A stretch of 54,888 bases of DNA from Lachnospiraceae bacterium. GTDB taxonomy: Bacteria > Bacillota > Clostridia > Lachnospirales > Lachnospiraceae. A program made the position numbers and the translations under genes. Shown here piece by piece: positions 1 through 54,888 of this stretch (position 1 is its first letter; every line of letters begins with the position of its first letter). The notes beneath the pieces were generated by a model. That model was not told where the DNA came from and ran no database searches. It was given only the letters and a program-made list of their open reading frames with translations. Where the stretch lies: the NCBI GenBank assembly GCA_017520425.1, contig JAFXFO010000029.1:1-54888 (forward strand), in the 5' to 3' direction.

Positions 1-39
1 TATAATGATGCTCTATTTGTCATGCAGTTTTCAATGTTC

Positions 40-62
40 AAAGAACTCTGCAAGAGTTCTTT
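40..62. terminator. Hairpin, possible terminator of an upstream gene
   Basis: A perfect 10-bp inverted repeat (AAAGAACTCT / AGAGTTCTTT) with a 3-base loop. It ends in a short T run when read on the plus strand and is nearly symmetric on the other. No gene is visible in bases 1-259, so the gene it serves, if any, lies outside the window or is the minus-strand histidine kinase. Confidence 0.4.
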
Positions 63-223
63 TATATCCTGAAATGCATTTCTGCAAATCATTCATAAAA
101 TTTTGTTTTTAGACTTGACTTTTAATAGTTAGTCTTTCTTTGCTTCGTTAAGGCAAGTATATATTCCACAACTTTTACTTTCAACCTCTATGTCGTGAAG
201 TGCATTTTTTTGTCGCCAAATAC

Positions 224-250
224 AAAAATGGACCTTTTCAGGTCCATTTT
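224..250 (-). terminator. Rho-independent terminator of the two-component operon
   Basis: An 11-bp perfect stem (AAAATGGACCT / AGGTCCATTTT) with a 4-base loop lies immediately after the stop of the minus-strand histidine kinase. On that strand it runs into a T stretch. This marks the 3' end of the response regulator-kinase transcript. Confidence 0.75.
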
Positions 251-259
251 CCTCCGATT

Positions 260-1546
260 TTATATATAAATTTCCAGCGTAATATTGCCATCCCTATAAT
301 GATATTCCAACTCTCCGTTTAAACGTTTTACAGCCCGTCGTATGTTAGACACACCATATCCATGGTTATCAACATCCCCCTTAGAGGTCCCTCCTTCTTG
401 AATTAGCCGATACATTTCCTCTGTTGCCGGATTCTCTACTGTACAAAACAGCGTTTTTTTCTCCTCTAATATATTTACGCAAATTGGGCCATTAATTCCC
501 AGTTTCTTGCATGCATCTATACCATTTCTGATAGCATTAGAAAATATAGTACATAATTCATATGAACTATACTTCATTTTGTTTTCTATCCTGCCTTTCA
601 CTTCCAGTTGGATATTCTTTTCATCCGTCTTCTGCTTCATCATACTAAGAACAGCATCCAACATTTCATCTCCTACATGAATCTTCTTAAAAGTAGCCTC
701 TCCAAATGCCATATTTATACTCTCGAGCTGTTCCATGGCCTTATCTATATCTCCATCACTCAAAAACATCTGTAGGATTCCCAATTGATTGCTTACATCA
801 TGACGAAAACTTCTCAGTTCACGATCCTTTTCATAAATAACTTTATAATATTCCTGCCAGGTATGAAGCACCTCTTCTTTTAACTCATTCTGCTCTTGAT
901 AATACTTCTTTTGATTGCTCTCTAATACCAACCAAACCACAATACCAATCACCATAAGAAACTCTATTATCAAGATAATCCGATATATCATCCCCATTGC
1001 ATCGATTTGTATCATGTCCTGTACCATATTTCCATAGGATACCAACGTAACTCCACCTATTATTAACCACAATATCAATACAGAGCTTTTATGGGGCAAT
1101 GCCTGCATGTATTCAACCAATTTTATGTACCATTTCTGCTTGGAAATAATAGCAACCACCATCATGGTTAGTAAAATTGATACTAACTGTAACATCTCAA
1201 CTGACAATTTTTTTTGTAGCAATACTTCCAGAATCAGTACAACTCCATCTTTTACTACTCCCACAGCACAGAAAACTATCATAATCTTAAACAACCTATT
1301 TCTGAACTTCCCTTTTGTGATTAGTGTCCATGCTGTAATTTCGCATATGTAAAACAGTAAAAAAAATGGAATTATGCTATCTTTCTGCACTAGTTGGAAC
1401 ACCAATCCTATCACATATATAACTCCGGCTAAAACATAGCGTTTTCTATCTTTTACTGACCAGTGAAAGGTCCACTCTCCAACACAAACCATACAAGCCA
1501 TACAGCAAACAAAATAAGCCCATTCAATTACATTATTTATCATCAT
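260..1546 (-). CDS. AgrC-like sensor histidine kinase (GHKL ATPase)
   Basis: A 428-residue membrane kinase of the HPK10/AgrC type, predicted to sense an extracellular signal and phosphorylate the adjacent LytTR regulator. About six hydrophobic helices fill residues 1-215. A helical linker leads to the H-box SFRHDVSNQLG near residue 248. The N-box NAIRNGIDAC lies near 340 and the G-box GYGVSNIRRAVKRL near 400, the arrangement of GHKL kinases rather than HisKA kinases. The start ATG overlaps the regulator stop (ATGA) and has GGAG six bases upstream, so the two genes are translationally coupled. No AgrB, AgrD or peptide exporter is visible in the window, so the ligand is unknown. Confidence 0.9.
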   Translation of the reverse strand: MMINNVIEWAYFVCCMACMVCVGEWTFHWSVKDRKRYVLAGVIYVIGLVFQLVQKDSIIPFFLLFYICEITAWTLITKGKFRNRLFKIMIVFCAVGVVKDGVVLILEVLLQKKLSVEMLQLVSILLTMMVVAIISKQKWYIKLVEYMQALPHKSSVLILWLIIGGVTLVSYGNMVQDMIQIDAMGMIYRIILIIEFLMVIGIVVWLVLESNQKKYYQEQNELKEEVLHTWQEYYKVIYEKDRELRSFRHDVSNQLGILQMFLSDGDIDKAMEQLESINMAFGEATFKKIHVGDEMLDAVLSMMKQKTDEKNIQLEVKGRIENKMKYSSYELCTIFSNAIRNGIDACKKLGINGPICVNILEEKKTLFCTVENPATEEMYRLIQEGGTSKGDVDNHGYGVSNIRRAVKRLNGELEYHYRDGNITLEIYI

Positions 1547-2238
1547 AATTTCTCCATCTGTCTGCGCAAATATTCTTTATATTTTTCTTCGATTTCTTTC
1601 TTATATTTCCTACTGATAGGAATCGTCTTTCCATCATCCAGTACAATTTCGTTTTTCACTCTTTCTACCAAGCATAAATTTATCAGGCAGGAGCGATTCG
1701 CCAGAACAAAATCGCTTTCAGGCAACAGTTCCTCCCATTCTCTTAAGCTACGCCGTACTAAATAACGTTCAGCATCAACAGATACATAGGTATATTTGTC
1801 TTCTACCTCTATGTATTTGATTTCCTCTGCATAAAATGTATATAGCTTACCGTCCTCTTCCCATTCCACCGTTTTCCTATCCATAAATAGTTTCATCCTC
1901 TGTACTATTGGACGCAAAGCCTCGTATTTCACCGGTTTTCTCAAAAAAGCTATTACATTTGAGCCAAACGCCTCTATCATACGTTCCTCATGACTAGTAA
2001 GAAAGATAATTTTTCCTTGCATGTCCTGCTGTTCCATCACCTCTTTCACCTGTATGCCATCTATTCCCGTCATCTCAATATCCAAAAACAAAAAGTCATA
2101 TACCTCATCTGCCCTTAAAAAGTCTTCGCCTGAAGAAAAAAGTTTATAAACCACACCTTCCTCAGGCAAAACCCTCTTACAATGTGCTAAAATATCATCC
2201 CTATATACTTTCTGATCATCACATATGGCTATTCTCAA
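1543..2238 (-). CDS. LytTR-family response regulator (AgrA-like)
   Basis: A 231-residue response regulator. The N-terminal receiver domain begins LRIAICDD, carries the phosphoacceptor in FLFLDIEM near residue 51 and the switch lysine in FLRKPVK. Residues about 130-225 form a LytTR DNA-binding domain (IKYIEVEDKYTYV, then FVLANRSCLINL). The reading frame is open to a GTG at 2259, but a TTG at 2238 lies six bases after AGGGG, which is the better-supported start. It is the first gene of a two-gene operon with the AgrC-like kinase and has a near-consensus promoter upstream. LytTR proteins usually bind paired direct repeats; none was clear here. Confidence 0.9.
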   Translation of the reverse strand: MRIAICDDQKVYRDDILAHCKRVLPEEGVVYKLFSSGEDFLRADEVYDFLFLDIEMTGIDGIQVKEVMEQQDMQGKIIFLTSHEERMIEAFGSNVIAFLRKPVKYEALRPIVQRMKLFMDRKTVEWEEDGKLYTFYAEEIKYIEVEDKYTYVSVDAERYLVRRSLREWEELLPESDFVLANRSCLINLCLVERVKNEIVLDDGKTIPISRKYKKEIEEKYKEYLRRQMEKL

Positions 2239-2285
2239 CTCTATCCCCTCAACTTCCACATATTTCTATATTTTTCACATGTCAC

Positions 2286-2314
2286 ATTATACTAAAAACA
2301 TACCGTTTTTTCAA
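2286..2314 (-). promoter_or_regulatory. Sigma-A promoter of the AgrA/AgrC-like operon
   Basis: On the minus strand, -35 TTGAAA (2309-2314), a 17-base spacer and -10 TATAAT (2286-2291). It is correctly placed 48 bases before the TTG start at 2238. Confidence 0.7.
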
Positions 2315-2347
2315 GTTTTTCCAATATTTTATAGATGCCCCGTGCTA

Positions 2348-2376
2348 TTGTTTTTCTTATCATTTTTTGTTATGAT
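2348..2376 (+). promoter_or_regulatory. Sigma-A promoter of the lipid kinase gene
   Basis: -35 TTGTTT (2348-2353), a 17-base spacer and -10 TATGAT (2371-2376), ending 33 bases before the ATG at 2410. It is divergent from the two-component promoter. Confidence 0.6.
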
Positions 2377-2409
2377 ATAGTCAAATATTCAGACGAAAGA
2401 AGGGTGCCT

Positions 2410-3342
2410 ATGTACCACATCATCATCAATCCGGCTTCCCGTTCCGGCGCCGGCAAAAAGCTTTGGAAAACCATTGTAGAGCCTTATTTGATGGAACAGA
2501 AAATTGAATACATTTCTTACTTCTCAGAGCATCCCGGGGATGTGGCCAAATTGGCTGCCAAAATCACGAAAGGTGCTTCTGTAGTTGCGCCCCGAAAGTT
2601 GGTCATCTTAGGCGGCGACGGTACGGTCAATGAAGCCCTGCAGGGGATTTCAGACTTTCGTGCCGTTACTCTGGGCTATATTTCCACCGGCTCCAGCAAT
2701 GATTTTGCCAGAGATTTAGGCATCTCTAAGGACACTCTTGCAGCTGCCAAACAGGTATTTGAGACCGGTAGCGCACATAAAATGGATGTGGGATGTGTCA
2801 TCTTCAAAGACGGCACCAAGAGGTACTTTGCAGTCAGTTGTGGCATGGGATTTGATGCGGCAGTCTGCGAGGAAACCAACCGTTCTGCCTTCAAAAAGGC
2901 TTTAAATCGGATTAAGCTTGGCAAACTGGCTTACCTGACCATTGCCGTGAAGCAGTTACTTGCAGCCAAATCCGCCTCCTGTGAGATCACTCTGGACGAT
3001 AAGCCCACCTTTACCATAAAGAAATATTTATTCTCCGCTTCCATGCTGCACCGCTACGAGGGTGGGGGCTTCAAATTCTGTCCGGATGCAAAGTGTGATG
3101 ACGGTGTAATCGATATTTGTACGGCAGCCACCAAACTGCCCAAGCTTGTGATTCTTATGGTTCTGCCCACTGCTTTCTTTGGAAAGCATTACCTGTTCCC
3201 GGGCATCACCCCTTATAAGGCACAAACCATCCATATTAAGGCTTCTGCGCCATTATGGATTCATACGGACGGTGAAATTCTGCGTAAGGATGATGAACTG
3301 ACCATTAGCTGTCAGAGAAGGGCACTGACTATCATCCATTAA
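2410..3342 (+). CDS. Diacylglycerol kinase family lipid kinase (YegS/BmrU type)
   Basis: A 310-residue cytosolic, membrane-associated lipid kinase predicted to phosphorylate diacylglycerol or a related lipid with ATP. It opens with the family's nucleotide-binding start YHIIINPASRSGAG and has the glycine-rich GGDGTVNEALQG near residue 67 and STGSSNDFARDLG near 100, typical of the DAGK catalytic domain. The C-terminal beta domain ends with WIHTDGEIL. The ATG at 2410 has AAGAAGGG upstream and starts exactly at the family N-terminus. A longer in-frame start at 2335 would lie upstream of the promoter -10 and is rejected. A PAP2 phosphatase follows on the same strand, which would fit lipid phosphate turnover. 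Confidence 0.9.
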   Translation: MYHIIINPASRSGAGKKLWKTIVEPYLMEQKIEYISYFSEHPGDVAKLAAKITKGASVVAPRKLVILGGDGTVNEALQGISDFRAVTLGYISTGSSNDFARDLGISKDTLAAAKQVFETGSAHKMDVGCVIFKDGTKRYFAVSCGMGFDAAVCEETNRSAFKKALNRIKLGKLAYLTIAVKQLLAAKSASCEITLDDKPTFTIKKYLFSASMLHRYEGGGFKFCPDAKCDDGVIDICTAATKLPKLVILMVLPTAFFGKHYLFPGITPYKAQTIHIKASAPLWIHTDGEILRKDDELTISCQRRALTIIH

Positions 3343-3416
3343 CAGTAACGATTCAGTGCCCTCCATTCATGAAACTTAAAATTTTCTAAAGATTTCTAAA
3401 GGTTCACCAAATCCTC

Positions 3417-3444
3417 TTGCAAAATAAATTTTATTGATTATACT
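3417..3444 (+). promoter_or_regulatory. Sigma-A promoter of the PAP2 gene
   Basis: -35 TTGCAA (3417-3422), a 16-base spacer and -10 TATACT (3439-3444), 41 bases before the start codon. Confidence 0.5.
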
Positions 3445-3485
3445 AAGGGATGATATCGACGACCAAGAATTTTTAGGAGTATATT

Positions 3486-4175
3486 ATGAAATATTTGAAG
3501 CTTGCCTTTCAGAAGTATTGGCATGCGATTCCTTTACTGATTTACGGAATCGTTTATATGAAATGGTTTTCACATTTAGAGAAAACCATCCGCAGTGATT
3601 TCTATGTGATACATATGGATATTGATGATGTGATTCCTTTTTGGGAGGTTTTCATCATCCCCTACCTGTTGTGGTTTGCTTATGTGGCCGTGGTAGTGGT
3701 GTTCCTCTTTTTTAAGAACCGAAATGAATATGCGAAATGCTGCATCTTCTTAGCCACCGGCATGACATTATTTTTAACCGTATCAGCCTTATGGCCCAAC
3801 GGGCATTTGCTCCGCCCCCAGGTGATGCCTCGTGACAATATCTTTACACAGCTGATTGCGAATCTGTATCAGACGGATACTTCCACCAATATCTGGCCCA
3901 GTATCCACGTGTACAATTCCATCGGTGCTCACTTAGGTATCGCCACATGTCAGTCCTTAAAGAAATACAAAGGTATCCAAATCGGTTCCCTGATTTTATG
4001 TATTTCCATCGTGCTGTCCACCATGTTCATCAAACAACACTCAGTATTTGATGTACTGACCGCCCTGGTTTTGGCCGGTCTCATGTACAATCTGGTCTAC
4101 GACCCGGAACGAAGTTTAGTGGTACGCTTTTCCCGTATGCTTCGCAAGAACCGTTCCAAAGCACAAATCAGTTAA
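3486..4175 (+). CDS. PAP2-superfamily membrane phosphatase
   Basis: A 229-residue integral membrane protein with about five to six hydrophobic segments. Two PAP2 signatures are visible: PSIHVYN near residue 137 (the PSxH motif) and KQHSVFDV near 182 (the HxxxD motif that supplies the catalytic histidine and aspartate). These predict hydrolysis or transfer of a phosphate on a lipid or inositol-type substrate at the membrane. The start has AGGAG seven bases upstream. A strong terminator follows the stop. The substrate cannot be read from sequence; the neighbouring lipid kinase suggests phosphatidic acid or a similar lipid. Confidence 0.8.
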   Translation: MKYLKLAFQKYWHAIPLLIYGIVYMKWFSHLEKTIRSDFYVIHMDIDDVIPFWEVFIIPYLLWFAYVAVVVVFLFFKNRNEYAKCCIFLATGMTLFLTVSALWPNGHLLRPQVMPRDNIFTQLIANLYQTDTSTNIWPSIHVYNSIGAHLGIATCQSLKKYKGIQIGSLILCISIVLSTMFIKQHSVFDVLTALVLAGLMYNLVYDPERSLVVRFSRMLRKNRSKAQIS

Positions 4176-4188
4176 CTACAAAAATTTA

Positions 4189-4220
4189 GCCGGCTTTCCG
4201 ATTGGATAAGCCGGCTTTTT
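4189..4220 (+). terminator. Rho-independent terminator between convergent genes
   Basis: An 8-bp GC-rich stem (GCCGGCTT / AAGCCGGC) with an 11-base loop followed by TTTTT. It ends the PAP2 transcript and, because the glycosyltransferase converges from the other side, may work in both directions. Confidence 0.85.
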
Positions 4221-4225
4221 GTTGC

Positions 4226-5254
4226 TTAATTAAATTTATATATTTTCTGTGCAATATGATATGCATCCACGGAAAGCTTACGTCCGCCCTTACCCGGCAG
4301 ATTCATGGCACTTCCCATGATACCGTGACGCAACCATCTGTATAAGTAACGGTCACTGTCCTTGATATACTGCCACAGTTCCTCCTTTTTCGCCAGATTC
4401 TCCTCCGTACCGGAACGAATCAAAAGCACGGAAGAAACGGTTGTAACGATTTCCAGATAATTCTTCATATACTGGTAAAGTCTCTTGGTCTTTTTCGCTT
4501 CTGCCTGATGCTCCACCAGATAATCAATCATAATCTTATTCACCTTAATCTGCTGGTCGATTCGGGAAATCATAATCTCTTCATTTACGGACTGGTCCTG
4601 TCTGCCTATATAATAGCGATACAGGTTCACATCCAGATAATACATATTCTTCACATAAGGAAGGGGCTCAAACACATAAATATTGTCCACATAGAATGTA
4701 TGCTCCGGCAAATGTAAGCCGCATTCCTTCAAAAGCTTGGTTCTGAAAATCACGGAGTGCATCAGAATGTAATGTCCCTTACGGAATCTCTTGCAATCCT
4801 CCCAGGTAAACATTTCTCCCACCGGCAGAATGTGTCGGTAGTGCATCACCTTTTTCTTCTTTTCTCCTTCTTTTTCGTATACGAAATTGCATACCATCAT
4901 ATCCAGCATGGTGGGACCGCCCACCAGGCTACGAAGAGTATCCAACACCTGCAAATAGGCTTCCTTCTTTACCCAGTCGTCACTATCCACTACCTTAAAG
5001 AACAGACCTTTGGCATGTTCTATTCCGGTATTTACAGCAGAACCGTGTCCTCCGTTCTCTTTATGAATGGCTTTCACAATAGTGGGATACTTGGCTGCAT
5101 ATTCATCTGCGATGGCAGCCGTATTATCCTTGGTGGAACCGTCATTGACAATCAATATCTCCACGTCTTCTCCGCCTACCAGCAAAGAATCCACACATTT
5201 ACGCATATAATTTTCTGAGTTGTAACAAGGAATTGCTATGGATAACAGTTTCAT
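4226..5254 (-). CDS. Family 2 glycosyltransferase
   Basis: A 342-residue GT-A-fold glycosyltransferase predicted to move a sugar from a nucleotide donor, probably in surface polysaccharide assembly. The N-terminus LSIAIPCYNSENYMRKC and VEILIVNDGSTKD is the classic GT2 nucleotide-binding start. ENGGHGSAVNTG follows and the metal-binding DXD region is VVDSDDW near residue 92. The C-terminal 120 residues are helical and carry no clear membrane segment. It begins two bases after the stop of the SfsA-MutY gene on the same strand, so it is probably the last gene of that transcript. The sugar and acceptor are not predictable. Confidence 0.88.
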   Translation of the reverse strand: MKLLSIAIPCYNSENYMRKCVDSLLVGGEDVEILIVNDGSTKDNTAAIADEYAAKYPTIVKAIHKENGGHGSAVNTGIEHAKGLFFKVVDSDDWVKKEAYLQVLDTLRSLVGGPTMLDMMVCNFVYEKEGEKKKKVMHYRHILPVGEMFTWEDCKRFRKGHYILMHSVIFRTKLLKECGLHLPEHTFYVDNIYVFEPLPYVKNMYYLDVNLYRYYIGRQDQSVNEEIMISRIDQQIKVNKIMIDYLVEHQAEAKKTKRLYQYMKNYLEIVTTVSSVLLIRSGTEENLAKKEELWQYIKDSDRYLYRWLRHGIMGSAMNLPGKGGRKLSVDAYHIAQKIYKFN

Positions 5255-5256
5255 TT

Positions 5257-7059
5257 TTATTCTCCTTCAAATCGGTCTTTTCCTAAGCGTATATTCAGAT
5301 AGGGCACATATGCCGCAAAAGCAGAGGGTATGGGGTAACGTGCTTCTGTTTCAAAAGGCTCCACAAAAATCCACTCTTTTGCCTCTTCCGTATCCTTCTT
5401 TGGGGCCAGCTCATCCACACGGATGGCATAGCCTTGCATATGCCACTCCTTATGACTGAACACGTGCTTTGCAGAACCCAACTCTTTGATATGAAGCGGC
5501 TGCAAGCCCTGACTTTTCAAATAATCCAGCACCTGTTCCCCGGTAAACTGACCTTCCATACAGGGAAACTCATACATTCCGGCTAACAAACCCTTGGCAG
5601 GTCTCTTACGGATTGCCGCTTTTTCCGCATCTTTGATAATGAGTACCGTCCGATACTCTTTTGTACGTTCCTTCTTCTCTGCCTTGGCCGGATACTGAAG
5701 CTCACATTGCTCTCTGTGTGCCATGCAACGTTCCTGCAATGGGCAGCACTCACACAGCGGCTTTCCGTTGGGAATACAAACCATGGCACCCAGCTCCATC
5801 ATGGCCTGGTTGAAATCTCCCGGTCGCTCCCCGGACATTACTTCTCTCAATTCCTGCTCTGTCCGCGCCTTCACCTTGGCATCATTTATGGGACTATCGT
5901 CCATATGGTATCTGGACAACACCCGGAGTACATTACCATCTACTGCCGGTACCTTCTGCCCATAGGCTATGGAAGCAATGGCTCCTGCGGTATAAGAACC
6001 GATACCTTTCAGCTTCAGAAGCTCCTCATACTCTCCCGGAATCACACCACCATACTGCTCCATCACCTGTTGGGCTGCCTGCTGCATATTACGGACACGA
6101 CTGTAATATCCTAAGCCCTCCCACAGCTTCAGAAGCTGTTCTTCCTCTGCTTCTGCCAAGCTTTTTACATCCGGCAGAGTTTCGATAAATCTTCGGTAAT
6201 AAGGCTTCACCGCTTCCACTCTGGTCTGCTGCAGCATAATCTCAGACACCCATACATGATAGGGTGTAGGGTCTTCTCTCCAGGGAAGACTACGCCTAGC
6301 CTTATCATACCATGTTAATAGAGGATTTGAAATAAACAAACCGCCCTCTTTTCTAAAGAATTCCTTAAGATTTTCTGAATTTATGGCCACCGGCACTTCC
6401 TTCTGCAAAATAATAGTATCCTGCGTCACTTCACAATCATAGGCATAGATTTCCACGCCGGCTTTTGCAGCCCTCTCCAAAGCAACACCAAACTCAGGCT
6501 GGGTATCCGTATTAGGGGTAAAATACTTTACCTCCTTCATCTGTATCACGAAAAACAGCAACGCTCGATACCCTTCCTGCTTCGCCTTTATCAGCTCCTC
6601 TATATGCTTCAGTGCCCTTTCTGAAGGAGCATCGGGAAATCGTACCACACCATCCTCCTCCAAAGTAACACCCTTCACTTCGATGAATACCTTCTCCGCT
6701 TTGGTCTCTACGTACAAATCAAATCGTGAGTTGCCATATGTTGTCTCCGGACGTACAGAAACAAGGTCATGGAAAAACGTGCCCTCTCTGAGCCATTCCT
6801 CCACCACCTTATTGGGAATCTGGGAATCCATATTGATAATTCGCTCGCCCTTTTGTACCGCAATCAAATCATAGGCAGTACTTCGGGACATATTATCACT
6901 TTTCTGCAAATAAACAACAGCACCGGGCACCAGCAATTCCTTGCAACGCCCGGTATTCTTTACATGTACGATTTCTTCCCTTCCTTCTATCTCCACATGG
7001 GCAATAAACCGGTTGGGACGCTTTATAAATTTACCCTGTACTATATTCTCGTATTTCAT
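5257..7059 (-). CDS. sfsA-mutY: SfsA-MutY fusion: SfsA nuclease domain plus A/G-specific adenine glycosylase
   Basis: One uninterrupted 600-residue frame joining two normally separate proteins. Residues 1-228 are SfsA (GKFIKRPNRFIAHVE, HVKNTGRCKELL, then the nuclease core SRFDLYVE / VFIEVKGVTLE). Residues about 245-600 are a complete MutY. It has LPWRE, catalytic Glu in SEIMLQQTR near 273, the helix-hairpin-helix LKGIGSYTAGAIAS, Asp in AVDGNVLRVLSR near 373, and four [4Fe-4S] cysteines at about 425-443 with C-X7-C-X2-C-X5-C spacing. The C-terminal NUDIX-like 8-oxoG-reading domain contains HVFSHKEW. MutY removes adenine mispaired with 8-oxoguanine. The role of SfsA is poorly understood. The ribosome binding site is weak (AGAAG). 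Confidence 0.93.
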   Translation of the reverse strand: MKYENIVQGKFIKRPNRFIAHVEIEGREEIVHVKNTGRCKELLVPGAVVYLQKSDNMSRSTAYDLIAVQKGERIINMDSQIPNKVVEEWLREGTFFHDLVSVRPETTYGNSRFDLYVETKAEKVFIEVKGVTLEEDGVVRFPDAPSERALKHIEELIKAKQEGYRALLFFVIQMKEVKYFTPNTDTQPEFGVALERAAKAGVEIYAYDCEVTQDTIILQKEVPVAINSENLKEFFRKEGGLFISNPLLTWYDKARRSLPWREDPTPYHVWVSEIMLQQTRVEAVKPYYRRFIETLPDVKSLAEAEEEQLLKLWEGLGYYSRVRNMQQAAQQVMEQYGGVIPGEYEELLKLKGIGSYTAGAIASIAYGQKVPAVDGNVLRVLSRYHMDDSPINDAKVKARTEQELREVMSGERPGDFNQAMMELGAMVCIPNGKPLCECCPLQERCMAHREQCELQYPAKAEKKERTKEYRTVLIIKDAEKAAIRKRPAKGLLAGMYEFPCMEGQFTGEQVLDYLKSQGLQPLHIKELGSAKHVFSHKEWHMQGYAIRVDELAPKKDTEEAKEWIFVEPFETEARYPIPSAFAAYVPYLNIRLGKDRFEGE

Positions 7060-7071
7060 AATGCTTCTAAC

Positions 7072-7644
7072 TTAATCTCTGCTGATTTCATACTTATCTA
7101 AGGTGAGTAAACAGTTCTTCAGAGACTGGTAACGGCTTTCCAGATCTCCCTCTTCCAGCTCAATATCACTGGCTATGGCCATGGTGGTTAAAATCTGGTC
7201 CGTAATGCGATGATGCATACTCGTCAAAACATTCAAACGCTGGGTATAGGTTTCCGCATCCAAAAACTCTAAGAGTCCCGGGTCCAAGGTAACCTCAGTT
7301 GCTTCCTCTTCCGGCTCTGCATCTTTCTCTTCCGCTTCTACTGCAATAGTTTCCTGCGGAATCTCTTCAACAACCACCTGCTTCTCCTCCGGACTTGTTG
7401 CATTACTCTCCCCCAAGCATCCCTGCAGCTCAAACCGATACTCCTGACTTACCTCAGGATATTTCTCCTTATCCACCTTACTGCAAAACATCTCCAAGGG
7501 TCTGGTATATATTTTAAAGTCTCCGTACATAGCCTGATACACCACCATCTGCTCTCCGGTCTCGGTGTGCTCCGCTATGGTTACAATCTGATACAAATTG
7601 CCCTTAAAATGTCTGTATATTTCCTGTGCTTTTGGATTTCTCAT
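7072..7644 (-). CDS. DUF1653 domain protein
   Basis: 190 residues. The first about 70 residues (YRHFKGNLYQIVTIAEHTE, VVYQAMYGD, then IYTRPLEMF) match the DUF1653 family, a small beta domain of unknown function. The middle is strongly acidic and low in complexity (about residues 90-130, rich in Glu). The C-terminal about 65 residues are helical (LEFLDAETYTQRL and onward). The ATG at 7644 has AAGGGGG five bases upstream and starts at the domain boundary; the longer frame to 7683 has no such site. It lies 12 bases before the SfsA-MutY start and is probably cotranscribed with it. Confidence 0.85.
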   Translation of the reverse strand: MRNPKAQEIYRHFKGNLYQIVTIAEHTETGEQMVVYQAMYGDFKIYTRPLEMFCSKVDKEKYPEVSQEYRFELQGCLGESNATSPEEKQVVVEEIPQETIAVEAEEKDAEPEEEATEVTLDPGLLEFLDAETYTQRLNVLTSMHHRITDQILTTMAIASDIELEEGDLESRYQSLKNCLLTLDKYEISRD

Positions 7645-7706
7645 CTTAACCCCCTTGATTCCTTCTACAAAGTTCATCCTCATTATAACATATCCTTAAT
7701 GATTTA

Positions 7707-8114
7707 TCATCCCAGGAATGTAACCTGAAACTCACAACCGGATACTCCGAAAGCTAATTCTTCAATATCCGCCTTCAGCTGTTCCTGTTCTTCCAAACTA
7801 AGTTCATTCAGCTTCTTGTGATGCAATGTGATCTCATAGCTTCTGCTGCCGTCAGTCTCAATCACACGACTTAATGCCACTCCGCTGTTTCGAAAGCCTT
7901 CTTCCTCCAAATAAACCTTTACCTGAGAAAGGTAGTTGCTTTCCAATTCCAAAAAAGCTGCCTCGTCCACGGTTACAGTCCCGTTATTCTGACTCATCAC
8001 CTTTTCTGAAATAAAAAACCATAAACTTAATATCATAAACACGGTAAACAATACAAAAACCGCTTCCTTACGAACGCCTCTCCTTACATTTCTCTCATAC
8101 ATTCTACCTGTCAT
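7707..8114 (-). CDS. Small bitopic membrane protein, unrecognised
   Basis: 135 residues. A basic N-terminus (YERNVRRGVRKEA) is followed by one hydrophobic helix at about residues 18-36 and a mixed-charge extracytoplasmic domain of about 95 residues. The pattern predicts the N-terminus inside and the C-terminus outside. GGAGG eight bases upstream supports this start. No family is recognised. Its size and topology recall small sporulation or cell-wall accessory proteins, but no residue supports a specific call. It lies between holA and the DUF1653 gene on the same strand. Confidence 0.65.
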   Translation of the reverse strand: MTGRMYERNVRRGVRKEAVFVLFTVFMILSLWFFISEKVMSQNNGTVTVDEAAFLELESNYLSQVKVYLEEEGFRNSGVALSRVIETDGSRSYEITLHHKKLNELSLEEQEQLKADIEELAFGVSGCEFQVTFLG

Positions 8115-8281
8115 ATGGGTATCCTCCCTGATTACTCTTTCTTGTGAATTTCTAAGGAAAGAATAACATATAACAAGTACGTTTTTTAGGTCTTAAAGAA
8201 CAAAAATTCGTAAAAAATCAAAGCATATGGTACAAAATCCGACCAAATACTGTTCTTTTCGCAGCTTCTGATACCTGCTTA

Positions 8282-9262
8282 TCAAGCTCCGAATACGCTC
8301 ATAATCAGGATTTCCACGCTCATCACATCATTCATTCTGCCGGTTTTTACAGCTTCCTCTGCCTCCACACATTGGGCCACCGCCTCCTTCAACTGTGCAG
8401 TCTTAAACTTGCCTGCCTGGGTGGCATATTTTCCTAATGCAAAGGGCGGCACTCCTATGGCAGAAGCCATGTCCTTATTGCCATAGCCCTTATTCTTCAT
8501 AGCCTTGACCTGTAACAATATATTGCACTGTCTGGCTATCAGGAATAAAATACGCATGGGCGGCTCCTTCAATGCCAATAATTCATAATACAGCTCCAGG
8601 GCCTTCTTTTGCTTCTTATCCGCTATGGCGTCCACCATATCAAAGATGTGGCTGGTCACTCTGGTGGTGCAGATGGTTTCCACATCCGCCGGCTCCACCA
8701 CTTCCTTATCCATACAGAAGCATATCAGCTTCTCCAGCTCTCCGTGGATATTCTCCATATCCGTACCGGTCTTGCTTAAGAATAACTGTACCGTGCTTTC
8801 GGTGACCTTCTTTCCTTCCTTGGCCAAAAGACCTGCCACCCAGCGTTTGAGAGTATTCTCATCCTGGGTTTCAAATTCCACCACACAGCCCTTGGACTGG
8901 ATGGCCTTGTACAGCTTACTTCGCTTATCAATCTCGGACTCCACAAAGACAAGAACCGTGGTCTCGTTCTGGCTTCCCAAATACTCCGCCAGCTGTTCCC
9001 CTCCGGATTTTAACAAACCGCTGTCTTCCAGGAAGATCACCTTCCGGTCCGCAAAGAAGGGCATGGTCTCCGCCAAATCAATGACCTCGCCCACGGAGAT
9101 ACCCTTTCCTTCAAACATATGATTATTCATATTGTCATCGGGCGCACAAAGTGCCTTTTTCAGCTTATCCTTATATTGTTTTTTCAGGTACCGTTCCTCC
9201 CCGTACAGCAAATATACAGGTTGATAAGTTCCGGTCTTTATATCATTGTTTATCCGTTGCAT
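8282..9262 (-). CDS. holA: DNA polymerase III delta subunit
   Basis: The 326-residue clamp-loader delta subunit, which opens the beta sliding clamp during loading. The N-terminus PVYLLYGEERYLKKQY, the FADRKVIFLEDSGLL segment, the central DMENIHGELEKLICF and the C-terminal collar AIADKKQKKALELYYELLALKEPPMRIL are characteristic. The ATG at 9262 (AGGACAGGG upstream) starts at the conserved N-terminus. The frame stays open to 9346 into comEC, but that extension is not conserved-looking. It follows comEC on the same strand with a 71-base gap, the common comEC-holA order in Firmicutes. Confidence 0.93.
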   Translation of the reverse strand: MQRINNDIKTGTYQPVYLLYGEERYLKKQYKDKLKKALCAPDDNMNNHMFEGKGISVGEVIDLAETMPFFADRKVIFLEDSGLLKSGGEQLAEYLGSQNETTVLVFVESEIDKRSKLYKAIQSKGCVVEFETQDENTLKRWVAGLLAKEGKKVTESTVQLFLSKTGTDMENIHGELEKLICFCMDKEVVEPADVETICTTRVTSHIFDMVDAIADKKQKKALELYYELLALKEPPMRILFLIARQCNILLQVKAMKNKGYGNKDMASAIGVPPFALGKYATQAGKFKTAQLKEAVAQCVEAEEAVKTGRMNDVMSVEILIMSVFGA

Positions 9263-9333
9263 GATACCCTGTCCTTCACATTTCTTTCTACTTACCAATA
9301 TAACGTATTCCTCAAAAATCTGCAACGTATTCT

Positions 9334-11559
9334 TCAATAACCCCATGCAATTTTTCCCTTCGTATCTATCGTAATCTGACCATACTCAGGTGTGGTCATA
9401 ATCCTGCAACCGGTCTGCTTCAGCCTTTCCAAAGTTTCTGTGTGGGGATGTCCGTAGGAATTCTTTCTGCCACAGGAAATGACTGCCAGTCTTGGTCGTA
9501 TCTGCCCTAACAGCTCCTTGGATGTACTGCTTGAGGAACCGTGATGGGCCACCTTCAGCACATCCACACCCGATATACTTTGCCTTTTTAGCCCCTCTAA
9601 CAGCCTTTCTTCGCCGGCTTCCTCCACATCTCCGGTCAACAGCATCTTAAAATCCCCTGCTTGTAACAGATAACAGGCACTGCCATCATTGCTCTCCCCC
9701 TGAAAATCCTTAGCCGGATGCAGACATTTCAGCGAAAAGTCCTGATGTGTCCATACATTACCTTTTTGTACCGTTTGTAGTTCTATTCTCTCTCCCGTTT
9801 CTATGGATTTAAGCTTCTCGGAGAAAGCTCCCTCCTGTCCCGAGGGTATATATAGTGTCTTAACCATTACGTCCCCTCCCTGCAGCATCTGCAGGACACC
9901 GTTCACATGGTCCGTATCCACATGGGACAGAAACACACCATCCAGCTTCCCGATTCCATGATATTGCAAAAAGGGGACTATCACCTTTTCTCCCACGTCC
10001 GCCCTGCTGTTGCTTCCTCCGTCAAACAAATAATTCCCGCCCCCTTTCGTTTGCAACACAATACACTCTCCCTGCCCTACATCCAGACAGTATATCCTTG
10101 TCCTACCGGGAAGGGGTATCAGCAAAAGTATCAGCGCCACAACCGTACAACCCAGGAACACTTTTTTCTGCCCCTTCTTCCACCAAAATACAGGCACCAG
10201 TAAAAACAGGTAGTACAATAGAATACGCCACATATCCGGCCGGCCCAGTAACAACGTATGACCGGGCAGCTTTTCAAAAAGTTTGCAAAGCCATTCAAAC
10301 CAACTAAAAATCCCTACCTCTATCGGACTTAAGAATCCCAATACAGGAAACACCATGCCCAACAGCCCTACTATCATAACCACACTCATAAAGGGAATTA
10401 CAAGAAGATTCAAGAAAACAGAATAGACCGGAATCTGATAAAAGAAAAAGAATTGAATCGGAAGCGTAAACAGCGTCACAGAAAGACTGACAGAGATTCC
10501 GCTCACTCCTCCCTCCAATGCTTTTTTCATAAGTACCATCCACCCGGGTTGCCCGGCTCTCTTTCGGAACATACCGGCAGGTAGCTGCAGAATCGGTCCC
10601 AGTAGCCCTATGCCGCAGACAGAAGCAAAGGAAAGCAAAAAACCGCTGTGATAGGAAAGCAGCGGATTCTCCGTAAGCATGGTCACCGCCAGCACACCCA
10701 TAGCCGTCAGCATGTCATAGCTTTTTCCCCAGACCTCTCCCAACATACGAATCAGATACATGCCGATGGCCCTGCAGGCGGATACTCCAAACCCGGTCAT
10801 GATACCATACAGCAATATTACGATTCCTCCCAATATTGCTGCCGGCACTATGGGCATGGTAAGTCGTCTCAGCAATTGATAGAAACCCATGCCAAGTAAG
10901 GTAATGTGAAGTCCGGAAATACTAAGAATATGTACAATGCCGTTAGCCTGGTACAAATCCCTGATTTCCCGGTCCAGTCCGCTTCCGTCTCCCAGAAGCA
11001 TCTTAGCCAGAATGGATGCCTCCTTTTCCGGAAAGGCCCGGTACAGATTCCCAAGCAAATATTGCCGTAATTGGTACAACCCTTCCCGGACGGGCCAACG
11101 CTTCGCATCTGTCTTAAGAATACGCACCTCCTTCAAGGTAGCACCGATTCCTTCTATGGCGTAATAATTTGCGGCATCAAACTCCCCATCGTTGGTAGCA
11201 TGGGAAAAGGCCTGCAAAACACCTTCCGCCATAATTTGACAGCCCAATGGCGGAATCAGGCCCCATTCTTTACACACCTCTGCAGGTACATCACATATGA
11301 TATTTTTCAGGGTATTATTTCTTTGATTTTCAGAAAGCTTCGATTGGTCTGAAAAAGTAATAGATTTTAAATAGAAACGTATTTTTTCTTCACCGTAACT
11401 GATACGGTATTCTTTTTGGTACACCTGTCCTGTCAGGATTACATAATCCCCCTCCCCCACCGTATCAGAAACGGTCCGGGGAAGAGGATGCATAAGCTTG
11501 GTCCAAAGCGCCAGCAGTACAAACAGGCAGATGCAACCGCACAAAAGTGGTCTTCGCAT
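9334..11559 (-). CDS. comEC: ComEC/Rec2 DNA uptake channel
   Basis: The 741-residue membrane channel that carries single-stranded DNA into the cell during transformation. An N-terminal helix is followed by an extracytoplasmic DUF4131/OB-type region (residues about 40-180). The multi-spanning competence domain starts with GLDREIRDLYQANGIVHILS and SGLHITLLG. From about residue 485 comes a metallo-beta-lactamase domain (YCLDVGQGECIVL, HVDTDHVNG as HxDxDH, and VAHHGSSSSTS). The protein has full length and both domains, so it appears functional. It is followed by holA and preceded by the GerMN lipoprotein, with comEA further upstream. Confidence 0.94.
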   Translation of the reverse strand: MRRPLLCGCICLFVLLALWTKLMHPLPRTVSDTVGEGDYVILTGQVYQKEYRISYGEEKIRFYLKSITFSDQSKLSENQRNNTLKNIICDVPAEVCKEWGLIPPLGCQIMAEGVLQAFSHATNDGEFDAANYYAIEGIGATLKEVRILKTDAKRWPVREGLYQLRQYLLGNLYRAFPEKEASILAKMLLGDGSGLDREIRDLYQANGIVHILSISGLHITLLGMGFYQLLRRLTMPIVPAAILGGIVILLYGIMTGFGVSACRAIGMYLIRMLGEVWGKSYDMLTAMGVLAVTMLTENPLLSYHSGFLLSFASVCGIGLLGPILQLPAGMFRKRAGQPGWMVLMKKALEGGVSGISVSLSVTLFTLPIQFFFFYQIPVYSVFLNLLVIPFMSVVMIVGLLGMVFPVLGFLSPIEVGIFSWFEWLCKLFEKLPGHTLLLGRPDMWRILLYYLFLLVPVFWWKKGQKKVFLGCTVVALILLLIPLPGRTRIYCLDVGQGECIVLQTKGGGNYLFDGGSNSRADVGEKVIVPFLQYHGIGKLDGVFLSHVDTDHVNGVLQMLQGGDVMVKTLYIPSGQEGAFSEKLKSIETGERIELQTVQKGNVWTHQDFSLKCLHPAKDFQGESNDGSACYLLQAGDFKMLLTGDVEEAGEERLLEGLKRQSISGVDVLKVAHHGSSSSTSKELLGQIRPRLAVISCGRKNSYGHPHTETLERLKQTGCRIMTTPEYGQITIDTKGKIAWGY

Positions 11560-11577
11560 TGTTATCCGCCCTTCTGC

Positions 11578-12492
11578 TTAATTTTCCACCAGGTCCAGAT
11601 TGCGTTCAAAATATGTAGTAAAACTATATTTTTCTCGATAAGTTCCCGAGGTGTCTCCGTTGATGGAAATCTGCACCTTATTTACATTCGTAAGCTCCAC
11701 CAGCGAGTTGGTTATGGAGAAAATCGTCACCTCCGGTGTCACCGTATAGATCTGGCTTAAAAAGTTTTCATCCAGATTTACGTAACATACTCCGTCCTTT
11801 ACCGTAACATTTGCCACCTTGGTGGCCGGATTGATGGTAGGGTAAACCGCTTCACTGTTTGGTCCCTTAATAAGCTCCTCCACAATCAGTTTCTCCAAAG
11901 AAATATTGGTATTATATTCCTTGGTTCTGGTTACCTGTACCAGCTTATCCCCCGTCTCGTTGGCAAAATACAGCTTTAGCTTTACCTCCTCGTAGGTATT
12001 AATCTCCTTACCATCGTTTTCGATAAAATGATATGCATTCATCCAGCCCACCAAATTGCCCAAGCTGTCAAAAAGCTGCTCATTATTTACTCGGATAGCC
12101 ACAAAGTTGACCGCAGGATGTGCTGTCAGGGTACGTACCAGTGCCGCTCTGACCAACACCTCCTGGATGGTATTGAGTTCTTTGTATTTTTCGTCCACAT
12201 TGATTAAAAGCTTTCCGTTTTCCAGCTGATAATCCAATATTTGAAAGCCCATAGCCAATGGGGCTTTGTATTCATTCTTAGGGGATGGTGTAGCCATAGC
12301 CCGCAAAATTTCTTCAATCTGTGCCTTTGTTTCCTTTTCCTGTAAGGGATACTGATGCATTTCAACCTTCGTCTCTGACTTACTTACATAGTAAATGGGG
12401 AAAAGATTCTCTTCCGGTTCCTCTCCGGCTCCGCAGCCTGCAAGATTAAAAACCAATAAGAATACACATAAAAGAAGCAACCATTTTCTCAT
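11578..12492 (-). CDS. GerMN-domain lipoprotein
   Basis: A 304-residue secreted lipoprotein. The signal peptide MRKWLLLLCVFLLVFNLAGC has a clear lipobox with cysteine at residue 20. Two GerMN-type repeats are visible: LLINVDEKYKELNTIQEVLVRAALVRTL region at about 85-160, and CYVNLDENFLS with a preceding LEKLIVEELIKGPNSE at about 195-290. GerMN domains occur in GerM and in LpqB-type proteins linked to sensor kinases. The ATG at 12492 lies after AGGAAGG and overlaps the end of the preceding kinase gene by the non-coding extension only. Its place directly after a two-component pair fits a sensory accessory role. Confidence 0.87.
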   Translation of the reverse strand: MRKWLLLLCVFLLVFNLAGCGAGEEPEENLFPIYYVSKSETKVEMHQYPLQEKETKAQIEEILRAMATPSPKNEYKAPLAMGFQILDYQLENGKLLINVDEKYKELNTIQEVLVRAALVRTLTAHPAVNFVAIRVNNEQLFDSLGNLVGWMNAYHFIENDGKEINTYEEVKLKLYFANETGDKLVQVTRTKEYNTNISLEKLIVEELIKGPNSEAVYPTINPATKVANVTVKDGVCYVNLDENFLSQIYTVTPEVTIFSITNSLVELTNVNKVQISINGDTSGTYREKYSFTTYFERNLDLVEN

Positions 12493-12505
12493 ATCTTCTT
12501 CCTTC

Positions 12506-14005
12506 CTACTGTGCAATATAATTTAAGGGTATCTTCACTAAAAAGCAACTTCCCTCTCCTTCCGTACTGGTCACGGTAATAAACCCCCTATGCGCCAATA
12601 CTGCATTCTTGGAAATGGCGAGTCCCAATCCGGTACCTCCGATTTCCCTGGAGTGGGATTTGTCCACTCGATAAAAACGTTCGTATATCTGAGTCAATGA
12701 CTCCTCCGGGATGCCGATACCGGAATCACTTACCTCAAAGGTGAAATACTGGTGGTCCGCATCCACTACCACCTTTACCCAGCCATGCTCTTTGTTGTAC
12801 TTTATGGCATTTTCCACCAGATTGGACATAATCAGGGTCATCTTCACCTCATCCACCTCTGCAATCACGGGACGGATACTTTCAAACACCACTTCCACAT
12901 CCAGCTTTCTGGCAATGGGACGCAGTCGTTTCAAAATCAGTTCTGCCAGCTCGTTAATATCTACTGCCGTGATATTTAACTCCGATGTGGTCTTGTCCAT
13001 CTTTACCAGTGCCAGCAAATCTGTAATAATACGATTCTCTCTGTCGATTTCCGATACAATATCCTCTAAGAACTCCCGATAAAGCTCCGCCGGTGCATTA
13101 TCCTGCATCAAAAGCGAATCTGCCAATACCTTCATGGAGGTAAGGGGCGTCTTTAACTCATGGGAGACATTGGATACAAACTCTTGCCTGGAATCATCCA
13201 GTACCTTCATCCTTTGCAGTAACTGATTGAAAGCATCCACAATATGCACGGTTTCTGCCAGATCGGGTACTGAAATAGGTTCATTGGAGTATCCCGCCTG
13301 TACCTCATTAATGGCCTTTGTAACACGTTCAAAGGGTCCGGAAAGGATACCTGAAAGAATGAACGCAATCCCCACAATGATGATAATCATAATAGTCTCC
13401 AAAATGATCGCCTTACGGCTCAGCACCTCCATGGTACCCACAATATAGCTGTTGGACATACTGGTAAGCATAACACCCTTTACTTTGGATGCACCGGCAC
13501 TTCCCTCGGTCACATTACCTTCCGCATCTGTAACGGTCTCATTGCTCTTATTATCAACAATGGGCGTGGTCATCTCTATATAACCATTCTCCGCATCATA
13601 TTTGGCCACACTTTCCCCAAGGAAACACTTTATTACTTCCTCGGAAATAATAGTCTTTCCCTCACTGATTCCGTATGTATCTTTAATAATCTTGAAATTG
13701 CCGTTGATGATAAGCACTCTGCCATCATATAGATTGGACAGCATATCCAGCTCCGCACTGATTACGTTGGAGGAGGGGCTGTTCAGATAGTCTTCGTTCA
13801 GCAAATGGTCCGCCACAATCTTCAGCTGATTCTGGACCGTCAGGGTTCTTTGTTCCACCGCACGCTCCTCATAATTACGCATGATACCCTGACGCATCAG
13901 AATACTGGGGATAATCCCCACCAGCAGAATCATCAAAAAGATTCTGGACCGCAAGCTTCGAAAACTGATATATTGATATAGAAAACCAAATAACTTTTTA
14001 ATCAT
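12506..14005 (-). CDS. Membrane sensor histidine kinase (HAMP-HisKA-HATPase)
   Basis: A 499-residue class I kinase. One membrane helix at about residues 20-40, an extracytoplasmic sensor region of about 150 residues, and a second helix near 195-220 lead into a HAMP linker. The H-box FVSNVSHELKTPLTS has its histidine near residue 285. The N-box NLVENAIKYN, G1 DSGIGIPEE, the F-box RFYRVDKSHS and G2 GTGLGLAIS are all intact. The layout is like WalK/VicK but no cytoplasmic PAS domain is obvious. It follows its response regulator by 14 bases and overlaps no other gene. The stop lies 13 bases before the GerMN lipoprotein start. Confidence 0.9.
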   Translation of the reverse strand: MIKKLFGFLYQYISFRSLRSRIFLMILLVGIIPSILMRQGIMRNYEERAVEQRTLTVQNQLKIVADHLLNEDYLNSPSSNVISAELDMLSNLYDGRVLIINGNFKIIKDTYGISEGKTIISEEVIKCFLGESVAKYDAENGYIEMTTPIVDNKSNETVTDAEGNVTEGSAGASKVKGVMLTSMSNSYIVGTMEVLSRKAIILETIMIIIIVGIAFILSGILSGPFERVTKAINEVQAGYSNEPISVPDLAETVHIVDAFNQLLQRMKVLDDSRQEFVSNVSHELKTPLTSMKVLADSLLMQDNAPAELYREFLEDIVSEIDRENRIITDLLALVKMDKTTSELNITAVDINELAELILKRLRPIARKLDVEVVFESIRPVIAEVDEVKMTLIMSNLVENAIKYNKEHGWVKVVVDADHQYFTFEVSDSGIGIPEESLTQIYERFYRVDKSHSREIGGTGLGLAISKNAVLAHRGFITVTSTEGEGSCFLVKIPLNYIAQ

Positions 14006-14019
14006 CTTGTTCTTCTTCC

Positions 14020-14709
14020 CTATTCATTGAGGAAATAATATCCTACTCCCCATTTGGTATGAACATATTTAGGCTCACTGGGATTCTCTTCGATTTTTTC
14101 CCGAAGTCTCCGGATATGAACATCCACAGTCCGTACATCACCCGGATAATCCTCGCCCCAAACCAGCTTCAGCAGCTCATCCCTGCTGTATACCTTGTCC
14201 GGATTCAGCATCAAAAGCTCTAACACTTCAAATTCCTTGGCTGTCAGGCCCATCTCCTTGCCGCCGATATAACAACGTCTGCCATCACACTCCAAACGCA
14301 CATTTCCGCTGATAACATCCTTTGTTTTTGCAGCTGTCTTGCCGGAATCCGTACGACGCATAATTGCCTTAATACGTGCTTTTACTTCTAAAATATTAAA
14401 GGGCTTTGTGATATAATCATCCGCACCGTATTCCAGTCCCAGTATCTTGTCCATATCATCATCCTTTGCAGTCAGCATGATAATAGGCACATTGGAAAAC
14501 TCGCGAATCTGCTGGCATACTTCAAAGCCGGTCAACTTGGGTAACATAACATCCAAGAGGATAATGTCATACCGGTTATTCTTTGCATATTCCAAAGCTT
14601 CTTCTCCGTCATATGCACAATCCACCTGCATATCATCCTGCTCCAGACTGAAACGGATTCCTTTTACTATCAGTTTCTCATCATCCACAACCAATGCTCT
14701 TTTTGCCAC
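14020..14709 (-). CDS. OmpR/PhoB-family response regulator
   Basis: 229 residues. The receiver domain has acidic residues in LVVDDEK, phosphoacceptor Asp in IILLDVMLP near residue 53, Thr in IIMLTAK and Lys in DYITKPF. The winged-helix effector domain (about 130-229) contains LTAKEFEVLELLMLNPDKV and RTVDVHIRRLREKIE. It resembles WalR/YycF, but the usual walH, walI and walJ neighbours are absent, so orthology is uncertain. It pairs with the downstream kinase, and both sit between comEA and comEC. Confidence 0.92.
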   Translation of the reverse strand: MAKRALVVDDEKLIVKGIRFSLEQDDMQVDCAYDGEEALEYAKNNRYDIILLDVMLPKLTGFEVCQQIREFSNVPIIMLTAKDDDMDKILGLEYGADDYITKPFNILEVKARIKAIMRRTDSGKTAAKTKDVISGNVRLECDGRRCYIGGKEMGLTAKEFEVLELLMLNPDKVYSRDELLKLVWGEDYPGDVRTVDVHIRRLREKIEENPSEPKYVHTKWGVGYYFLNE

Positions 14710-14729
14710 TTTATTTTCTCACTTTCCTG

Positions 14730-15302
14730 TTATTTTACACATATTTTATCTGCGATTTTTTCATACAAACTCAGCTTTATCCCCGGCACCTTCATAATAT
14801 CTTCAGCCGTTTCAAAAGGACCGTTCTTCTCCCGATAGGCAATAATATCAGCCGCCTTACTTTCTCCGATACCGGACAGCTCACACAATCTGTCCGAGGT
14901 GGCTGTATTAATGTTTATCAGGCTTTGGGCTTGCTCCTGAGATTCCCACTGCAGGACCTCTTCTCGGGTGGGGACATAAATTTTTTCCCCGTCATCCAGT
15001 CTCCCCGCCAGATTCAGATAAGTCTCATCCGCATCCGCTGTCATACCGCCTGCCAAAGCAATGACATCCACCACTCTGCTGTCTGCATCCACTTCTATCA
15101 CTCCGGGCATGCTCACCGCTCCGCAGACATATACCAATATCTTTTCCTGCCCTGTGACTTGCACACTGTCTGCCGGTTGCCCGTTATATGTAGTTTCGCC
15201 GGCTGTATCCAACTCAAAAGAAATCTCTCTCTTTTCATCACAACCGCCGAACATTATAAGGCTTCCTGTCAAAAGCAGGATGCCCATTTTACTGTATTTC
15301 AT
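14730..15302 (-). CDS. comEA: ComEA-type DNA-binding competence protein (lipoprotein form)
   Basis: 190 residues. An N-terminal hydrophobic segment ends in MFGGC, a plausible lipobox. A SLBB-type domain follows (ILVYVCGAVSMPGVIEV, then VDVIALAGGMTADAD). The C-terminus carries the double helix-hairpin-helix: ININTATSDRLCELSGIG and PGIKLSLYEKIADKI. ComEA binds double-stranded DNA at the cell surface and hands it to ComEC. Two adjacent ATGs (15305, 15302) are possible; AAGGA is better spaced for 15302. It begins the block comEA-regulator-kinase-GerMN-comEC-holA, with its own promoter. Confidence 0.9.
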   Translation of the reverse strand: MKYSKMGILLLTGSLIMFGGCDEKREISFELDTAGETTYNGQPADSVQVTGQEKILVYVCGAVSMPGVIEVDADSRVVDVIALAGGMTADADETYLNLAGRLDDGEKIYVPTREEVLQWESQEQAQSLININTATSDRLCELSGIGESKAADIIAYREKNGPFETAEDIMKVPGIKLSLYEKIADKICVK

Positions 15303-15356
15303 CATAGTTCCTTTCCCCAACGGTAATCGGAATGCCTCTCTATGTTGATAAATACT

Positions 15357-15385
15357 ATTGTAAATTAGTTGTTAATAAACTGCAA
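15357..15385 (-). promoter_or_regulatory. Sigma-A promoter of the comEA block
   Basis: -35 TTGCAG (15380-15385), a 17-base spacer and -10 TACAAT (15357-15362) on the minus strand, about 55 bases before the comEA start. Confidence 0.55.
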
Positions 15386-15402
15386 GTAGGTTTTTTGCTT
15401 TT

Positions 15403-15834
15403 CTACCTCCATTTAAAAATCACTATCCCGGCAATGGCCACCAACATACCAATGGCTTTTCTCCATTCCCAAGGTTGCTTTTCTACTCCGAACATACCAA
15501 ACAGTTCAATCACATATGCCACCGCCAGCTGTGCAATAACAATCAACATTACTGCTTTTGCAGGCCCCAGACTTTCCATGCTTTTGATAACCGTATAGGT
15601 GATAAAAGCACCGATAGCACCACCCAGAAGCATATATTTCGGCTCCACCTTAAAGGGCGCCATCAGTGAACTCCTGTCCGTAATAAACCATGCTCCCAGG
15701 CATACACACAGGGCTGTAAACTGCACTATGATACTTGCAGTCCAAACGCTTGAACTTTTTGTGACACCGGTATTAAAAACCCCCTGAATACTCATCAGTG
15801 CACCGGATATTAATGCAATAAAAATACCAATCAT
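15403..15834 (-). CDS. DMT-family transporter, YdcZ type (DUF606)
   Basis: 143 residues with about five hydrophobic helices (IGIFIALISGALMSIQGVFN, then TASIIVQFTALCVCLGAWF, then LLGGAIGAFITYTVI). It matches the half-size YdcZ/DUF606 branch of the drug/metabolite transporter superfamily, which usually works as a dimer. The ATG at 15834 has AAAGGAG upstream and starts at the family N-terminus, so the longer frame to 15891 is rejected. The substrate is unknown. It follows the solute-binding protein gene by about 70 bases on the same strand. Confidence 0.85.
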   Translation of the reverse strand: MIGIFIALISGALMSIQGVFNTGVTKSSSVWTASIIVQFTALCVCLGAWFITDRSSLMAPFKVEPKYMLLGGAIGAFITYTVIKSMESLGPAKAVMLIVIAQLAVAYVIELFGMFGVEKQPWEWRKAIGMLVAIAGIVIFKWR

Positions 15835-15906
15835 GGGATACTCCTTTATCATTCTTTGCTGATAGTAATAGAATATCCCGCTGATTGGCAAAATATGTGT
15901 ACAAAT

Positions 15907-17271
15907 TTAGTTTGTTGCTGTCAATTGGGAATGAATACGTTCTGACATTTCATCCACCAGTTTTGTTACATCGCCACCGTTCCACACCTTGGAAAACAAC
16001 ACTTCCAGCTGCAACCAATAATTGCCGGTTTCTACCATCTTAGGCAGGGAGATACTGCTTTCATACTGTGCACGATAAACATTCAATATTTTATCATTCT
16101 GGTTTACAAACTGATAAGAAGCAACACGTCCGCTCTTTTCATAAAGCAGGGTGGTATATTCCGTGGTCAGATATGCTGCAAACTGCTCTGCCAGCTCCCT
16201 ATTGGGAGAATAACCGTTAATGGCAACTGCCTGGGTCACGGAGAGGGAACGTCCCTTCAAATCCTCACCCGGATCCGGCAAAAGTGCCACCTGGTACTCC
16301 ACAGCTGTCAGTCCTTCTTCTTTCGCCTGATTGAGAGTAGTCACTGCATCCGTGGTGGCTATGGTAAATACGATTTTACCCTCCATAAATTCCTGAAGTA
16401 CGGACTCATATGAGACCTTGTCCGGCTCTATATAAAAGAACTGATTGAGTGCCTTATATACCTCTAAACATTTTTTGGCCTGTTCATTATTGATATCCAG
16501 CTTATCCTTACTGTCACCGGTGTCTCCGCCCATAAGCATATAATTGCCTACGAAATAATAATTGTAAAAGATATCCGACACATCCCACTTGAAAATGGAT
16601 TCCACTGTTTCCGGAGGGTCAAAGGTATCTGCCATACTTAAAATATCATCAATGGTTTTCGGAACTGCCTGTGCCATAATCTCATCCGCACGACTCTGCA
16701 ATTCCTCCTGGGTGGCTTCTCTTTCTGCCTCTTCCGCTTCCTTCGCGACCTGCTGCAACGCCCATTGCTTCAGATAATCCTCATTGTACAGCAATACCGC
16801 AGTTTCATAATACAAAGGATATGCTACATATTTTCCCTGATAAGTCACCGCATCCAGTGCTGTCTGCGGAAAATGAATGGTACTCATTCTTTTGGAAACA
16901 TCCTCTACAGGTGTTGCTAAACCGGCCTTATATGCCTTTTCCAGAGAATCATTACTAATCAGATAGGCATCCGGCATATGTTCCTCATAAAGTGTGGCCT
17001 GGTTAATTGCCTCCAAATATCTGCTTTCCGAAACCAACTGAGGAAGTACTCTCACCTTATATTTCTCTCCGTACATAACGGCAGCACTATTAATATAATC
17101 CGACATGCTTTCGTCATTGTACCAGAAATATATAGTCTCTTTCTTCTTGCTAAACATGGAGAAGAAACCATCCTCACCATCACCGGAATTTTCCAAATCC
17201 GCACCGTAGAATGTAACTGCCAATAATATCACAACTGCCAGAATCGCTAAAAGCTTTTTTCTTAAATGCAT
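15907..17271 (-). CDS. Extracellular solute-binding protein (family 1), orphan
   Basis: 454 residues. A basic start and a hydrophobic signal segment (residues 4-22) give secretion or membrane anchoring; no lipobox cysteine is seen. The mature part has the fold signature of family 1 binding proteins of sugar ABC importers (IYFWYNDESMSDYINSAAV, YEEHMPDAYLISND, FMEGKIVFTIATTDAV, VAINGYSPNRELAEQFAAYL). No permease or ATPase gene is nearby. It starts 16 bases after argD with AAAGGT upstream, so it may be transcribed with the arginine operon. The ligand cannot be assigned. Confidence 0.85.
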   Translation of the reverse strand: MHLRKKLLAILAVVILLAVTFYGADLENSGDGEDGFFSMFSKKKETIYFWYNDESMSDYINSAAVMYGEKYKVRVLPQLVSESRYLEAINQATLYEEHMPDAYLISNDSLEKAYKAGLATPVEDVSKRMSTIHFPQTALDAVTYQGKYVAYPLYYETAVLLYNEDYLKQWALQQVAKEAEEAEREATQEELQSRADEIMAQAVPKTIDDILSMADTFDPPETVESIFKWDVSDIFYNYYFVGNYMLMGGDTGDSKDKLDINNEQAKKCLEVYKALNQFFYIEPDKVSYESVLQEFMEGKIVFTIATTDAVTTLNQAKEEGLTAVEYQVALLPDPGEDLKGRSLSVTQAVAINGYSPNRELAEQFAAYLTTEYTTLLYEKSGRVASYQFVNQNDKILNVYRAQYESSISLPKMVETGNYWLQLEVLFSKVWNGGDVTKLVDEMSERIHSQLTATN

Positions 17272-17287
17272 ACTTTACCTTTCTATA

Positions 17288-18481
17288 TTACGAAATACAT
17301 TCCTTCAAAATACCTATCATCTCATCCACATTCTCTTTGGTAATGGTAAGTGCAGGTACAAAACGGATAATATTGGTTCCTGCGTTAATCAGAATCAGAC
17401 CCTTTTCCATAGCACGGGCAATGATTTCTCCAACAGGCTTATTAAATACAAGTCCCTGCATTAGTCCCTTACCGCGGCTGGTCTCGATGCAGTCAAATTC
17501 TGCTGCCAGCTCTGCCAGCTTTTCAGCCAGATAAGGACCCACTGTCTTTACATTGTTTAAGATATCCAATTCTTCATATAAATCAAATACCTTTGAGGTG
17601 GCTGCTGCTGCCAAAGGATTACCGCCATAGGTGGTACCGTGGTCGCCGGCGCACAAAGAGTTTTGTGCCACCTTCTCCGTCATCAGGAATGCACCGCCGG
17701 GTATACCACAGGTCAGTGCTTTGGCTGAAGTCATAATATCGGGTTTCACACCATAATCCTGCCATGCAAACATGGTACCGGTTCTGCCCATACCACTCTG
17801 TATTTCATCCAAAATAAGTAAGATATCCTTTTCATCACAAAGGGCACGTACCTTCTTGAGGAACTCTGCATCTGCAGGATAAATACCGCCCTCTCCCTGT
17901 ACGGTTTCCATGATAATGGCACAGGTCTTTTCATTTACCAGTGCTTCCACACTTGCAAAATCATTAAACTGTGCAAACTTTACAATCCCTGCCAGGGGTT
18001 CAAATGCTTCACGATATTTGAGATTGCCGGTTACGGACAAAGCACCCATGGTACGTCCGTGGAAGGAATGCTCCATGGCAATAATCTCATGGTCGTGGGC
18101 TCCATCCTTAAGATATGCATATTTCACAGCAGCCTTTAATGCACCCTCCACTGCCTCCGCACCGGAATTGGTGAAAAACACTCTGTCCATGCCGGAAGCC
18201 TTGGTCAGCTTCTTTGCTGCTTCCACAGCAGGCACATTATAGAAATAATTGGATGTGTGAATCAGCTTATCCACCTGCTCCTTGATAGCATCATTATAAG
18301 CCTTGTTATTGTAACCGAAGGCAAATACCGCAATACCGGCCATAAAGTCCAGGTACTTCTTGCCGTCTGTATCATACAAATACACTCCGTCACCCTTATC
18401 CAGCACAATCTGGTACCGGTTGTAGGTATGTAAAAGTGTACTTTCTGCTTCCTCAATATAATTCTTCATTACTTCACTCAT
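17288..18481 (-). CDS. argD: Acetylornithine aminotransferase
   Basis: A 397-residue PLP-dependent class III aminotransferase that converts N-acetylglutamate semialdehyde to N-acetylornithine using glutamate. It shows YLDFMAGIAVFAFGY at the start, FFTNSGAEAVEGALK for phosphate binding, LILDEIQSGMGRTG with the PLP-ring aspartate, and the Schiff-base lysine in MTSAKALTCGIPGGAF. The length is normal. It follows argB by 15 bases in the order argC-GNAT-argJ-argB-argD, so it is part of one operon. Residual ornithine or succinyl-diaminopimelate activity is possible in this family. Confidence 0.96.
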   Translation of the reverse strand: MSEVMKNYIEEAESTLLHTYNRYQIVLDKGDGVYLYDTDGKKYLDFMAGIAVFAFGYNNKAYNDAIKEQVDKLIHTSNYFYNVPAVEAAKKLTKASGMDRVFFTNSGAEAVEGALKAAVKYAYLKDGAHDHEIIAMEHSFHGRTMGALSVTGNLKYREAFEPLAGIVKFAQFNDFASVEALVNEKTCAIIMETVQGEGGIYPADAEFLKKVRALCDEKDILLILDEIQSGMGRTGTMFAWQDYGVKPDIMTSAKALTCGIPGGAFLMTEKVAQNSLCAGDHGTTYGGNPLAAAATSKVFDLYEELDILNNVKTVGPYLAEKLAELAAEFDCIETSRGKGLMQGLVFNKPVGEIIARAMEKGLILINAGTNIIRFVPALTITKENVDEMIGILKECIS

Positions 18482-18496
18482 ATTCTTGCCTCCTTA

Positions 18497-19384
18497 TTAG
18501 TGGCATTCGTCACCGTCTGAAATAATCGCTGTACCAACACCCTGATTGGTAAACACTTCCAAAAGCAAAGTGTGGGGAACTCTTCCGTCCAAAATATGTA
18601 CTCTGCTTACACCATTCTTAATAGCAGAGGTACAGTTATTTAACTTAGGCAGCATACCGCCGCCGATAATACCGCTGTTAATCAGATTGTCTGCCTCTGT
18701 TGCAGTCAGTCTGGAAATGAAGGTGGACTTATCATTAAAGTCACGGTACAGACCTTCCACATCAGTTAAGAATACCAGCTTATCCGCGCCAACTGCCTTA
18801 GCAATAGCACATGCTGCATCATCTGCGTTGATATTGTAGGTATCAAAATTGTCATCCATACCGATGGGTGCCACGATGGGAAGGAAATCATTCTCCAATA
18901 AATCATAGAGAATCTTTGCATCTACTTCTTTGATATCGCCTACAAAACCAATATCCTGACCATCAGAATACTTCTTATCCACCTTCAGCAAACCGCCGTC
19001 CTTACCACTAATACCAACAGCCTTTACACCAAGCTCCTGTACCATGGATACCAGGCTTTTATTTACTCTGCCAAGTACCATTTCAGCGATTTCCATGGTC
19101 TCTTCATCGGTTACACGCAGTCCGTTCACAAACTGTGCTTCCTTACCGACTTTATTCACCCATTTGCTGATAGCCTTTCCGCCGCCATGTACAATAATGG
19201 GTTTGAAACCTACTAACTTCAGTAAAGTTACGTCCTTGATTACGTTTTTCTGCAATTCTTCATCGCTCATGGCACTTCCGCCGTACTTTACCACGATGAT
19301 CTTTCTGTTAAACTTCTGGATATAGGGAAGTGCTTCGATAAGCACCTCTGCTTTTTGTAAGTATTTTTCGATGTTTTTTTCCAT
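18497..19384 (-). CDS. argB: Acetylglutamate kinase
   Basis: A 295-residue amino acid kinase that phosphorylates N-acetylglutamate, usually the arginine-feedback step. It has [23 protein letters not shown], the substrate loop FVNGLRVTD, and the nucleotide site [11 protein letters not shown]. The ATG at 19384 lies after AAAGGAG with an 8-base spacing; the longer frame starting at 19417 would overlap argJ and lacks such a site. The N-terminal helix ([19 protein letters not shown]) is the type found in hexameric, arginine-inhibited enzymes. Confidence 0.96.
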
Positions 19385-19397
19385 GGTTGAGTCTCCT

Positions 19398-20621
19398 TTA
19401 TGAACGGTAGTCTGCATTTATTTTTACGTAGTCATAACTTAAGTCGCAGCCCCATGCAGTTGCTTCTGCGTTGCCCATATGCATATCCACATAGATGGTT
19501 ACTTCCTCATCGGAAAGAATCTTGGTTGCTTCTTCTTCGCTGTAATCCTTTGCAATTCCTTCACCGAAAATATGGATACGGCCGGATTTGCTTTGGAAGT
19601 ATAAATCTACGTTCTCGGGGTCAAAAGTCACACCGCTGTAACCCAATGCACATAAGAAACGACCGAAGTTTGCATCGTGTCCGAAGATAGCCGCCTTACT
19701 CAGGGAAGAACAAATCACAGATTTTGCAAGAGTTCTTGCATTTTCCTTGGTATCCGCACCTACTACCTGACATTCAAACAATGCCGTAGCCCCTTCTCCG
19801 TCACCGGCCATCTTCTTAGCCAGGTACATGGTCACATAATCTAAAGCCTCACAGAATGCCTTAAAATCAGCACCCTCAGCTGTAATCTCCTCATTGCCTG
19901 CCAAGCCGTTGGCCAGTACCAGCAAGGTATCATTGGTAGAAGTATCTCCGTCTACGGAGATCATGTTGAAGGAATCTACTACACTTGCAGAAACTGCCTT
20001 CTGCAACATTTCCTTCGAAATATTCGCATCTGTGGTCACAAAGCCAAGCATGGTACACATATTGGGATAAATCATGCCGGAACCCTTACACATCCCACCG
20101 ATGGTTACGGTCTTTCCGCCCAGTTCCACCTCTACTGCCACCTGCTTATGTACGGTATCGGTGGTCATAATCGCCTTAGCCGCATCCAATCCCGCCTCAG
20201 GAGTAGCTGCCTTAGCTGCTACCAGCTTTTCAATACCTGCACACAATCTGTCCACGGGCATTGCCATACCGATGACACCGGTAGAAGCTACCAATACTGC
20301 TTCTGCTGGAATACCCAAAAGCTTTCCTGCATGCTCAGCCTCTGCCTTGCAGCAATCCATACCGGGCTTTCCGGTACAGGCATTGGCAATACCGGAATTT
20401 ACCACCACGGCCTGTGCAAATGCACTTGTTTCCACTACCTGCTTATCCCAAAGTACCGGTGCCGCCTTTACCACATTGGTAGTAAAGGTTCCTGCCACCT
20501 TACAAGGTGCAGTACTGTAAACCAGTGCCATATCCTTACGATTCTTATACTTTACGGCAGCCTCTGCACCTGCTGCCTCAAACCCCTTCGCGCTTGTTAC
20601 GCCGCCTGCGATTTCCTTCAT
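19398..20621 (-). CDS. argJ: Bifunctional glutamate N-acetyltransferase / ornithine acetyltransferase
   Basis: The 407-residue ArgJ, which recycles the acetyl group from N-acetylornithine to glutamate and can often also use acetyl-CoA. The self-cleavage site is visible in [12 protein letters not shown], with the nucleophilic threonine in CTML at about residue 183. The oxyanion and substrate region [12 protein letters not shown] and the end [15 protein letters not shown] are conserved. It lies 13 bases after the GNAT gene and 13 bases before argB. Confidence 0.96.
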
Positions 20622-20633
20622 ATCTGCTTCCTC

Positions 20634-21092
20634 CTATTTATTAAAAGCCGTAATATTCGCCTCATTCAAGGTGAAATCATAATAGTTCAAATCTTCTCTT
20701 TTAGTCCAACCGATGGTATTCCAAAAAGCATTGCCGATATCATTTATGGTGAAAGCTATCAGGCTTACCTTATTGATTTTCTCAGCCTTCAATGCGTTCA
20801 TGCAATGCACTACCATCTCCTTGCCGATACCCAGTCTGCGGTAATCCTCTCTTACGCATACATGGTACAGACAACCTCTTCGTCCGTCATGTCCGCAAAG
20901 AATACCTCCTACGATTTCCCCACTATCAGAAACCGCCACCACACTGGTGGAAGGATTTCTTTTTAAGAAAATCTCAACACCTTCTCTGGAGTCATCCACG
21001 CTACGGATACCGAAGCCATGTATGGTCATCCAAAGTGCATACAAACCATCATAATCCTCTATGGTCATGGTCTTAATCGTATATTTTTTCAT
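20634..21092 (-). CDS. GNAT N-acetyltransferase inside the arginine operon
   Basis: A 152-residue single-domain GNAT protein. The acetyl-CoA loop is YRRLGIGKEM near residue 85. GGILCGHDGRRGCLYHVCV supplies the central strand before it, and NDIGNAFWNTIGW the C-terminal helix. The start overlaps the argC stop by four bases (ATGA), so translation is coupled. The next gene is argJ. Because N-acetylglutamate synthesis is the first step of this pathway, a priming acetylglutamate synthase role is an attractive inference, but nothing in the sequence fixes the substrate. General acetylation of another amine is equally possible. Confidence 0.85.
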   Translation of the reverse strand: MKKYTIKTMTIEDYDGLYALWMTIHGFGIRSVDDSREGVEIFLKRNPSTSVVAVSDSGEIVGGILCGHDGRRGCLYHVCVREDYRRLGIGKEMVVHCMNALKAEKINKVSLIAFTINDIGNAFWNTIGWTKREDLNYYDFTLNEANITAFNK

Positions 21093-22042
21093 AGTTGTAA
21101 TCCTTTATCTTCCTCACAACCCATTACAATATTTAAGCACTGGATTGCCGCACCGGAAGCACCCTTTCCTAAGTTGTCAAACTGAGAGGAAAGAACCACT
21201 CTGTCTTCGTTACCGGTGATGAATATTTTCAGTCCGTCCCAACCGGAACAACCATTGCCGGCCAGCATATTTCCTTCTCCCGCTTCTGCATCCAGAGGCA
21301 TGACCTTTACGAACTTCTGTCCTGCGTAAAACTCGCTGAACATTTTATGTATTTCTTCCGGAGTCTTCGCCTTATTCAACATATCCGTATATACGGGCAC
21401 GGACATCACCATACCGCTGTAATAATCACAGATAATAGGGGAGAACAAAGGCTCCTTCGCCAATCCGGTGATGGCCTTCATTTCCTTCAGATGCTTGTGG
21501 GATTGTGTCAATGCGTACTCTCTGGGTGCATCGAAATCCACCGGTCTTTCTTCCGCTTCATAAGCAGCAATCACTTTCTTGCCCGCTCCGCTGTAACCGG
21601 AAAGGCCAAATGCACTGACAGGATAGTCGGCAGGCATAATGCCCTGTGCAATCATGGGATATACCAAAGAAATAAATCCGGTAGCATAACATCCCGGTAC
21701 TGCGATTCTCTTCCCTGTTTTAATGGCTTCTCTATGTGCCTCGGACAACTCCGGAAAACCATAAGCCCAACCGCTTTCTGTTCTGTGGGCGGTAGATGCA
21801 TCAATAATGACTACATTCTCATTTTCCACTAAAGAAACAGACTCCTTAGAGGCTGCATCCGGCAGACAAAGGAAAGTAATATCCGACTCATTAATCAAAC
21901 GCTTTCTCTCATTAATATCCTTTCTCAGTTCCGAATCAATCTTTAAAAGCTCGATATCATCTCTTCCCTGGAAACGCTCATATATTCTAAGTCCGGTAGT
22001 TCCTTCGCTACCATCAATAAAAATCTTCATCTTCTTACTCAT
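21089..22042 (-). CDS. argC: N-acetyl-gamma-glutamyl-phosphate reductase (short type)
   Basis: 317 residues. ArgC reduces N-acetylglutamyl phosphate to the semialdehyde with NADPH. The short ArgC class is shown by the N-terminus IFIDGSEGTTGLRIYERF, the catalytic cysteine in AVPGCYATGF near residue 113, and SGYSGAGKKVI. The ATG at 22042 has AAAGGAAG eight bases upstream; the frame runs to 22066 without a better site. It is the first gene of the arginine operon and has a recognisable promoter with ARG-box-like repeats upstream. Confidence 0.95.
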   Translation of the reverse strand: MSKKMKIFIDGSEGTTGLRIYERFQGRDDIELLKIDSELRKDINERKRLINESDITFLCLPDAASKESVSLVENENVVIIDASTAHRTESGWAYGFPELSEAHREAIKTGKRIAVPGCYATGFISLVYPMIAQGIMPADYPVSAFGLSGYSGAGKKVIAAYEAEERPVDFDAPREYALTQSHKHLKEMKAITGLAKEPLFSPIICDYYSGMVMSVPVYTDMLNKAKTPEEIHKMFSEFYAGQKFVKVMPLDAEAGEGNMLAGNGCSGWDGLKIFITGNEDRVVLSSQFDNLGKGASGAAIQCLNIVMGCEEDKGLQL

Positions 22043-22095
22043 AATCTCTACTTCCTTTCGAATCATACTTTACCCATTCTAAAGCATACATAATT

Positions 22096-22124
22096 ACTAT
22101 ACTCTCTCTTCGTACAAAACTCAA
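22096..22124 (-). promoter_or_regulatory. Sigma-A promoter of the arginine operon
   Basis: -35 TTGAGT (22119-22124), a 17-base spacer and -10 TATAGT (22096-22101) on the minus strand, about 54 bases before argC. The ARG-box-like cluster begins about 38 bases further upstream. Confidence 0.6.
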
Positions 22125-22161
22125 CTGTTTTTCGAAGAAGATTCTCATCCACATTCTATTG

Positions 22162-22285
22162 ATTGCATAATCATACACCTTTTATGCATATTATGCAATA
22201 GATTTTTATAAAAATATTATTTATTACTTGTTTTATGCATATTTTCTGCATAAAACATCTTTTATGCACTACATTCATGCATAAA
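22162..22285. promoter_or_regulatory. Cluster of ARG-box-like dyads between argC and the two-component operon
   Basis: Three dyads built from TGCATA/TATGCA half-sites: ATTGCATAAT (22162-22171) with ATTATGCAAT (22190-22199), TTTTATGCA (22231-22239) with TGCATAAAA (22247-22255), and TTTATGCA (22261-22268) with TGCATAAA (22278-22285). The arrangement is like ArgR/AhrC operators, whose known core is TGAAT-N4-ATTCA, with C in place of A in the half-site. A similar cluster lies before argG. ArgR binding is inferred. The region lies between divergent genes and could act on both. Confidence 0.6.
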
Positions 22286-22298
22286 CTAAAACAAATCT

Positions 22299-22315
22299 TA
22301 AGAAATTTGTAAGAA
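22299..22315 (+). promoter_or_regulatory. 11-base direct repeat, possible response regulator site
   Basis: TAAGAA occurs at 22299-22304 and 22310-22315, an 11-base period within two longer similar units. OmpR-family regulators commonly bind tandem repeats with this period. It lies upstream of a -10-like TATATT at 22347-22352 that has no good -35, as expected for an activated promoter. Autoregulation by the following gene is inference. Confidence 0.35.
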
Positions 22316-22394
22316 TTTTACTCCTTTTTTTGTAAAAATTTTCTGCTATATTATTAGTAGAAACCTTTTATGGACCCTAAAACAAGGAGATACC

Positions 22395-23093
22395 ATGGAT
22401 CACGAAAGAATACTGGTTGTTGATGATGACATAGATATCGTTAACACATTAAAAATCCAACTTGAAAAGGAGGGCTATCAGGTTTACTGTGCGTATAATG
22501 GTTTGGAAGCCTTGCAGATTTTAGAATCCACACAGATTCACCTGATGCTTTTGGATATTATGATGCCCAAAATGGACGGCTTCTCTACCATCCTGAAAAT
22601 CCGGGAACGCAACAATATCCCCATCCTGATTATGTCAGCCAAATCAGAGGAATCAGACAAAATACTGGGACTATCCATCGGTGCCGATGATTATATCACC
22701 AAGCCCTTCCACTACAAGGAGGTACTGGCAAGAGTAAGCAGCGGCCTGCGCCGATACATGCAGTTGGGCGGCATCCATACCGTCACTCAAGAAGTCCGTA
22801 TCGGAAGGTTGCAATTTGATTTCACCTCCCATATCTTAAGGGTCGATGGTGAAATTATAAAGCTCACCTCTACGGAAACGAAGATTATGGAACTTTTGAT
22901 GAAGCATCCCGGTCGCATTTTTTCCGCTGAGGAAATATATACTGCCGTCTGGCAGGAACCTATCGCCTACAATGGCGAAAAAACGGTTATGGTACATATC
23001 AGAAGAATTCGTGAAAAAATAGAAATCAACCCGGGAGAACCGGAGTACTTAAAGGTGGTGTGGGGCATTGGATACAAACTTGAAAACAAGTAA
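22395..23093 (+). CDS. OmpR/PhoB-family response regulator
   Basis: 232 residues. The receiver domain has LVVDDDID, phosphoacceptor Asp in HLMLLDIMMPKMDG near residue 53, and DYITKPFHYKEVLARV. The winged-helix domain (about 130-232) includes LTSTETKIMELLMKHPGRI and KTVMVHIRRIREKIE. AAGGAG precedes the ATG. It is the first gene of a four-gene plus-strand operon with a kinase and two membrane proteins, all overlapping. It is divergent from argC. Confidence 0.93.
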   Translation: MDHERILVVDDDIDIVNTLKIQLEKEGYQVYCAYNGLEALQILESTQIHLMLLDIMMPKMDGFSTILKIRERNNIPILIMSAKSEESDKILGLSIGADDYITKPFHYKEVLARVSSGLRRYMQLGGIHTVTQEVRIGRLQFDFTSHILRVDGEIIKLTSTETKIMELLMKHPGRIFSAEEIYTAVWQEPIAYNGEKTVMVHIRRIREKIEINPGEPEYLKVVWGIGYKLENK

Positions 23094-25197
23094 AAAAATA
23101 CGATTATTCCTTTACAGATTATTGCTTGTCGCATCCATATTTACAATGGGTGGTTCATTATGGATGGGCAGGGAAGCCTTTTTTGCACTCAAACAGGAGG
23201 GAAAAGGCATTCTCACCGGTGATATTTATTACCTGCCGGAATTTAGAACCTATATCAGCAAGCTGTATACCTACGGTATGATTGGGCATATGGGGGCCGG
23301 AGACGATACCGGACATCCTTTAAGCGTCACTGACGGACGCACAGTAACCAAAACAGCTCTTCAGCAATTTAATCAGGAGCTGGCTAAGGGCGGCAGGGAC
23401 ATCCTGTATCACACCCGCCGAAACAAGCAGGGCAAATACAGTGTGAACAGCGGAAATGTTGATTTCCCCCTGTATTCAGAGCTGGACGGTCATCTTATGT
23501 TGCCCACCGATGCCATCTTATGTTGTTTTTATGATGGTTCATTGGAACTGCTTTCCTTTTTTGATCAGGATGTGTATCAGGCAGAAGTTCGACCGGAACA
23601 GTATTTTACCTATCAATATAAGCCGGATGCCTCTGTGTTAGAGAACGCTGATTTTATGATTGCCGTAAAATCCAAAGAAACCTTTGCTTCCGACTATATG
23701 ATGGAATTGCAAAAAACCGCCCGGGCTTATCAGCGGTTCCTTTACACCTTCTTTATCAGTGCCTGCGTGTGCATGTTGAGCCTGCTTCTCAATCTGCTCT
23801 GCTTCCGCTCCATGAGGCGTACCATGAAGCAGTACCTTGCCTTTAGCAGCCACATCCCTATGGAATGTAAGCTATTACTTTGGATTCCTCTGTATTTCAT
23901 AGGACTTTACAGTCATCTGTGGAACTGGGATCATCCTCTGACCAGCCGCCTGGCGACGGCTCCTTTTCTGATATTATACGGTGTACTGGGTGCTGTTTTC
24001 TATTTGTGGATGACAGACTTCTTACATAACCATAAAGAATATCCGAAACACTCTATCCTTCTGGGCTTCGGTCAGACGGTGAAGGATTATCTGAGAGGAC
24101 GTTTCTGGTACAAGCGGGCATTGCATCTCTACTTTATTTATGAATTGACAGGGATCCTTTGCCTATTAACAGGTTGTTATCTTACTTACCGGATTGACCG
24201 TGGCAGTATTTACCTTGCCCAAACAGCCTCTGCCAAAATACTGTATGGATTTTCCGTTACCCTGTTCCTTTTGGGTATCGCAATCCTGGTTATGGGGGTA
24301 CGACTGAAGACCTTCATAAAGGATACTGCCTGCATTAGCGAGCATCTTTCAGACATCAAAGCCGGAAAGTTGCAGGACACTGTCCCCCTTAGCAAATGGT
24401 CTTTGTTACAATCTTTGGAGGCAGACCTATTGGATATCCAAAAGGGTATGGAGAACGCCGTGGAGGAAAGCCTGCGTTCCAACCGTATGCGTGTGGAGCT
24501 GATTACCAATGTTTCCCACGACCTGAAAACACCATTAACCTCCATTATTAATTATGCAGATTTACTGTGCGAAGAAAAGCTGCCCGGTCCTGCCGGGGAG
24601 TATGCACTCTCATTGCGCCAAAAAGCCTATCGCTTAAAAGGTATGGTGCAGGATGTTTTCGAACTGTCCAAAGCTACCAGCGGCAACCTTCCTTTGGAAA
24701 AAACCAGACTGGACCTTACCAAGCTGATACACCAGACCTTAGCAGATATGGATGATCGCATACAGGAAAGTACACTTACCTTCAAAACCAATATTTGTGA
24801 CACTCCCCTTATCATTGAAGCGGACGGGGAGAAGCTGTATCGTATTTTCCAAAATCTGATTGTAAATGCCCTTCAGTATTCTTTGGAAAACTCAAGGGTA
24901 TATATTGAAGTATTGAAACAGGAAGATAATGCCCTTGTCCGGATAAAAAATATTTCCCGACAAGAGCTGGATTTTGACCCCAAAGAAATAGTGGAACGCT
25001 TTGTAAGGGCAGATGCATCCCGCACCTCAGAAGGAAACGGTCTGGGGCTCTCCATTGTACAAAGCTTTACGGAGGCATGTGGAGGTACCTTCTCAATCGA
25101 CTTAAATGCCGATTTGTTCACCGCTTTTGTTTCCTTCCCCCTTTCTTTGGAACCGTTAGAGGATGAAAAAAATGAGGAAGATATCCAAGAAGAATAA
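23068..25197 (+). CDS. Multi-spanning sensor histidine kinase
   Basis: 709 residues starting at a TTG that follows AAAGGTGG by eight bases and overlaps the regulator gene by 26 bases. One helix at about residues 13-32 is followed by an extracytoplasmic region of about 190 residues. About six membrane helices occupy 228-420. Then come a HAMP-like linker and the H-box ELITNVSHDLKTPLTSI with its histidine near 484, N-box NLIVNALQYS, and GNGLGLSIV. No clear DxGxG-type G1 box was seen between the N-box and GNGLGLSIV; the region reads RIKNISRQELDF, so the ATP lid is divergent. Kinases with this layout often sense envelope stress, but the signal is unknown. Confidence 0.88.
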   Translation: MDTNLKTSKKIRLFLYRLLLVASIFTMGGSLWMGREAFFALKQEGKGILTGDIYYLPEFRTYISKLYTYGMIGHMGAGDDTGHPLSVTDGRTVTKTALQQFNQELAKGGRDILYHTRRNKQGKYSVNSGNVDFPLYSELDGHLMLPTDAILCCFYDGSLELLSFFDQDVYQAEVRPEQYFTYQYKPDASVLENADFMIAVKSKETFASDYMMELQKTARAYQRFLYTFFISACVCMLSLLLNLLCFRSMRRTMKQYLAFSSHIPMECKLLLWIPLYFIGLYSHLWNWDHPLTSRLATAPFLILYGVLGAVFYLWMTDFLHNHKEYPKHSILLGFGQTVKDYLRGRFWYKRALHLYFIYELTGILCLLTGCYLTYRIDRGSIYLAQTASAKILYGFSVTLFLLGIAILVMGVRLKTFIKDTACISEHLSDIKAGKLQDTVPLSKWSLLQSLEADLLDIQKGMENAVEESLRSNRMRVELITNVSHDLKTPLTSIINYADLLCEEKLPGPAGEYALSLRQKAYRLKGMVQDVFELSKATSGNLPLEKTRLDLTKLIHQTLADMDDRIQESTLTFKTNICDTPLIIEADGEKLYRIFQNLIVNALQYSLENSRVYIEVLKQEDNALVRIKNISRQELDFDPKEIVERFVRADASRTSEGNGLGLSIVQSFTEACGGTFSIDLNADLFTAFVSFPLSLEPLEDEKNEEDIQEE

Positions 25198-26791
25198 TAC
25201 ATTTTCAATCTTTTCAGACAAGGCATTACTGATACTGATTTCCGTAGTCACCTTATTATTGCAGTTAATCTCCTTTGCTACCACCTGGGACGGTGCTAAG
25301 GTATATCTGGATAATATTTTTCCTTATGCAGCCCTGTGCTTTGCCATAGCCATACAGGCTACCTCCTACTTTTTTGGCAATTCCCTCCGTCAAAAGGTTC
25401 GTCCTTTAAAACTGATAGCGCTCTTTTCAGCTATATGCTGTTCCATCTATTTTTCGTATATCGGCATATACAATTCCGTAAATTCTCCTGTTACTTATTT
25501 ACAGGAGAATTATATACGGATTTCACAGGATCTTAAGCAAATAAGCTATGAGGAACTAAATACCGTTCAAGCTGACGCCCGTACAGCGGTTCAGGAAGCT
25601 TCCGCTTCTATTCTGGCACGGTATACTTCCCTGATTACCGAACAGGAAAATATACTGGCCTGTCGTACTGCTTTGGAAGAAGTTTCTCCCGAGTACAGTA
25701 CCGGCCTTAAGGCGCCGCGTCAAAATGCGTATGATAACTACGAGGATTATGCTGCCGCATATCAGGCATATATTAACAGCATCTCCCAAAGCAAAAATAC
25801 AGAATCGGACGCACAACGAACCGCCATCTTAAATTCTTATGGCTTTGCTTCCATGGAAGAACTGAATACTGGTCTACAGAACAACACATCTGCACTAAGC
25901 ACTTTACAGAATACGATAGGTGCAACTGAAGAAGCACCTGTGCCGGTTATCATTTCCACACTCACCCAAAAACTGCTTTCTGCCATCCAAAAAGCCTCTC
26001 AGGGTATTTCTTTGTCCACCCGGGAAAGTGCAGATTTGGACCTCCTCTTACAGACGGCCGCTTTATGTGGTTATCCAACTCTCCCCGCTTCGTTGGTCCA
26101 AGCCCTAAATCAATGTGCCATGCAAAAAAACAAAATCCAAATAGCCGATTATTCCTCTTTGATATCGACTTTGCCCAATGGTACTGCCGGAACAGCAACT
26201 GCCATGGAACTGAAATCTGCCATGGATTCAGAAATTATGGACACCATTCTGCAATTAAACTCCGTTTTGCCTGAAAACAGCAGACTGGATACTTCGGACC
26301 CCCGCTTTCAAATCACCGATTTGTACTTTATCCCGATTTTAGCTTTACAGCAGGAAGAGACCTTACTTACTGCACATTTCTCTCTGTTATTTGCAGGACT
26401 GATTGATATTCTCTCCCTCCTTTTTGCTGTTTCCCTCAGAGATAAGAAACCTTTATGGAAGCGTCACACCCTACTTTTTAATCAAATGGATGAGTATGAA
26501 CCACTCATTTACGCTTCCCTGCCTTCTGCTTCCGGCACTTTGCAGCCCCTGGCAGAGTTTTTGGCACAATTCATGCCCAGTCCCTATACGGAAGCTGAAG
26601 GATATATGCTTTGCGGCAATCCCGAAAATATGCAAAAGTATAATTCACTGATTGCTTTACTCTGTCAAACCAATCTGGCCAAGTTGTTGCCGGCAGGTTT
26701 TCAGGGAAACGAAAAGGATACCCTATTACTAAAAGCCCGTTTTGTATTCTGGGCAAACACAAAAATGTACGAGGAGAAAATGTATGAATAG
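25172..26791 (+). CDS. Unrecognised membrane protein with coiled-coil domain
   Basis: About 539 residues. Three to four hydrophobic helices lie at about residues 15-110 (ALLILISVVTLLLQLISFATTW, then AALCFAIAIQATSYFFG, then ICCSIYFSYIGIYN). A long predicted helical, glutamine- and alanine-rich extracytoplasmic region (about 120-380) and another helix near 395-415 follow. A cytoplasmic tail of about 120 residues completes it. The ATG at 25172 has AGAGG nine bases upstream; ATG 25163 is an alternative. It overlaps the kinase gene. I recognise no family. The two-component context suggests a signal partner or effector. Confidence 0.7.
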   Translation: MRKISKKNNTFSIFSDKALLILISVVTLLLQLISFATTWDGAKVYLDNIFPYAALCFAIAIQATSYFFGNSLRQKVRPLKLIALFSAICCSIYFSYIGIYNSVNSPVTYLQENYIRISQDLKQISYEELNTVQADARTAVQEASASILARYTSLITEQENILACRTALEEVSPEYSTGLKAPRQNAYDNYEDYAAAYQAYINSISQSKNTESDAQRTAILNSYGFASMEELNTGLQNNTSALSTLQNTIGATEEAPVPVIISTLTQKLLSAIQKASQGISLSTRESADLDLLLQTAALCGYPTLPASLVQALNQCAMQKNKIQIADYSSLISTLPNGTAGTATAMELKSAMDSEIMDTILQLNSVLPENSRLDTSDPRFQITDLYFIPILALQQEETLLTAHFSLLFAGLIDILSLLFAVSLRDKKPLWKRHTLLFNQMDEYEPLIYASLPSASGTLQPLAEFLAQFMPSPYTEAEGYMLCGNPENMQKYNSLIALLCQTNLAKLLPAGFQGNEKDTLLLKARFVFWANTKMYEEKMYE

Positions 26792-27410
26792 TATTCTGAT
26801 ATCCCTTTTCATTTTGTTCCTACTAATCTTTCATGAATATACAAAACGATATATGCGGTTGGGCAAATGGAAGGAAGGCTTATGTGCTGCTTGGTTTATG
26901 GATATGGTATTCACTGTTTGCGGCATTGTGATGGTCTTTTGCTTTTACCACTATGATTTTGTGTCCTTTTTTACCCTTCGAAATATACTACTGATCCTGA
27001 CATATCTGCTTATCAGCCTGTTCTTCCTGCTTTTGGCTCCCTCCGGATTTCGGCTCCTTACTGTGAGAAAGCAGCTTTCCGAAGACTCTCTGCTCTGCGC
27101 AGAGTATCGCTTTAATGAGTCCCTTTGTATGGTACGCAATTTCCTGCTCTGCCTCTTGCTTTTTGTTCCCCTTTTCATGCACTTGCCCATACAAGCATCA
27201 GAATATAAAAGCTTTGTTCAAACCTGGAAAACATCAGGGCTATCGGCCGGTTTTTATTTTACGGTTTTCCTGTTGCTCTTTCCTATGACCCTCCGCCAAA
27301 CCTTTTATTGGCTGAAAAGTCTGAAACAGGAGTCCTCCCCATTGGAATTACAATTGATGAAGCATTACAGCTTACGTTTTCGTTATAGAGAACATAACTT
27401 TTTCATATAA
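26784..27410 (+). CDS. Unrecognised polytopic membrane protein
   Basis: 208 residues with about five hydrophobic helices (ILISLFILFLLIFH at the start, WFMDMVFTVCGIVMVFCFYHY, ILLILTYLLISLFFLLLAP, FLLCLLLFVPLFMHL, FYFTVFLLLFPMTL). The C-terminus is basic and cytoplasmic. The ATG at 26784 has GAGGAG seven bases upstream and overlaps the end of the preceding gene by eight bases, which ties it to the same operon. No motif or family is recognised. Confidence 0.7.
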   Translation: MNSILISLFILFLLIFHEYTKRYMRLGKWKEGLCAAWFMDMVFTVCGIVMVFCFYHYDFVSFFTLRNILLILTYLLISLFFLLLAPSGFRLLTVRKQLSEDSLLCAEYRFNESLCMVRNFLLCLLLFVPLFMHLPIQASEYKSFVQTWKTSGLSAGFYFTVFLLLFPMTLRQTFYWLKSLKQESSPLELQLMKHYSLRFRYREHNFFI

Positions 27411-27411
27411 A

Positions 27412-27503
27412 CATGCATATTTATGCGTTTATGCATACTTTTTATGCATTTATGTGCATATTTTGAATATTTCTATGTATTATTCAATTTATTTTATGCA
27501 TAT
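27412..27503. promoter_or_regulatory. ARG-box-like cluster upstream of argG
   Basis: At least five TGCATA/TATGCA half-sites in 90 bases. One 14-base unit, TGCATATTTATGCG (27414-27427), has the exact layout of an ArgR box with TGCATA in place of TGAATA. Others are TATGCATA at 27430-27437 and 27495-27502. The cluster ends eight bases before the argG -35, so ArgR-type control is inferred. It starts directly after the stop of the preceding membrane protein gene. Confidence 0.6.
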
Positions 27504-27510
27504 TTAGTAC

Positions 27511-27539
27511 TTGCATTCCAGAAAAAAATGTTGTATAGT
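27511..27539 (+). promoter_or_regulatory. Sigma-A promoter of argG and its leader RNA
   Basis: -35 TTGCAT (27511-27516), a 17-base spacer and -10 TATAGT (27534-27539). The expected transcription start is near 27545, at the first bases of the P1 stem of the structured leader, so the RNA would begin at the 5' end of the transcript. Confidence 0.65.
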
Positions 27540-27542
27540 GTA

Positions 27543-27690
27543 ACTATTCGGAGCCATGCGGCTTTAAGAAAACAGAATCGGCAAGTTTACTTACAGAGGA
27601 CTGTTTTCTTAAAGCTATATGGCGAGAAGCACACATTTACAAAAGGAAAGCCTTGTAGAGGCGGTTTTGCAAATGCGGGCTCTGAATAGT
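27543..27690 (+). ncRNA. Structured three-way-junction leader RNA, copy A (upstream of argG)
   Basis: A closing stem P1 of 13 bp pairs 27543-27555 with 27678-27690 (one G-U). P2 is a perfect 15-bp stem, 27561-27575 with 27601-27615, with a 25-base loop. P3 pairs 27634-27644 with 27665-27675 (one mismatch). The joining sequences GAGCCAtGC, CTATaTGGCG and CACAC recur in copy B at 29951. GCCA next to P1 can also pair with TGGC (27620-27623), giving an alternative fold. No T-run follows, so it is not a simple terminator. argG starts 50 bases downstream. I could not match it to a known riboswitch class. Confidence 0.7.
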
Positions 27691-27739
27691 CACAAAAACT
27701 TAATCTGAGATTTTATTCGAAAGGCAAGGTATTATTTTT

Positions 27740-28957
27740 ATGAAAGAAAAAGTTATTTTAGCGTACTCAGGTGGTCTTGATACTACCGCTATTATTCCTT
27801 GGTTAAAGGAAAACTTTGATTACGAAGTAGTTTGTGTTTGTATCGACTGCGGACAGGCAGAAGAATTAGACGGTCTGGACGAAAGAGCTAAGTTCTGTGG
27901 TGCAGAGAAATTATACATATTAGATGTAATCGACGAATTCTGCGACGAATACGTATCTCCCTGCGTACAGGCAAATGCTATTTATGAAAACAAGTACTTA
28001 CTTGGTACTTCCATGGCTCGTCCTTTGATTGCTAAGAAGCTGGTTGAAATCGCTCGTAAGGAAGGTGCTGTTGCAATCTGCCACGGTGCTACCGGTAAGG
28101 GCAACGACCAGATTCGTTTCGAACTTGGTATCAAGGCTCTTGCTCCCGATATCAAGATTATTGCAGCTTGGAGAAATGACAAGTGGACCATGGATTCCCG
28201 TGAATCTGAAATCGAATACTGCAAGGCTCATGGAATCGACCTTCCTTTCTCTGCAGATACCTCTTACAGCCGTGACCGTAACTTATGGCATATCAGCCAT
28301 GAAGGTCTTGAACTGGAAGATCCTGCAAACGAACCTAACTTCGACCATTTATTAGTTCTTGGTGTTACTCCCGAGAAGGCACCTAACGAAGGTGAATATG
28401 TAACCATGACCTTTGAAAAGGGTGTTCCTACTTCCGTAAACGGCAAGACTATGAAGTACTCTGATATCGTTCGTACCTTAAACGAATTAGGCGGCAAGCA
28501 TGGTATCGGTATTGTTGATATCGTTGAGAACCGTGTAGTTGGTATGAAGTCCCGTGGTGTATATGAGACTCCCGGCGGTACCATCCTGATGGAAGCCCAT
28601 CAGCAGTTAGAGGAATTAATCCTTGACCGTGACACTTATACCTTAAAGAAGGAAATGGGCAACAAGTTTGCTGATTTAGTATATGAAGGAAAGTGGTTTA
28701 CTCCTAAGCGTGAAGCAATTCAGGCATTTATCGAGAAGACCCAGGAATATGTAACCGGTGAAGTTAAATTCAAGCTTTACAAGGGTAACATCATCAAGGC
28801 AGGTACTACTTCTCCTTACTCTCTGTACAATGAAAGCATTGCATCCTTCACCACCGGTGATTTGTATGACCACCATGATGCAGAAGGTTTCATCAACCTC
28901 TTCGGTTTATCATGTAAGGTTCGTGCAATGAAGATGCAGGAAGCTGAGAACAAGTAA
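27740..28957 (+). CDS. argG: Argininosuccinate synthase
   Basis: A 405-residue ligase that joins citrulline and aspartate with ATP hydrolysis to AMP. The pyrophosphatase loop is [16 protein letters not shown] at the N-terminus, [17 protein letters not shown] follows near residue 118, and [14 protein letters not shown] near 175. The gene uses a visibly narrower codon set than its neighbours, suggesting strong expression. It is separated from the argC operon by the divergent two-component operon, but has its own ARG-box-like region. argH is not in the window. A DUF1294 gene follows after two bases. Confidence 0.97.
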
Positions 28958-28959
28958 GA

Positions 28960-29232
28960 ATGGAACCCATCGTATTTGTTCTGATTGCCTACTTTGTATT
29001 TATGAATATTGCAGGCTATGCCTCCATGGGCTTGGATAAAGTAAAAGCCAAGCGGCATGCATGGCGCATACCGGAAGCTACCCTGTTTTCCATCGCCATC
29101 TTAGGCGGTAGTGTGGGCTCCATATTCGGAATGTTTCATTTCCGCCACAAAACCAAGCATTGGTACTTTGTAGCCGGCCTGCCCATCATATTCTTTATAC
29201 AGCTGGCAATTGCAATTTATTTGACTTCGTAA
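28960..29232 (+). CDS. DUF1294 membrane protein
   Basis: 90 residues with about three hydrophobic segments. The conserved signature MGLDKVKAKRHAWRIPEATL and ILGGSVGSIFGMFHFRHKTKH identifies the DUF1294 family, small inner-membrane proteins of unknown function. The start lies two bases after the argG stop and it lacks a strong ribosome binding site, so it is likely translated by coupling. A strong terminator follows. Confidence 0.88.
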   Translation: MEPIVFVLIAYFVFMNIAGYASMGLDKVKAKRHAWRIPEATLFSIAILGGSVGSIFGMFHFRHKTKHWYFVAGLPIIFFIQLAIAIYLTS

Positions 29233-29238
29233 TAATGA

Positions 29239-29276
29239 AGACCCTCTATCAGTTCTGATAGGGGGTCTGTTTATTT
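29239..29276 (+). terminator. Rho-independent terminator after argG-DUF1294
   Basis: A 14-bp stem (AGACCCTCTATCAG / CTGATAGGGGGTCT, one G-U) with a very short loop, followed by a T-rich stretch. It ends the argG transcript. Confidence 0.9.
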
Positions 29277-29367
29277 CTTTGAAATCTGCTTTCCGGATAC
29301 ATGATTCAAGTACCCATTGCGTATACTGATATCTATAAAATATGCGTTTTGAAAGGGAATCCTATCC

Positions 29368-29895
29368 ATGTCTGACTTCCAACCCATTTCCAAATACTCA
29401 AAAAAAACATTAGAAGGTATTTCCTTCCTGACAGCTTCCCTCTTAGGAACACTCTCTCATTTTGTTTACGAGTGGAGTGACGATAACTTTTTCGTAGGTT
29501 TGTTTTTTCCGGTAAATGAATCCACCTGGGAACATCTGAAGTTGGTATTTCTACCGATTCTGATAGTATCTGTATCAGAATTTTTTATTGGCAGAATACA
29601 ACGTGAAGACTTCCCCTGTATTAAGCTTCGCTCCGCACTCTTGGGCATGCTGGTCATCGTGGTGCTGTTCTACACCTATACCGGTGTGCTGGGGACGGTA
29701 ATTGACTGGCTGAATATCGTTATTTATTTTATTGGTATGAGTGCTGCCTATCTTTACAGCTATCGCAAGTTAAATTTGGAGAAACTTTTACATTGCAATC
29801 CCCGGCTAAGCCTTCTGCTTACCTTTACACTCCTCATTCTATTTATGCTTTTCACTGTATATCCGCCTTCTCTTGGTTTGTTCCGGGCTCCTTAA
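29368..29895 (+). CDS. DUF6512-like membrane protein
   Basis: 175 residues with about five hydrophobic helices. The segment PVNESTWEHLKLVFLPIL is the hallmark I associate with DUF6512 and related small membrane proteins of Clostridia. SHFVYEWSDDNFFVGLFF precedes it. AAAGGGA lies ten bases before the ATG. It stands alone between the argG terminator and the copy B leader RNA. Function is unknown; the family name is given from memory of its signature. Confidence 0.7.
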   Translation: MSDFQPISKYSKKTLEGISFLTASLLGTLSHFVYEWSDDNFFVGLFFPVNESTWEHLKLVFLPILIVSVSEFFIGRIQREDFPCIKLRSALLGMLVIVVLFYTYTGVLGTVIDWLNIVIYFIGMSAAYLYSYRKLNLEKLLHCNPRLSLLLTFTLLILFMLFTVYPPSLGLFRAP

Positions 29896-29910
29896 TGAGA
29901 GGATTCTCTC

Positions 29911-29939
29911 TTTACACTTAAGACAAAGCGTTCTATAAT
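29911..29939 (+). promoter_or_regulatory. Sigma-A promoter of leader RNA copy B and the LytTR gene
   Basis: -35 TTTACA (29911-29916), a 17-base spacer and a perfect -10 TATAAT (29934-29939). The predicted start near 29946 lies about five bases before P1 of the structured RNA, the same geometry as at argG. Confidence 0.65.
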
Positions 29940-29950
29940 ATGTATAACCG

Positions 29951-30079
29951 TTCAGAGCCAAGCAGTTTCATCAGAACATACGAGAAATGCTTGCATTTCA
30001 GAGTATGTTTTTGTATGAAACTATTTGGCGTATACGTCACACCGAGGAAATACGAAGTATTTTCGAGGTTGGCTCTGAA
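29951..30079 (+). ncRNA. Structured three-way-junction leader RNA, copy B (upstream of a LytTR regulator)
   Basis: P1 is 9 bp (29951-29959 with 30071-30079). P2 begins with 8 bp (29964-29971 with 30015-30022), continues as AACATAC/GTATGTT (29975-29981 with 30003-30009) and ends in an apical AAATG/CATTT stem. P3 pairs 30041-30053 with 30057-30069 with a 2x2 internal loop. Junction sequences GAGCCAaGC, CTATtTGGCG and CACAC match copy A, while stem sequences differ and still pair, which is covariation between two copies. GCCA (29957-29960) can also pair with TGGC (30026-30029). The LytTR gene starts 43 bases downstream. Confidence 0.7.
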
Positions 30080-30121
30080 GAGACAATAATTTTATCAGGA
30101 TACCTACAAAGGAGAACTGTC

Positions 30122-30808
30122 ATGCACGTAGCTGTTTGTGATGATAATATAGCTGACCGCAAGCAAATGGAACGTTTATTGGGAAGAGAATCGGACCGTC
30201 GTGCCAAGCTGACCGAGGGCCTATATATCGATTCCTACGGCAATGAAAATGCCCTTCTTCGCAGTCCCATGCAATACGATATTTTCTATATAGACATGTG
30301 TAAAAGTGAAGGCATCACCGGCACCCAGGTGGCGAAAAAGCTATGTGACATCGGTGTGCAGGTACCCATATTTATGTGCTGTTCGGACTTGGATTATCGC
30401 GCGGAAAGCTTTCCGAAAAATGTATTTTTCCTGGACAAGCCTATCAAGGTGGACCATCTGACTGCTTCTTTGGACCAAGCCTATGAATGGAAGCTAAGTG
30501 CCGTTCCCCGCATCGAATTGCGTGATGATACAGACACCTATTACATAACCGCAGAGGATATCCTATATTCTATCGGCGCAGGCAAACATTCCAAAGTACA
30601 TCTGCAGGACGGCCGTATCATTCAAGTCACCTCCGGAATTGAAAATCTATATAGCCAGTGGATGCATCATAAGGTCTTTCTGCTATTGTCCGGCAATATA
30701 ATCATCAACCAGGCACATGTGGCACGTACCGGTTTCTTATCCGTGACCATGAAAGACGGCAAACGCTTTGTTACTACGCCTGCCGTCACGAAATCCATAC
30801 AACCCTAG
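30122..30808 (+). CDS. Orphan LytTR-family response regulator
   Basis: 228 residues starting at an ATG seven bases after AAAGGAG. The receiver domain keeps VAVCDDNIADRKQ, the likely phosphoacceptor in DIFYIDMCKSEG and the lysine in FFLDKPIKVD, though the strand carrying the usual Ser/Thr (FMCCSD) is atypical. The LytTR domain occupies about 130-225 (YYITAEDILYSIGAGKHSKVHL, then IIINQAHVA). No histidine kinase is adjacent, so it is an orphan. It sits behind structured RNA copy B and upstream of a DUF5721 gene. Confidence 0.88.
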   Translation: MHVAVCDDNIADRKQMERLLGRESDRRAKLTEGLYIDSYGNENALLRSPMQYDIFYIDMCKSEGITGTQVAKKLCDIGVQVPIFMCCSDLDYRAESFPKNVFFLDKPIKVDHLTASLDQAYEWKLSAVPRIELRDDTDTYYITAEDILYSIGAGKHSKVHLQDGRIIQVTSGIENLYSQWMHHKVFLLLSGNIIINQAHVARTGFLSVTMKDGKRFVTTPAVTKSIQP

Positions 30809-30831
30809 TACTATTCAGAAAGGATATTCCT

Positions 30832-31335
30832 ATGCTGGCATTTAAAATTCTCTCTACCAAAAATTTTATGAATCATCTTTTGGTAGCTGATACATTTGAC
30901 AACTTCCTCATGGCCGAAGCTATGATTTCCACCGCCAATACCTATCAGATTGACGGGCATATCAATAAAGAGTTTTTCACTTCCGACAACTTGGATGAAA
31001 TCCCTTCCATGCCTTATGATTTTAGCGAATGGAAGGATATGAAGCCGCTCTGCTTCAACTTAATTAAAGGCAAGCGGACTCCCCTCTTTTTCAAATTTGT
31101 CCTTCATCTGAAACAGGAATCCGTAGGCAAATTACTGGCTGCCGGTAATTGCAATATACCCGCAGAACAAATAAAGGCCCTTGTACTCACCATCAAGTAT
31201 GACGGCAGCCAAGTGGTATTGACCACAGGTAGCGCCTTCCACACCTTCGTTATGAGTAAAGAGCCTGATAATATTTGGGACAAGGCCCTGCAACAGTTCC
31301 TTGCCCGCAAAAATATAGATTATGAAATTCTTTAA
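30832..31335 (+). CDS. DUF5721 family protein
   Basis: 167 residues, soluble and without membrane segments. The start LAFKILSTKNFMNHLLVADTFDNFLMAEA and the segment CFNLIKGKRTPLFFKFVLHL resemble the DUF5721 family of Clostridia. The function is unknown. It begins 23 bases after the LytTR regulator with AAAGGATATT upstream, so it shares the transcript. It ends four bases before the convergent LTA-synthase-like gene with no obvious terminator between them. Confidence 0.75.
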   Translation: MLAFKILSTKNFMNHLLVADTFDNFLMAEAMISTANTYQIDGHINKEFFTSDNLDEIPSMPYDFSEWKDMKPLCFNLIKGKRTPLFFKFVLHLKQESVGKLLAAGNCNIPAEQIKALVLTIKYDGSQVVLTTGSAFHTFVMSKEPDNIWDKALQQFLARKNIDYEIL

Positions 31336-31338
31336 CCA

Positions 31339-33414
31339 TTACGGATTTATCAGACAATCCGCTATAATTTGATAATAATTCTCTTGCAGGATATAAGCGC
31401 TGAAGGAATATCGGCGCTTTACTTCTGCCTGCATATATTCCATATACATATCCTGCTGTTCCGGTGTCAACTCTCTCTTCCAGGTAGTAGTCTTGGCTTT
31501 CTTGTCATAATATACCGTATCTGTCACAAAGCTACGGTTATTAAAGATAACCACACCTTCCTCCTCTGAGAAAATATCCCTGCCGGCATACATTCTGGAG
31601 TCAAATTCAAATCCGAACAAATTCAATAAAGTAGGTAAAATATCGATGGAACAGCACGCTTTATCCACTATGATGGGCTCTTCTATGCCCACATTCCACA
31701 GAATCAGGCTGTTACGGAACTTGTCCATATCCTGTGACAAATCCTTACCCGCAAGCTCCTCATACTCCTCCTCTGTCATACCATATGGGTAGTGGTCCGC
31801 ACTAAGACAAATCACCGTATTTTCCAACTTTCCTGCCGCCTCCAACTGTTCTATCAGATACTGCAGTGCCTTATCCAGCTCAATATGGCAGGCATAATAG
31901 GCTCTGGCATTCTCTGACATATCCAGATGCTTCACCGCATCCTTATTTCTGGAAGACATACTGTTACCGGAAAAGCTGTAATACATATGCCCGGAAACTG
32001 TCATATAGTATATATGAAAACGATCCATGTTAATGTACTCAGGTATACTTCCAACCATCATCTCATAGTCGGAAGCCGGCCATCTGCCCGGATTCTCCAT
32101 GGGGAAAATATATTGTCCGTATTCTGCCTCCGAGCATTCACCCAGCTTAGCTGCTTTAAATATGTATCCCAGATTCGGATGTGTAATATAGCGGTCGTAA
32201 TAAGACATGGTATTGTTGTGATATGCATAGCTGGTCACACCCTCTTTTTCAAAGAAGCGGGGCAAGCTAAAGGCCATATTATTGGAACCGCTCTTACGCA
32301 TGCTAAACTGTCCGTCCGGTATCAATCCGGTACAATTCACATATTCACCGTCACTGGTACTGGTCTGCCACAGGGGCACATAATAATTGTTAAATACAAA
32401 GCCCGAATTCACCAGCTTATACAGCGTAGGTGTCAGCTCCGGATGAATGGCATAGGTTGAAAAACCTTCCGCTGTCAGATATATCAAGTTATACCCTTCA
32501 AACATTCCCGTATAGGCATTGGTCTTCGTGGGCTGCATGGTGGTAATATACTCCGCCAACCATTTGGTCTGCTTATTGCTTTGAGAAGCCTGCACCAGTT
32601 TATCCACATTCAACTCAAAAACCTGAGGCGCCGGTGTGGGTGTAGGTGTGGCATCCGGTTCTGTCACTTCCGTATCATTTTCTGCTGCTGGAGTTGGTGT
32701 AGGAGTAAATACCAGCCCCGGCATGGGTGTTGTTATAGCCGGCAATTCTGCATCCTCCTCCATACCGGCTGCGGAACCGCCGCCAAACAAAGACTCTATC
32801 TCAAAGAACAAATCTCTTTGCGCCAGTGTAATAACTCCCATCTTTTCTGCCACCATATCCGGTGCATAAAACTCTGAATAAACTTCATAATACTCTGCCT
32901 TTGTATATTTTCCCACTCCGAAAACCACATAGAACAACAAAAGGGATACACCGAATCCAAAGCAGATTCTTATCTTTTGAAGGCTGTTGGTATTCTTAAA
33001 GTTTACCTTCTTCTTTCGAATCAACACATAGCTCACCACAAGGGGCAATGCCAGCAATGCCAGAATCGGCAAGGCTTTTAGGATACCCATACCGGCTTCC
33101 CGATAATAATTGGTCAACGCATCCTGCCCTCCTACCAACGCTGCCCTTACCTGCAAAGGCTGACGGAATACGGTATAATATACGGTTTGTACCAAAAACA
33201 ATATGTAGTCAGCAATCAAAAAACACCAAAACAGTATTTTTTGTTGCTTCTTTTTAAATAGGCAGACAACCAATGTCTGAAGGGTCGCAATGACAGCAAT
33301 CAACGCGATGGGTAACAAGGGACTGATTCCCTTCAGTCCATAGCACCCAAAATGGTAAAATAACTCCATTGCAATTAAAGAAATTCCATAAATTAACCAA
33401 ATGCTCATATTCAT
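31339..33414 (-). CDS. LTA-synthase-family membrane sulfatase
   Basis: 691 residues. About five N-terminal membrane helices (residues 1-170) are followed by a Thr-Pro-rich linker (TPTPTP occurs twice at about 235-265) and an extracellular alkaline-phosphatase-fold sulfatase domain. The metal and catalytic residues of LtaS-type enzymes are visible: Glu in LIYLTAEGFS, the nucleophilic Thr in WQTSTSDGEY, and the Asp-His pair in LSADHYPYG. It is predicted to transfer phosphoglycerol or a similar group to a surface polymer. Direct identity with LtaS is not assured; phosphoethanolamine or phosphoglycerol transferases share this layout. It starts 12 bases after spoVAE. Confidence 0.88.
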   Translation of the reverse strand: MNMSIWLIYGISLIAMELFYHFGCYGLKGISPLLPIALIAVIATLQTLVVCLFKKKQQKILFWCFLIADYILFLVQTVYYTVFRQPLQVRAALVGGQDALTNYYREAGMGILKALPILALLALPLVVSYVLIRKKKVNFKNTNSLQKIRICFGFGVSLLLFYVVFGVGKYTKAEYYEVYSEFYAPDMVAEKMGVITLAQRDLFFEIESLFGGGSAAGMEEDAELPAITTPMPGLVFTPTPTPAAENDTEVTEPDATPTPTPAPQVFELNVDKLVQASQSNKQTKWLAEYITTMQPTKTNAYTGMFEGYNLIYLTAEGFSTYAIHPELTPTLYKLVNSGFVFNNYYVPLWQTSTSDGEYVNCTGLIPDGQFSMRKSGSNNMAFSLPRFFEKEGVTSYAYHNNTMSYYDRYITHPNLGYIFKAAKLGECSEAEYGQYIFPMENPGRWPASDYEMMVGSIPEYINMDRFHIYYMTVSGHMYYSFSGNSMSSRNKDAVKHLDMSENARAYYACHIELDKALQYLIEQLEAAGKLENTVICLSADHYPYGMTEEEYEELAGKDLSQDMDKFRNSLILWNVGIEEPIIVDKACCSIDILPTLLNLFGFEFDSRMYAGRDIFSEEEGVVIFNNRSFVTDTVYYDKKAKTTTWKRELTPEQQDMYMEYMQAEVKRRYSFSAYILQENYYQIIADCLINP

Positions 33415-33425
33415 CCCTTGTTTCT

Positions 33426-33782
33426 TTATCTTTTCATCTTTGGCTTAAACAGCAGACTGGCTATATATCCAAAAATTAAAGCACTTGCAGTTCCCGCCGC
33501 ACCTGCCTTTAATCCGCCGGTAAACAAGCCCAAAATCCCCTGTTCTTCCACTGCTTCTTTTACTCCCTCCATCAGCACATGTCCGAAACCCAACAAGGGC
33601 ACACTTGCACCTGCTCCCGCAAACTCCTGGAAAGGAGAAAAAAGGCCAAAGAAATTTAATACTGCTCCACTTACTACCAAAAGTACCATAATGCGTCCCG
33701 GCAACAGCTTGGTCTTTTCCATCAAAATCTGTACCAAAGCACAAACCGCTCCCCCGACCAAAAATGCTATGACATAATTCAT
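33426..33782 (-). CDS. spoVAE: Stage V sporulation protein AE (SpoVAE/SpoVAEb)
   Basis: 118 residues, hydrophobic throughout. MNYVIAFLVGGAVCALVQIL, PGRIMVLLVVSGAVL, ASVPLLGFGHVLMEGV and GILGLFTGGLKAGAAGTASALIFGY are family hallmarks. SpoVA proteins form the channel that moves dipicolinic acid into and out of spores. AGGAG lies directly upstream. spoVAD is about 1.7 kb away on the same strand, separated by three unrelated genes, and spoVAC is not present here. Confidence 0.9.
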   Translation of the reverse strand: MNYVIAFLVGGAVCALVQILMEKTKLLPGRIMVLLVVSGAVLNFFGLFSPFQEFAGAGASVPLLGFGHVLMEGVKEAVEEQGILGLFTGGLKAGAAGTASALIFGYIASLLFKPKMKR

Positions 33783-33844
33783 CTCCTGTCACTCCTTCTA
33801 AAAGATTTACTCTTAGTATTGCTCCGACAGGAAAATAATATGTA

Positions 33845-34759
33845 CTAAGCTTTCTTTTTTTCAAACCATTCTTTTGGTAACTGCACCAAAATCACTGCTG
33901 CAAACACAATCACACAGCCTGCAACCTGTCGCAGAGTCATGGTCTGATCCACCTTTAAAAAACCAATTTGGAAAGCAATCACACCGGTAATGGTGGCTAC
34001 CACTGACTCCAAACTCATCAGCAATGCCGCTACCGTAGGATTCACACCGTTCTGCCCTACTATCTGTAAAGTATATGCTACTCCGCAGGACATAACACCT
34101 GCATATAGAAGAGTACTGATACCACTGGTTATCTGGCTCCATGCAGGCTCTCCCCATATAAAGGCACATATCATACAAATCACACCGCAAACGGTAAACT
34201 GTATCAGGGAAATCACCACGCCGTCCGTCTTGGGTGAAAAATGGTCTATTATCATAATATGCGCCGTAAAGAAGATTGCACAGATAAAAACCAGAACATC
34301 TCCAATATTCACGGAAAAGCTTTCATTGATACATAGTAAGTACATACCCACTGCCGCCATTCCAGCTGCCACCCAGACAATCCGGGAAACCTTGCGTCGA
34401 AACAATATCCCCGCAATGGGTACAAAAATAATATACAATGTGGTGATAAAACCGGCTTTTCCAACCGAGGTATACAAAATACCAAATTGCTGAACGGTGC
34501 TGGCCGCCGTCAATGCCGCACCACAGCAAATTCCGGCTGTCAGGGTAATCTTCCAATCCAAATCACGAAGTTTCTTACCGGTCACACGATTTCGTACCAA
34601 CACAAAAACCAACAATGAAAATGCACCAATCAGGGCTCTTGCACCATTAAAGGTGAAGGGGTCCATATATTCCATCCCTTTGCTTTGAAACACAAAGGCA
34701 AGCCCCCAGATACAGGCTGCTAAAAATAACAAAAAACTGTTTCTTGTAGCTTTATTCAT
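33845..34759 (-). CDS. EamA-family DMT transporter
   Basis: 304 residues with ten hydrophobic helices in two EamA repeats (first repeat starting LLFLAACIWGLAFVFQSKGMEY; second with IGDVLVFICAIFFTAHIMIID and ending GCVIVFAAVILVQL). It is predicted to export a metabolite or drug across the membrane. GAGGTAG precedes the ATG. The gene begins 12 bases after RidA and probably shares its promoter. The substrate is not predictable. Confidence 0.9.
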   Translation of the reverse strand: MNKATRNSFLLFLAACIWGLAFVFQSKGMEYMDPFTFNGARALIGAFSLLVFVLVRNRVTGKKLRDLDWKITLTAGICCGAALTAASTVQQFGILYTSVGKAGFITTLYIIFVPIAGILFRRKVSRIVWVAAGMAAVGMYLLCINESFSVNIGDVLVFICAIFFTAHIMIIDHFSPKTDGVVISLIQFTVCGVICMICAFIWGEPAWSQITSGISTLLYAGVMSCGVAYTLQIVGQNGVNPTVAALLMSLESVVATITGVIAFQIGFLKVDQTMTLRQVAGCVIVFAAVILVQLPKEWFEKKKA

Positions 34760-34771
34760 TATGAACTACCT

Positions 34772-35149
34772 CTATCCCAAATATGCTATCACTTCTACTT
34801 CGCACAGCACATTCTTAGGAAGGGTCTTTACTGCCACACAGCTTCTGGCCGGCTTCTCCGTAAAGTATTTGGCATAAATCTGATTAAACACTGCAAAATC
34901 TTCCATCTCTGCCAGAAAACAGGTGGTCTTAACAACCTTATCAAAACCTACACCTGCTGCCTCCAAAATCGCTCCCAGATTCTTCATAACCTGTTCCGTC
35001 TGCTCTACAATATTATCTCCTATCACTTCACCGGTCACAGGGTCCAATGCAATCTGGCCGGAAGAAAATAACATATCTCCTACCACAATACCCTGTGAAT
35101 AGGGTCCAATAGCTGCGGGTGCCTTATCTGTAGTAATCTTCTTTAACAT
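34772..35149 (-). CDS. RidA family enamine/imine deaminase
   Basis: 125 residues, the normal RidA length. AIGPYSQGIVVGDMLFSSGQIALDP, the substrate-binding arginine in PARSCVAVKTLP near residue 105 and the C-terminal CEVEVIAYLG match the active RidA group. RidA hydrolyses reactive 2-aminoacrylate-type intermediates made by PLP enzymes. It is the middle gene of a small operon with an upstream 82-residue gene and the downstream transporter. Confidence 0.95.
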   Translation of the reverse strand: MLKKITTDKAPAAIGPYSQGIVVGDMLFSSGQIALDPVTGEVIGDNIVEQTEQVMKNLGAILEAAGVGFDKVVKTTCFLAEMEDFAVFNQIYAKYFTEKPARSCVAVKTLPKNVLCEVEVIAYLG

Positions 35150-35169
35150 ATCTTCATCCTCTTCTTTCG

Positions 35170-35418
35170 TTACTTATAGTCTACTTCCTCTTCATCAAAC
35201 TCTACCGTCACATAAAACCCTCTGGGATTCTCCACAATTCCTACCACCTTGCCGCTCTTGGATTTCAACCGGTAACGAAAGGGTATGTTGGCAGACATAG
35301 CCAAAGAAGGGTCTATGGTATAATAATAATTACTGGGGAGCACGCCCTCCGTCACCGTAATCTCCTGCCCTTCCTGCAGCAGTCCGGGACGCTCCATTTT
35401 AAACTCAAGCTTACGCAT
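35170..35418 (-). CDS. Small conserved-looking protein, unrecognised
   Basis: 82 residues, acidic at the C-terminus (EFDEEEVDYK), predicted mostly beta strand (ITVTEGVLPSNYYYTIDPSLAM, then FYVTVEFDEEE). There is no signal peptide or membrane helix. CAGGAG precedes the ATG. It has a near-consensus promoter and is the first gene of an operon with RidA and the transporter. The family is not recognised. Confidence 0.7.
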   Translation of the reverse strand: MRKLEFKMERPGLLQEGQEITVTEGVLPSNYYYTIDPSLAMSANIPFRYRLKSKSGKVVGIVENPRGFYVTVEFDEEEVDYK

Positions 35419-35453
35419 AACACACTCCTGTTTTGCTTTTTTATCTAAGATTC

Positions 35454-35482
35454 ATTGTACTAAAGTAATCCTGCAATTGCAA
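35454..35482 (-). promoter_or_regulatory. Sigma-A promoter of the small protein-RidA-transporter operon
   Basis: -35 TTGCAA (35477-35482), a 17-base spacer and -10 TACAAT (35454-35459) on the minus strand, 36 bases before the ATG at 35418. Confidence 0.6.
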
Positions 35483-35509
35483 GAGAGTTTAGGGATTCTT
35501 AAGCAAAGT

Positions 35510-36529
35510 TTATATATTCTCTATAACCAGTGCATGTGCCACTCCGGGCACACTCTGGCCCTCATTGAAGCTGGTCTTGCTAAGGAGGGCTCCGGTGGGT
35601 ACGAAGAGTACCTTTTTCCAGTATTTCTCTTCGATCTGCTTTAGGATATACGCCGACAATGTCACTGCACTACAACCGCATCCGCTACCTCCCGCATGGG
35701 TGTCCTGAGTATCCCCATCATAGATTTCAATCCCACAATCCATATGCACATCCGCAATATCATATCCCTTCTCCCGAAGCAAATCCAAAAGAATGGTTTG
35801 CCCCACCTTTCCCAAGTCTCCGGTAATGATTTTATCATAATCACCGGGGTCTCGCTGAAAATCCTTCAGATGTCTTTCAATGGTGGATGCTGCAGCCGGG
35901 GCCATGCACGCCCCCATATTCATGGAATCCTTTATTCCGAAATCCGTAATCATTCCCATGGTAAAACCGGTTATCTTGGCCCTGTCACCTTTACGATGCT
36001 CGCCGGACAGCACAAAAGCTCCGCTTCCTGTCACTGTCCATGTAGCTGACAAAGGACGCTGATTGCCATACTCCAAAGGAAATCGAAACTCCTTCTCTGC
36101 ACTGGCAAAGTGGCTGGAAGTCACACAGACTGCCTGATGGGCAAAACCGCCCTCGATAGCCATGGTTCCCATCATCATGCTTGCCCCACAGGTGGAACAG
36201 GCGCCATATATGCCCATATGGGGGATTTCAAACTGCTTTAAACCAAAGCTGGAGGCAATGGACTGGCCCAACAAATCTCCCGCAAACAACATCTGTATTT
36301 CCTCAGGCTTTTTTCCGGCTTTCTTTAAAGCCATGTAGACCGCTTCCTTTTGCAAAGCACTCTCCGCCTCTTCCCAGGTGTTACAGTCAAATAAATCATC
36401 ACTTCCCACCCGGTCAAACAAATGCCCCAAAGGCCCCTGCCCTTCCTTAGTCCCTACCACACTGGCACTGTTTACAATATAAACCCCTTCTTCCAGACTT
36501 ACGCTGGCTCTTCCTACAATCTGATGCAT
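35510..36529 (-). CDS. spoVAD: Stage V sporulation protein AD
   Basis: 339 residues, the usual SpoVAD length, with a thiolase-like fold: GIYGACSTCGASMMMGTMAIEGG near residue 115, TGSGAFVLSG, and the glycine/cysteine-rich HAGGSGCGCSAVTLSAYIL near the end. SpoVAD binds dipicolinic acid as part of the SpoVA channel complex in spores. The ATG at 36529 has AAAGGAG seven bases upstream and gives the expected N-terminus; the frame runs on to 36616 without support. A CATACTA element upstream resembles a sigma-G -10. Confidence 0.95.
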   Translation of the reverse strand: MHQIVGRASVSLEEGVYIVNSASVVGTKEGQGPLGHLFDRVGSDDLFDCNTWEEAESALQKEAVYMALKKAGKKPEEIQMLFAGDLLGQSIASSFGLKQFEIPHMGIYGACSTCGASMMMGTMAIEGGFAHQAVCVTSSHFASAEKEFRFPLEYGNQRPLSATWTVTGSGAFVLSGEHRKGDRAKITGFTMGMITDFGIKDSMNMGACMAPAAASTIERHLKDFQRDPGDYDKIITGDLGKVGQTILLDLLREKGYDIADVHMDCGIEIYDGDTQDTHAGGSGCGCSAVTLSAYILKQIEEKYWKKVLFVPTGALLSKTSFNEGQSVPGVAHALVIENI

Positions 36530-36564
36530 TTTCGCACTCCTTTCACAAACAGTTACGTTTTTCA

Positions 36565-36571
36565 TAGTATG
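36565..36571 (-). promoter_or_regulatory. Possible sigma-G -10 element of spoVAD
   Basis: CATACTA on the minus strand, 36 bases before the spoVAD start, fits the forespore sigma-G -10 consensus. The -35 region is weak. The known forespore control of spoVA genes makes it plausible. Confidence 0.35.
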
Positions 36572-36582
36572 TGCAAAAAGAC

Positions 36583-36612
36583 ACAAAAAATCCCCGGAAC
36601 ATTTCCGGGGAT
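36583..36612 (-). terminator. Rho-independent terminator after the SH3-domain gene
   Basis: A perfect 10-bp stem (ATCCCCGGAA / TTCCGGGGAT) with a 3-base loop and a following T6 run on the minus strand. It separates the trpS-SH3 transcript from spoVAD. Confidence 0.9.
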
Positions 36613-36623
36613 TCATTTCTTAC

Positions 36624-37157
36624 CTATTCCACAGGAGCTTCTGCTTCCACCATATACGCAGTGGATGCATATACAATGGTATCTTCATAAACTATTTTAG
36701 ACCAACCGGTCTCTTCATTGATACCTACGCGTCTTACGGCGGTACCGTTACTCAGCTTCACCACTACGGATTCTGCACCCTTCTCTGTGCTGGGCTCGCT
36801 ACGCAGATTGGTTACTTCCTTAGCCGTAATCCAATCATCCATTGGTTCGAATACCAAGCCCTGATCATTGGACTTCTCCGCGATGAGCTGCTTAATCAGC
36901 TCTTCTTCCGTATCAGTCACCACTTCCGGTGCCGGTGTTACAATCACCTCATCTGTAATACTTTCTCCCATGGAGGGAATCTCAACCGTATTGCCGGCAG
37001 GCTGGTTCAATACCAGAGTATCCTTATTGGCATGGGAACTATTCCATACAATAACACAAAACAGTACTACTACCAGCAGGAATACACCACTACCCATAGC
37101 AATATATGCCGGATTTTTTAAAGCTTCTTCAAAAGTATCACCATTATTATGCTTCAT
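36624..37157 (-). CDS. Membrane-anchored SH3-domain protein
   Basis: 177 residues. One hydrophobic helix lies at about residues 20-40, then an acidic Pro/Thr-containing linker, then a bacterial SH3 domain from about residue 108 ([15 protein letters not shown], then [29 protein letters not shown]). SH3b domains usually bind peptidoglycan or surface ligands. No catalytic domain is attached. The start overlaps the trpS stop by 11 bases, so the genes are cotranscribed. Confidence 0.85.
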
Positions 37158-38235
37158 ATTTTGCTGCCTGTGCTCTAATCAGCTCTTCATCCTCAAAATA
37201 ATTGATGCGCATTGCGCTCTTAACCTCTGACAAGGTCTGGGCTGCAACTTCACGAGCTGTTTCGCTACCCTTCTTCAAAATATCGTAAATAGCCGGAATA
37301 TCCTTTTCCCATTCTTTTCTGCGCTGACGGATGGGCTCCAATTCTTCCTGAAGCACATTATTCAGGAATCTCTTCACCTTCATATCTCCCAAACCGCCTC
37401 TGGTATAATGACCCTTCAGTTCATCCAGATTTGCATATTCGGGAAGGTATCTTTCAAAATGTTCTTCCTTACAGAAGGCATCCAGATAGGTGAATACCAT
37501 GTTGCCCTCAAGGTGTCCGGGATCCTCCACACGTAAATGCTGAGGATCAGTATACATCTTTCTCAAAATAGTGTTGCTTACATCATCTGCAGAATCTGCC
37601 AGATAGATACAGTTTCCTAAGGACTTACTCATTTTCGCCTTACCATCCACACCGGGCAGGCGCATACACGCATCGTTGCTGGGTAATAATGCCTTGGGCT
37701 CTACCAATACAGGCTTATATACGGTATTAAACTTGTGTACGATTTCCTTGGTCTGCTCAATCATGGGCAGCTGGTCGTCACCAACCGGTACTGTGGTGGC
37801 CTTAAATGCAGTAATATCCGCTGCCTGGCTGATAGGATATGTGAAAAATCCTACAGGAATACTTGCTTCAAAGTTTCGCATCTGAATCTCACTCTTTACC
37901 GTAGGATTACGCTGTAAACGGGATACAGTTACCAAATCCATGTAGTAAAAGGTCAATTCACAAAGTTCCGGAATCTGGGACTGAATGAATATGGTGGATT
38001 TCGCCGGATCCAAACCACATGCCAGATAGTCCAGTGCCACTTCGATAATATTCTGGCGAATTTTCTCCGGATTCTCAATATTATCAGTCAATGCCTGTGC
38101 ATCTGCAATCATGATAAAAGTCTTCTTATATTCTCCGGAATTCTGCAATTCCACTCTTCTTTTCAGGGAACCTACATAATGGCCGATATGCAATCTTCCT
38201 GTAGGTCTGTCACCTGTTAATATAATCTTATCCAT
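37147..38235 (-). CDS. trpS: Tryptophan-tRNA ligase
   Basis: A 362-residue class I aminoacyl-tRNA synthetase, about 30 residues longer than the typical form. The ATP motifs are [13 protein letters not shown] (HIGH) and [11 protein letters not shown] (KMSKS), with GDRPTG at the N-terminus and [17 protein letters not shown] in between. No T-box element was found in the 86 bases between it and the upstream rsmF-like gene. Confidence 0.95.
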
Positions 38236-38321
38236 TTTATAACCTGCTTTCTTTTTGCTCTGAGCAATCTTTCACTCGCTATCTTATCATACCATCTTTT
38301 TGCAATATTGGAAAGAGGTAA

Positions 38322-39692
38322 TTATGCTTTTCGCAATCCTTTGGGATAATGGTTTTTCATAATACCTCCCGCAGCCTTGCCCCAGCCCAGGCTATATCCA
38401 TCCACTGTAATCAGATACCAGCCCTTTTCGCCCTCGGTGAGGAAGGTCTGTCCTCCGATAAAGGTAGCCGCACTGCCGTCTTCCACAGTCAGCTCATGAC
38501 TATGCATTACTTCCTCTTCACACAATGCCAGGGCCAACGCGTGTGAAGGTTCAAAACGGTTCTTTTTCAGTGTTCCCAGATGCAATCCCGGGCGAAGCAC
38601 TTTCAAACCTTTCAAGGCAGGCATGCCCTCCGGTGCCACATACAGCTGGTCACCGAATTTTAAATAAATACCCTGTGGTGGGTTCTTTAAGGTTTCCTTG
38701 ACAAAAGATAAATAATCCGCTATTTCTTTGGAAGAAATGCCCTTTTCCAAGCCATACAAGCTAAGAGGCGCCGTATCGCTTAATGTTCCGGCTTTTTGTA
38801 AAACCGCCAGGAAATGTCCCTCTCCATTCACCTTATGGGGCCAGATACGCATGGTATGCTCTATCCCTTCCGCTTCGTGGTCACACCATGCAGGATTGCC
38901 GGCTGAAAAGCCCTCCGGAATGGGTACTTCCAAAATCGAAAACTCCGGATGTCTTTCTAAGAAACGGGCCATACTGCCTTCATTCTCCTGCGGTGCAAAG
39001 GTACATGTGGAGTACACCAGTCTGCCACCGGGACGTAACATATCTGCCGCACAGTCTAAGATACCATCCTGTCTGTCCGCACACAGCTCCACATTCTCCG
39101 GACTCCACTCCTCTTTTGCATCCTCATTTTTTCGAAACATCCCTTCTCCGGAACAGGGCGCATCCACTAAAATCTTATCGAAATATCCTGCAAAAACACT
39201 TCGCAGCTTCTCCGGACTTTCATTGGTTACCAGAGCATTGCGGATACCCATACGTTCCACATTTTCGGAAAGGATCTTGGCTCTGGCAGGGTGAATCTCA
39301 TTGCACACTAAAAGCCCTTCTCCACGCAGTGCCACACCAATCTGGGTACTCTTCCCACCCGGTGCCGCACACAAATCCAACACTCGATCTCCCGGTTTCA
39401 CCTCCAGAAAAGGTACCGGTGCCATGGCACTGGGTTCCTGTATATAGTATACTCCCGCTTCATGATAAGGGTGCTTCCCGGGCGTATCCTGGGTAGTATA
39501 ATAGAACCCATTCTCCTCCCAGGGCACCTGTGATAAGGTAAAGTCAGACTTTTCCAAAAAGCGTTCCTTATCCACCTTTAAAGGATTCAGGCGAAGTGCC
39601 TGATATTTTTCTTTCTCATAACTTGCCTCAAATGCCGAATATTCCTCTCCCAGCATCTGCTTCATTCGTTGTTCGAATTCTTGTGGTAACAT
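38322..39692 (-). CDS. RsmF-like rRNA cytosine-C5 methyltransferase
   Basis: 456 residues. An N-terminal helical region (LPQEFEQRMKQMLGEEY) precedes a SAM-dependent methyltransferase core of the RsmB/NOP family: VLDLCAAPGGKSTQ for SAM, DAPCSGEGMFRK with the PC motif cysteine, and LVYSTCTFAPQENE with the catalytic TC motif cysteine. The C-terminal 150 residues match the RsmF-type RNA-binding extension, ending in YSLGWGKAAGGIMKNHYPKGLR. It probably methylates 16S or 23S rRNA. The exact target base is not readable. Confidence 0.9.
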   Translation of the reverse strand: MLPQEFEQRMKQMLGEEYSAFEASYEKEKYQALRLNPLKVDKERFLEKSDFTLSQVPWEENGFYYTTQDTPGKHPYHEAGVYYIQEPSAMAPVPFLEVKPGDRVLDLCAAPGGKSTQIGVALRGEGLLVCNEIHPARAKILSENVERMGIRNALVTNESPEKLRSVFAGYFDKILVDAPCSGEGMFRKNEDAKEEWSPENVELCADRQDGILDCAADMLRPGGRLVYSTCTFAPQENEGSMARFLERHPEFSILEVPIPEGFSAGNPAWCDHEAEGIEHTMRIWPHKVNGEGHFLAVLQKAGTLSDTAPLSLYGLEKGISSKEIADYLSFVKETLKNPPQGIYLKFGDQLYVAPEGMPALKGLKVLRPGLHLGTLKKNRFEPSHALALALCEEEVMHSHELTVEDGSAATFIGGQTFLTEGEKGWYLITVDGYSLGWGKAAGGIMKNHYPKGLRKA

Positions 39693-39726
39693 GGTTGTCT
39701 CCGTTTCTTACCTGTATTGCTAATCT

Positions 39727-39954
39727 TTATTCATACTCATAATCCGGCTTATGATAAAGATTGGGACTATCTTTGATTTCTGCCTTATATACTTTATCTC
39801 CCCAATCTTCCCGTGCCACTTCCTCTAAGGCAACGGACACGTCCCCTTTATCCACCTTCAGCTCTTCCGCTACAGTAGCCGCGATTCTGTCTGCCAGGCT
39901 TTTTTTGATTTCCTCATTTCTTCCCGGCCATAATTTCACAATAATATGTGGCAT
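39727..39954 (-). CDS. Tautomerase (4-oxalocrotonate tautomerase family)
   Basis: 75 residues. After removal of Met, the catalytic Pro1 is in PHIIVKLWPGRNEEIKKSLAD, the family start. The remainder (VDKGDVSVALEEVAREDW) gives the second beta strand and helix. Small subunits of this family form hexamers and tautomerise 2-oxo acids; the physiological substrate is often unknown. AGAGAGG lies upstream. Confidence 0.88.
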   Translation of the reverse strand: MPHIIVKLWPGRNEEIKKSLADRIAATVAEELKVDKGDVSVALEEVAREDWGDKVYKAEIKDSPNLYHKPDYEYE

Positions 39955-40073
39955 GATACACCTCTCTTTAAAAATCTACTATCATTTAAGATACCATAAT
40001 ACATAACTGTTTTTCAATCTTCCACCATTATTTCTTACTTATTTTTTTGTAACAGTTGCGTTTTTATGCTTAT

Positions 40074-40102
40074 TATGCTAGCATACATCATAAGCTTATG
40101 AT
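40074..40102. repeat. Two adjacent perfect palindromes in an intergenic region
   Basis: TATGCTAGCATA (40074-40085) and ATCATAAGCTTATGAT (40087-40102) are perfect palindromes one base apart. They lie about 120 bases upstream of the tautomerase start, in the 322-base gap 39955-40276. They could bind a dimeric regulator. No promoter element was convincingly placed next to them. The rest of the gap up to 40189 shows nothing clear. Confidence 0.45.
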
Positions 40103-40208
40103 TTCTAAGAAACCCTATCTTTATATCTATCTTATTTCTCTATGTGTCTTTTTGAAATCTTGCTTTCTTCAATCTTCCAACCATCGTACCTTGATAATTT
40201 AATAGGGC

Positions 40209-40237
40209 TTTACACCTACCACCAAAACCCTTATAAT
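40209..40237 (+). promoter_or_regulatory. Sigma-A promoter of the 61-codon gene
   Basis: -35 TTTACA (40209-40214) within the left inverted repeat, a 17-base spacer and a perfect -10 TATAAT (40232-40237). Confidence 0.65.
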
Positions 40238-40257
40238 ATAAGTACATATATACTTAT
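40238..40257 (+). promoter_or_regulatory. Operator-like dyad at the start site
   Basis: ATAAGTA (40238-40244) and TACTTAT (40251-40257) form a perfect 7-bp inverted repeat directly after the -10 element, covering the predicted transcription start. A repressor site is inferred. Confidence 0.5.
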
Positions 40258-40276
40258 ACGAAAGGGGTATGAAAGG

Positions 40277-40462
40277 ATGCTTGATTATATGCCTACGAAA
40301 AATGCCAGTGAAACCATTGAAGCATTAGCAAGAAAACTGGAACGTACACGTATTTATATTGACCTCAAAGAATGCACTTCTGATGAAGAACGTCTGAAAT
40401 ATATCGAAGAATTAGGAAAGCAAATCGAAAACGACAAAAAAGAACAATTCCCTGATTGGTAA
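40277..40462 (+). CDS. Small helical protein, unrecognised
   Basis: 61 residues, charged and largely helical (ASETIEALARKLERTR, then TSDEERLKYIEELGKQIEND). No signal or membrane segment is present and no family is recognised. The ATG at 40277 follows AAAGGGG by nine bases; a longer upstream frame covers the promoter and is rejected. It has its own promoter, a start-site dyad and a terminator-like hairpin after the stop, so it is an independent transcription unit. The 28-base inverted repeats that bracket it are unusual for a simple housekeeping gene. Confidence 0.6.
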   Translation: MLDYMPTKNASETIEALARKLERTRIYIDLKECTSDEERLKYIEELGKQIENDKKEQFPDW

Positions 40463-40473
40463 CTAAAAACTAA

Positions 40474-40510
40474 GGTGTAAAGTCTTATTAAATTATCAAG
40501 ACTTTACACC
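40474..40510. terminator. Strong hairpin after the small gene
   Basis: A perfect 13-bp stem (GGTGTAAAGTCTT at 40474-40486 / AAGACTTTACACC at 40498-40510) with an 11-base loop. The T-run is weak on both strands, but it lies between convergent genes, so a bidirectional terminator role is likely. Confidence 0.6.
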
Positions 40511-40517
40511 CTATAAT

Positions 40518-41492
40518 TTAATCCCACTGAATAGCCGTCATAGTCTGCAGACAAACCTTCTTCTCTCCTACATACATGGTCTGGAAAAAAGTTTCATCTT
40601 TACCTACCAACTTTCTGGTGACAACGTAATCTCCGGCACCATCCATTTTGTAAGTTTCCACAATAAAATACTCTGTATCCACTAAAGGTTCTATTTCTTT
40701 AGGTAGCTTACCGGGTTCGTATTCCTGATAATCCAGTTTGTTTCCAGAAGCATCCATTTGCATCACTATGATTTTCTCCGGTGCATAAGAGGTCTTCACA
40801 TGCATCTCTACGGAATTCACATAAGTTTTCTCTTCTCCCTTTTCCTTAACCGTCACCTTATCCTCCAGCTTATGGGACATGCTTGAACCTTCTACATCAC
40901 CGGAAAAGCTCATCCCCTGACCGGGTACCAAATACACGCTTCCGTCAGGACACTGATAAACCGGATTACAATATACTCCCACAACATCTTCTTCCTGAGG
41001 ACAAACATAAATGGTCCCTTCCAATTCTATCATATCCCCTGCATCCGTACCGGTAATATGGCTTTTGGCATCACAAATCCCAGGGTCTGACTCTATGGCT
41101 ACATAGGAATTTCCCTCTTCTGTCTCATAGCAGACTGGGGAATAATAACCAATTCCTTCCAAATCCATAAATTTATAACTTTGATGCGTGACTTTCTCTC
41201 CGCTCACCTCATCAACAGATACCTCTTCTACAATCGTAGCATAGATTCTATTCTGATAGGCGCTCTGCTCATCACCTTCTATGACCACCTCTCCATCATT
41301 CATAATATCCCCTATATTTTCCTCAAAATAACGTTCGAAATCAAAGGTATCCACATACTCTGTAGTCATATAAACACCGATTAGTTTATCCTTCTCCTGC
41401 TTTAGCTCGGCCTCTTCCTTGGCCAATTGGCAGCCGGTTAGCAAAGTACCGCAAACAAAAGCACAAATCATCACTCTTAGTCTCTTATTCAT
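40518..41492 (-). CDS. Lipoprotein of unknown function
   Basis: 324 residues. The signal peptide RLRVMICAFVCGTLLTGC has a lipobox with cysteine at about residue 21. The mature part is acidic and beta-rich, with several aromatic strands (LIGVYMTTEYVDTFDF, MIELEGTIYVCPQ). No family is recognised. The ATG lies nine bases after AGGAGG and overlaps the end of the Xre gene by eight bases. It is therefore the third gene of a membrane protein-Xre-lipoprotein operon and a candidate surface component of that system. Confidence 0.8.
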   Translation of the reverse strand: MNKRLRVMICAFVCGTLLTGCQLAKEEAELKQEKDKLIGVYMTTEYVDTFDFERYFEENIGDIMNDGEVVIEGDEQSAYQNRIYATIVEEVSVDEVSGEKVTHQSYKFMDLEGIGYYSPVCYETEEGNSYVAIESDPGICDAKSHITGTDAGDMIELEGTIYVCPQEEDVVGVYCNPVYQCPDGSVYLVPGQGMSFSGDVEGSSMSHKLEDKVTVKEKGEEKTYVNSVEMHVKTSYAPEKIIVMQMDASGNKLDYQEYEPGKLPKEIEPLVDTEYFIVETYKMDGAGDYVVTRKLVGKDETFFQTMYVGEKKVCLQTMTAIQWD

Positions 41493-41715
41493 CTATCTCA
41501 TCCTCCTCAAGCACTCCGTCAAAGTGCAAAATATCCCCTACATCACATTGCAGGTAATAACAAATCTTATTAATGGTGCCAAATCGCACACCTTTTGCCT
41601 TTCCGCTGCGAAGAATGGAAAGGTTTGCTTCCGTAATCCCTACCAGTGCACAAAGCTCTTTAGATGTCATGCCCCGCGCCTTTAGTACATCCTCTAAATG
41701 AACCCTTATCGCCAT
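41485..41715 (-). CDS. Xre-family regulator (YozG type)
   Basis: A 76-residue single-domain HTH protein: LEDVLKARGMTSKELCALVG, the recognition region ITEANLSILRSGKAKGVRF, and INKICYYLQCDVGDILHF. The C-terminus is acidic (LEEDEIDE). Proteins of this compact type are usually paired with a DUF2975-type membrane protein, and a membrane protein gene lies nine bases upstream here. It is the likely ligand of the two matching operators at 42713-42775, by inference. Confidence 0.92.
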   Translation of the reverse strand: MAIRVHLEDVLKARGMTSKELCALVGITEANLSILRSGKAKGVRFGTINKICYYLQCDVGDILHFDGVLEEDEIDE

Positions 41716-41724
41716 AAGTCCTCC

Positions 41725-42699
41725 TTAGATAAACATATCGTTATCGTCCTTCAACTGTTTGCCTTCTGTCACCAACTTCGCCACCAAAAGTGCCGTAAGC
41801 ACCAGCACTATGGGCAATATAGGGATATTTACAAATCCGTTTATGACCCTCAAATGCTTTGCACACAGAAGCTGTAATATATTAAAGGCCGCGATACTAA
41901 GTATGGTTACTTTTAGGGACATGCCGCATACCCTTGTCAGCTTGCCTGCTGCCTCCATGGTCCCTTCCGAATAAGCATCCTTCTGAAGTTCCTGAAGCAT
42001 ATGCTGACAGGCAAAAACAATCACCATATCCAGTACATAGGGCAATGCATCTGTAAGCATCTGCAAAACCAGAAATACATACGTAAGCGTCAATCCATCC
42101 TCCGTCCCCTGATTGGCTGCTTTGGTGCTTTCCATGGTCTGTAAAAATTTCTGAAGGCAGGCTCCAAATATCATGTATACGAGTATCATATTCAATAATC
42201 CCAACATCAGAGAAACATAGCTTTGCAGTTTCTCTTTTTCCGCACAGAAAAATAACCTCAATGCACACAGCACCAAATAACCTACCAACAGGGAATACAC
42301 GATACAGCCCAGCATGCCGTTTCTCACATCTGCACTCAGCATCCCTAATTCTTCCGGTCCCATGGTTATGCTGCCGGGATTAATCATTTCATATAAAACT
42401 GCAAACAACAGGGGGCACAATGCCACTAACAAAGCATCCTCCGCATGTAGAATCTTTTTCTTTGCATGGAATAATACAAGCCCCAGCGGTAGCAGACTGA
42501 TTCCTCCGTACAAAAGGATGGCCACTATATTTCCTACACTTCCGGACAATGACAATGCCCTCAGTCCTTTCCCAATGGGCGCGAACGGAAACGCCATCAT
42601 ATCCGCTACATTCTCCCCGGATATAGTTCCAAGCACGCAGAATATAACACATACAATTGCCTCCAAGATTAAGATTCCTAAATATATTTTTTTCTTCAT
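41725..42699 (-). CDS. Polytopic membrane protein paired with an Xre regulator
   Basis: 324 residues with about eight hydrophobic helices. The end LVTEGKQLKDDNDMFI resembles the C-terminal signature I know from DUF2975 proteins that accompany YozG-type regulators, but the protein is larger than the usual 150-200 residues. Membership is therefore uncertain. AGGAGG lies six bases before the ATG. It is the first gene of the operon and sits directly downstream of a promoter with two operators. The function is unknown. Confidence 0.75.
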   Translation of the reverse strand: MKKKIYLGILILEAIVCVIFCVLGTISGENVADMMAFPFAPIGKGLRALSLSGSVGNIVAILLYGGISLLPLGLVLFHAKKKILHAEDALLVALCPLLFAVLYEMINPGSITMGPEELGMLSADVRNGMLGCIVYSLLVGYLVLCALRLFFCAEKEKLQSYVSLMLGLLNMILVYMIFGACLQKFLQTMESTKAANQGTEDGLTLTYVFLVLQMLTDALPYVLDMVIVFACQHMLQELQKDAYSEGTMEAAGKLTRVCGMSLKVTILSIAAFNILQLLCAKHLRVINGFVNIPILPIVLVLTALLVAKLVTEGKQLKDDNDMFI

Positions 42700-42712
42700 A
42701 GATCCCTCCTAG

Positions 42713-42733
42713 AATTATCGTTTTGCAATAATT
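42713..42733. promoter_or_regulatory. Operator 1 of the membrane protein-Xre operon
   Basis: AATTATCG-N5-CAATAATT, an inverted repeat with one mismatch, placed between the -10 element and the ribosome binding site of the operon. It matches operator 2 in all but one arm position. Confidence 0.65.
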
Positions 42734-42741
42734 TTAATGAC

Positions 42742-42770
42742 ATATTATCACCATAATTATTGTTTGTCAA
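42742..42770 (-). promoter_or_regulatory. Promoter of the membrane protein-Xre-lipoprotein operon
   Basis: A perfect -35 TTGACA (42765-42770), a 17-base spacer and a weaker -10 TAATAT (42742-42747) on the minus strand. Operator 2 covers the -35. Confidence 0.6.
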
Positions 42771-42775
42771 TAATT
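42755..42775. promoter_or_regulatory. Operator 2 of the membrane protein-Xre operon
   Basis: AATTATTG-N5-CAATAATT, a perfect 8-bp inverted repeat overlapping the -35 element. The centre is 42 bases from operator 1, about four helical turns. Confidence 0.7.
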
Positions 42776-42889
42776 TTCCTTATTGTATTGCACCAAAACG
42801 CTTCTATGTCTAATCATTTGCTGTTCGTTACTGTTAATGAGATAGACTTTTTCAATACATCTGATAGGATTTTCTTGGAGGTGAACACA

Positions 42890-42946
42890 ATGCATTTGTA
42901 TCTATTTCCATCAAATACAAGAAAAAGTATCCTTCATTTCAGGTAA
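42890..42946 (+). CDS. 18-codon small ORF with strong Shine-Dalgarno
   Basis: An ATG five bases after GGAGGTGA, the best ribosome binding site in this gap, opens an 18-residue basic peptide beginning MHLYLFPSN and ending ILHFR. A -10-like TAGGAT with upstream TG lies shortly before. The stop codon falls in the loop of a terminator hairpin. It is too short for family assignment and could be a leader peptide, a small toxin or a signalling peptide. The longer upstream frame has no ribosome binding site. The rest of the 443-base gap (42700-43142) holds the operators, this unit and the fabT terminator. Confidence 0.45.
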   Translation: MHLYLFPSNTRKSILHFR

Positions 42947-42962
42947 AAGGATACTTTCTTCT
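42921..42962 (+). terminator. Hairpin overlapping the 18-codon ORF
   Basis: AAAGTATCCTT (42924-42934) pairs perfectly with AAGGATACTTT (42947-42957), extended by three more pairs around one bulge. A pyrimidine-rich run follows. The stop codon is in the loop, so ribosome occupancy would disrupt the stem. Confidence 0.6.
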
Positions 42963-43083
42963 AAGATATTTATACACAGATACGCAGAATTCTTAAAAAG
43001 AACAAAATACACTCAAAATTATCATGAAAATGGATACCATATGAATAAAAATAGCCATATAGATACTGTATGTCCAAGACAAT

Positions 43084-43105
43084 AAAAAAAGAGAGGATAA
43101 TCCTC
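43084..43105 (-). terminator. Rho-independent terminator after fabT
   Basis: A short stem GAGGA/TCCTC (43093-43097 with 43101-43105), followed on the minus strand by TC and seven T. It ends the fabT transcript and probably that of the fatty-acid operon. Confidence 0.65.
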
Positions 43106-43142
43106 AAGTCTCTTCAAAACTTTTTGGAATACCCTCTTATCT

Positions 43143-43592
43143 TTACACTTCATACTCTCTAAAAAACTTTTCCAATCCTACCAATAACTTAGTTACCTTA
43201 GGGATTTCCTCTTCCTTCAAGCTTGCCAAAGCCCTCTCTGTCATCTTCATATGAAAGTCCCTGTGATGCTCATATGCACGCAATCCCTTTTCTGACAGGC
43301 GGATGGTTACCACTCTGCGGTCCTGCTCACTGCGCTCACGGATTACATATTCCTTCTTAACCAGACTATTCATGGAAGTGGTCAAGGAACCAACGGTGAC
43401 TCCGTGTCCCTTTGCAATGGCTGACATATTTTTTCCTTCGCCGGGTCCAATCTTATCAATAATATGCATATCATTTACCGAAATATTAGAAAACTCGCCG
43501 GTAGATAATCCTTTTTCTTCTATCACTAAAATCTCTTGAAATAAATTACTCAATACATCATTGATTACATCAAATGAATTCATTGTACTCAA
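43143..43592 (-). CDS. fabT: FabT-type MarR regulator of fatty-acid synthesis
   Basis: About 149 residues. The N-terminal DVLSNLFQEILVIEEKGL, the wing-helix core NMSAIAKGHGVTVGSLTTSMNSL and SEQDRRVVTIRLSEKG closely follow the streptococcal FabT pattern. FabT represses fab genes when bound to acyl-ACP. The TTG at 43592 lies eight bases after AAGGAG, so it is preferred over ATG 43583, which is too far away, and over the open frame to 43619. It sits at the 3' end of the fab operon with its own promoter. Confidence 0.88.
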   Translation of the reverse strand: MSTMNSFDVINDVLSNLFQEILVIEEKGLSTGEFSNISVNDMHIIDKIGPGEGKNMSAIAKGHGVTVGSLTTSMNSLVKKEYVIRERSEQDRRVVTIRLSEKGLRAYEHHRDFHMKMTERALASLKEEEIPKVTKLLVGLEKFFREYEV

Positions 43593-43634
43593 AATAGCAG
43601 CTCCTTCTCTTTTGCACACTTCAGTAACACATAT

Positions 43635-43663
43635 ATTTTAACATTTTTGAAATAAATTTTCAA
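43635..43663 (-). promoter_or_regulatory. Promoter and dyad of fabT
   Basis: -35 TTGAAA (43658-43663), a 17-base spacer and -10 TAAAAT (43635-43640) on the minus strand. TTGAAA-N5-TTTCAA (43647-43663) is a perfect dyad over the -35 and spacer, a plausible autoregulatory FabT site. Confidence 0.55.
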
Positions 43664-43882
43664 TAACCTCTTGTACCGTACTGATTTTAGTTATTTTATA
43701 AGTATCCGCTCCACAAAATACCAGACCGTTGTCAACATCTCCCTTTGCCGAGGTTATCAGTGCCTTGGTAATACAGTAAGGAATTTCTGAGGGATTGCAC
43801 TTATTTAAGCATCCATAGCACTTTTTTATAGGTTCCTTAATACCGGACTCTACTCTTTCAATTTTCCTTCTCCGTTTCCCTA
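43638..43882 (-). pseudogene. C-terminal remnant of a FabK/nitronate monooxygenase-type flavoprotein
   Basis: In the gap between accDA and fabT an open frame without a usable start encodes about 77 residues including KKCYGCLNKCNPSEIPYCI and GDVDNGLVFCGADTYKI, ending ENLFQKC. From memory this is the conserved C-terminus of NAD(P)H-dependent FMN oxidoreductases of the nitronate monooxygenase/FabK group in Clostridia. The N-terminal barrel with FMN-binding motifs is missing, as the frame runs into accDA. It is read as a decayed second reductase gene of the operon. Confidence 0.65.
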
Positions 43883-45562
43883 GAATTTCCGGAACCTCTC
43901 ATATCGTTCCTGCAATAACTCATCCATATCTTTTTTGCCGCATTCTGACAAAAATTTTCCCAGCAATTCTTCCAATTGTTCGATCACCAGTCCCATATTT
44001 TCACGGGTATATTCTTTCGGCTCCTGAATAATACCATCCACGATTTGAAGCTTCTTCAAATCATGAGAAGTAATCTTCATCACCTCCGCCGCTTCTTTGG
44101 CTCTCTTACTGTCCTTCCAAAGAATGGAGGCAAACCCCTCCGGCGAAAGAATGGAATAAATAGCGTTCTCCAGCATCCATACCTGATCTGCTACAGCCAT
44201 GGCCAAAGCACCGCCGCTTCCCCCTTCCCCGATTACTACGGACAGGATAGGAGTCTTAAGTGCCGACATTTCCAAAAGATTGCGGGCGATAGCTTCTCCC
44301 TGCCCTCTTTCTTCTGCTTCCATACCGCAAAATGCTCCGGGCGTATCCACCAGACAAATCACCGGTCTCTTAAATTTCTCCGCTTGTTTCATAAGACGCA
44401 GTACTTTCCGATACCCTTCCGGGGAAGGCATCCCGAAATTACGCTTAATATTTTCCTTAGTATTACGTCCCTTGCATTGGACGATGACTGTAACCGGCAC
44501 TCCCAGGAATTCTGCGATACCTCCCACAATAGCCGGATCATCTCCGAAATACCGGTCCCCGTGCAGTTCCATAAAATCCGGGAACAATTCCCTGATATAG
44601 TCCATCCCTGTAGGACGGTCCTTTTTGCGGGAAAGAATCACCCTCTCCCAGGCATCTGCCTTTTGCTCAAAGGAAGTGGGGACAAATGCATCCGGCATAC
44701 CTTCACGAATCCGCTTCACTTTATGAAGTCTCAATATATCCAGCAAGGTATTCTTCATATTATCACGGGTAACTATGGCGTCTGCAAACCCGTGCTCCAC
44801 CTGAAATTCCGCTCTCTGAAAACCTTCCGGCAGCTTCTGGCCGATGGTTTGTTCAATCACTCTTGGGCCCGCAAAGCCGATTAAAGCTCCCGGCTCTGCC
44901 AGTATGATATCCCCCAGCATGGCATAGCTGGCTGTGACACCACCGGTAGTAGGGTCCGTCAGTACCGTAATATATAGATTCCCTGCATCACCATGTTTTT
45001 TAACAGCCGCTGCGGTTTTTGCCATCTGCATCAGGGAAATCATCCCCTCCTGCATGCGGGCACCTCCCGAACATGCAAACACGATTACCGGCAAACCTTC
45101 ACTAGTGGCACGTTCAAAAACCCTGGTGATTTTTTCGCCCACCACATGACCCATGCTGGCCATCATAAACCTTCCGTCACAAACTGCCAATGCTACTTTA
45201 TTGTTACCGATGAAAGCACTTCCTGTAATCACAGCTTCTTCCAAACCGGTCTTTTCCTGCAACTCTCTTACTTTTTCTTCATATCCTTTAAAGCCCAATG
45301 GATTGCATACTTCCATGCCTTCATCCCAAGAATCGAAACTTCCAGGTTCTGTAATCATCTCGATTCGTTTGTTTACAGGCAATCGGAAATATCCTTTGCA
45401 TTTGGGGCAGATATAGTGATTGCTGATAACCTCTGAAGTATAAATCGCCGCCTTACACTTATTACACTGCTTCAGAAGTCCATCCGGTACCTCCGGTCTG
45501 CTTTCCCTCTTTCCGCCTACTGTGATATAGTTATTCTTTTTAAACATTGTACCTAAGTTCAT
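43880..45562 (-). CDS. accDA: Fused acetyl-CoA carboxylase carboxyltransferase (AccD-AccA)
   Basis: A 560-residue single chain. Residues about 1-285 are the beta subunit, with the N-terminal zinc ribbon [13 protein letters not shown] / [10 protein letters not shown] and the crotonase core [20 protein letters not shown] and [14 protein letters not shown]. Residues about 300-560 are the alpha subunit, with [59 protein letters not shown] and [13 protein letters not shown]. The enzyme transfers the carboxyl group from biotin to acetyl-CoA. Many bacteria keep accA and accD separate; here both are intact in one frame. The start has GGGAG only at about 13 bases. Confidence 0.95.
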
Positions 45563-45603
45563 ACTTTATGTTTCACTCCCACACATTCCCTCATAGCAGG
45601 TTT

Positions 45604-46914
45604 CTATTCGACCAGTACCTTGGCTTCCATCTCACTTAGGATGTCATACAGATAGTCCACATTGGTATCAATCCCCTGGATAATGGTTTCGCCCAAAGCA
45701 CTCTTCATCTTTCGAATGGCTTCTTTCCGGTTTTTTGCATGAACAATTAATTTCGCCAGCATATTATCATAAAAAGGCGGTACCTCATAACCACTGTAGA
45801 CCGCCGTATCCACGCGGATACCCTTGCCCCCCGGCAAATAAAGTCCTGTAATGCGCCCGGGCGAAGGGCGGAAGTTTAATCCGGGATTCTCAGCATTGAT
45901 GCGGCACTCGATGGAATGACCGGTAAAAGAAATCGCCTCCTGTGTAAAGCTTAATTTTCTTCCGGAAGCAATCCTTATCTGCTCCTTTATCAAATCCACT
46001 CCCGTTATCCACTCCGTCACCGGATGTTCTACCTGAATACGGGTATTCATCTCCATGAAATAGAAGTCTCTGTCATTCTCTAATAAAAACTCAATGGTGC
46101 CGGCATTTACATAACCCACGGCCTTTGCAGCCTTCACAGCCTCGGCTCCCATGGCTTCCCGTAAGGAATCCGATATAGCCTCACAGGGTGCTTCCTCAAT
46201 AAATTTCTGATGGTTTCTCTGGATGGAACAATCACGTTCTCCCAAATGCACCACATTGCCTTCCCCATCCGCCAGTATCTGAAATTCCACATGCCTGGGA
46301 TGTTCAAAGAAATGCTCCATATAAACGGTAGCGTCTCCGAATGCTGCTAAGGCTTCCTTGCGGGCACTTAGGAATGCATTCTCCAGCTCTTCTTCACAAA
46401 AAGCCGTACGCATGCCCTTTCCGCCACCTCCCAGAGCCGCTTTTATAATCACCGGATAGGTCAGCTTTGCTGCAATCTCCTTGCATTCATCCGCTGTTTC
46501 TATGGGATTATTCCAACCGGGAATCACTCTGACTCCGGCCTGTTCCATAGTGTTACGGGCCTCCGTTTTATTTCCCATGGATTTCATCACCCGTGAGGAT
46601 GGTCCGATGAAGATAATATTGCACTCCTCACATAGCTGTGCAAATCTATAATTCTCGGACAAAAATCCAAAGCCCGGATGTATGGCATCTGCCCCGGAAA
46701 CAATGGTGGCACTGATAATATTCTCCATATTCAGATAACTATCCTTGGAAGGTGCCGCTCCGATACAAATAGCCTCATCTGCCAGCTGGGTATGTAATGC
46801 ATCCTTATCCGCCTCCGAATAAACCGCTACCGTACGAATCCCCATTTCCCTACAGGCACGTATGATACGCACAGCAATTTCTCCCCGATTGGCAATCAAT
46901 ATTTTCTGAACCAT
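45604..46914 (-). CDS. accC: Biotin carboxylase subunit of acetyl-CoA carboxylase
   Basis: A 436-residue ATP-grasp enzyme that carboxylates biotin on AccB. IANRGEIAVRIIRACREMG, the glycine loop IIKAALGGGGKGMR, HLGERDCSIQRNHQK, the metal-binding FYFMEMNTRIQVEHPVTE and RINAENP are all present. The C-terminus is slightly shorter than in E. coli. GGGAG lies six bases before the ATG, and the gene begins two bases after fabZ. Confidence 0.96.
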   Translation of the reverse strand: MVQKILIANRGEIAVRIIRACREMGIRTVAVYSEADKDALHTQLADEAICIGAAPSKDSYLNMENIISATIVSGADAIHPGFGFLSENYRFAQLCEECNIIFIGPSSRVMKSMGNKTEARNTMEQAGVRVIPGWNNPIETADECKEIAAKLTYPVIIKAALGGGGKGMRTAFCEEELENAFLSARKEALAAFGDATVYMEHFFEHPRHVEFQILADGEGNVVHLGERDCSIQRNHQKFIEEAPCEAISDSLREAMGAEAVKAAKAVGYVNAGTIEFLLENDRDFYFMEMNTRIQVEHPVTEWITGVDLIKEQIRIASGRKLSFTQEAISFTGHSIECRINAENPGLNFRPSPGRITGLYLPGGKGIRVDTAVYSGYEVPPFYDNMLAKLIVHAKNRKEAIRKMKSALGETIIQGIDTNVDYLYDILSEMEAKVLVE

Positions 46915-46916
46915 AA

Positions 46917-47342
46917 TTAACTCCCGACAACAAATGTAAGTTCTGCGGTTACTACCACCTTGCCATCCACACTGGCCACAGCTTCTCCCACACCTACAGG
47001 ACCTTTCTGTTTCATGATGCGGGTTTCCAGCTTCAGCTTATCTCCGGGGATTACTTTTCCCTTAAATTTACATTTGCTAATACCGCCGAAATAAGCTACT
47101 TTACCCTTATTTTCTTCCACACTTAAAATCGCCACCGCACCGGTCTGTGCCAAAGCCTCAATCGTCAATACCCCCGGCATCACCGGCTCCTGCGGAAAAT
47201 GTCCCTTAAAAAACTCCTCACGAAAGCTGACACATTTATATGCCACTGCATATTCTCCCGGCACATAATCTTCCACATAGTCAATCAATAAAAAGGGATG
47301 TCTGTGGGGAATGATTGCCTCTATTTCCTTAATTCCTAACAT
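46917..47342 (-). CDS. fabZ: 3-hydroxyacyl-ACP dehydratase
   Basis: A 141-residue hot-dog-fold dehydratase. The catalytic histidine is in IIPHRHPFLLIDYV near residue 15 and the catalytic glutamate in GHFPQEPVMPGVLTIEALAQ near 63. It removes water from 3-hydroxyacyl-ACP during chain elongation. AAAGGAG lies upstream. It lies between accB and accC, an order also seen in streptococcal fab operons. Without FabM here, its isomerase activity is unknown. Confidence 0.95.
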   Translation of the reverse strand: MLGIKEIEAIIPHRHPFLLIDYVEDYVPGEYAVAYKCVSFREEFFKGHFPQEPVMPGVLTIEALAQTGAVAILSVEENKGKVAYFGGISKCKFKGKVIPGDKLKLETRIMKQKGPVGVGEAVASVDGKVVVTAELTFVVGS

Positions 47343-47352
47343 ATTAGCTCCT

Positions 47353-47826
47353 TTAACCTATGGCAAACAGCGGCTGTCCGTATTCTACCATATCTCCGTT
47401 CTTTACAAATACTTCCGATACGATACCGTCATATTCCGATTCAATATCATTCATCAGCTTCATGGCCTCCACAATGGCAAGGGTCTGGCCCTTCTTCACC
47501 TTATCCCCCACCTGTACAAAGGCATCTGCATCCTCTGCCGGTGCGGTATAAAAGGTACCCACCAGGGGAGATTTCACAATACGGCCTGTAACAGCTTTCT
47601 GCTCCTGTATAGCCGGTGCCTCAACCACTTCCTGTATTACAGCCTCCGTACCTTCCGCCACTTTTCCGATCACTGCCTTGCCGCTTTCTCCTCCGAGACC
47701 CGGCAGGGTATTCTCTCCTGTGGCAATGACGATCCTTGTATCTCCATCCTCATATTGAAAACCCGAAATATTAGACGCCGAAACGGTTTTAATCAATTCC
47801 AGCAAATGATTATATTCCATACTCAT
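47353..47826 (-). CDS. accB: Biotin carboxyl carrier protein
   Basis: 157 residues. The N-terminal helix (YNHLLELIKTVSASNI) and an Ala/Val/Glu-rich linker lead to a biotinyl domain whose target lysine is in VEAMKLMNDIESEYDG near residue 123. VKSPLVGTFYTAPAED starts the domain. It carries the biotin shuttled between AccC and AccDA. GGGAG lies upstream and the gene follows fabF by four bases. Confidence 0.95.
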   Translation of the reverse strand: MSMEYNHLLELIKTVSASNISGFQYEDGDTRIVIATGENTLPGLGGESGKAVIGKVAEGTEAVIQEVVEAPAIQEQKAVTGRIVKSPLVGTFYTAPAEDADAFVQVGDKVKKGQTLAIVEAMKLMNDIESEYDGIVSEVFVKNGDMVEYGQPLFAIG

Positions 47827-47830
47827 CTCC

Positions 47831-49069
47831 CTACCCTCTGTACTTGGCTATCAAAACAGAAGCATTGTGTCCGCCGAATCCCAAGGAATTACTGATAGCA
47901 TATTCTACGTCTGTTTTTACGCCTTCTCCAAACACATAATTCAAATCACATTCCTCATCTGCCTCCTTAGAATTTACGGTGGGATGGATGTAATCCTCCA
48001 TCACCGCCTTTACGCAGACAATACCTTCTACCGCTCCTGCCGCCCCTAAAAGATGACCGATCATGGACTTGGTTGAATTGATGTACAGATCCTTTGCGTG
48101 CTCTCCGAAGGCAAGCTTAATGGCTCTGGTTTCAAACAAATCATTGTGATGGGTACTGGTTCCGTGTGCATTGATATAATTTACCTGTGCCGGCTCCACA
48201 CCTGCATCCTTCATGGCTAAGATCATGGCAGTAGCCGCTCCGCTGCCGTCCTCTTCCGGAGAAGTAATGTGATATGCATCACAGGTCGCACCGTAGCCCA
48301 CGATTTCTGCCAGGATTTCAGCACCTCTTGCCTTCGCATGCTCCAGCTCTTCCAACACCATCACGCCTGCGCCTTCTCCCATGACAAAGCCGCTTCTGTC
48401 CTTATCAAAAGGGATGGATGCACGGTTGGCATCCTCTGCAGTAGTCAATGCCTGCAAAGAGGTAAAGCCTGCCACACCCAAGGGGGTAATGGAACTTTCC
48501 GCGCCTCCCGCCAGCATCACATCCGCATCACCATACTGAATGGCACGAAAGGCATCTCCAATGGAATGGGAACCCGTAGCACATGCAGTTACTACATTGG
48601 TACATTTGCCCTTCAGTCCCAAAGCAATGGCCACATTACCGGCTGCCATATTACAAATCATCATAGGCACCATCAGCAGACTGACTCTGGAAGGCCCCTT
48701 TTCCATCAACTTGGCATGTTCTGTCTCCATTACACCCAGACCGCCCACTCCGGAACCGATGATCACACCCACACGATAAGGGTCTTCCTTTTCCATATCC
48801 AGACCGGCTTGTGCGAAAGCCTCCTGCGCAGCCACCACTGCATACTGAGAAAATAAATCCATACGCTTGGCTGCCTTGAAATCCATATGTTGTTTAGGAT
48901 CAAAGTCTTTTACCTCAGCTGCTATCTTTACCTTGAAATCACTTGTATCAAATTTTGTGATAGAACCAATGCCCACTTTATTTTGAAGGATTCCCTGCCA
49001 GAATTCTTCCACTGTATTACCGATGGGAGTTACCGCTCCCATACCGGTGATTACTACTCGTCTTTTCAT
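47831..49069 (-). CDS. fabF: 3-oxoacyl-ACP synthase II
   Basis: A 412-residue condensing enzyme that elongates acyl-ACP with malonyl-ACP. The thiolase-fold active site is complete: cysteine in VVTACATGSHSIGDA near residue 163, histidines in YINAHGTSTHHND near 303 and KSMIGHLLGAAGAVEG near 340. AAAGGAG lies seven bases before the ATG. It follows fabG by about 45 bases. Confidence 0.96.
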   Translation of the reverse strand: MKRRVVITGMGAVTPIGNTVEEFWQGILQNKVGIGSITKFDTSDFKVKIAAEVKDFDPKQHMDFKAAKRMDLFSQYAVVAAQEAFAQAGLDMEKEDPYRVGVIIGSGVGGLGVMETEHAKLMEKGPSRVSLLMVPMMICNMAAGNVAIALGLKGKCTNVVTACATGSHSIGDAFRAIQYGDADVMLAGGAESSITPLGVAGFTSLQALTTAEDANRASIPFDKDRSGFVMGEGAGVMVLEELEHAKARGAEILAEIVGYGATCDAYHITSPEEDGSGAATAMILAMKDAGVEPAQVNYINAHGTSTHHNDLFETRAIKLAFGEHAKDLYINSTKSMIGHLLGAAGAVEGIVCVKAVMEDYIHPTVNSKEADEECDLNYVFGEGVKTDVEYAISNSLGFGGHNASVLIAKYRG

Positions 49070-49115
49070 TTTTCTCTCCTTTTGAACGCAATACGCTTCA
49101 GCTCTTTATGCGCGG

Positions 49116-49856
49116 CTACATGGCCATGCCGCCATCCACACAGAGTACCTGACCGGTGATGTAGGCTGCTTTGTCCGAAGCCAAAAATACGACTGCCTCT
49201 GCTATATCCTCCGGTCTGCCCATTTTTCCCAACGGAATCTGTTTGCAGGCATTCTCCTTTACTGCATCAGGCAGCCTATCCGTCATATCTGTTTCAATAA
49301 ATCCCGGTGCCACTGCATTCACTGTAATCCTTCTGCTTGCCAACTCTCTTGCTGTCGCTTTGGTTAAACCAATAAGTCCCGCTTTGGAAGCGGAATAATT
49401 AGCCTGACCCGCATTGCCTATAATGCCCGAAACGGAAGAAATATTAATGATTCTGCCGTTTCTTTGCTTCAGCATCTGCTTGGAAGCAAAGCGTATGGTA
49501 TGAAAGGCTCCTTTCAGATTCACATCCAATACTGCCTCAAAATCATCATCCGACATCCTCATCAACAAGCCATCTCTGGTAATGCCCGCATTGTTTACTA
49601 ATATATCCAAACTGCCATACTTTTCTACAATTGTCTTCATGGCTTCCATGGTTGCTTCCTCTTCTGCCACATTGAAGCACATGCTTTCACAGGCCCCGCC
49701 GGCTTCTTCTATGAGCTTGCAGGTATTAAGTGCATGCTCCTTTGAACCATTATAATTTACAACGACATAAGCCCCTTCCTTCGCCAGCGCCACAGCTATG
49801 GCTCTGCCGATTCCTTTAGATGCTCCTGTTACCAATGCTATTTTATCCTGCAACAT
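49116..49856 (-). CDS. fabG: 3-oxoacyl-ACP reductase
   Basis: A 246-residue short-chain dehydrogenase. It has the NADPH loop [16 protein letters not shown], the NNAG motif in [14 protein letters not shown], catalytic serine in [12 protein letters not shown] and the YSASKAG tyrosine-lysine pair near residue 153. The C-terminal region ends in VDGGMAM. The start overlaps fabD by 14 bases with GAGG six bases upstream, which implies coupled translation. Confidence 0.96.
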
Positions 49857-50772
49857 CCCAGTCCTCCGTAAATGTATCTAAATCCGCCACCTGTGAAATA
49901 TTAATCACCTTCACATCCGGATTAATTTTCTTAATAAAACCTGCCAGTGTCTTACCGGGACCGATTTCTACAAAGGTATCCACGCCCTCTGCAATCATCC
50001 TCTCCACACTCTGTATCCACCGAACGGAGGAGGATACCTGACGCACCAGCAACTCTCTTGTTTCCTGTATATTTTCCACCGGTTCAGCCGTCACATTGGT
50101 GACATAAGGAATTTGTAAAGGTATAAACTCTACCTCCTCCATAAATACACCCAGCTTTTCACCTGCCCCCCTCAAATAAGGGGAATGGAAAGGTCCGCTG
50201 ACCTTTAAGGGCAGACATCTCTTGCAACCAGCTTCCTTCAATGCCTCACAAGCCTTATCTACGGACTCCTTCATACCGGTAATTACTATCTGTCCGGGAC
50301 AATTATAATTAGCTATGTAAGCGCCCTCTATTGTGCTTAACACCTTTTCAATCTGCGCTACTGCCATGCCAAGCACTGCTGCCATGGCACCCTGTCCGCC
50401 GGGTACCGCCTCCTCCATATAGATACCTCTTTCACGTACCGTCTTTATGGCGTTCTCTATGGAGATGCCACCGGCAGTTGCGATGGCCGCATATTCTCCC
50501 AGACTTAAACCCGCTGTCATATCGGGATAAATACCTTTTTCCTTTAATACCTCTGTTATAGCCAGGCAGGTAGTTACCAACGCCGCCTGTGTATAAGCCG
50601 TCTGGTGTAAACGCTCATCTTCTTTAAAGCACAAATCTGTTACCGAGATATCCAGAATCTCATCCGCCTTATCAAAAATCCTTTTTGCGGTAGGAAAAGT
50701 ATCATAAAAATCCTTTCCCATCTCAAACTTCTGGGCACCCTGTCCGGGATAAACAAAAGCTATCTTTCCCAT
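49843..50772 (-). CDS. fabD: Malonyl-CoA:ACP transacylase
   Basis: 309 residues. The N-terminus IAFVYPGQGAQ and the catalytic serine in AGLSLGEYAAI near residue 90 define the family, with the partner histidine in KVSGPFHSPYL near 200 and FVEIGPGKTLAGFI near the end. It loads malonyl from CoA onto ACP. It begins three bases after fabK. Confidence 0.95.
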   Translation of the reverse strand: MGKIAFVYPGQGAQKFEMGKDFYDTFPTAKRIFDKADEILDISVTDLCFKEDERLHQTAYTQAALVTTCLAITEVLKEKGIYPDMTAGLSLGEYAAIATAGGISIENAIKTVRERGIYMEEAVPGGQGAMAAVLGMAVAQIEKVLSTIEGAYIANYNCPGQIVITGMKESVDKACEALKEAGCKRCLPLKVSGPFHSPYLRGAGEKLGVFMEEVEFIPLQIPYVTNVTAEPVENIQETRELLVRQVSSSVRWIQSVERMIAEGVDTFVEIGPGKTLAGFIKKINPDVKVINISQVADLDTFTEDWDVAG

Positions 50773-50775
50773 ACA

Positions 50776-51702
50776 CTATCTCCCCTCCAGCAAGTGCTGT
50801 GCCTGACAGACAATACGTTCAATCAATTCCTTACAGGTGCAGGCATCCTTCACCAGACCGGCACTCTGCCCTGCCATAAGGCTGCCGTTTTGAACGTCCC
50901 CGTCCACCACTGCTTTCTTTAATCCGCCCAGACTTAACAGCTCCAATTCTTCCAAGCTTGCACCGGCGGCTTCCTGCTTCAAATATTCCTTAACCATATT
51001 GTTACGCAGGCATCTTACCGGATGACCGGTGGTTCTGCCGGTAACCTTGGTATCAATATCCTTTGCTTTCAGGATACTATCCTTATAATTCTGATGTACC
51101 TGCGCTTCCTTCACCACCACGAAGTGAGTGCCCATCTGTACACCTACCGCCCCCAGCATAAAGGCCGCCGCCATTCCTCTGCCGTCAGCAATACCACCGG
51201 CAGCGATTACCGGAATATTCACCGCATCCACAATCTGGGGCACCAGTACCAGAGTAGTGGTTTCACCGATGTGTCCTCCTGCCTCTGTTCCTTCTGCCAC
51301 AAGTGCATCAGCACCACATCGCTCCATACGTTTTGCCATAGCCACAGAAGCCACTACAGGGATTACCTTAATCCCGGCTTCCTTCCACATGGCCATGTAC
51401 TTCTCCGGACTGCCGGCACCTGTTGTTACCACCTGCACGCCTTCCTCTACCACCAGCTTTGCAATCTCATCGGCTTGAGGATGCATGAGCATTATGTTTA
51501 CACCAAAAGGCTTGCTTGTCAGTTTCTTCGCCTCCCGAATCTGCTCCCGCAGCCACTCCACAGGTGCACCGCCTGCCGCGATAAGACCAAGGCCTCCCGC
51601 TTCGGATACGGCACTTGCCAAGTGATACTCTGCCACCCAGGACATACCGCCCTGAATCACCGGATATTCAATGTTTAAAAGCTCTGTTAATGCTGTTTTC
51701 AC
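50776..51702 (-). CDS. fabK: Enoyl-ACP reductase II (FMN-dependent)
   Basis: 308 residues. EYPVIQGGMSWVAEYHLASAVSEAGGLG at the N-terminus and the FMN-binding AEGTEAGGHIGET near residue 140, followed by PVIAAGGIADGRGMAAAFMLGA, identify FabK. It reduces the enoyl-ACP double bond with NAD(P)H and replaces FabI. The GTG at 51702 lies six bases after AGGGGTG and gives the family N-terminus; the open frame to 51744 overlaps acpP and is not used. FabK is naturally insensitive to triclosan in known cases. Confidence 0.95.
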   Translation of the reverse strand: MKTALTELLNIEYPVIQGGMSWVAEYHLASAVSEAGGLGLIAAGGAPVEWLREQIREAKKLTSKPFGVNIMLMHPQADEIAKLVVEEGVQVVTTGAGSPEKYMAMWKEAGIKVIPVVASVAMAKRMERCGADALVAEGTEAGGHIGETTTLVLVPQIVDAVNIPVIAAGGIADGRGMAAAFMLGAVGVQMGTHFVVVKEAQVHQNYKDSILKAKDIDTKVTGRTTGHPVRCLRNNMVKEYLKQEAAGASLEELELLSLGGLKKAVVDGDVQNGSLMAGQSAGLVKDACTCKELIERIVCQAQHLLEGR

Positions 51703-51727
51703 TCTCTTCACCCCTGTTAAAAATCTC

Positions 51728-51952
51728 TTATTTGTTTGCTTCAATATAATCCATTACGTCTTTAACGGTTACCATCTTCTCCAACTCTTCTGCCGGAATG
51801 CTCACACCAAATTCATCTTCAAAAGACATAACCAGTTCATACAGATCCAAGGAGTCTGCACCCAAATCATCCTTGAAGGAAGTTTCCGGTAACACCTTTG
51901 AAGCGTCCACTCCCAAACCATCTGCTACTAATTCCTGAATTTTCTCAAACAT
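51728..51952 (-). CDS. acpP: Acyl carrier protein
   Basis: A 74-residue acidic helical protein. The phosphopantetheine serine is in LGADSLDLYELVMSFEDEFG near residue 36. AGGAGG lies before the ATG. It is the second gene of the operon, after fabH. Stem-loops in the preceding 150-base gap may help raise its level relative to other genes. Confidence 0.96.
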   Translation of the reverse strand: MFEKIQELVADGLGVDASKVLPETSFKDDLGADSLDLYELVMSFEDEFGVSIPAEELEKMVTVKDVMDYIEANK

Positions 51953-51984
51953 TATTTTTTCCTCCTGAAATCTCTTAATCTATT

Positions 51985-52069
51985 TTGTAATCCGCATTGC
52001 GGTCATTACCTAAGTTGTAATAAATTGTCGCCCAGCGGCGACAATTACAAGAATTGCTTCGCAATTCTT
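51985..52069 (-). other. Tandem stem-loops between fabH and acpP
   Basis: Two strong adjacent hairpins: a 9-bp stem (52049-52057 with 52061-52069, loop of 3) and a 10-bp stem (52023-52032 with 52037-52046, loop of 4). A third small CCGC/GCGG hairpin lies near 51990-52000. No T-run follows, so they are not simple terminators. They could be mRNA processing or stability elements that tune acpP expression. Confidence 0.5.
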
Positions 52070-52101
52070 CTTAATCTCCACCACTGTACTCGCGCAATTT
52101 C

Positions 52102-53031
52102 CTATACCATAATAAAACCTGCACCCCAGGTTAATCCGGCACCAAAGCCGGCCATCACCAGCTTCATTCCCGTTCTCAACTTGCCTTCCCTATTTAATTC
52201 ATCCAGCAAAATAGGCAGACTGGCAGATGAGGTATTTCCCATCCGTTCAATATTGGATGGCACCTTTTCAGGCTCCAGTCCCAGTCTTTTGATAACAGCC
52301 TCTATAATACGCATATTGGCCTGATGCAGCAGGAACAAATCCACCTGGTCCTTCTCCATTTCCATTTTTGCCAAAAGCTCCTCCACCACCTCCGGTACCC
52401 TCTTTAGAGCAAATCGGAATACCTTCTGTCCATCCATGGAAAGTTTGCCGCCGGTCACACATTGCAGGGCCTCTCCGGAAGCTCCGTCCGAATGCATCAC
52501 TGACGCCCCTTTTTGCTCACATGCTGTCACCACTAGGGCTCCTGCACCGTCTCCAAAGAGAATGCAGCTGCCACGGTCATTCCAGTCCATCATGGAAGAA
52601 AGTTGCTCGCTTCCGACAATCAGCGCATTCTTTATCAAGCCGGTTTCCATATATGCAACTGCCATATTATAAGCAAATACAAATCCCGAGCAGGCCGCGT
52701 TAATATCGTAAGCGAACGCATTTACAGCTCCCAGCGTCTTCTGGATTTCACAGGCTATAGAAGGCACCATAATATCCGGTGTGACGGTGCAAACGAAAAT
52801 CGCATCTAAATCCTCAGCTCTCAATCCGGCCTTGCCCGCATCTTCCATGGCTTTCTTTGCTGCCTCCAGTGCCATTTTGCCGGCTCCCAAATCTTTTGAG
52901 ATATGACGCTGTCCAATTCCGGTCCTTTCTCTGATCCATTCGTCGTTTGTGTCCAACCACTCTGTTAATTTATGATTATTCCAAACCAATTCCGGCAAAT
53001 AGGAACCGGTTCCAATGATCTTTCCAGTCAT
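52102..53031 (-). CDS. fabH: 3-oxoacyl-ACP synthase III
   Basis: A 309-residue condensing enzyme that starts fatty acid synthesis from acetyl-CoA or a branched acyl-CoA and malonyl-ACP. The catalytic triad is visible: cysteine in DINAACSGFVFAY near residue 111, histidine in LFLLHQANMRIIEA near 238 and asparagine in ERMGNTSSASLPI near 268. GGAGGGAG precedes the ATG. It is the first gene of the fab operon and has a strong promoter with tandem repeats. Confidence 0.96.
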   Translation of the reverse strand: MTGKIIGTGSYLPELVWNNHKLTEWLDTNDEWIRERTGIGQRHISKDLGAGKMALEAAKKAMEDAGKAGLRAEDLDAIFVCTVTPDIMVPSIACEIQKTLGAVNAFAYDINAACSGFVFAYNMAVAYMETGLIKNALIVGSEQLSSMMDWNDRGSCILFGDGAGALVVTACEQKGASVMHSDGASGEALQCVTGGKLSMDGQKVFRFALKRVPEVVEELLAKMEMEKDQVDLFLLHQANMRIIEAVIKRLGLEPEKVPSNIERMGNTSSASLPILLDELNREGKLRTGMKLVMAGFGAGLTWGAGFIMV

Positions 53032-53083
53032 ATTCTCCCTCCGATGTTTTTACTTCCTAACTATTTTATTTTAATAAAGTTTT

Positions 53084-53108
53084 ATATTCAAATTATAAGA
53101 TATTCAAA
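53084..53108. promoter_or_regulatory. Tandem TTTGAATAT repeats at the fab promoter
   Basis: ATATTCAAA occurs at 53084-53092 and 53100-53108, a 16-base period on the plus strand (TTTGAATAT on the transcribed strand). They cover the predicted start site of the fab operon. Their half TTTGA is like that of known FabT boxes, but the direct orientation differs from the usual palindrome, so binding is only inferred. Confidence 0.45.
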
Positions 53109-53135
53109 GTATAACACATATCCAAATCTTGTCAA
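53108..53135 (-). promoter_or_regulatory. Sigma-A promoter of the fab operon
   Basis: A perfect -35 TTGACA (53130-53135), a 16-base spacer and -10 TATACT (53108-53113) on the minus strand, 76 bases before fabH. Confidence 0.7.
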
Positions 53136-53172
53136 TGCTTTTTTTCAGATTTTGAAAACTGTATTTTACAAC

Positions 53173-53210
53173 AAAAAAGACAGCGTGTTTTTCAACACAC
53201 TGTCTTTTTT
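53173..53210. terminator. Bidirectional-type terminator after the GH5 gene
   Basis: A 16-bp stem with one C-A mismatch, centred on GTGTT/AACAC, flanked by A6 on one side and T6 on the other. It lies between the stop of the GH5 gene and the fab promoter and ends the GH5 transcript. Confidence 0.85.
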
Positions 53211-53222
53211 ATAATCACATAT

Positions 53223-54476
53223 TTATTCTGTAACATCCATCATGGCTTCCAACAAATCCGGATAAGGGAAGGTTAATTCTCTTCTGTTAATTAATCCGAA
53301 ATTCTCTCCGTTTCCTTGGAAAGAACCATTGTCCCACCATACACAGGGCACGCCGATTTCCTTCGCCTTGGACAAATAATAGGTCACCCATTCCACACGT
53401 TCCGCTTCATTTTCCTTATTCAGGGCACCGAACTCACCGATGATAACGGAGGTACCATTCTGCAGGAATACCTCATCTATGGTCTGCATCAGATAATCAA
53501 TATCCTTGGTATCCTTCTCTATATCCCACTCGGCCGTTCCGTTAATATTCAAGGAAAACTCATAAGGGGTATACGCATGTACGGATACAATAATATGAGA
53601 GTCCTTGGGCCAACGAAGTGTTTTCAGGGTATCCTTATTGCTGGACGCCGCATAACCGGTCACCATCAGATTACGAATAGTATTATTGCCTCCCGTGGCA
53701 CGTACGGTTTCCACAAACACCTTGGCAAACTCATTCACCACCCGTTTACCTTCATAGTCGCCGCCGTTCCACTCCATGGCAGTTCCTTTCTTGCGAGGCT
53801 CATTCAAGCCTTCAAAAATCAACTTTTCATCATAATCACGGAAGCGCTCTCCAATCTGCGTCCACAAAGCCTGAAGAATTGTACTGGCCTGCTCTTTATT
53901 TTTCTCAGAAGGGAAATGCCAGTCCTCATGATGGCAGTTGATAATTACATACACATCTCTTTCATAAGCATAGTCTACCACTTCCTGCACACGATTCAGC
54001 CACACTTCATCAATCTTATAATCCGGAGCACTGCCAAAGTGACCGTCCCAGGTAATGGGAATACGTATCACATTAAAGCCCGCATCCACAATAGCATCTA
54101 TCATTTCCCTGGTGGTTTTCGGATTCCCCCAAGAGGTTTCACTGGTCAACCCCTTCCCACCGGTAGCATCCAGAGTATTGCCCAGATTCCATCCGATACG
54201 CATATCGGCTACCATATCTGCCGGGGAAACAGCATCCATGGTAATCTCATGCTTCTGTACTACAAGGGGAGGTCTTACCGGTGCCTGGGTGTTTTCCGGT
54301 TCCTGAGAACTTTCCGGTGTACTTACAGGCTCCGCAGTGCTTTCTTCACTACTCTCCAAGCTGGTTCCCGGCACGGTTTCCGTACCCACATCCGCGGTTC
54401 CCTTATTTCCGCAACCGCTAAGACAACCAATTATCAAAAATGTCATCCCCCAATATAAAAATTTACGCTTTATCAT
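53223..54476 (-). CDS. Secreted GH5-family glycanase lipoprotein
   Basis: 417 residues. The signal peptide ends in the lipobox CLSGC with cysteine at about residue 22. A Ser/Thr/Glu-rich linker (about 25-75) is followed by a GH5 barrel starting RIGWNLGNTLDATGG. The acid/base glutamate is in IFEGLNEPR near residue 223 and the nucleophile in VIIGEFGALN near 350; INCHHEDWH and VSVHAYTPY supply subsite residues. It would cleave a beta-glucan, xyloglucan or mannan outside the cell. The subfamily cannot be fixed by eye. It has its own promoter and terminator. Confidence 0.92.
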   Translation of the reverse strand: MIKRKFLYWGMTFLIIGCLSGCGNKGTADVGTETVPGTSLESSEESTAEPVSTPESSQEPENTQAPVRPPLVVQKHEITMDAVSPADMVADMRIGWNLGNTLDATGGKGLTSETSWGNPKTTREMIDAIVDAGFNVIRIPITWDGHFGSAPDYKIDEVWLNRVQEVVDYAYERDVYVIINCHHEDWHFPSEKNKEQASTILQALWTQIGERFRDYDEKLIFEGLNEPRKKGTAMEWNGGDYEGKRVVNEFAKVFVETVRATGGNNTIRNLMVTGYAASSNKDTLKTLRWPKDSHIIVSVHAYTPYEFSLNINGTAEWDIEKDTKDIDYLMQTIDEVFLQNGTSVIIGEFGALNKENEAERVEWVTYYLSKAKEIGVPCVWWDNGSFQGNGENFGLINRRELTFPYPDLLEAMMDVTE

Positions 54477-54518
54477 AACTTATATACCTACCTTTGTTTA
54501 CATATCCGTATAGGTTTT

Positions 54519-54547
54519 ATTATCGTATGGATGGGGAAGAAATGCAA
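54519..54547 (-). promoter_or_regulatory. Sigma-A promoter of the GH5 gene
   Basis: -35 TTGCAT (54542-54547), a 17-base spacer and -10 GATAAT (54519-54524) on the minus strand, 42 bases before the ATG. Confidence 0.55.
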
Positions 54548-54757
54548 GGGGTTTTATCATATTGTACTTCATATTCCTCCAGATAACGAAAATAATCACT
54601 TTTCTGCCAACAAGGACCTTCTTGGGTAGATTCTATATTGCAGCAGTATTTCACTCAAACACTGCCCCATCCTCAAAATCTTAGCCATTTCTTTTTTTCA
54701 TACAATCACACGCTTTCATCAAATTCAAGTTAATTTAATTGCTATATAAATTGGAAT

Positions 54758-54888
54758 TTAGTTATCAAGTCTATCGATAAAATCTTTTATAATCATTCCG
54801 CATTCTTCGGGCTTTTGTTCATAAATCATATGGTCTCCGGCAAGACAAATCAACTCACAATTGCCCATTTTATTAAGATAGGGAAGCA
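54758..54888 (-). CDS. Alpha/beta hydrolase, C-terminal fragment cut by the window edge
   Basis: The last 42 codons of a minus-strand gene. LICLAGDHMIYEQKPEECG contains the C-terminal catalytic histidine in the GDH context typical of alpha/beta hydrolases, and IIKDFIDRLDN is the final helix. The rest lies beyond the window. The 277 bases between this stop and the GH5 start hold the GH5 promoter and nothing else recognised. Confidence 0.65.
   Translation of the reverse strand, partial: LPYLNKMGNCELICLAGDHMIYEQKPEECGMIIKDFIDRLDN

Follow-up and report, generated by a model that had tools for sequence, protein, structure and literature searches.

A folded leader before two genes

The stretch of DNA analysed here (the window, 54,888 nucleotides from a Lachnospiraceae bacterium) raises the question of why two unrelated genes are each preceded by a strongly folded segment of the same kind. 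One is argG, coding for argininosuccinate synthase (27740..28957, forward strand; Pfam PF00764 and PF20979). The other is a regulator gene (30122..30808, forward strand) whose LytTR label comes from the original prediction, since the longer open frame 29987-30808 matched no Pfam family. A leader RNA with three stems had been proposed before each gene, and both structures were present: the fold of 27543-27690 reached -56.4 kcal/mol (z -6.3) and that of 29951-30079 reached -51.5 kcal/mol (z -8.1), with none of 200 shuffles as good in either case. A covariance model (R1) was built from 13 argG-type copies and zero LytTR-type copies. It matched the argG copy (copy A) at 27538-27694 with 158.5 bits and recovered the LytTR copy (copy B) at 29942-30087 with 68.7 bits (E 8.6e-14), which confirms that the two are one family.

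Copy A extends over 27540..27693 and copy B over 29944..30086, both on the forward strand; the ends first proposed were about right in place, and the true ones lie a few bases further out. The pairing arms of the proposed closing stem P1 exist in copy A, on the left at 27540..27555 (forward strand; repeat seen at 27540-27554, and family termini) and on the right at 27677..27693 (reverse strand; repeat seen at 27679-27693), but P1 proved to be the terminal inverted repeat of a transposon-like element. In copy B the terminal repeats are decayed. Inside copy A, on the forward strand, the long hairpin P2 occupies 27553..27623 (fold, covariation and the strand asymmetry of the family) and the hairpin P3 27634..27675 (fold and covariation). 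Copy B has P2 at 29964..30022 (fold and alignment to R1), a small hairpin at 30026..30039 (fold; present too in several divergent copies) and P3 at 30041..30070 (fold), all on the forward strand.

Both copies start beside a promoter-like site, as had been noticed. The likely argG promoter (TTGCAT, 17 nt, TATAGT; 27511..27539, forward strand) was recognised from the sequence and from the upstream regions of orthologues: TTGTATAGT was found in 12 of 18 element-free orthologous argG upstream regions and TTGTATATT in 3 more. The consensus promoter scan missed it. Copy A starts at the very next base, exactly behind the -10 box. At the other gene, TTTACA-17-TATAAT (29911..29939, forward strand; 11 of 12 consensus matches) ends 4 bases before copy B, and is to be read as a consensus match only because the scan yielded fewer sites than its shuffles. 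The Rfam scan of the window gave nothing at the gathering score and nothing credible near either copy, in agreement with the original prediction, which could match the junction to no known riboswitch class; seven hits with E values between 0.08 and 8.7 (microRNA, snoRNA, lncRNA and mgtC leader) were taken as chance.

The copies are insertions of a small mobile element

The two copies of the original prediction turned out to be few among many. R1 found at least 18 matches in the genome of the window, in both orientations, to which further LytTR-type copies have to be added, and matches in at least 52 of 150 genomes of the family (the best 12 to 20 matches were scored per genome). The carriers include many gut bacteria, among them Fusicatenibacter saccharivorans and Hominifimenecus microfluidus. 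A copy set was assembled from 71 + 62 + 1 full-length best-strand matches, 40 picked among the matches listed and 16 from the window's own genome, in all 190 copies of which 184 were distinct. It leaves out truncated and mirror-strand matches, matches at or below 45.5 bits (among them L106 and the second copies in L099, L088 and L041) and the weaker second copies in L114, L173 and L175.

Terminal inverted repeats of the GTAACTATTCAGAGCC type, mostly beginning with GTAAC, were recognised in 176 of the 184 copies, and the element is about 140-160 bp long. Exact 8-bp target duplications flanked 19 of 69 copies (0.04 expected; a further 3 of 72 elements had no recognisable ends), and no other duplication length was comparably raised among these 69. 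In the larger set, from which 8 of 184 without paired ends were dropped, all 8 bases matched in 45 of 176 copies, 7 or more in 69, and 6 or fewer in 107. Neither window copy has an intact target duplication (2/8 and 5/8 bases). None of the 18 informative congeneric loci had the element before argG, and none of the 17 congeneric loci checked had it before the LytTR gene. The window features are therefore insertions of one non-autonomous transposable element, a miniature inverted-repeat transposable element (MITE).

Copies avoid genes, with only 3 of 166 inside open frames. Neighbouring genes of the copies that could be placed (18 of 184 were set aside for want of both neighbours or of flanks of 600 bases) occur in all four arrangements: 35 of 163 copies lie in divergent gaps and 19 of 163 in convergent ones, and in tandem gaps 70 are sense and 39 antisense (p 0.004; 37 vs 14 by cluster). 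This sense lean of tandem insertions is also expected if the RNA has a role in host transcripts.

An exact-pattern search of viral contigs yielded no element, and blastn with the argG copy gave no match in plasmids and phages. Seven of at least 114 pattern stretches carried titles outside Clostridia and are attributed to chance: R1 gave no match at E 1 in L040 (Sphingobium), L055 (Parendozoicomonas), L056 (an alphaproteobacterium), L101 (Roseivirga) and L102 (Desulfobulbaceae), nor at E 1e-4 in L130 (Limnohabitans) and L137 (a cyanobacterium). A terminal-repeat pair in L119, considered as an autonomous element, was really two separate copies flanking other DNA.

The internal core is maintained on one strand

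From 5' to 3', the core consists of P2, usually with a GCUUGC tip, a small hairpin in some copies, and P3, usually with opposed GA steps and in many copies with a three-base GNA loop; several copies have extra hairpins inserted. Compensatory pairing in P2 and P3, first proposed from two copies, was borne out in the 13 own-genome copies, where 22 of 46 pairs had changes on both sides. None of 500 shuffles reached any of five covariation measures, and the signal was gone when partners were slid by 1-3 columns.

Isolated mismatches in P2 were strongly asymmetric, with G-U 45 vs A-C 8 and G-A 62 vs C-T 5 in 83 clusters (5 of 88 were dropped for lack of a recognisable P2). Pattern-found copies alone gave G-U 22 vs A-C 4. 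The excess was present also in antisense-inserted copies (10 vs 3, at few sites), which points to the element and away from the local mRNA. In the terminal repeats, the same comparison gave no sign of RNA selection (G-U 24 vs A-C 25 by cluster; 46 vs 36 over all 176 copies). P3 showed no G-U excess either (G-U 1, A-C 5), in a direction contrary to expectation and at few sites. The sense fold was stronger than the antisense fold in 82 of 88 clusters. The internal core thus retains its fold despite sequence change, and in P2 the conservation concerns a single strand only.

The core is kin to Clostridiales-1 RNA

The Rfam family Clostridiales-1 (RF01699; gathering threshold 48 bits) shares the core. 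One locus of the element (L035) scored 55.9 bits against it (E 4.7e-12 for 211 bases), the only one of 10 loci searched to pass the threshold at the element. Among the 16 own-genome copies, 6 matched below the cut-off, all on the same strand (E 5e-5 to 0.15; at most 38.3 bits); the window copies gave no match at E 10 or E 5 and stay below the threshold. Conversely, in a search with R1, 17 of 30 Clostridiales-1 copies gave matches with E values of 1 or less, the lowest being 6.8e-7. The alignment and the matches in both directions show a shared core structure and polarity: the GCUUGC tip of P2 with a purine-rich stretch behind it, CAUGAG...CGAAUG in P3, and the strand. Like the present element, Clostridiales-1 is dispersed at high copy number. 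The idea of an independent RNA, raised in the original prediction, therefore survives for the core, as kin of this orphan family, although the core rides on a mobile element.

The surroundings of the two cores differ. Clostridiales-1 has an additional hairpin ahead of the closing stem, its own ends (TGATRYCAGGGTCAAAAGG) and 5-bp duplications, as against 8 bp here. We sampled 69 Clostridiales-1 copies, 30 from the loci and 39 picked among the matches listed, with one duplicate stretch left out. Of the 36 copies whose right end is complete, 20 had exact 5-bp duplications, against 1.3 expected, and 4 had an exact 6-bp repeat; of the 33 lacking a recognised extended right end, none had an exact 5-bp duplication. 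Their orientation was unbiased (20 vs 17). Clostridiales-1 copies thus also look transposed, and the kinship of the cores with different ends and duplications amounts to one RNA core in two transposon frames. In one genome (G057), three repeated contig ends of the 5-bp frame had an identical 50-base inner sequence; the body of an autonomous element was not found behind them. This frame is perhaps, at a guess, IS3-like. The table of Weinberg et al. 2010 gives Clostridiales-1 as a probable RNA without a gene-control role (PMC2864571), and the accessible passages of that paper contain none calling it mobile. Our literature search found no report of one RNA core in two transposon frames.

IS66 as candidate mobiliser

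The ends and duplication length of the element resemble those of the IS66 family, for which the accessible parts of two papers describe GTAA-type ends and 8-bp repeats (PMC11946415, PMC3281130). The element ends likewise start with GTAA beside 8-bp repeats; agreement of the ends is limited to GTAA, because the passage in PMC11946415 gives GTAAGCG. In another genome (G014), a 1824-bp element with an IS66-type transposase has the ends GTATCTGTTCAGAACCCCC / GTAACTGTTCAGAACCCCC, one of them identical to the common right end of the present element at 17 of 18 bases. We take it to be ISBst12-like, with a single transposase gene. The present element differs in that it has no room for a transposase, and no RNA core of this type could be made out in the end sequences of the G014 element that were inspected. 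Thirteen contig ends in G014 have such a repeat at most about 20 bases away, and these repeats fall into more than one type. Of 22 IS66 loci, only this one showed two such ends facing each other. No IS66 transposase was found in the window's genome (90% complete), nor in 7 of the 18 other genomes that carry the element.

Discussion

The most probable account, in our view, is that the two window copies are MITE insertions bearing a one-strand RNA core kin to Clostridiales-1, that IS66 mobilises them in trans and that the RNA serves the element. An IS66-family transposase would act on the element ends in trans. On landing behind a promoter, as at argG, the element would become a 5' leader co-transcribed with the gene. 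The folded RNA might then help the element itself to persist or to move, acting in trans or via a recruited host factor; that it serves the element and not ligand sensing for argG or LytTR is the least certain part. More tentatively, the core may have been taken up by at least two transposon frames (the 8-bp, IS66-like one and the 5-bp one of Clostridiales-1) because the RNA promotes the spread of its carrier. Clostridiales-1 would then be a selfish-DNA transcript that acts in trans on transposition or via a shared host partner, a proposal that is possible and may well be wrong.

Other readings were weighed against this. A true cis-regulatory leader of argG and the LytTR gene, whether riboswitch or protein-binding, had been proposed originally, and the position between promoter and start codon and the strong conserved fold suit it. 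As an origin it is disfavoured by dispersal and by the absence at both genes in the congeners checked (18/18 and 17/17). With copies in both orientations and all four neighbour arrangements, and with target duplications, we consider such a leader extremely unlikely; later domestication of the element at argG is possible. A weightier rival, which we nevertheless judge somewhat unlikely, is that the core folds by itself within the host transcript and protects the mRNA or sets a processing site, so that an insertion within an operon or between a gene and its promoter is harmless or useful. The avoidance of genes (3/166), the sense lean in tandem gaps (70 vs 39, p 0.004; 37 vs 14 clusters) and the argG copy exactly behind the -10 box all agree with it, as do precedents in part of a review, where the effect of ERIC depends on orientation and that of NEMIS on RNase III (PMC2229807). 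Against this stand the many copies in divergent (35/163) and convergent (19/163) gaps, the unbiased orientation of Clostridiales-1 (20 vs 17) and the G-U excess in antisense copies (10 vs 3).

The fold could also be a property of DNA. If template switching or cruciform repair matched the arms of a palindrome, the RNA would have no role; terminal repeats that change together at both ends without strand preference, the inserted extra hairpins and the missing G-U excess in P3 would be understandable. Such correction should not, however, leave G-U more often than A-C, or G-A more often than C-T, on one strand, and P2 is strongly asymmetric where the terminal repeats of the same copies are symmetric, so that we find this very improbable. 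Equally doubtful is recognition of a single-stranded DNA structure of fixed polarity, for which attC sites and IS200-type ends are the comparison. The fold is strand-specific while the sequence varies, and the three-base GNA loops of many P3 hairpins are also good DNA hairpin loops; but the terminal repeats and the 8-bp duplications indicate a DDE mechanism acting on double strands, and G-T in DNA is a weaker partner than G-U in RNA. Movement by a non-IS66 DDE transposase is unlikely, though less so. It would explain why neither the window's genome nor 7 of 18 further carriers yielded an IS66 transposase, whereas the GTAA start and 8-bp repeats fit IS66 and one IS66 element has near-identical ends.

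If insertion of MITEs with an RNA serving the element is the right account, an orphan RNA family that has been on record since 2010 with no function assigned would be explained as part of mobile DNA. If the RNA helps spread, transposition of DNA in common gut bacteria would involve an RNA component that different transposases share. A comparison of wobble pairs, asymmetric in the core and symmetric at the ends, offers a way to separate RNA selection from palindrome upkeep within a transposon, and the case cautions that conserved RNA structures beside promoters can be insertions.

Small folded repeats occur in other bacteria. ERIC/IRU elements have other ends and a TA target. They belong to other hosts, the enterobacteria, and likewise are short repeats scattered through intergenic DNA, with transcripts that fold strongly, according to the accessible part of a review (PMC2229807). 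The same part describes the Correia/NEMIS elements of Neisseria as MITEs with a TA target and a folding transcript that RNase III is believed to process; in the present element, by contrast, the conserved part is internal and common to two transposon frames.

The window elements belong to a dispersed structured family

The stretches upstream of argG (27543-27690, in the element 27540-27693) and of the LytTR regulator gene (29951-30079, in the element 29944-30086) folded much better than their dinucleotide shuffles (z -6.3 and -8.1 respectively; 0/200 shuffles equally good), and the folds described in the original prediction, a closing stem P1 around a long P2 hairpin and then P3, were present at both stretches. 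No Rfam family matched at gathering score in the entire window, and there were no credible matches in the vicinity of the two copies. Thirteen argG-type copies of the same genome (GCA_017520425.1) were aligned from sequence alone to give a covariance model (R1). Both-sided changes were found in 22 of its 46 consensus pairs; with the structure fixed, 95.6% of the pairing cells were paired. Shuffling lowered this to 86.2%, and displacing the partners by 1-3 columns to 32-43%; none of 500 shuffles reached any covariation measure. The compensatory pairing claimed from two copies was thereby borne out. R1, which contains argG-type copies only, matched the LytTR copy at E 8.6e-14, indicating that both window elements are one family. 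The claim of two copies of one structure stood as to kinship but not as to number.

BLAST with the argG copy revealed eight full-length and several partial places in this genome, in both orientations, and the LytTR copy found three places of a second type. R1 gave at least 18 matches, a lower bound because scoring covered 20 candidates and these did not include the LytTR copy. The proposed search of related genomes was also positive: in the window's family, 150 genomes were covered and 52 matched R1 at E 1e-4 or better. At class level, 8/245 genomes matched (five of the same family, one of the same order and two of other families). A sequence-pattern scan of named genomes returned at least 114 stretches, of which, among those listed, 107 were titled Clostridia (mostly Lachnospiraceae) or unnamed bacterium; the 7 titled to other groups were without an R1 match. 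Viral contigs (exact pattern) and plasmids and phages (blastn) gave zero matches.

The element is transposed DNA

The element is transposed DNA with a strand-selected core related to the Clostridiales-1 RNA. The inverted repeat GTAACTATTCAGAGCC was present at both ends, and exact 8-base flanking duplications were found in 19/69 elements (0.04 expected from exchanged flanks), or 24/69 allowing one mismatch (0.53 expected). No other duplication length from 2 to 12 was comparably raised in these 69. In a larger set, the 8-bp duplication was exact in 45/176 elements and kept 7 or 8 of 8 bases in 69/176; the two window copies kept 2/8 and 5/8.

The argG gene was searched in 41 genomes of the window's genus, and the best 20 loci, own genome included, were compared. 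The locus of one of the 19 other species stops at a contig edge; the element was absent upstream of argG in all of the other 18, where TTGTATAGT was kept in 12/18 and TTGTATATT in 3/18. In the window, the first element base lies directly 3' of TATAGT. The LytTR gene was present in 17 other congeners (E 1e-40), all lacking the element upstream of it; one has a copy downstream. A congener copy of another subfamily (locus L225:1264-1443; ends GTAACAGTTCAGC, 8-bp duplication ATTATGAG) is located just 3' of the same LytTR-type gene.

P2 is selected on one strand

A G-U on one strand is an A-C on the other, and palindromes can stay matched without RNA; equal counts are therefore expected without selection on one single strand. 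P2 arms were aligned with all mismatches scored alike and the eight basal pairs skipped, and mismatches between Watson-Crick pairs were counted in one copy per 85% cluster (83/88 clusters covered). G-U exceeded A-C (45 vs. 8, p 2e-7), with 31 clusters leaning to G-U and 2 to A-C; copies found by pattern only gave 22 vs. 4. G-A and C-T, whose counts strand exchange swaps exactly, were 62 vs. 5. In these elements the terminal repeats were symmetric (24 G-U vs. 25 A-C by cluster; 46 vs. 36 in all copies), an internal control for mutation being strand-biased in general. Consequently, P1 appears to be a feature of the DNA; P2 is under selection in single-stranded form, for which RNA is the simplest reading. 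The sense fold was stronger than the antisense fold in 82/88 clusters. P3 had few mismatches and no G-U excess (G-U 1, A-C 5).

With genes defined by a simple open-frame rule, 3 of the 166 elements with both neighbours fell inside open frames. Between tandem genes, the sense orientation predominated (70 vs. 39, p 0.004; 37 vs. 14 by cluster); divergent gene pairs flanked 35 elements and convergent pairs 19. The argG copy would be co-transcribed with argG. The main rival explanation is that the RNA core acts as an insertion buffer in host transcripts, as in ERIC or NEMIS (available text of PMC2229807). However, antisense copies also showed a P2 G-U excess (10 vs. 3, few sites), which weakens a role tied to host mRNA. 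We favour a role of the RNA core for the element itself, which it would serve.

Clostridiales-1 shares the core and looks mobile

Clostridiales-1 (Rfam RF01699, cut-off 48 bits) is tabulated in a 2010 paper as a probable RNA, not cis-regulatory, of Clostridiales and human gut (PMC2864571, table). The element of one locus (L035) scored 55.9 bits against it, the only one of ten loci searched to reach gathering score. Weaker matches were found at the element in 5/20 other loci and in 6/16 copies of the own genome, the latter on the sense strand throughout (E 5e-5 to 0.15). Reciprocally, of 30 Clostridiales-1 copies, R1 matched 17 with E values no worse than 1, the best being 6.8e-7. The P2 tip GCUUGC is common to both (61/88 element clusters, with about one expected from shuffles, and 60/69 Clostridiales-1 copies), as are opposed GA steps in P3 (70/88 and 67/69, from loose patterns with no control).

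Clostridiales-1 was found at E 1e-4 or better in 80/150 genomes of the window's family (63 above cut-off), with up to at least 17 copies per genome. An extended right end mirroring the left end (TGATRYCAGGGTCAAAAGG) was present in 36/69 copies, of which 20 had exact 5-base duplications (1.3 expected) and 4 exact 6-base ones; the remaining 33 gave zero exact duplications with assignable ends. There was no orientation bias (20 vs. 17). P2 mismatches had the same direction as in the element, non-significantly (G-U 6 vs. A-C 2), and the sense fold was stronger in 18/18 clusters. Clostridiales-1 itself looks mobile. The most striking result is one core in two frames with differing ends and duplication lengths. 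In the literature covered on Lachnospiraceae MITEs and structured RNAs, IS66 MITEs and Clostridiales-1, with few subscription papers among it, the element was undescribed and Clostridiales-1 nowhere called mobile.

Both frames are adjacent at locus L086, where a full Clostridiales-1 RNA (2715-2882, 158 bits) immediately precedes an element copy with the IS66-like frame (2921-3099). Coreless inverted-repeat remnants of about 38 bp with Clostridiales-1-type ends, as by internal deletion, were found at L385:948-985, L386:980-1017 and L387:1025-1062. Three contig ends of genome G057 (L380, L381 and L382) share an identical 50 bases just internal to a Clostridiales-1-type end, and this repeated, unassembled element may be the autonomous partner of that frame.

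A candidate transposase

IS66-family ends start with GTAAGCG and have 8-bp repeats (available text of PMC11946415), which are tabulated for two IS66 elements in PMC3281130 (table). In genome G014, an element of 1824 bp encodes a transposase of IS66 type (PF03050) and has the ends GTATCTGTTCAGAACCCCC / GTAACTGTTCAGAACCCCC; GTAACTATTCAGAACCCC is a common right end among the elements studied here. Thirteen G014 contig ends, with inner bases of more than one kind, fall at such repeats, as is expected where repeated elements interrupt an assembly. A facing pair of these ends was absent at the other 21 IS66 loci. No IS66 transposase was found in the own genome or in 7/18 other carrier genomes, and of the 150 genomes just 2 besides G014 gave a close relative of its transposase. 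An IS66-family transposase is likely linked to the element, and such an enzyme would mobilise it.

Variants and neighbouring RNAs

Copies of 96-112 nt at four loci (L112, L070, L052 and L072) had lost P3 and kept P2 and both ends. Conversely, a long variant of 216 nt (L074:506-721) has an extra segment containing a GA-cis RNA match (RF02987, 558-640, minus strand, 39.8 bits, cut-off 34.7); a similar segment is present in L076 and L082, and GA-cis may also be mobile. An RT-5 RNA (RF03026, 52.8 bits) lies near an element copy in the own genome (L024:702-814, minus strand).
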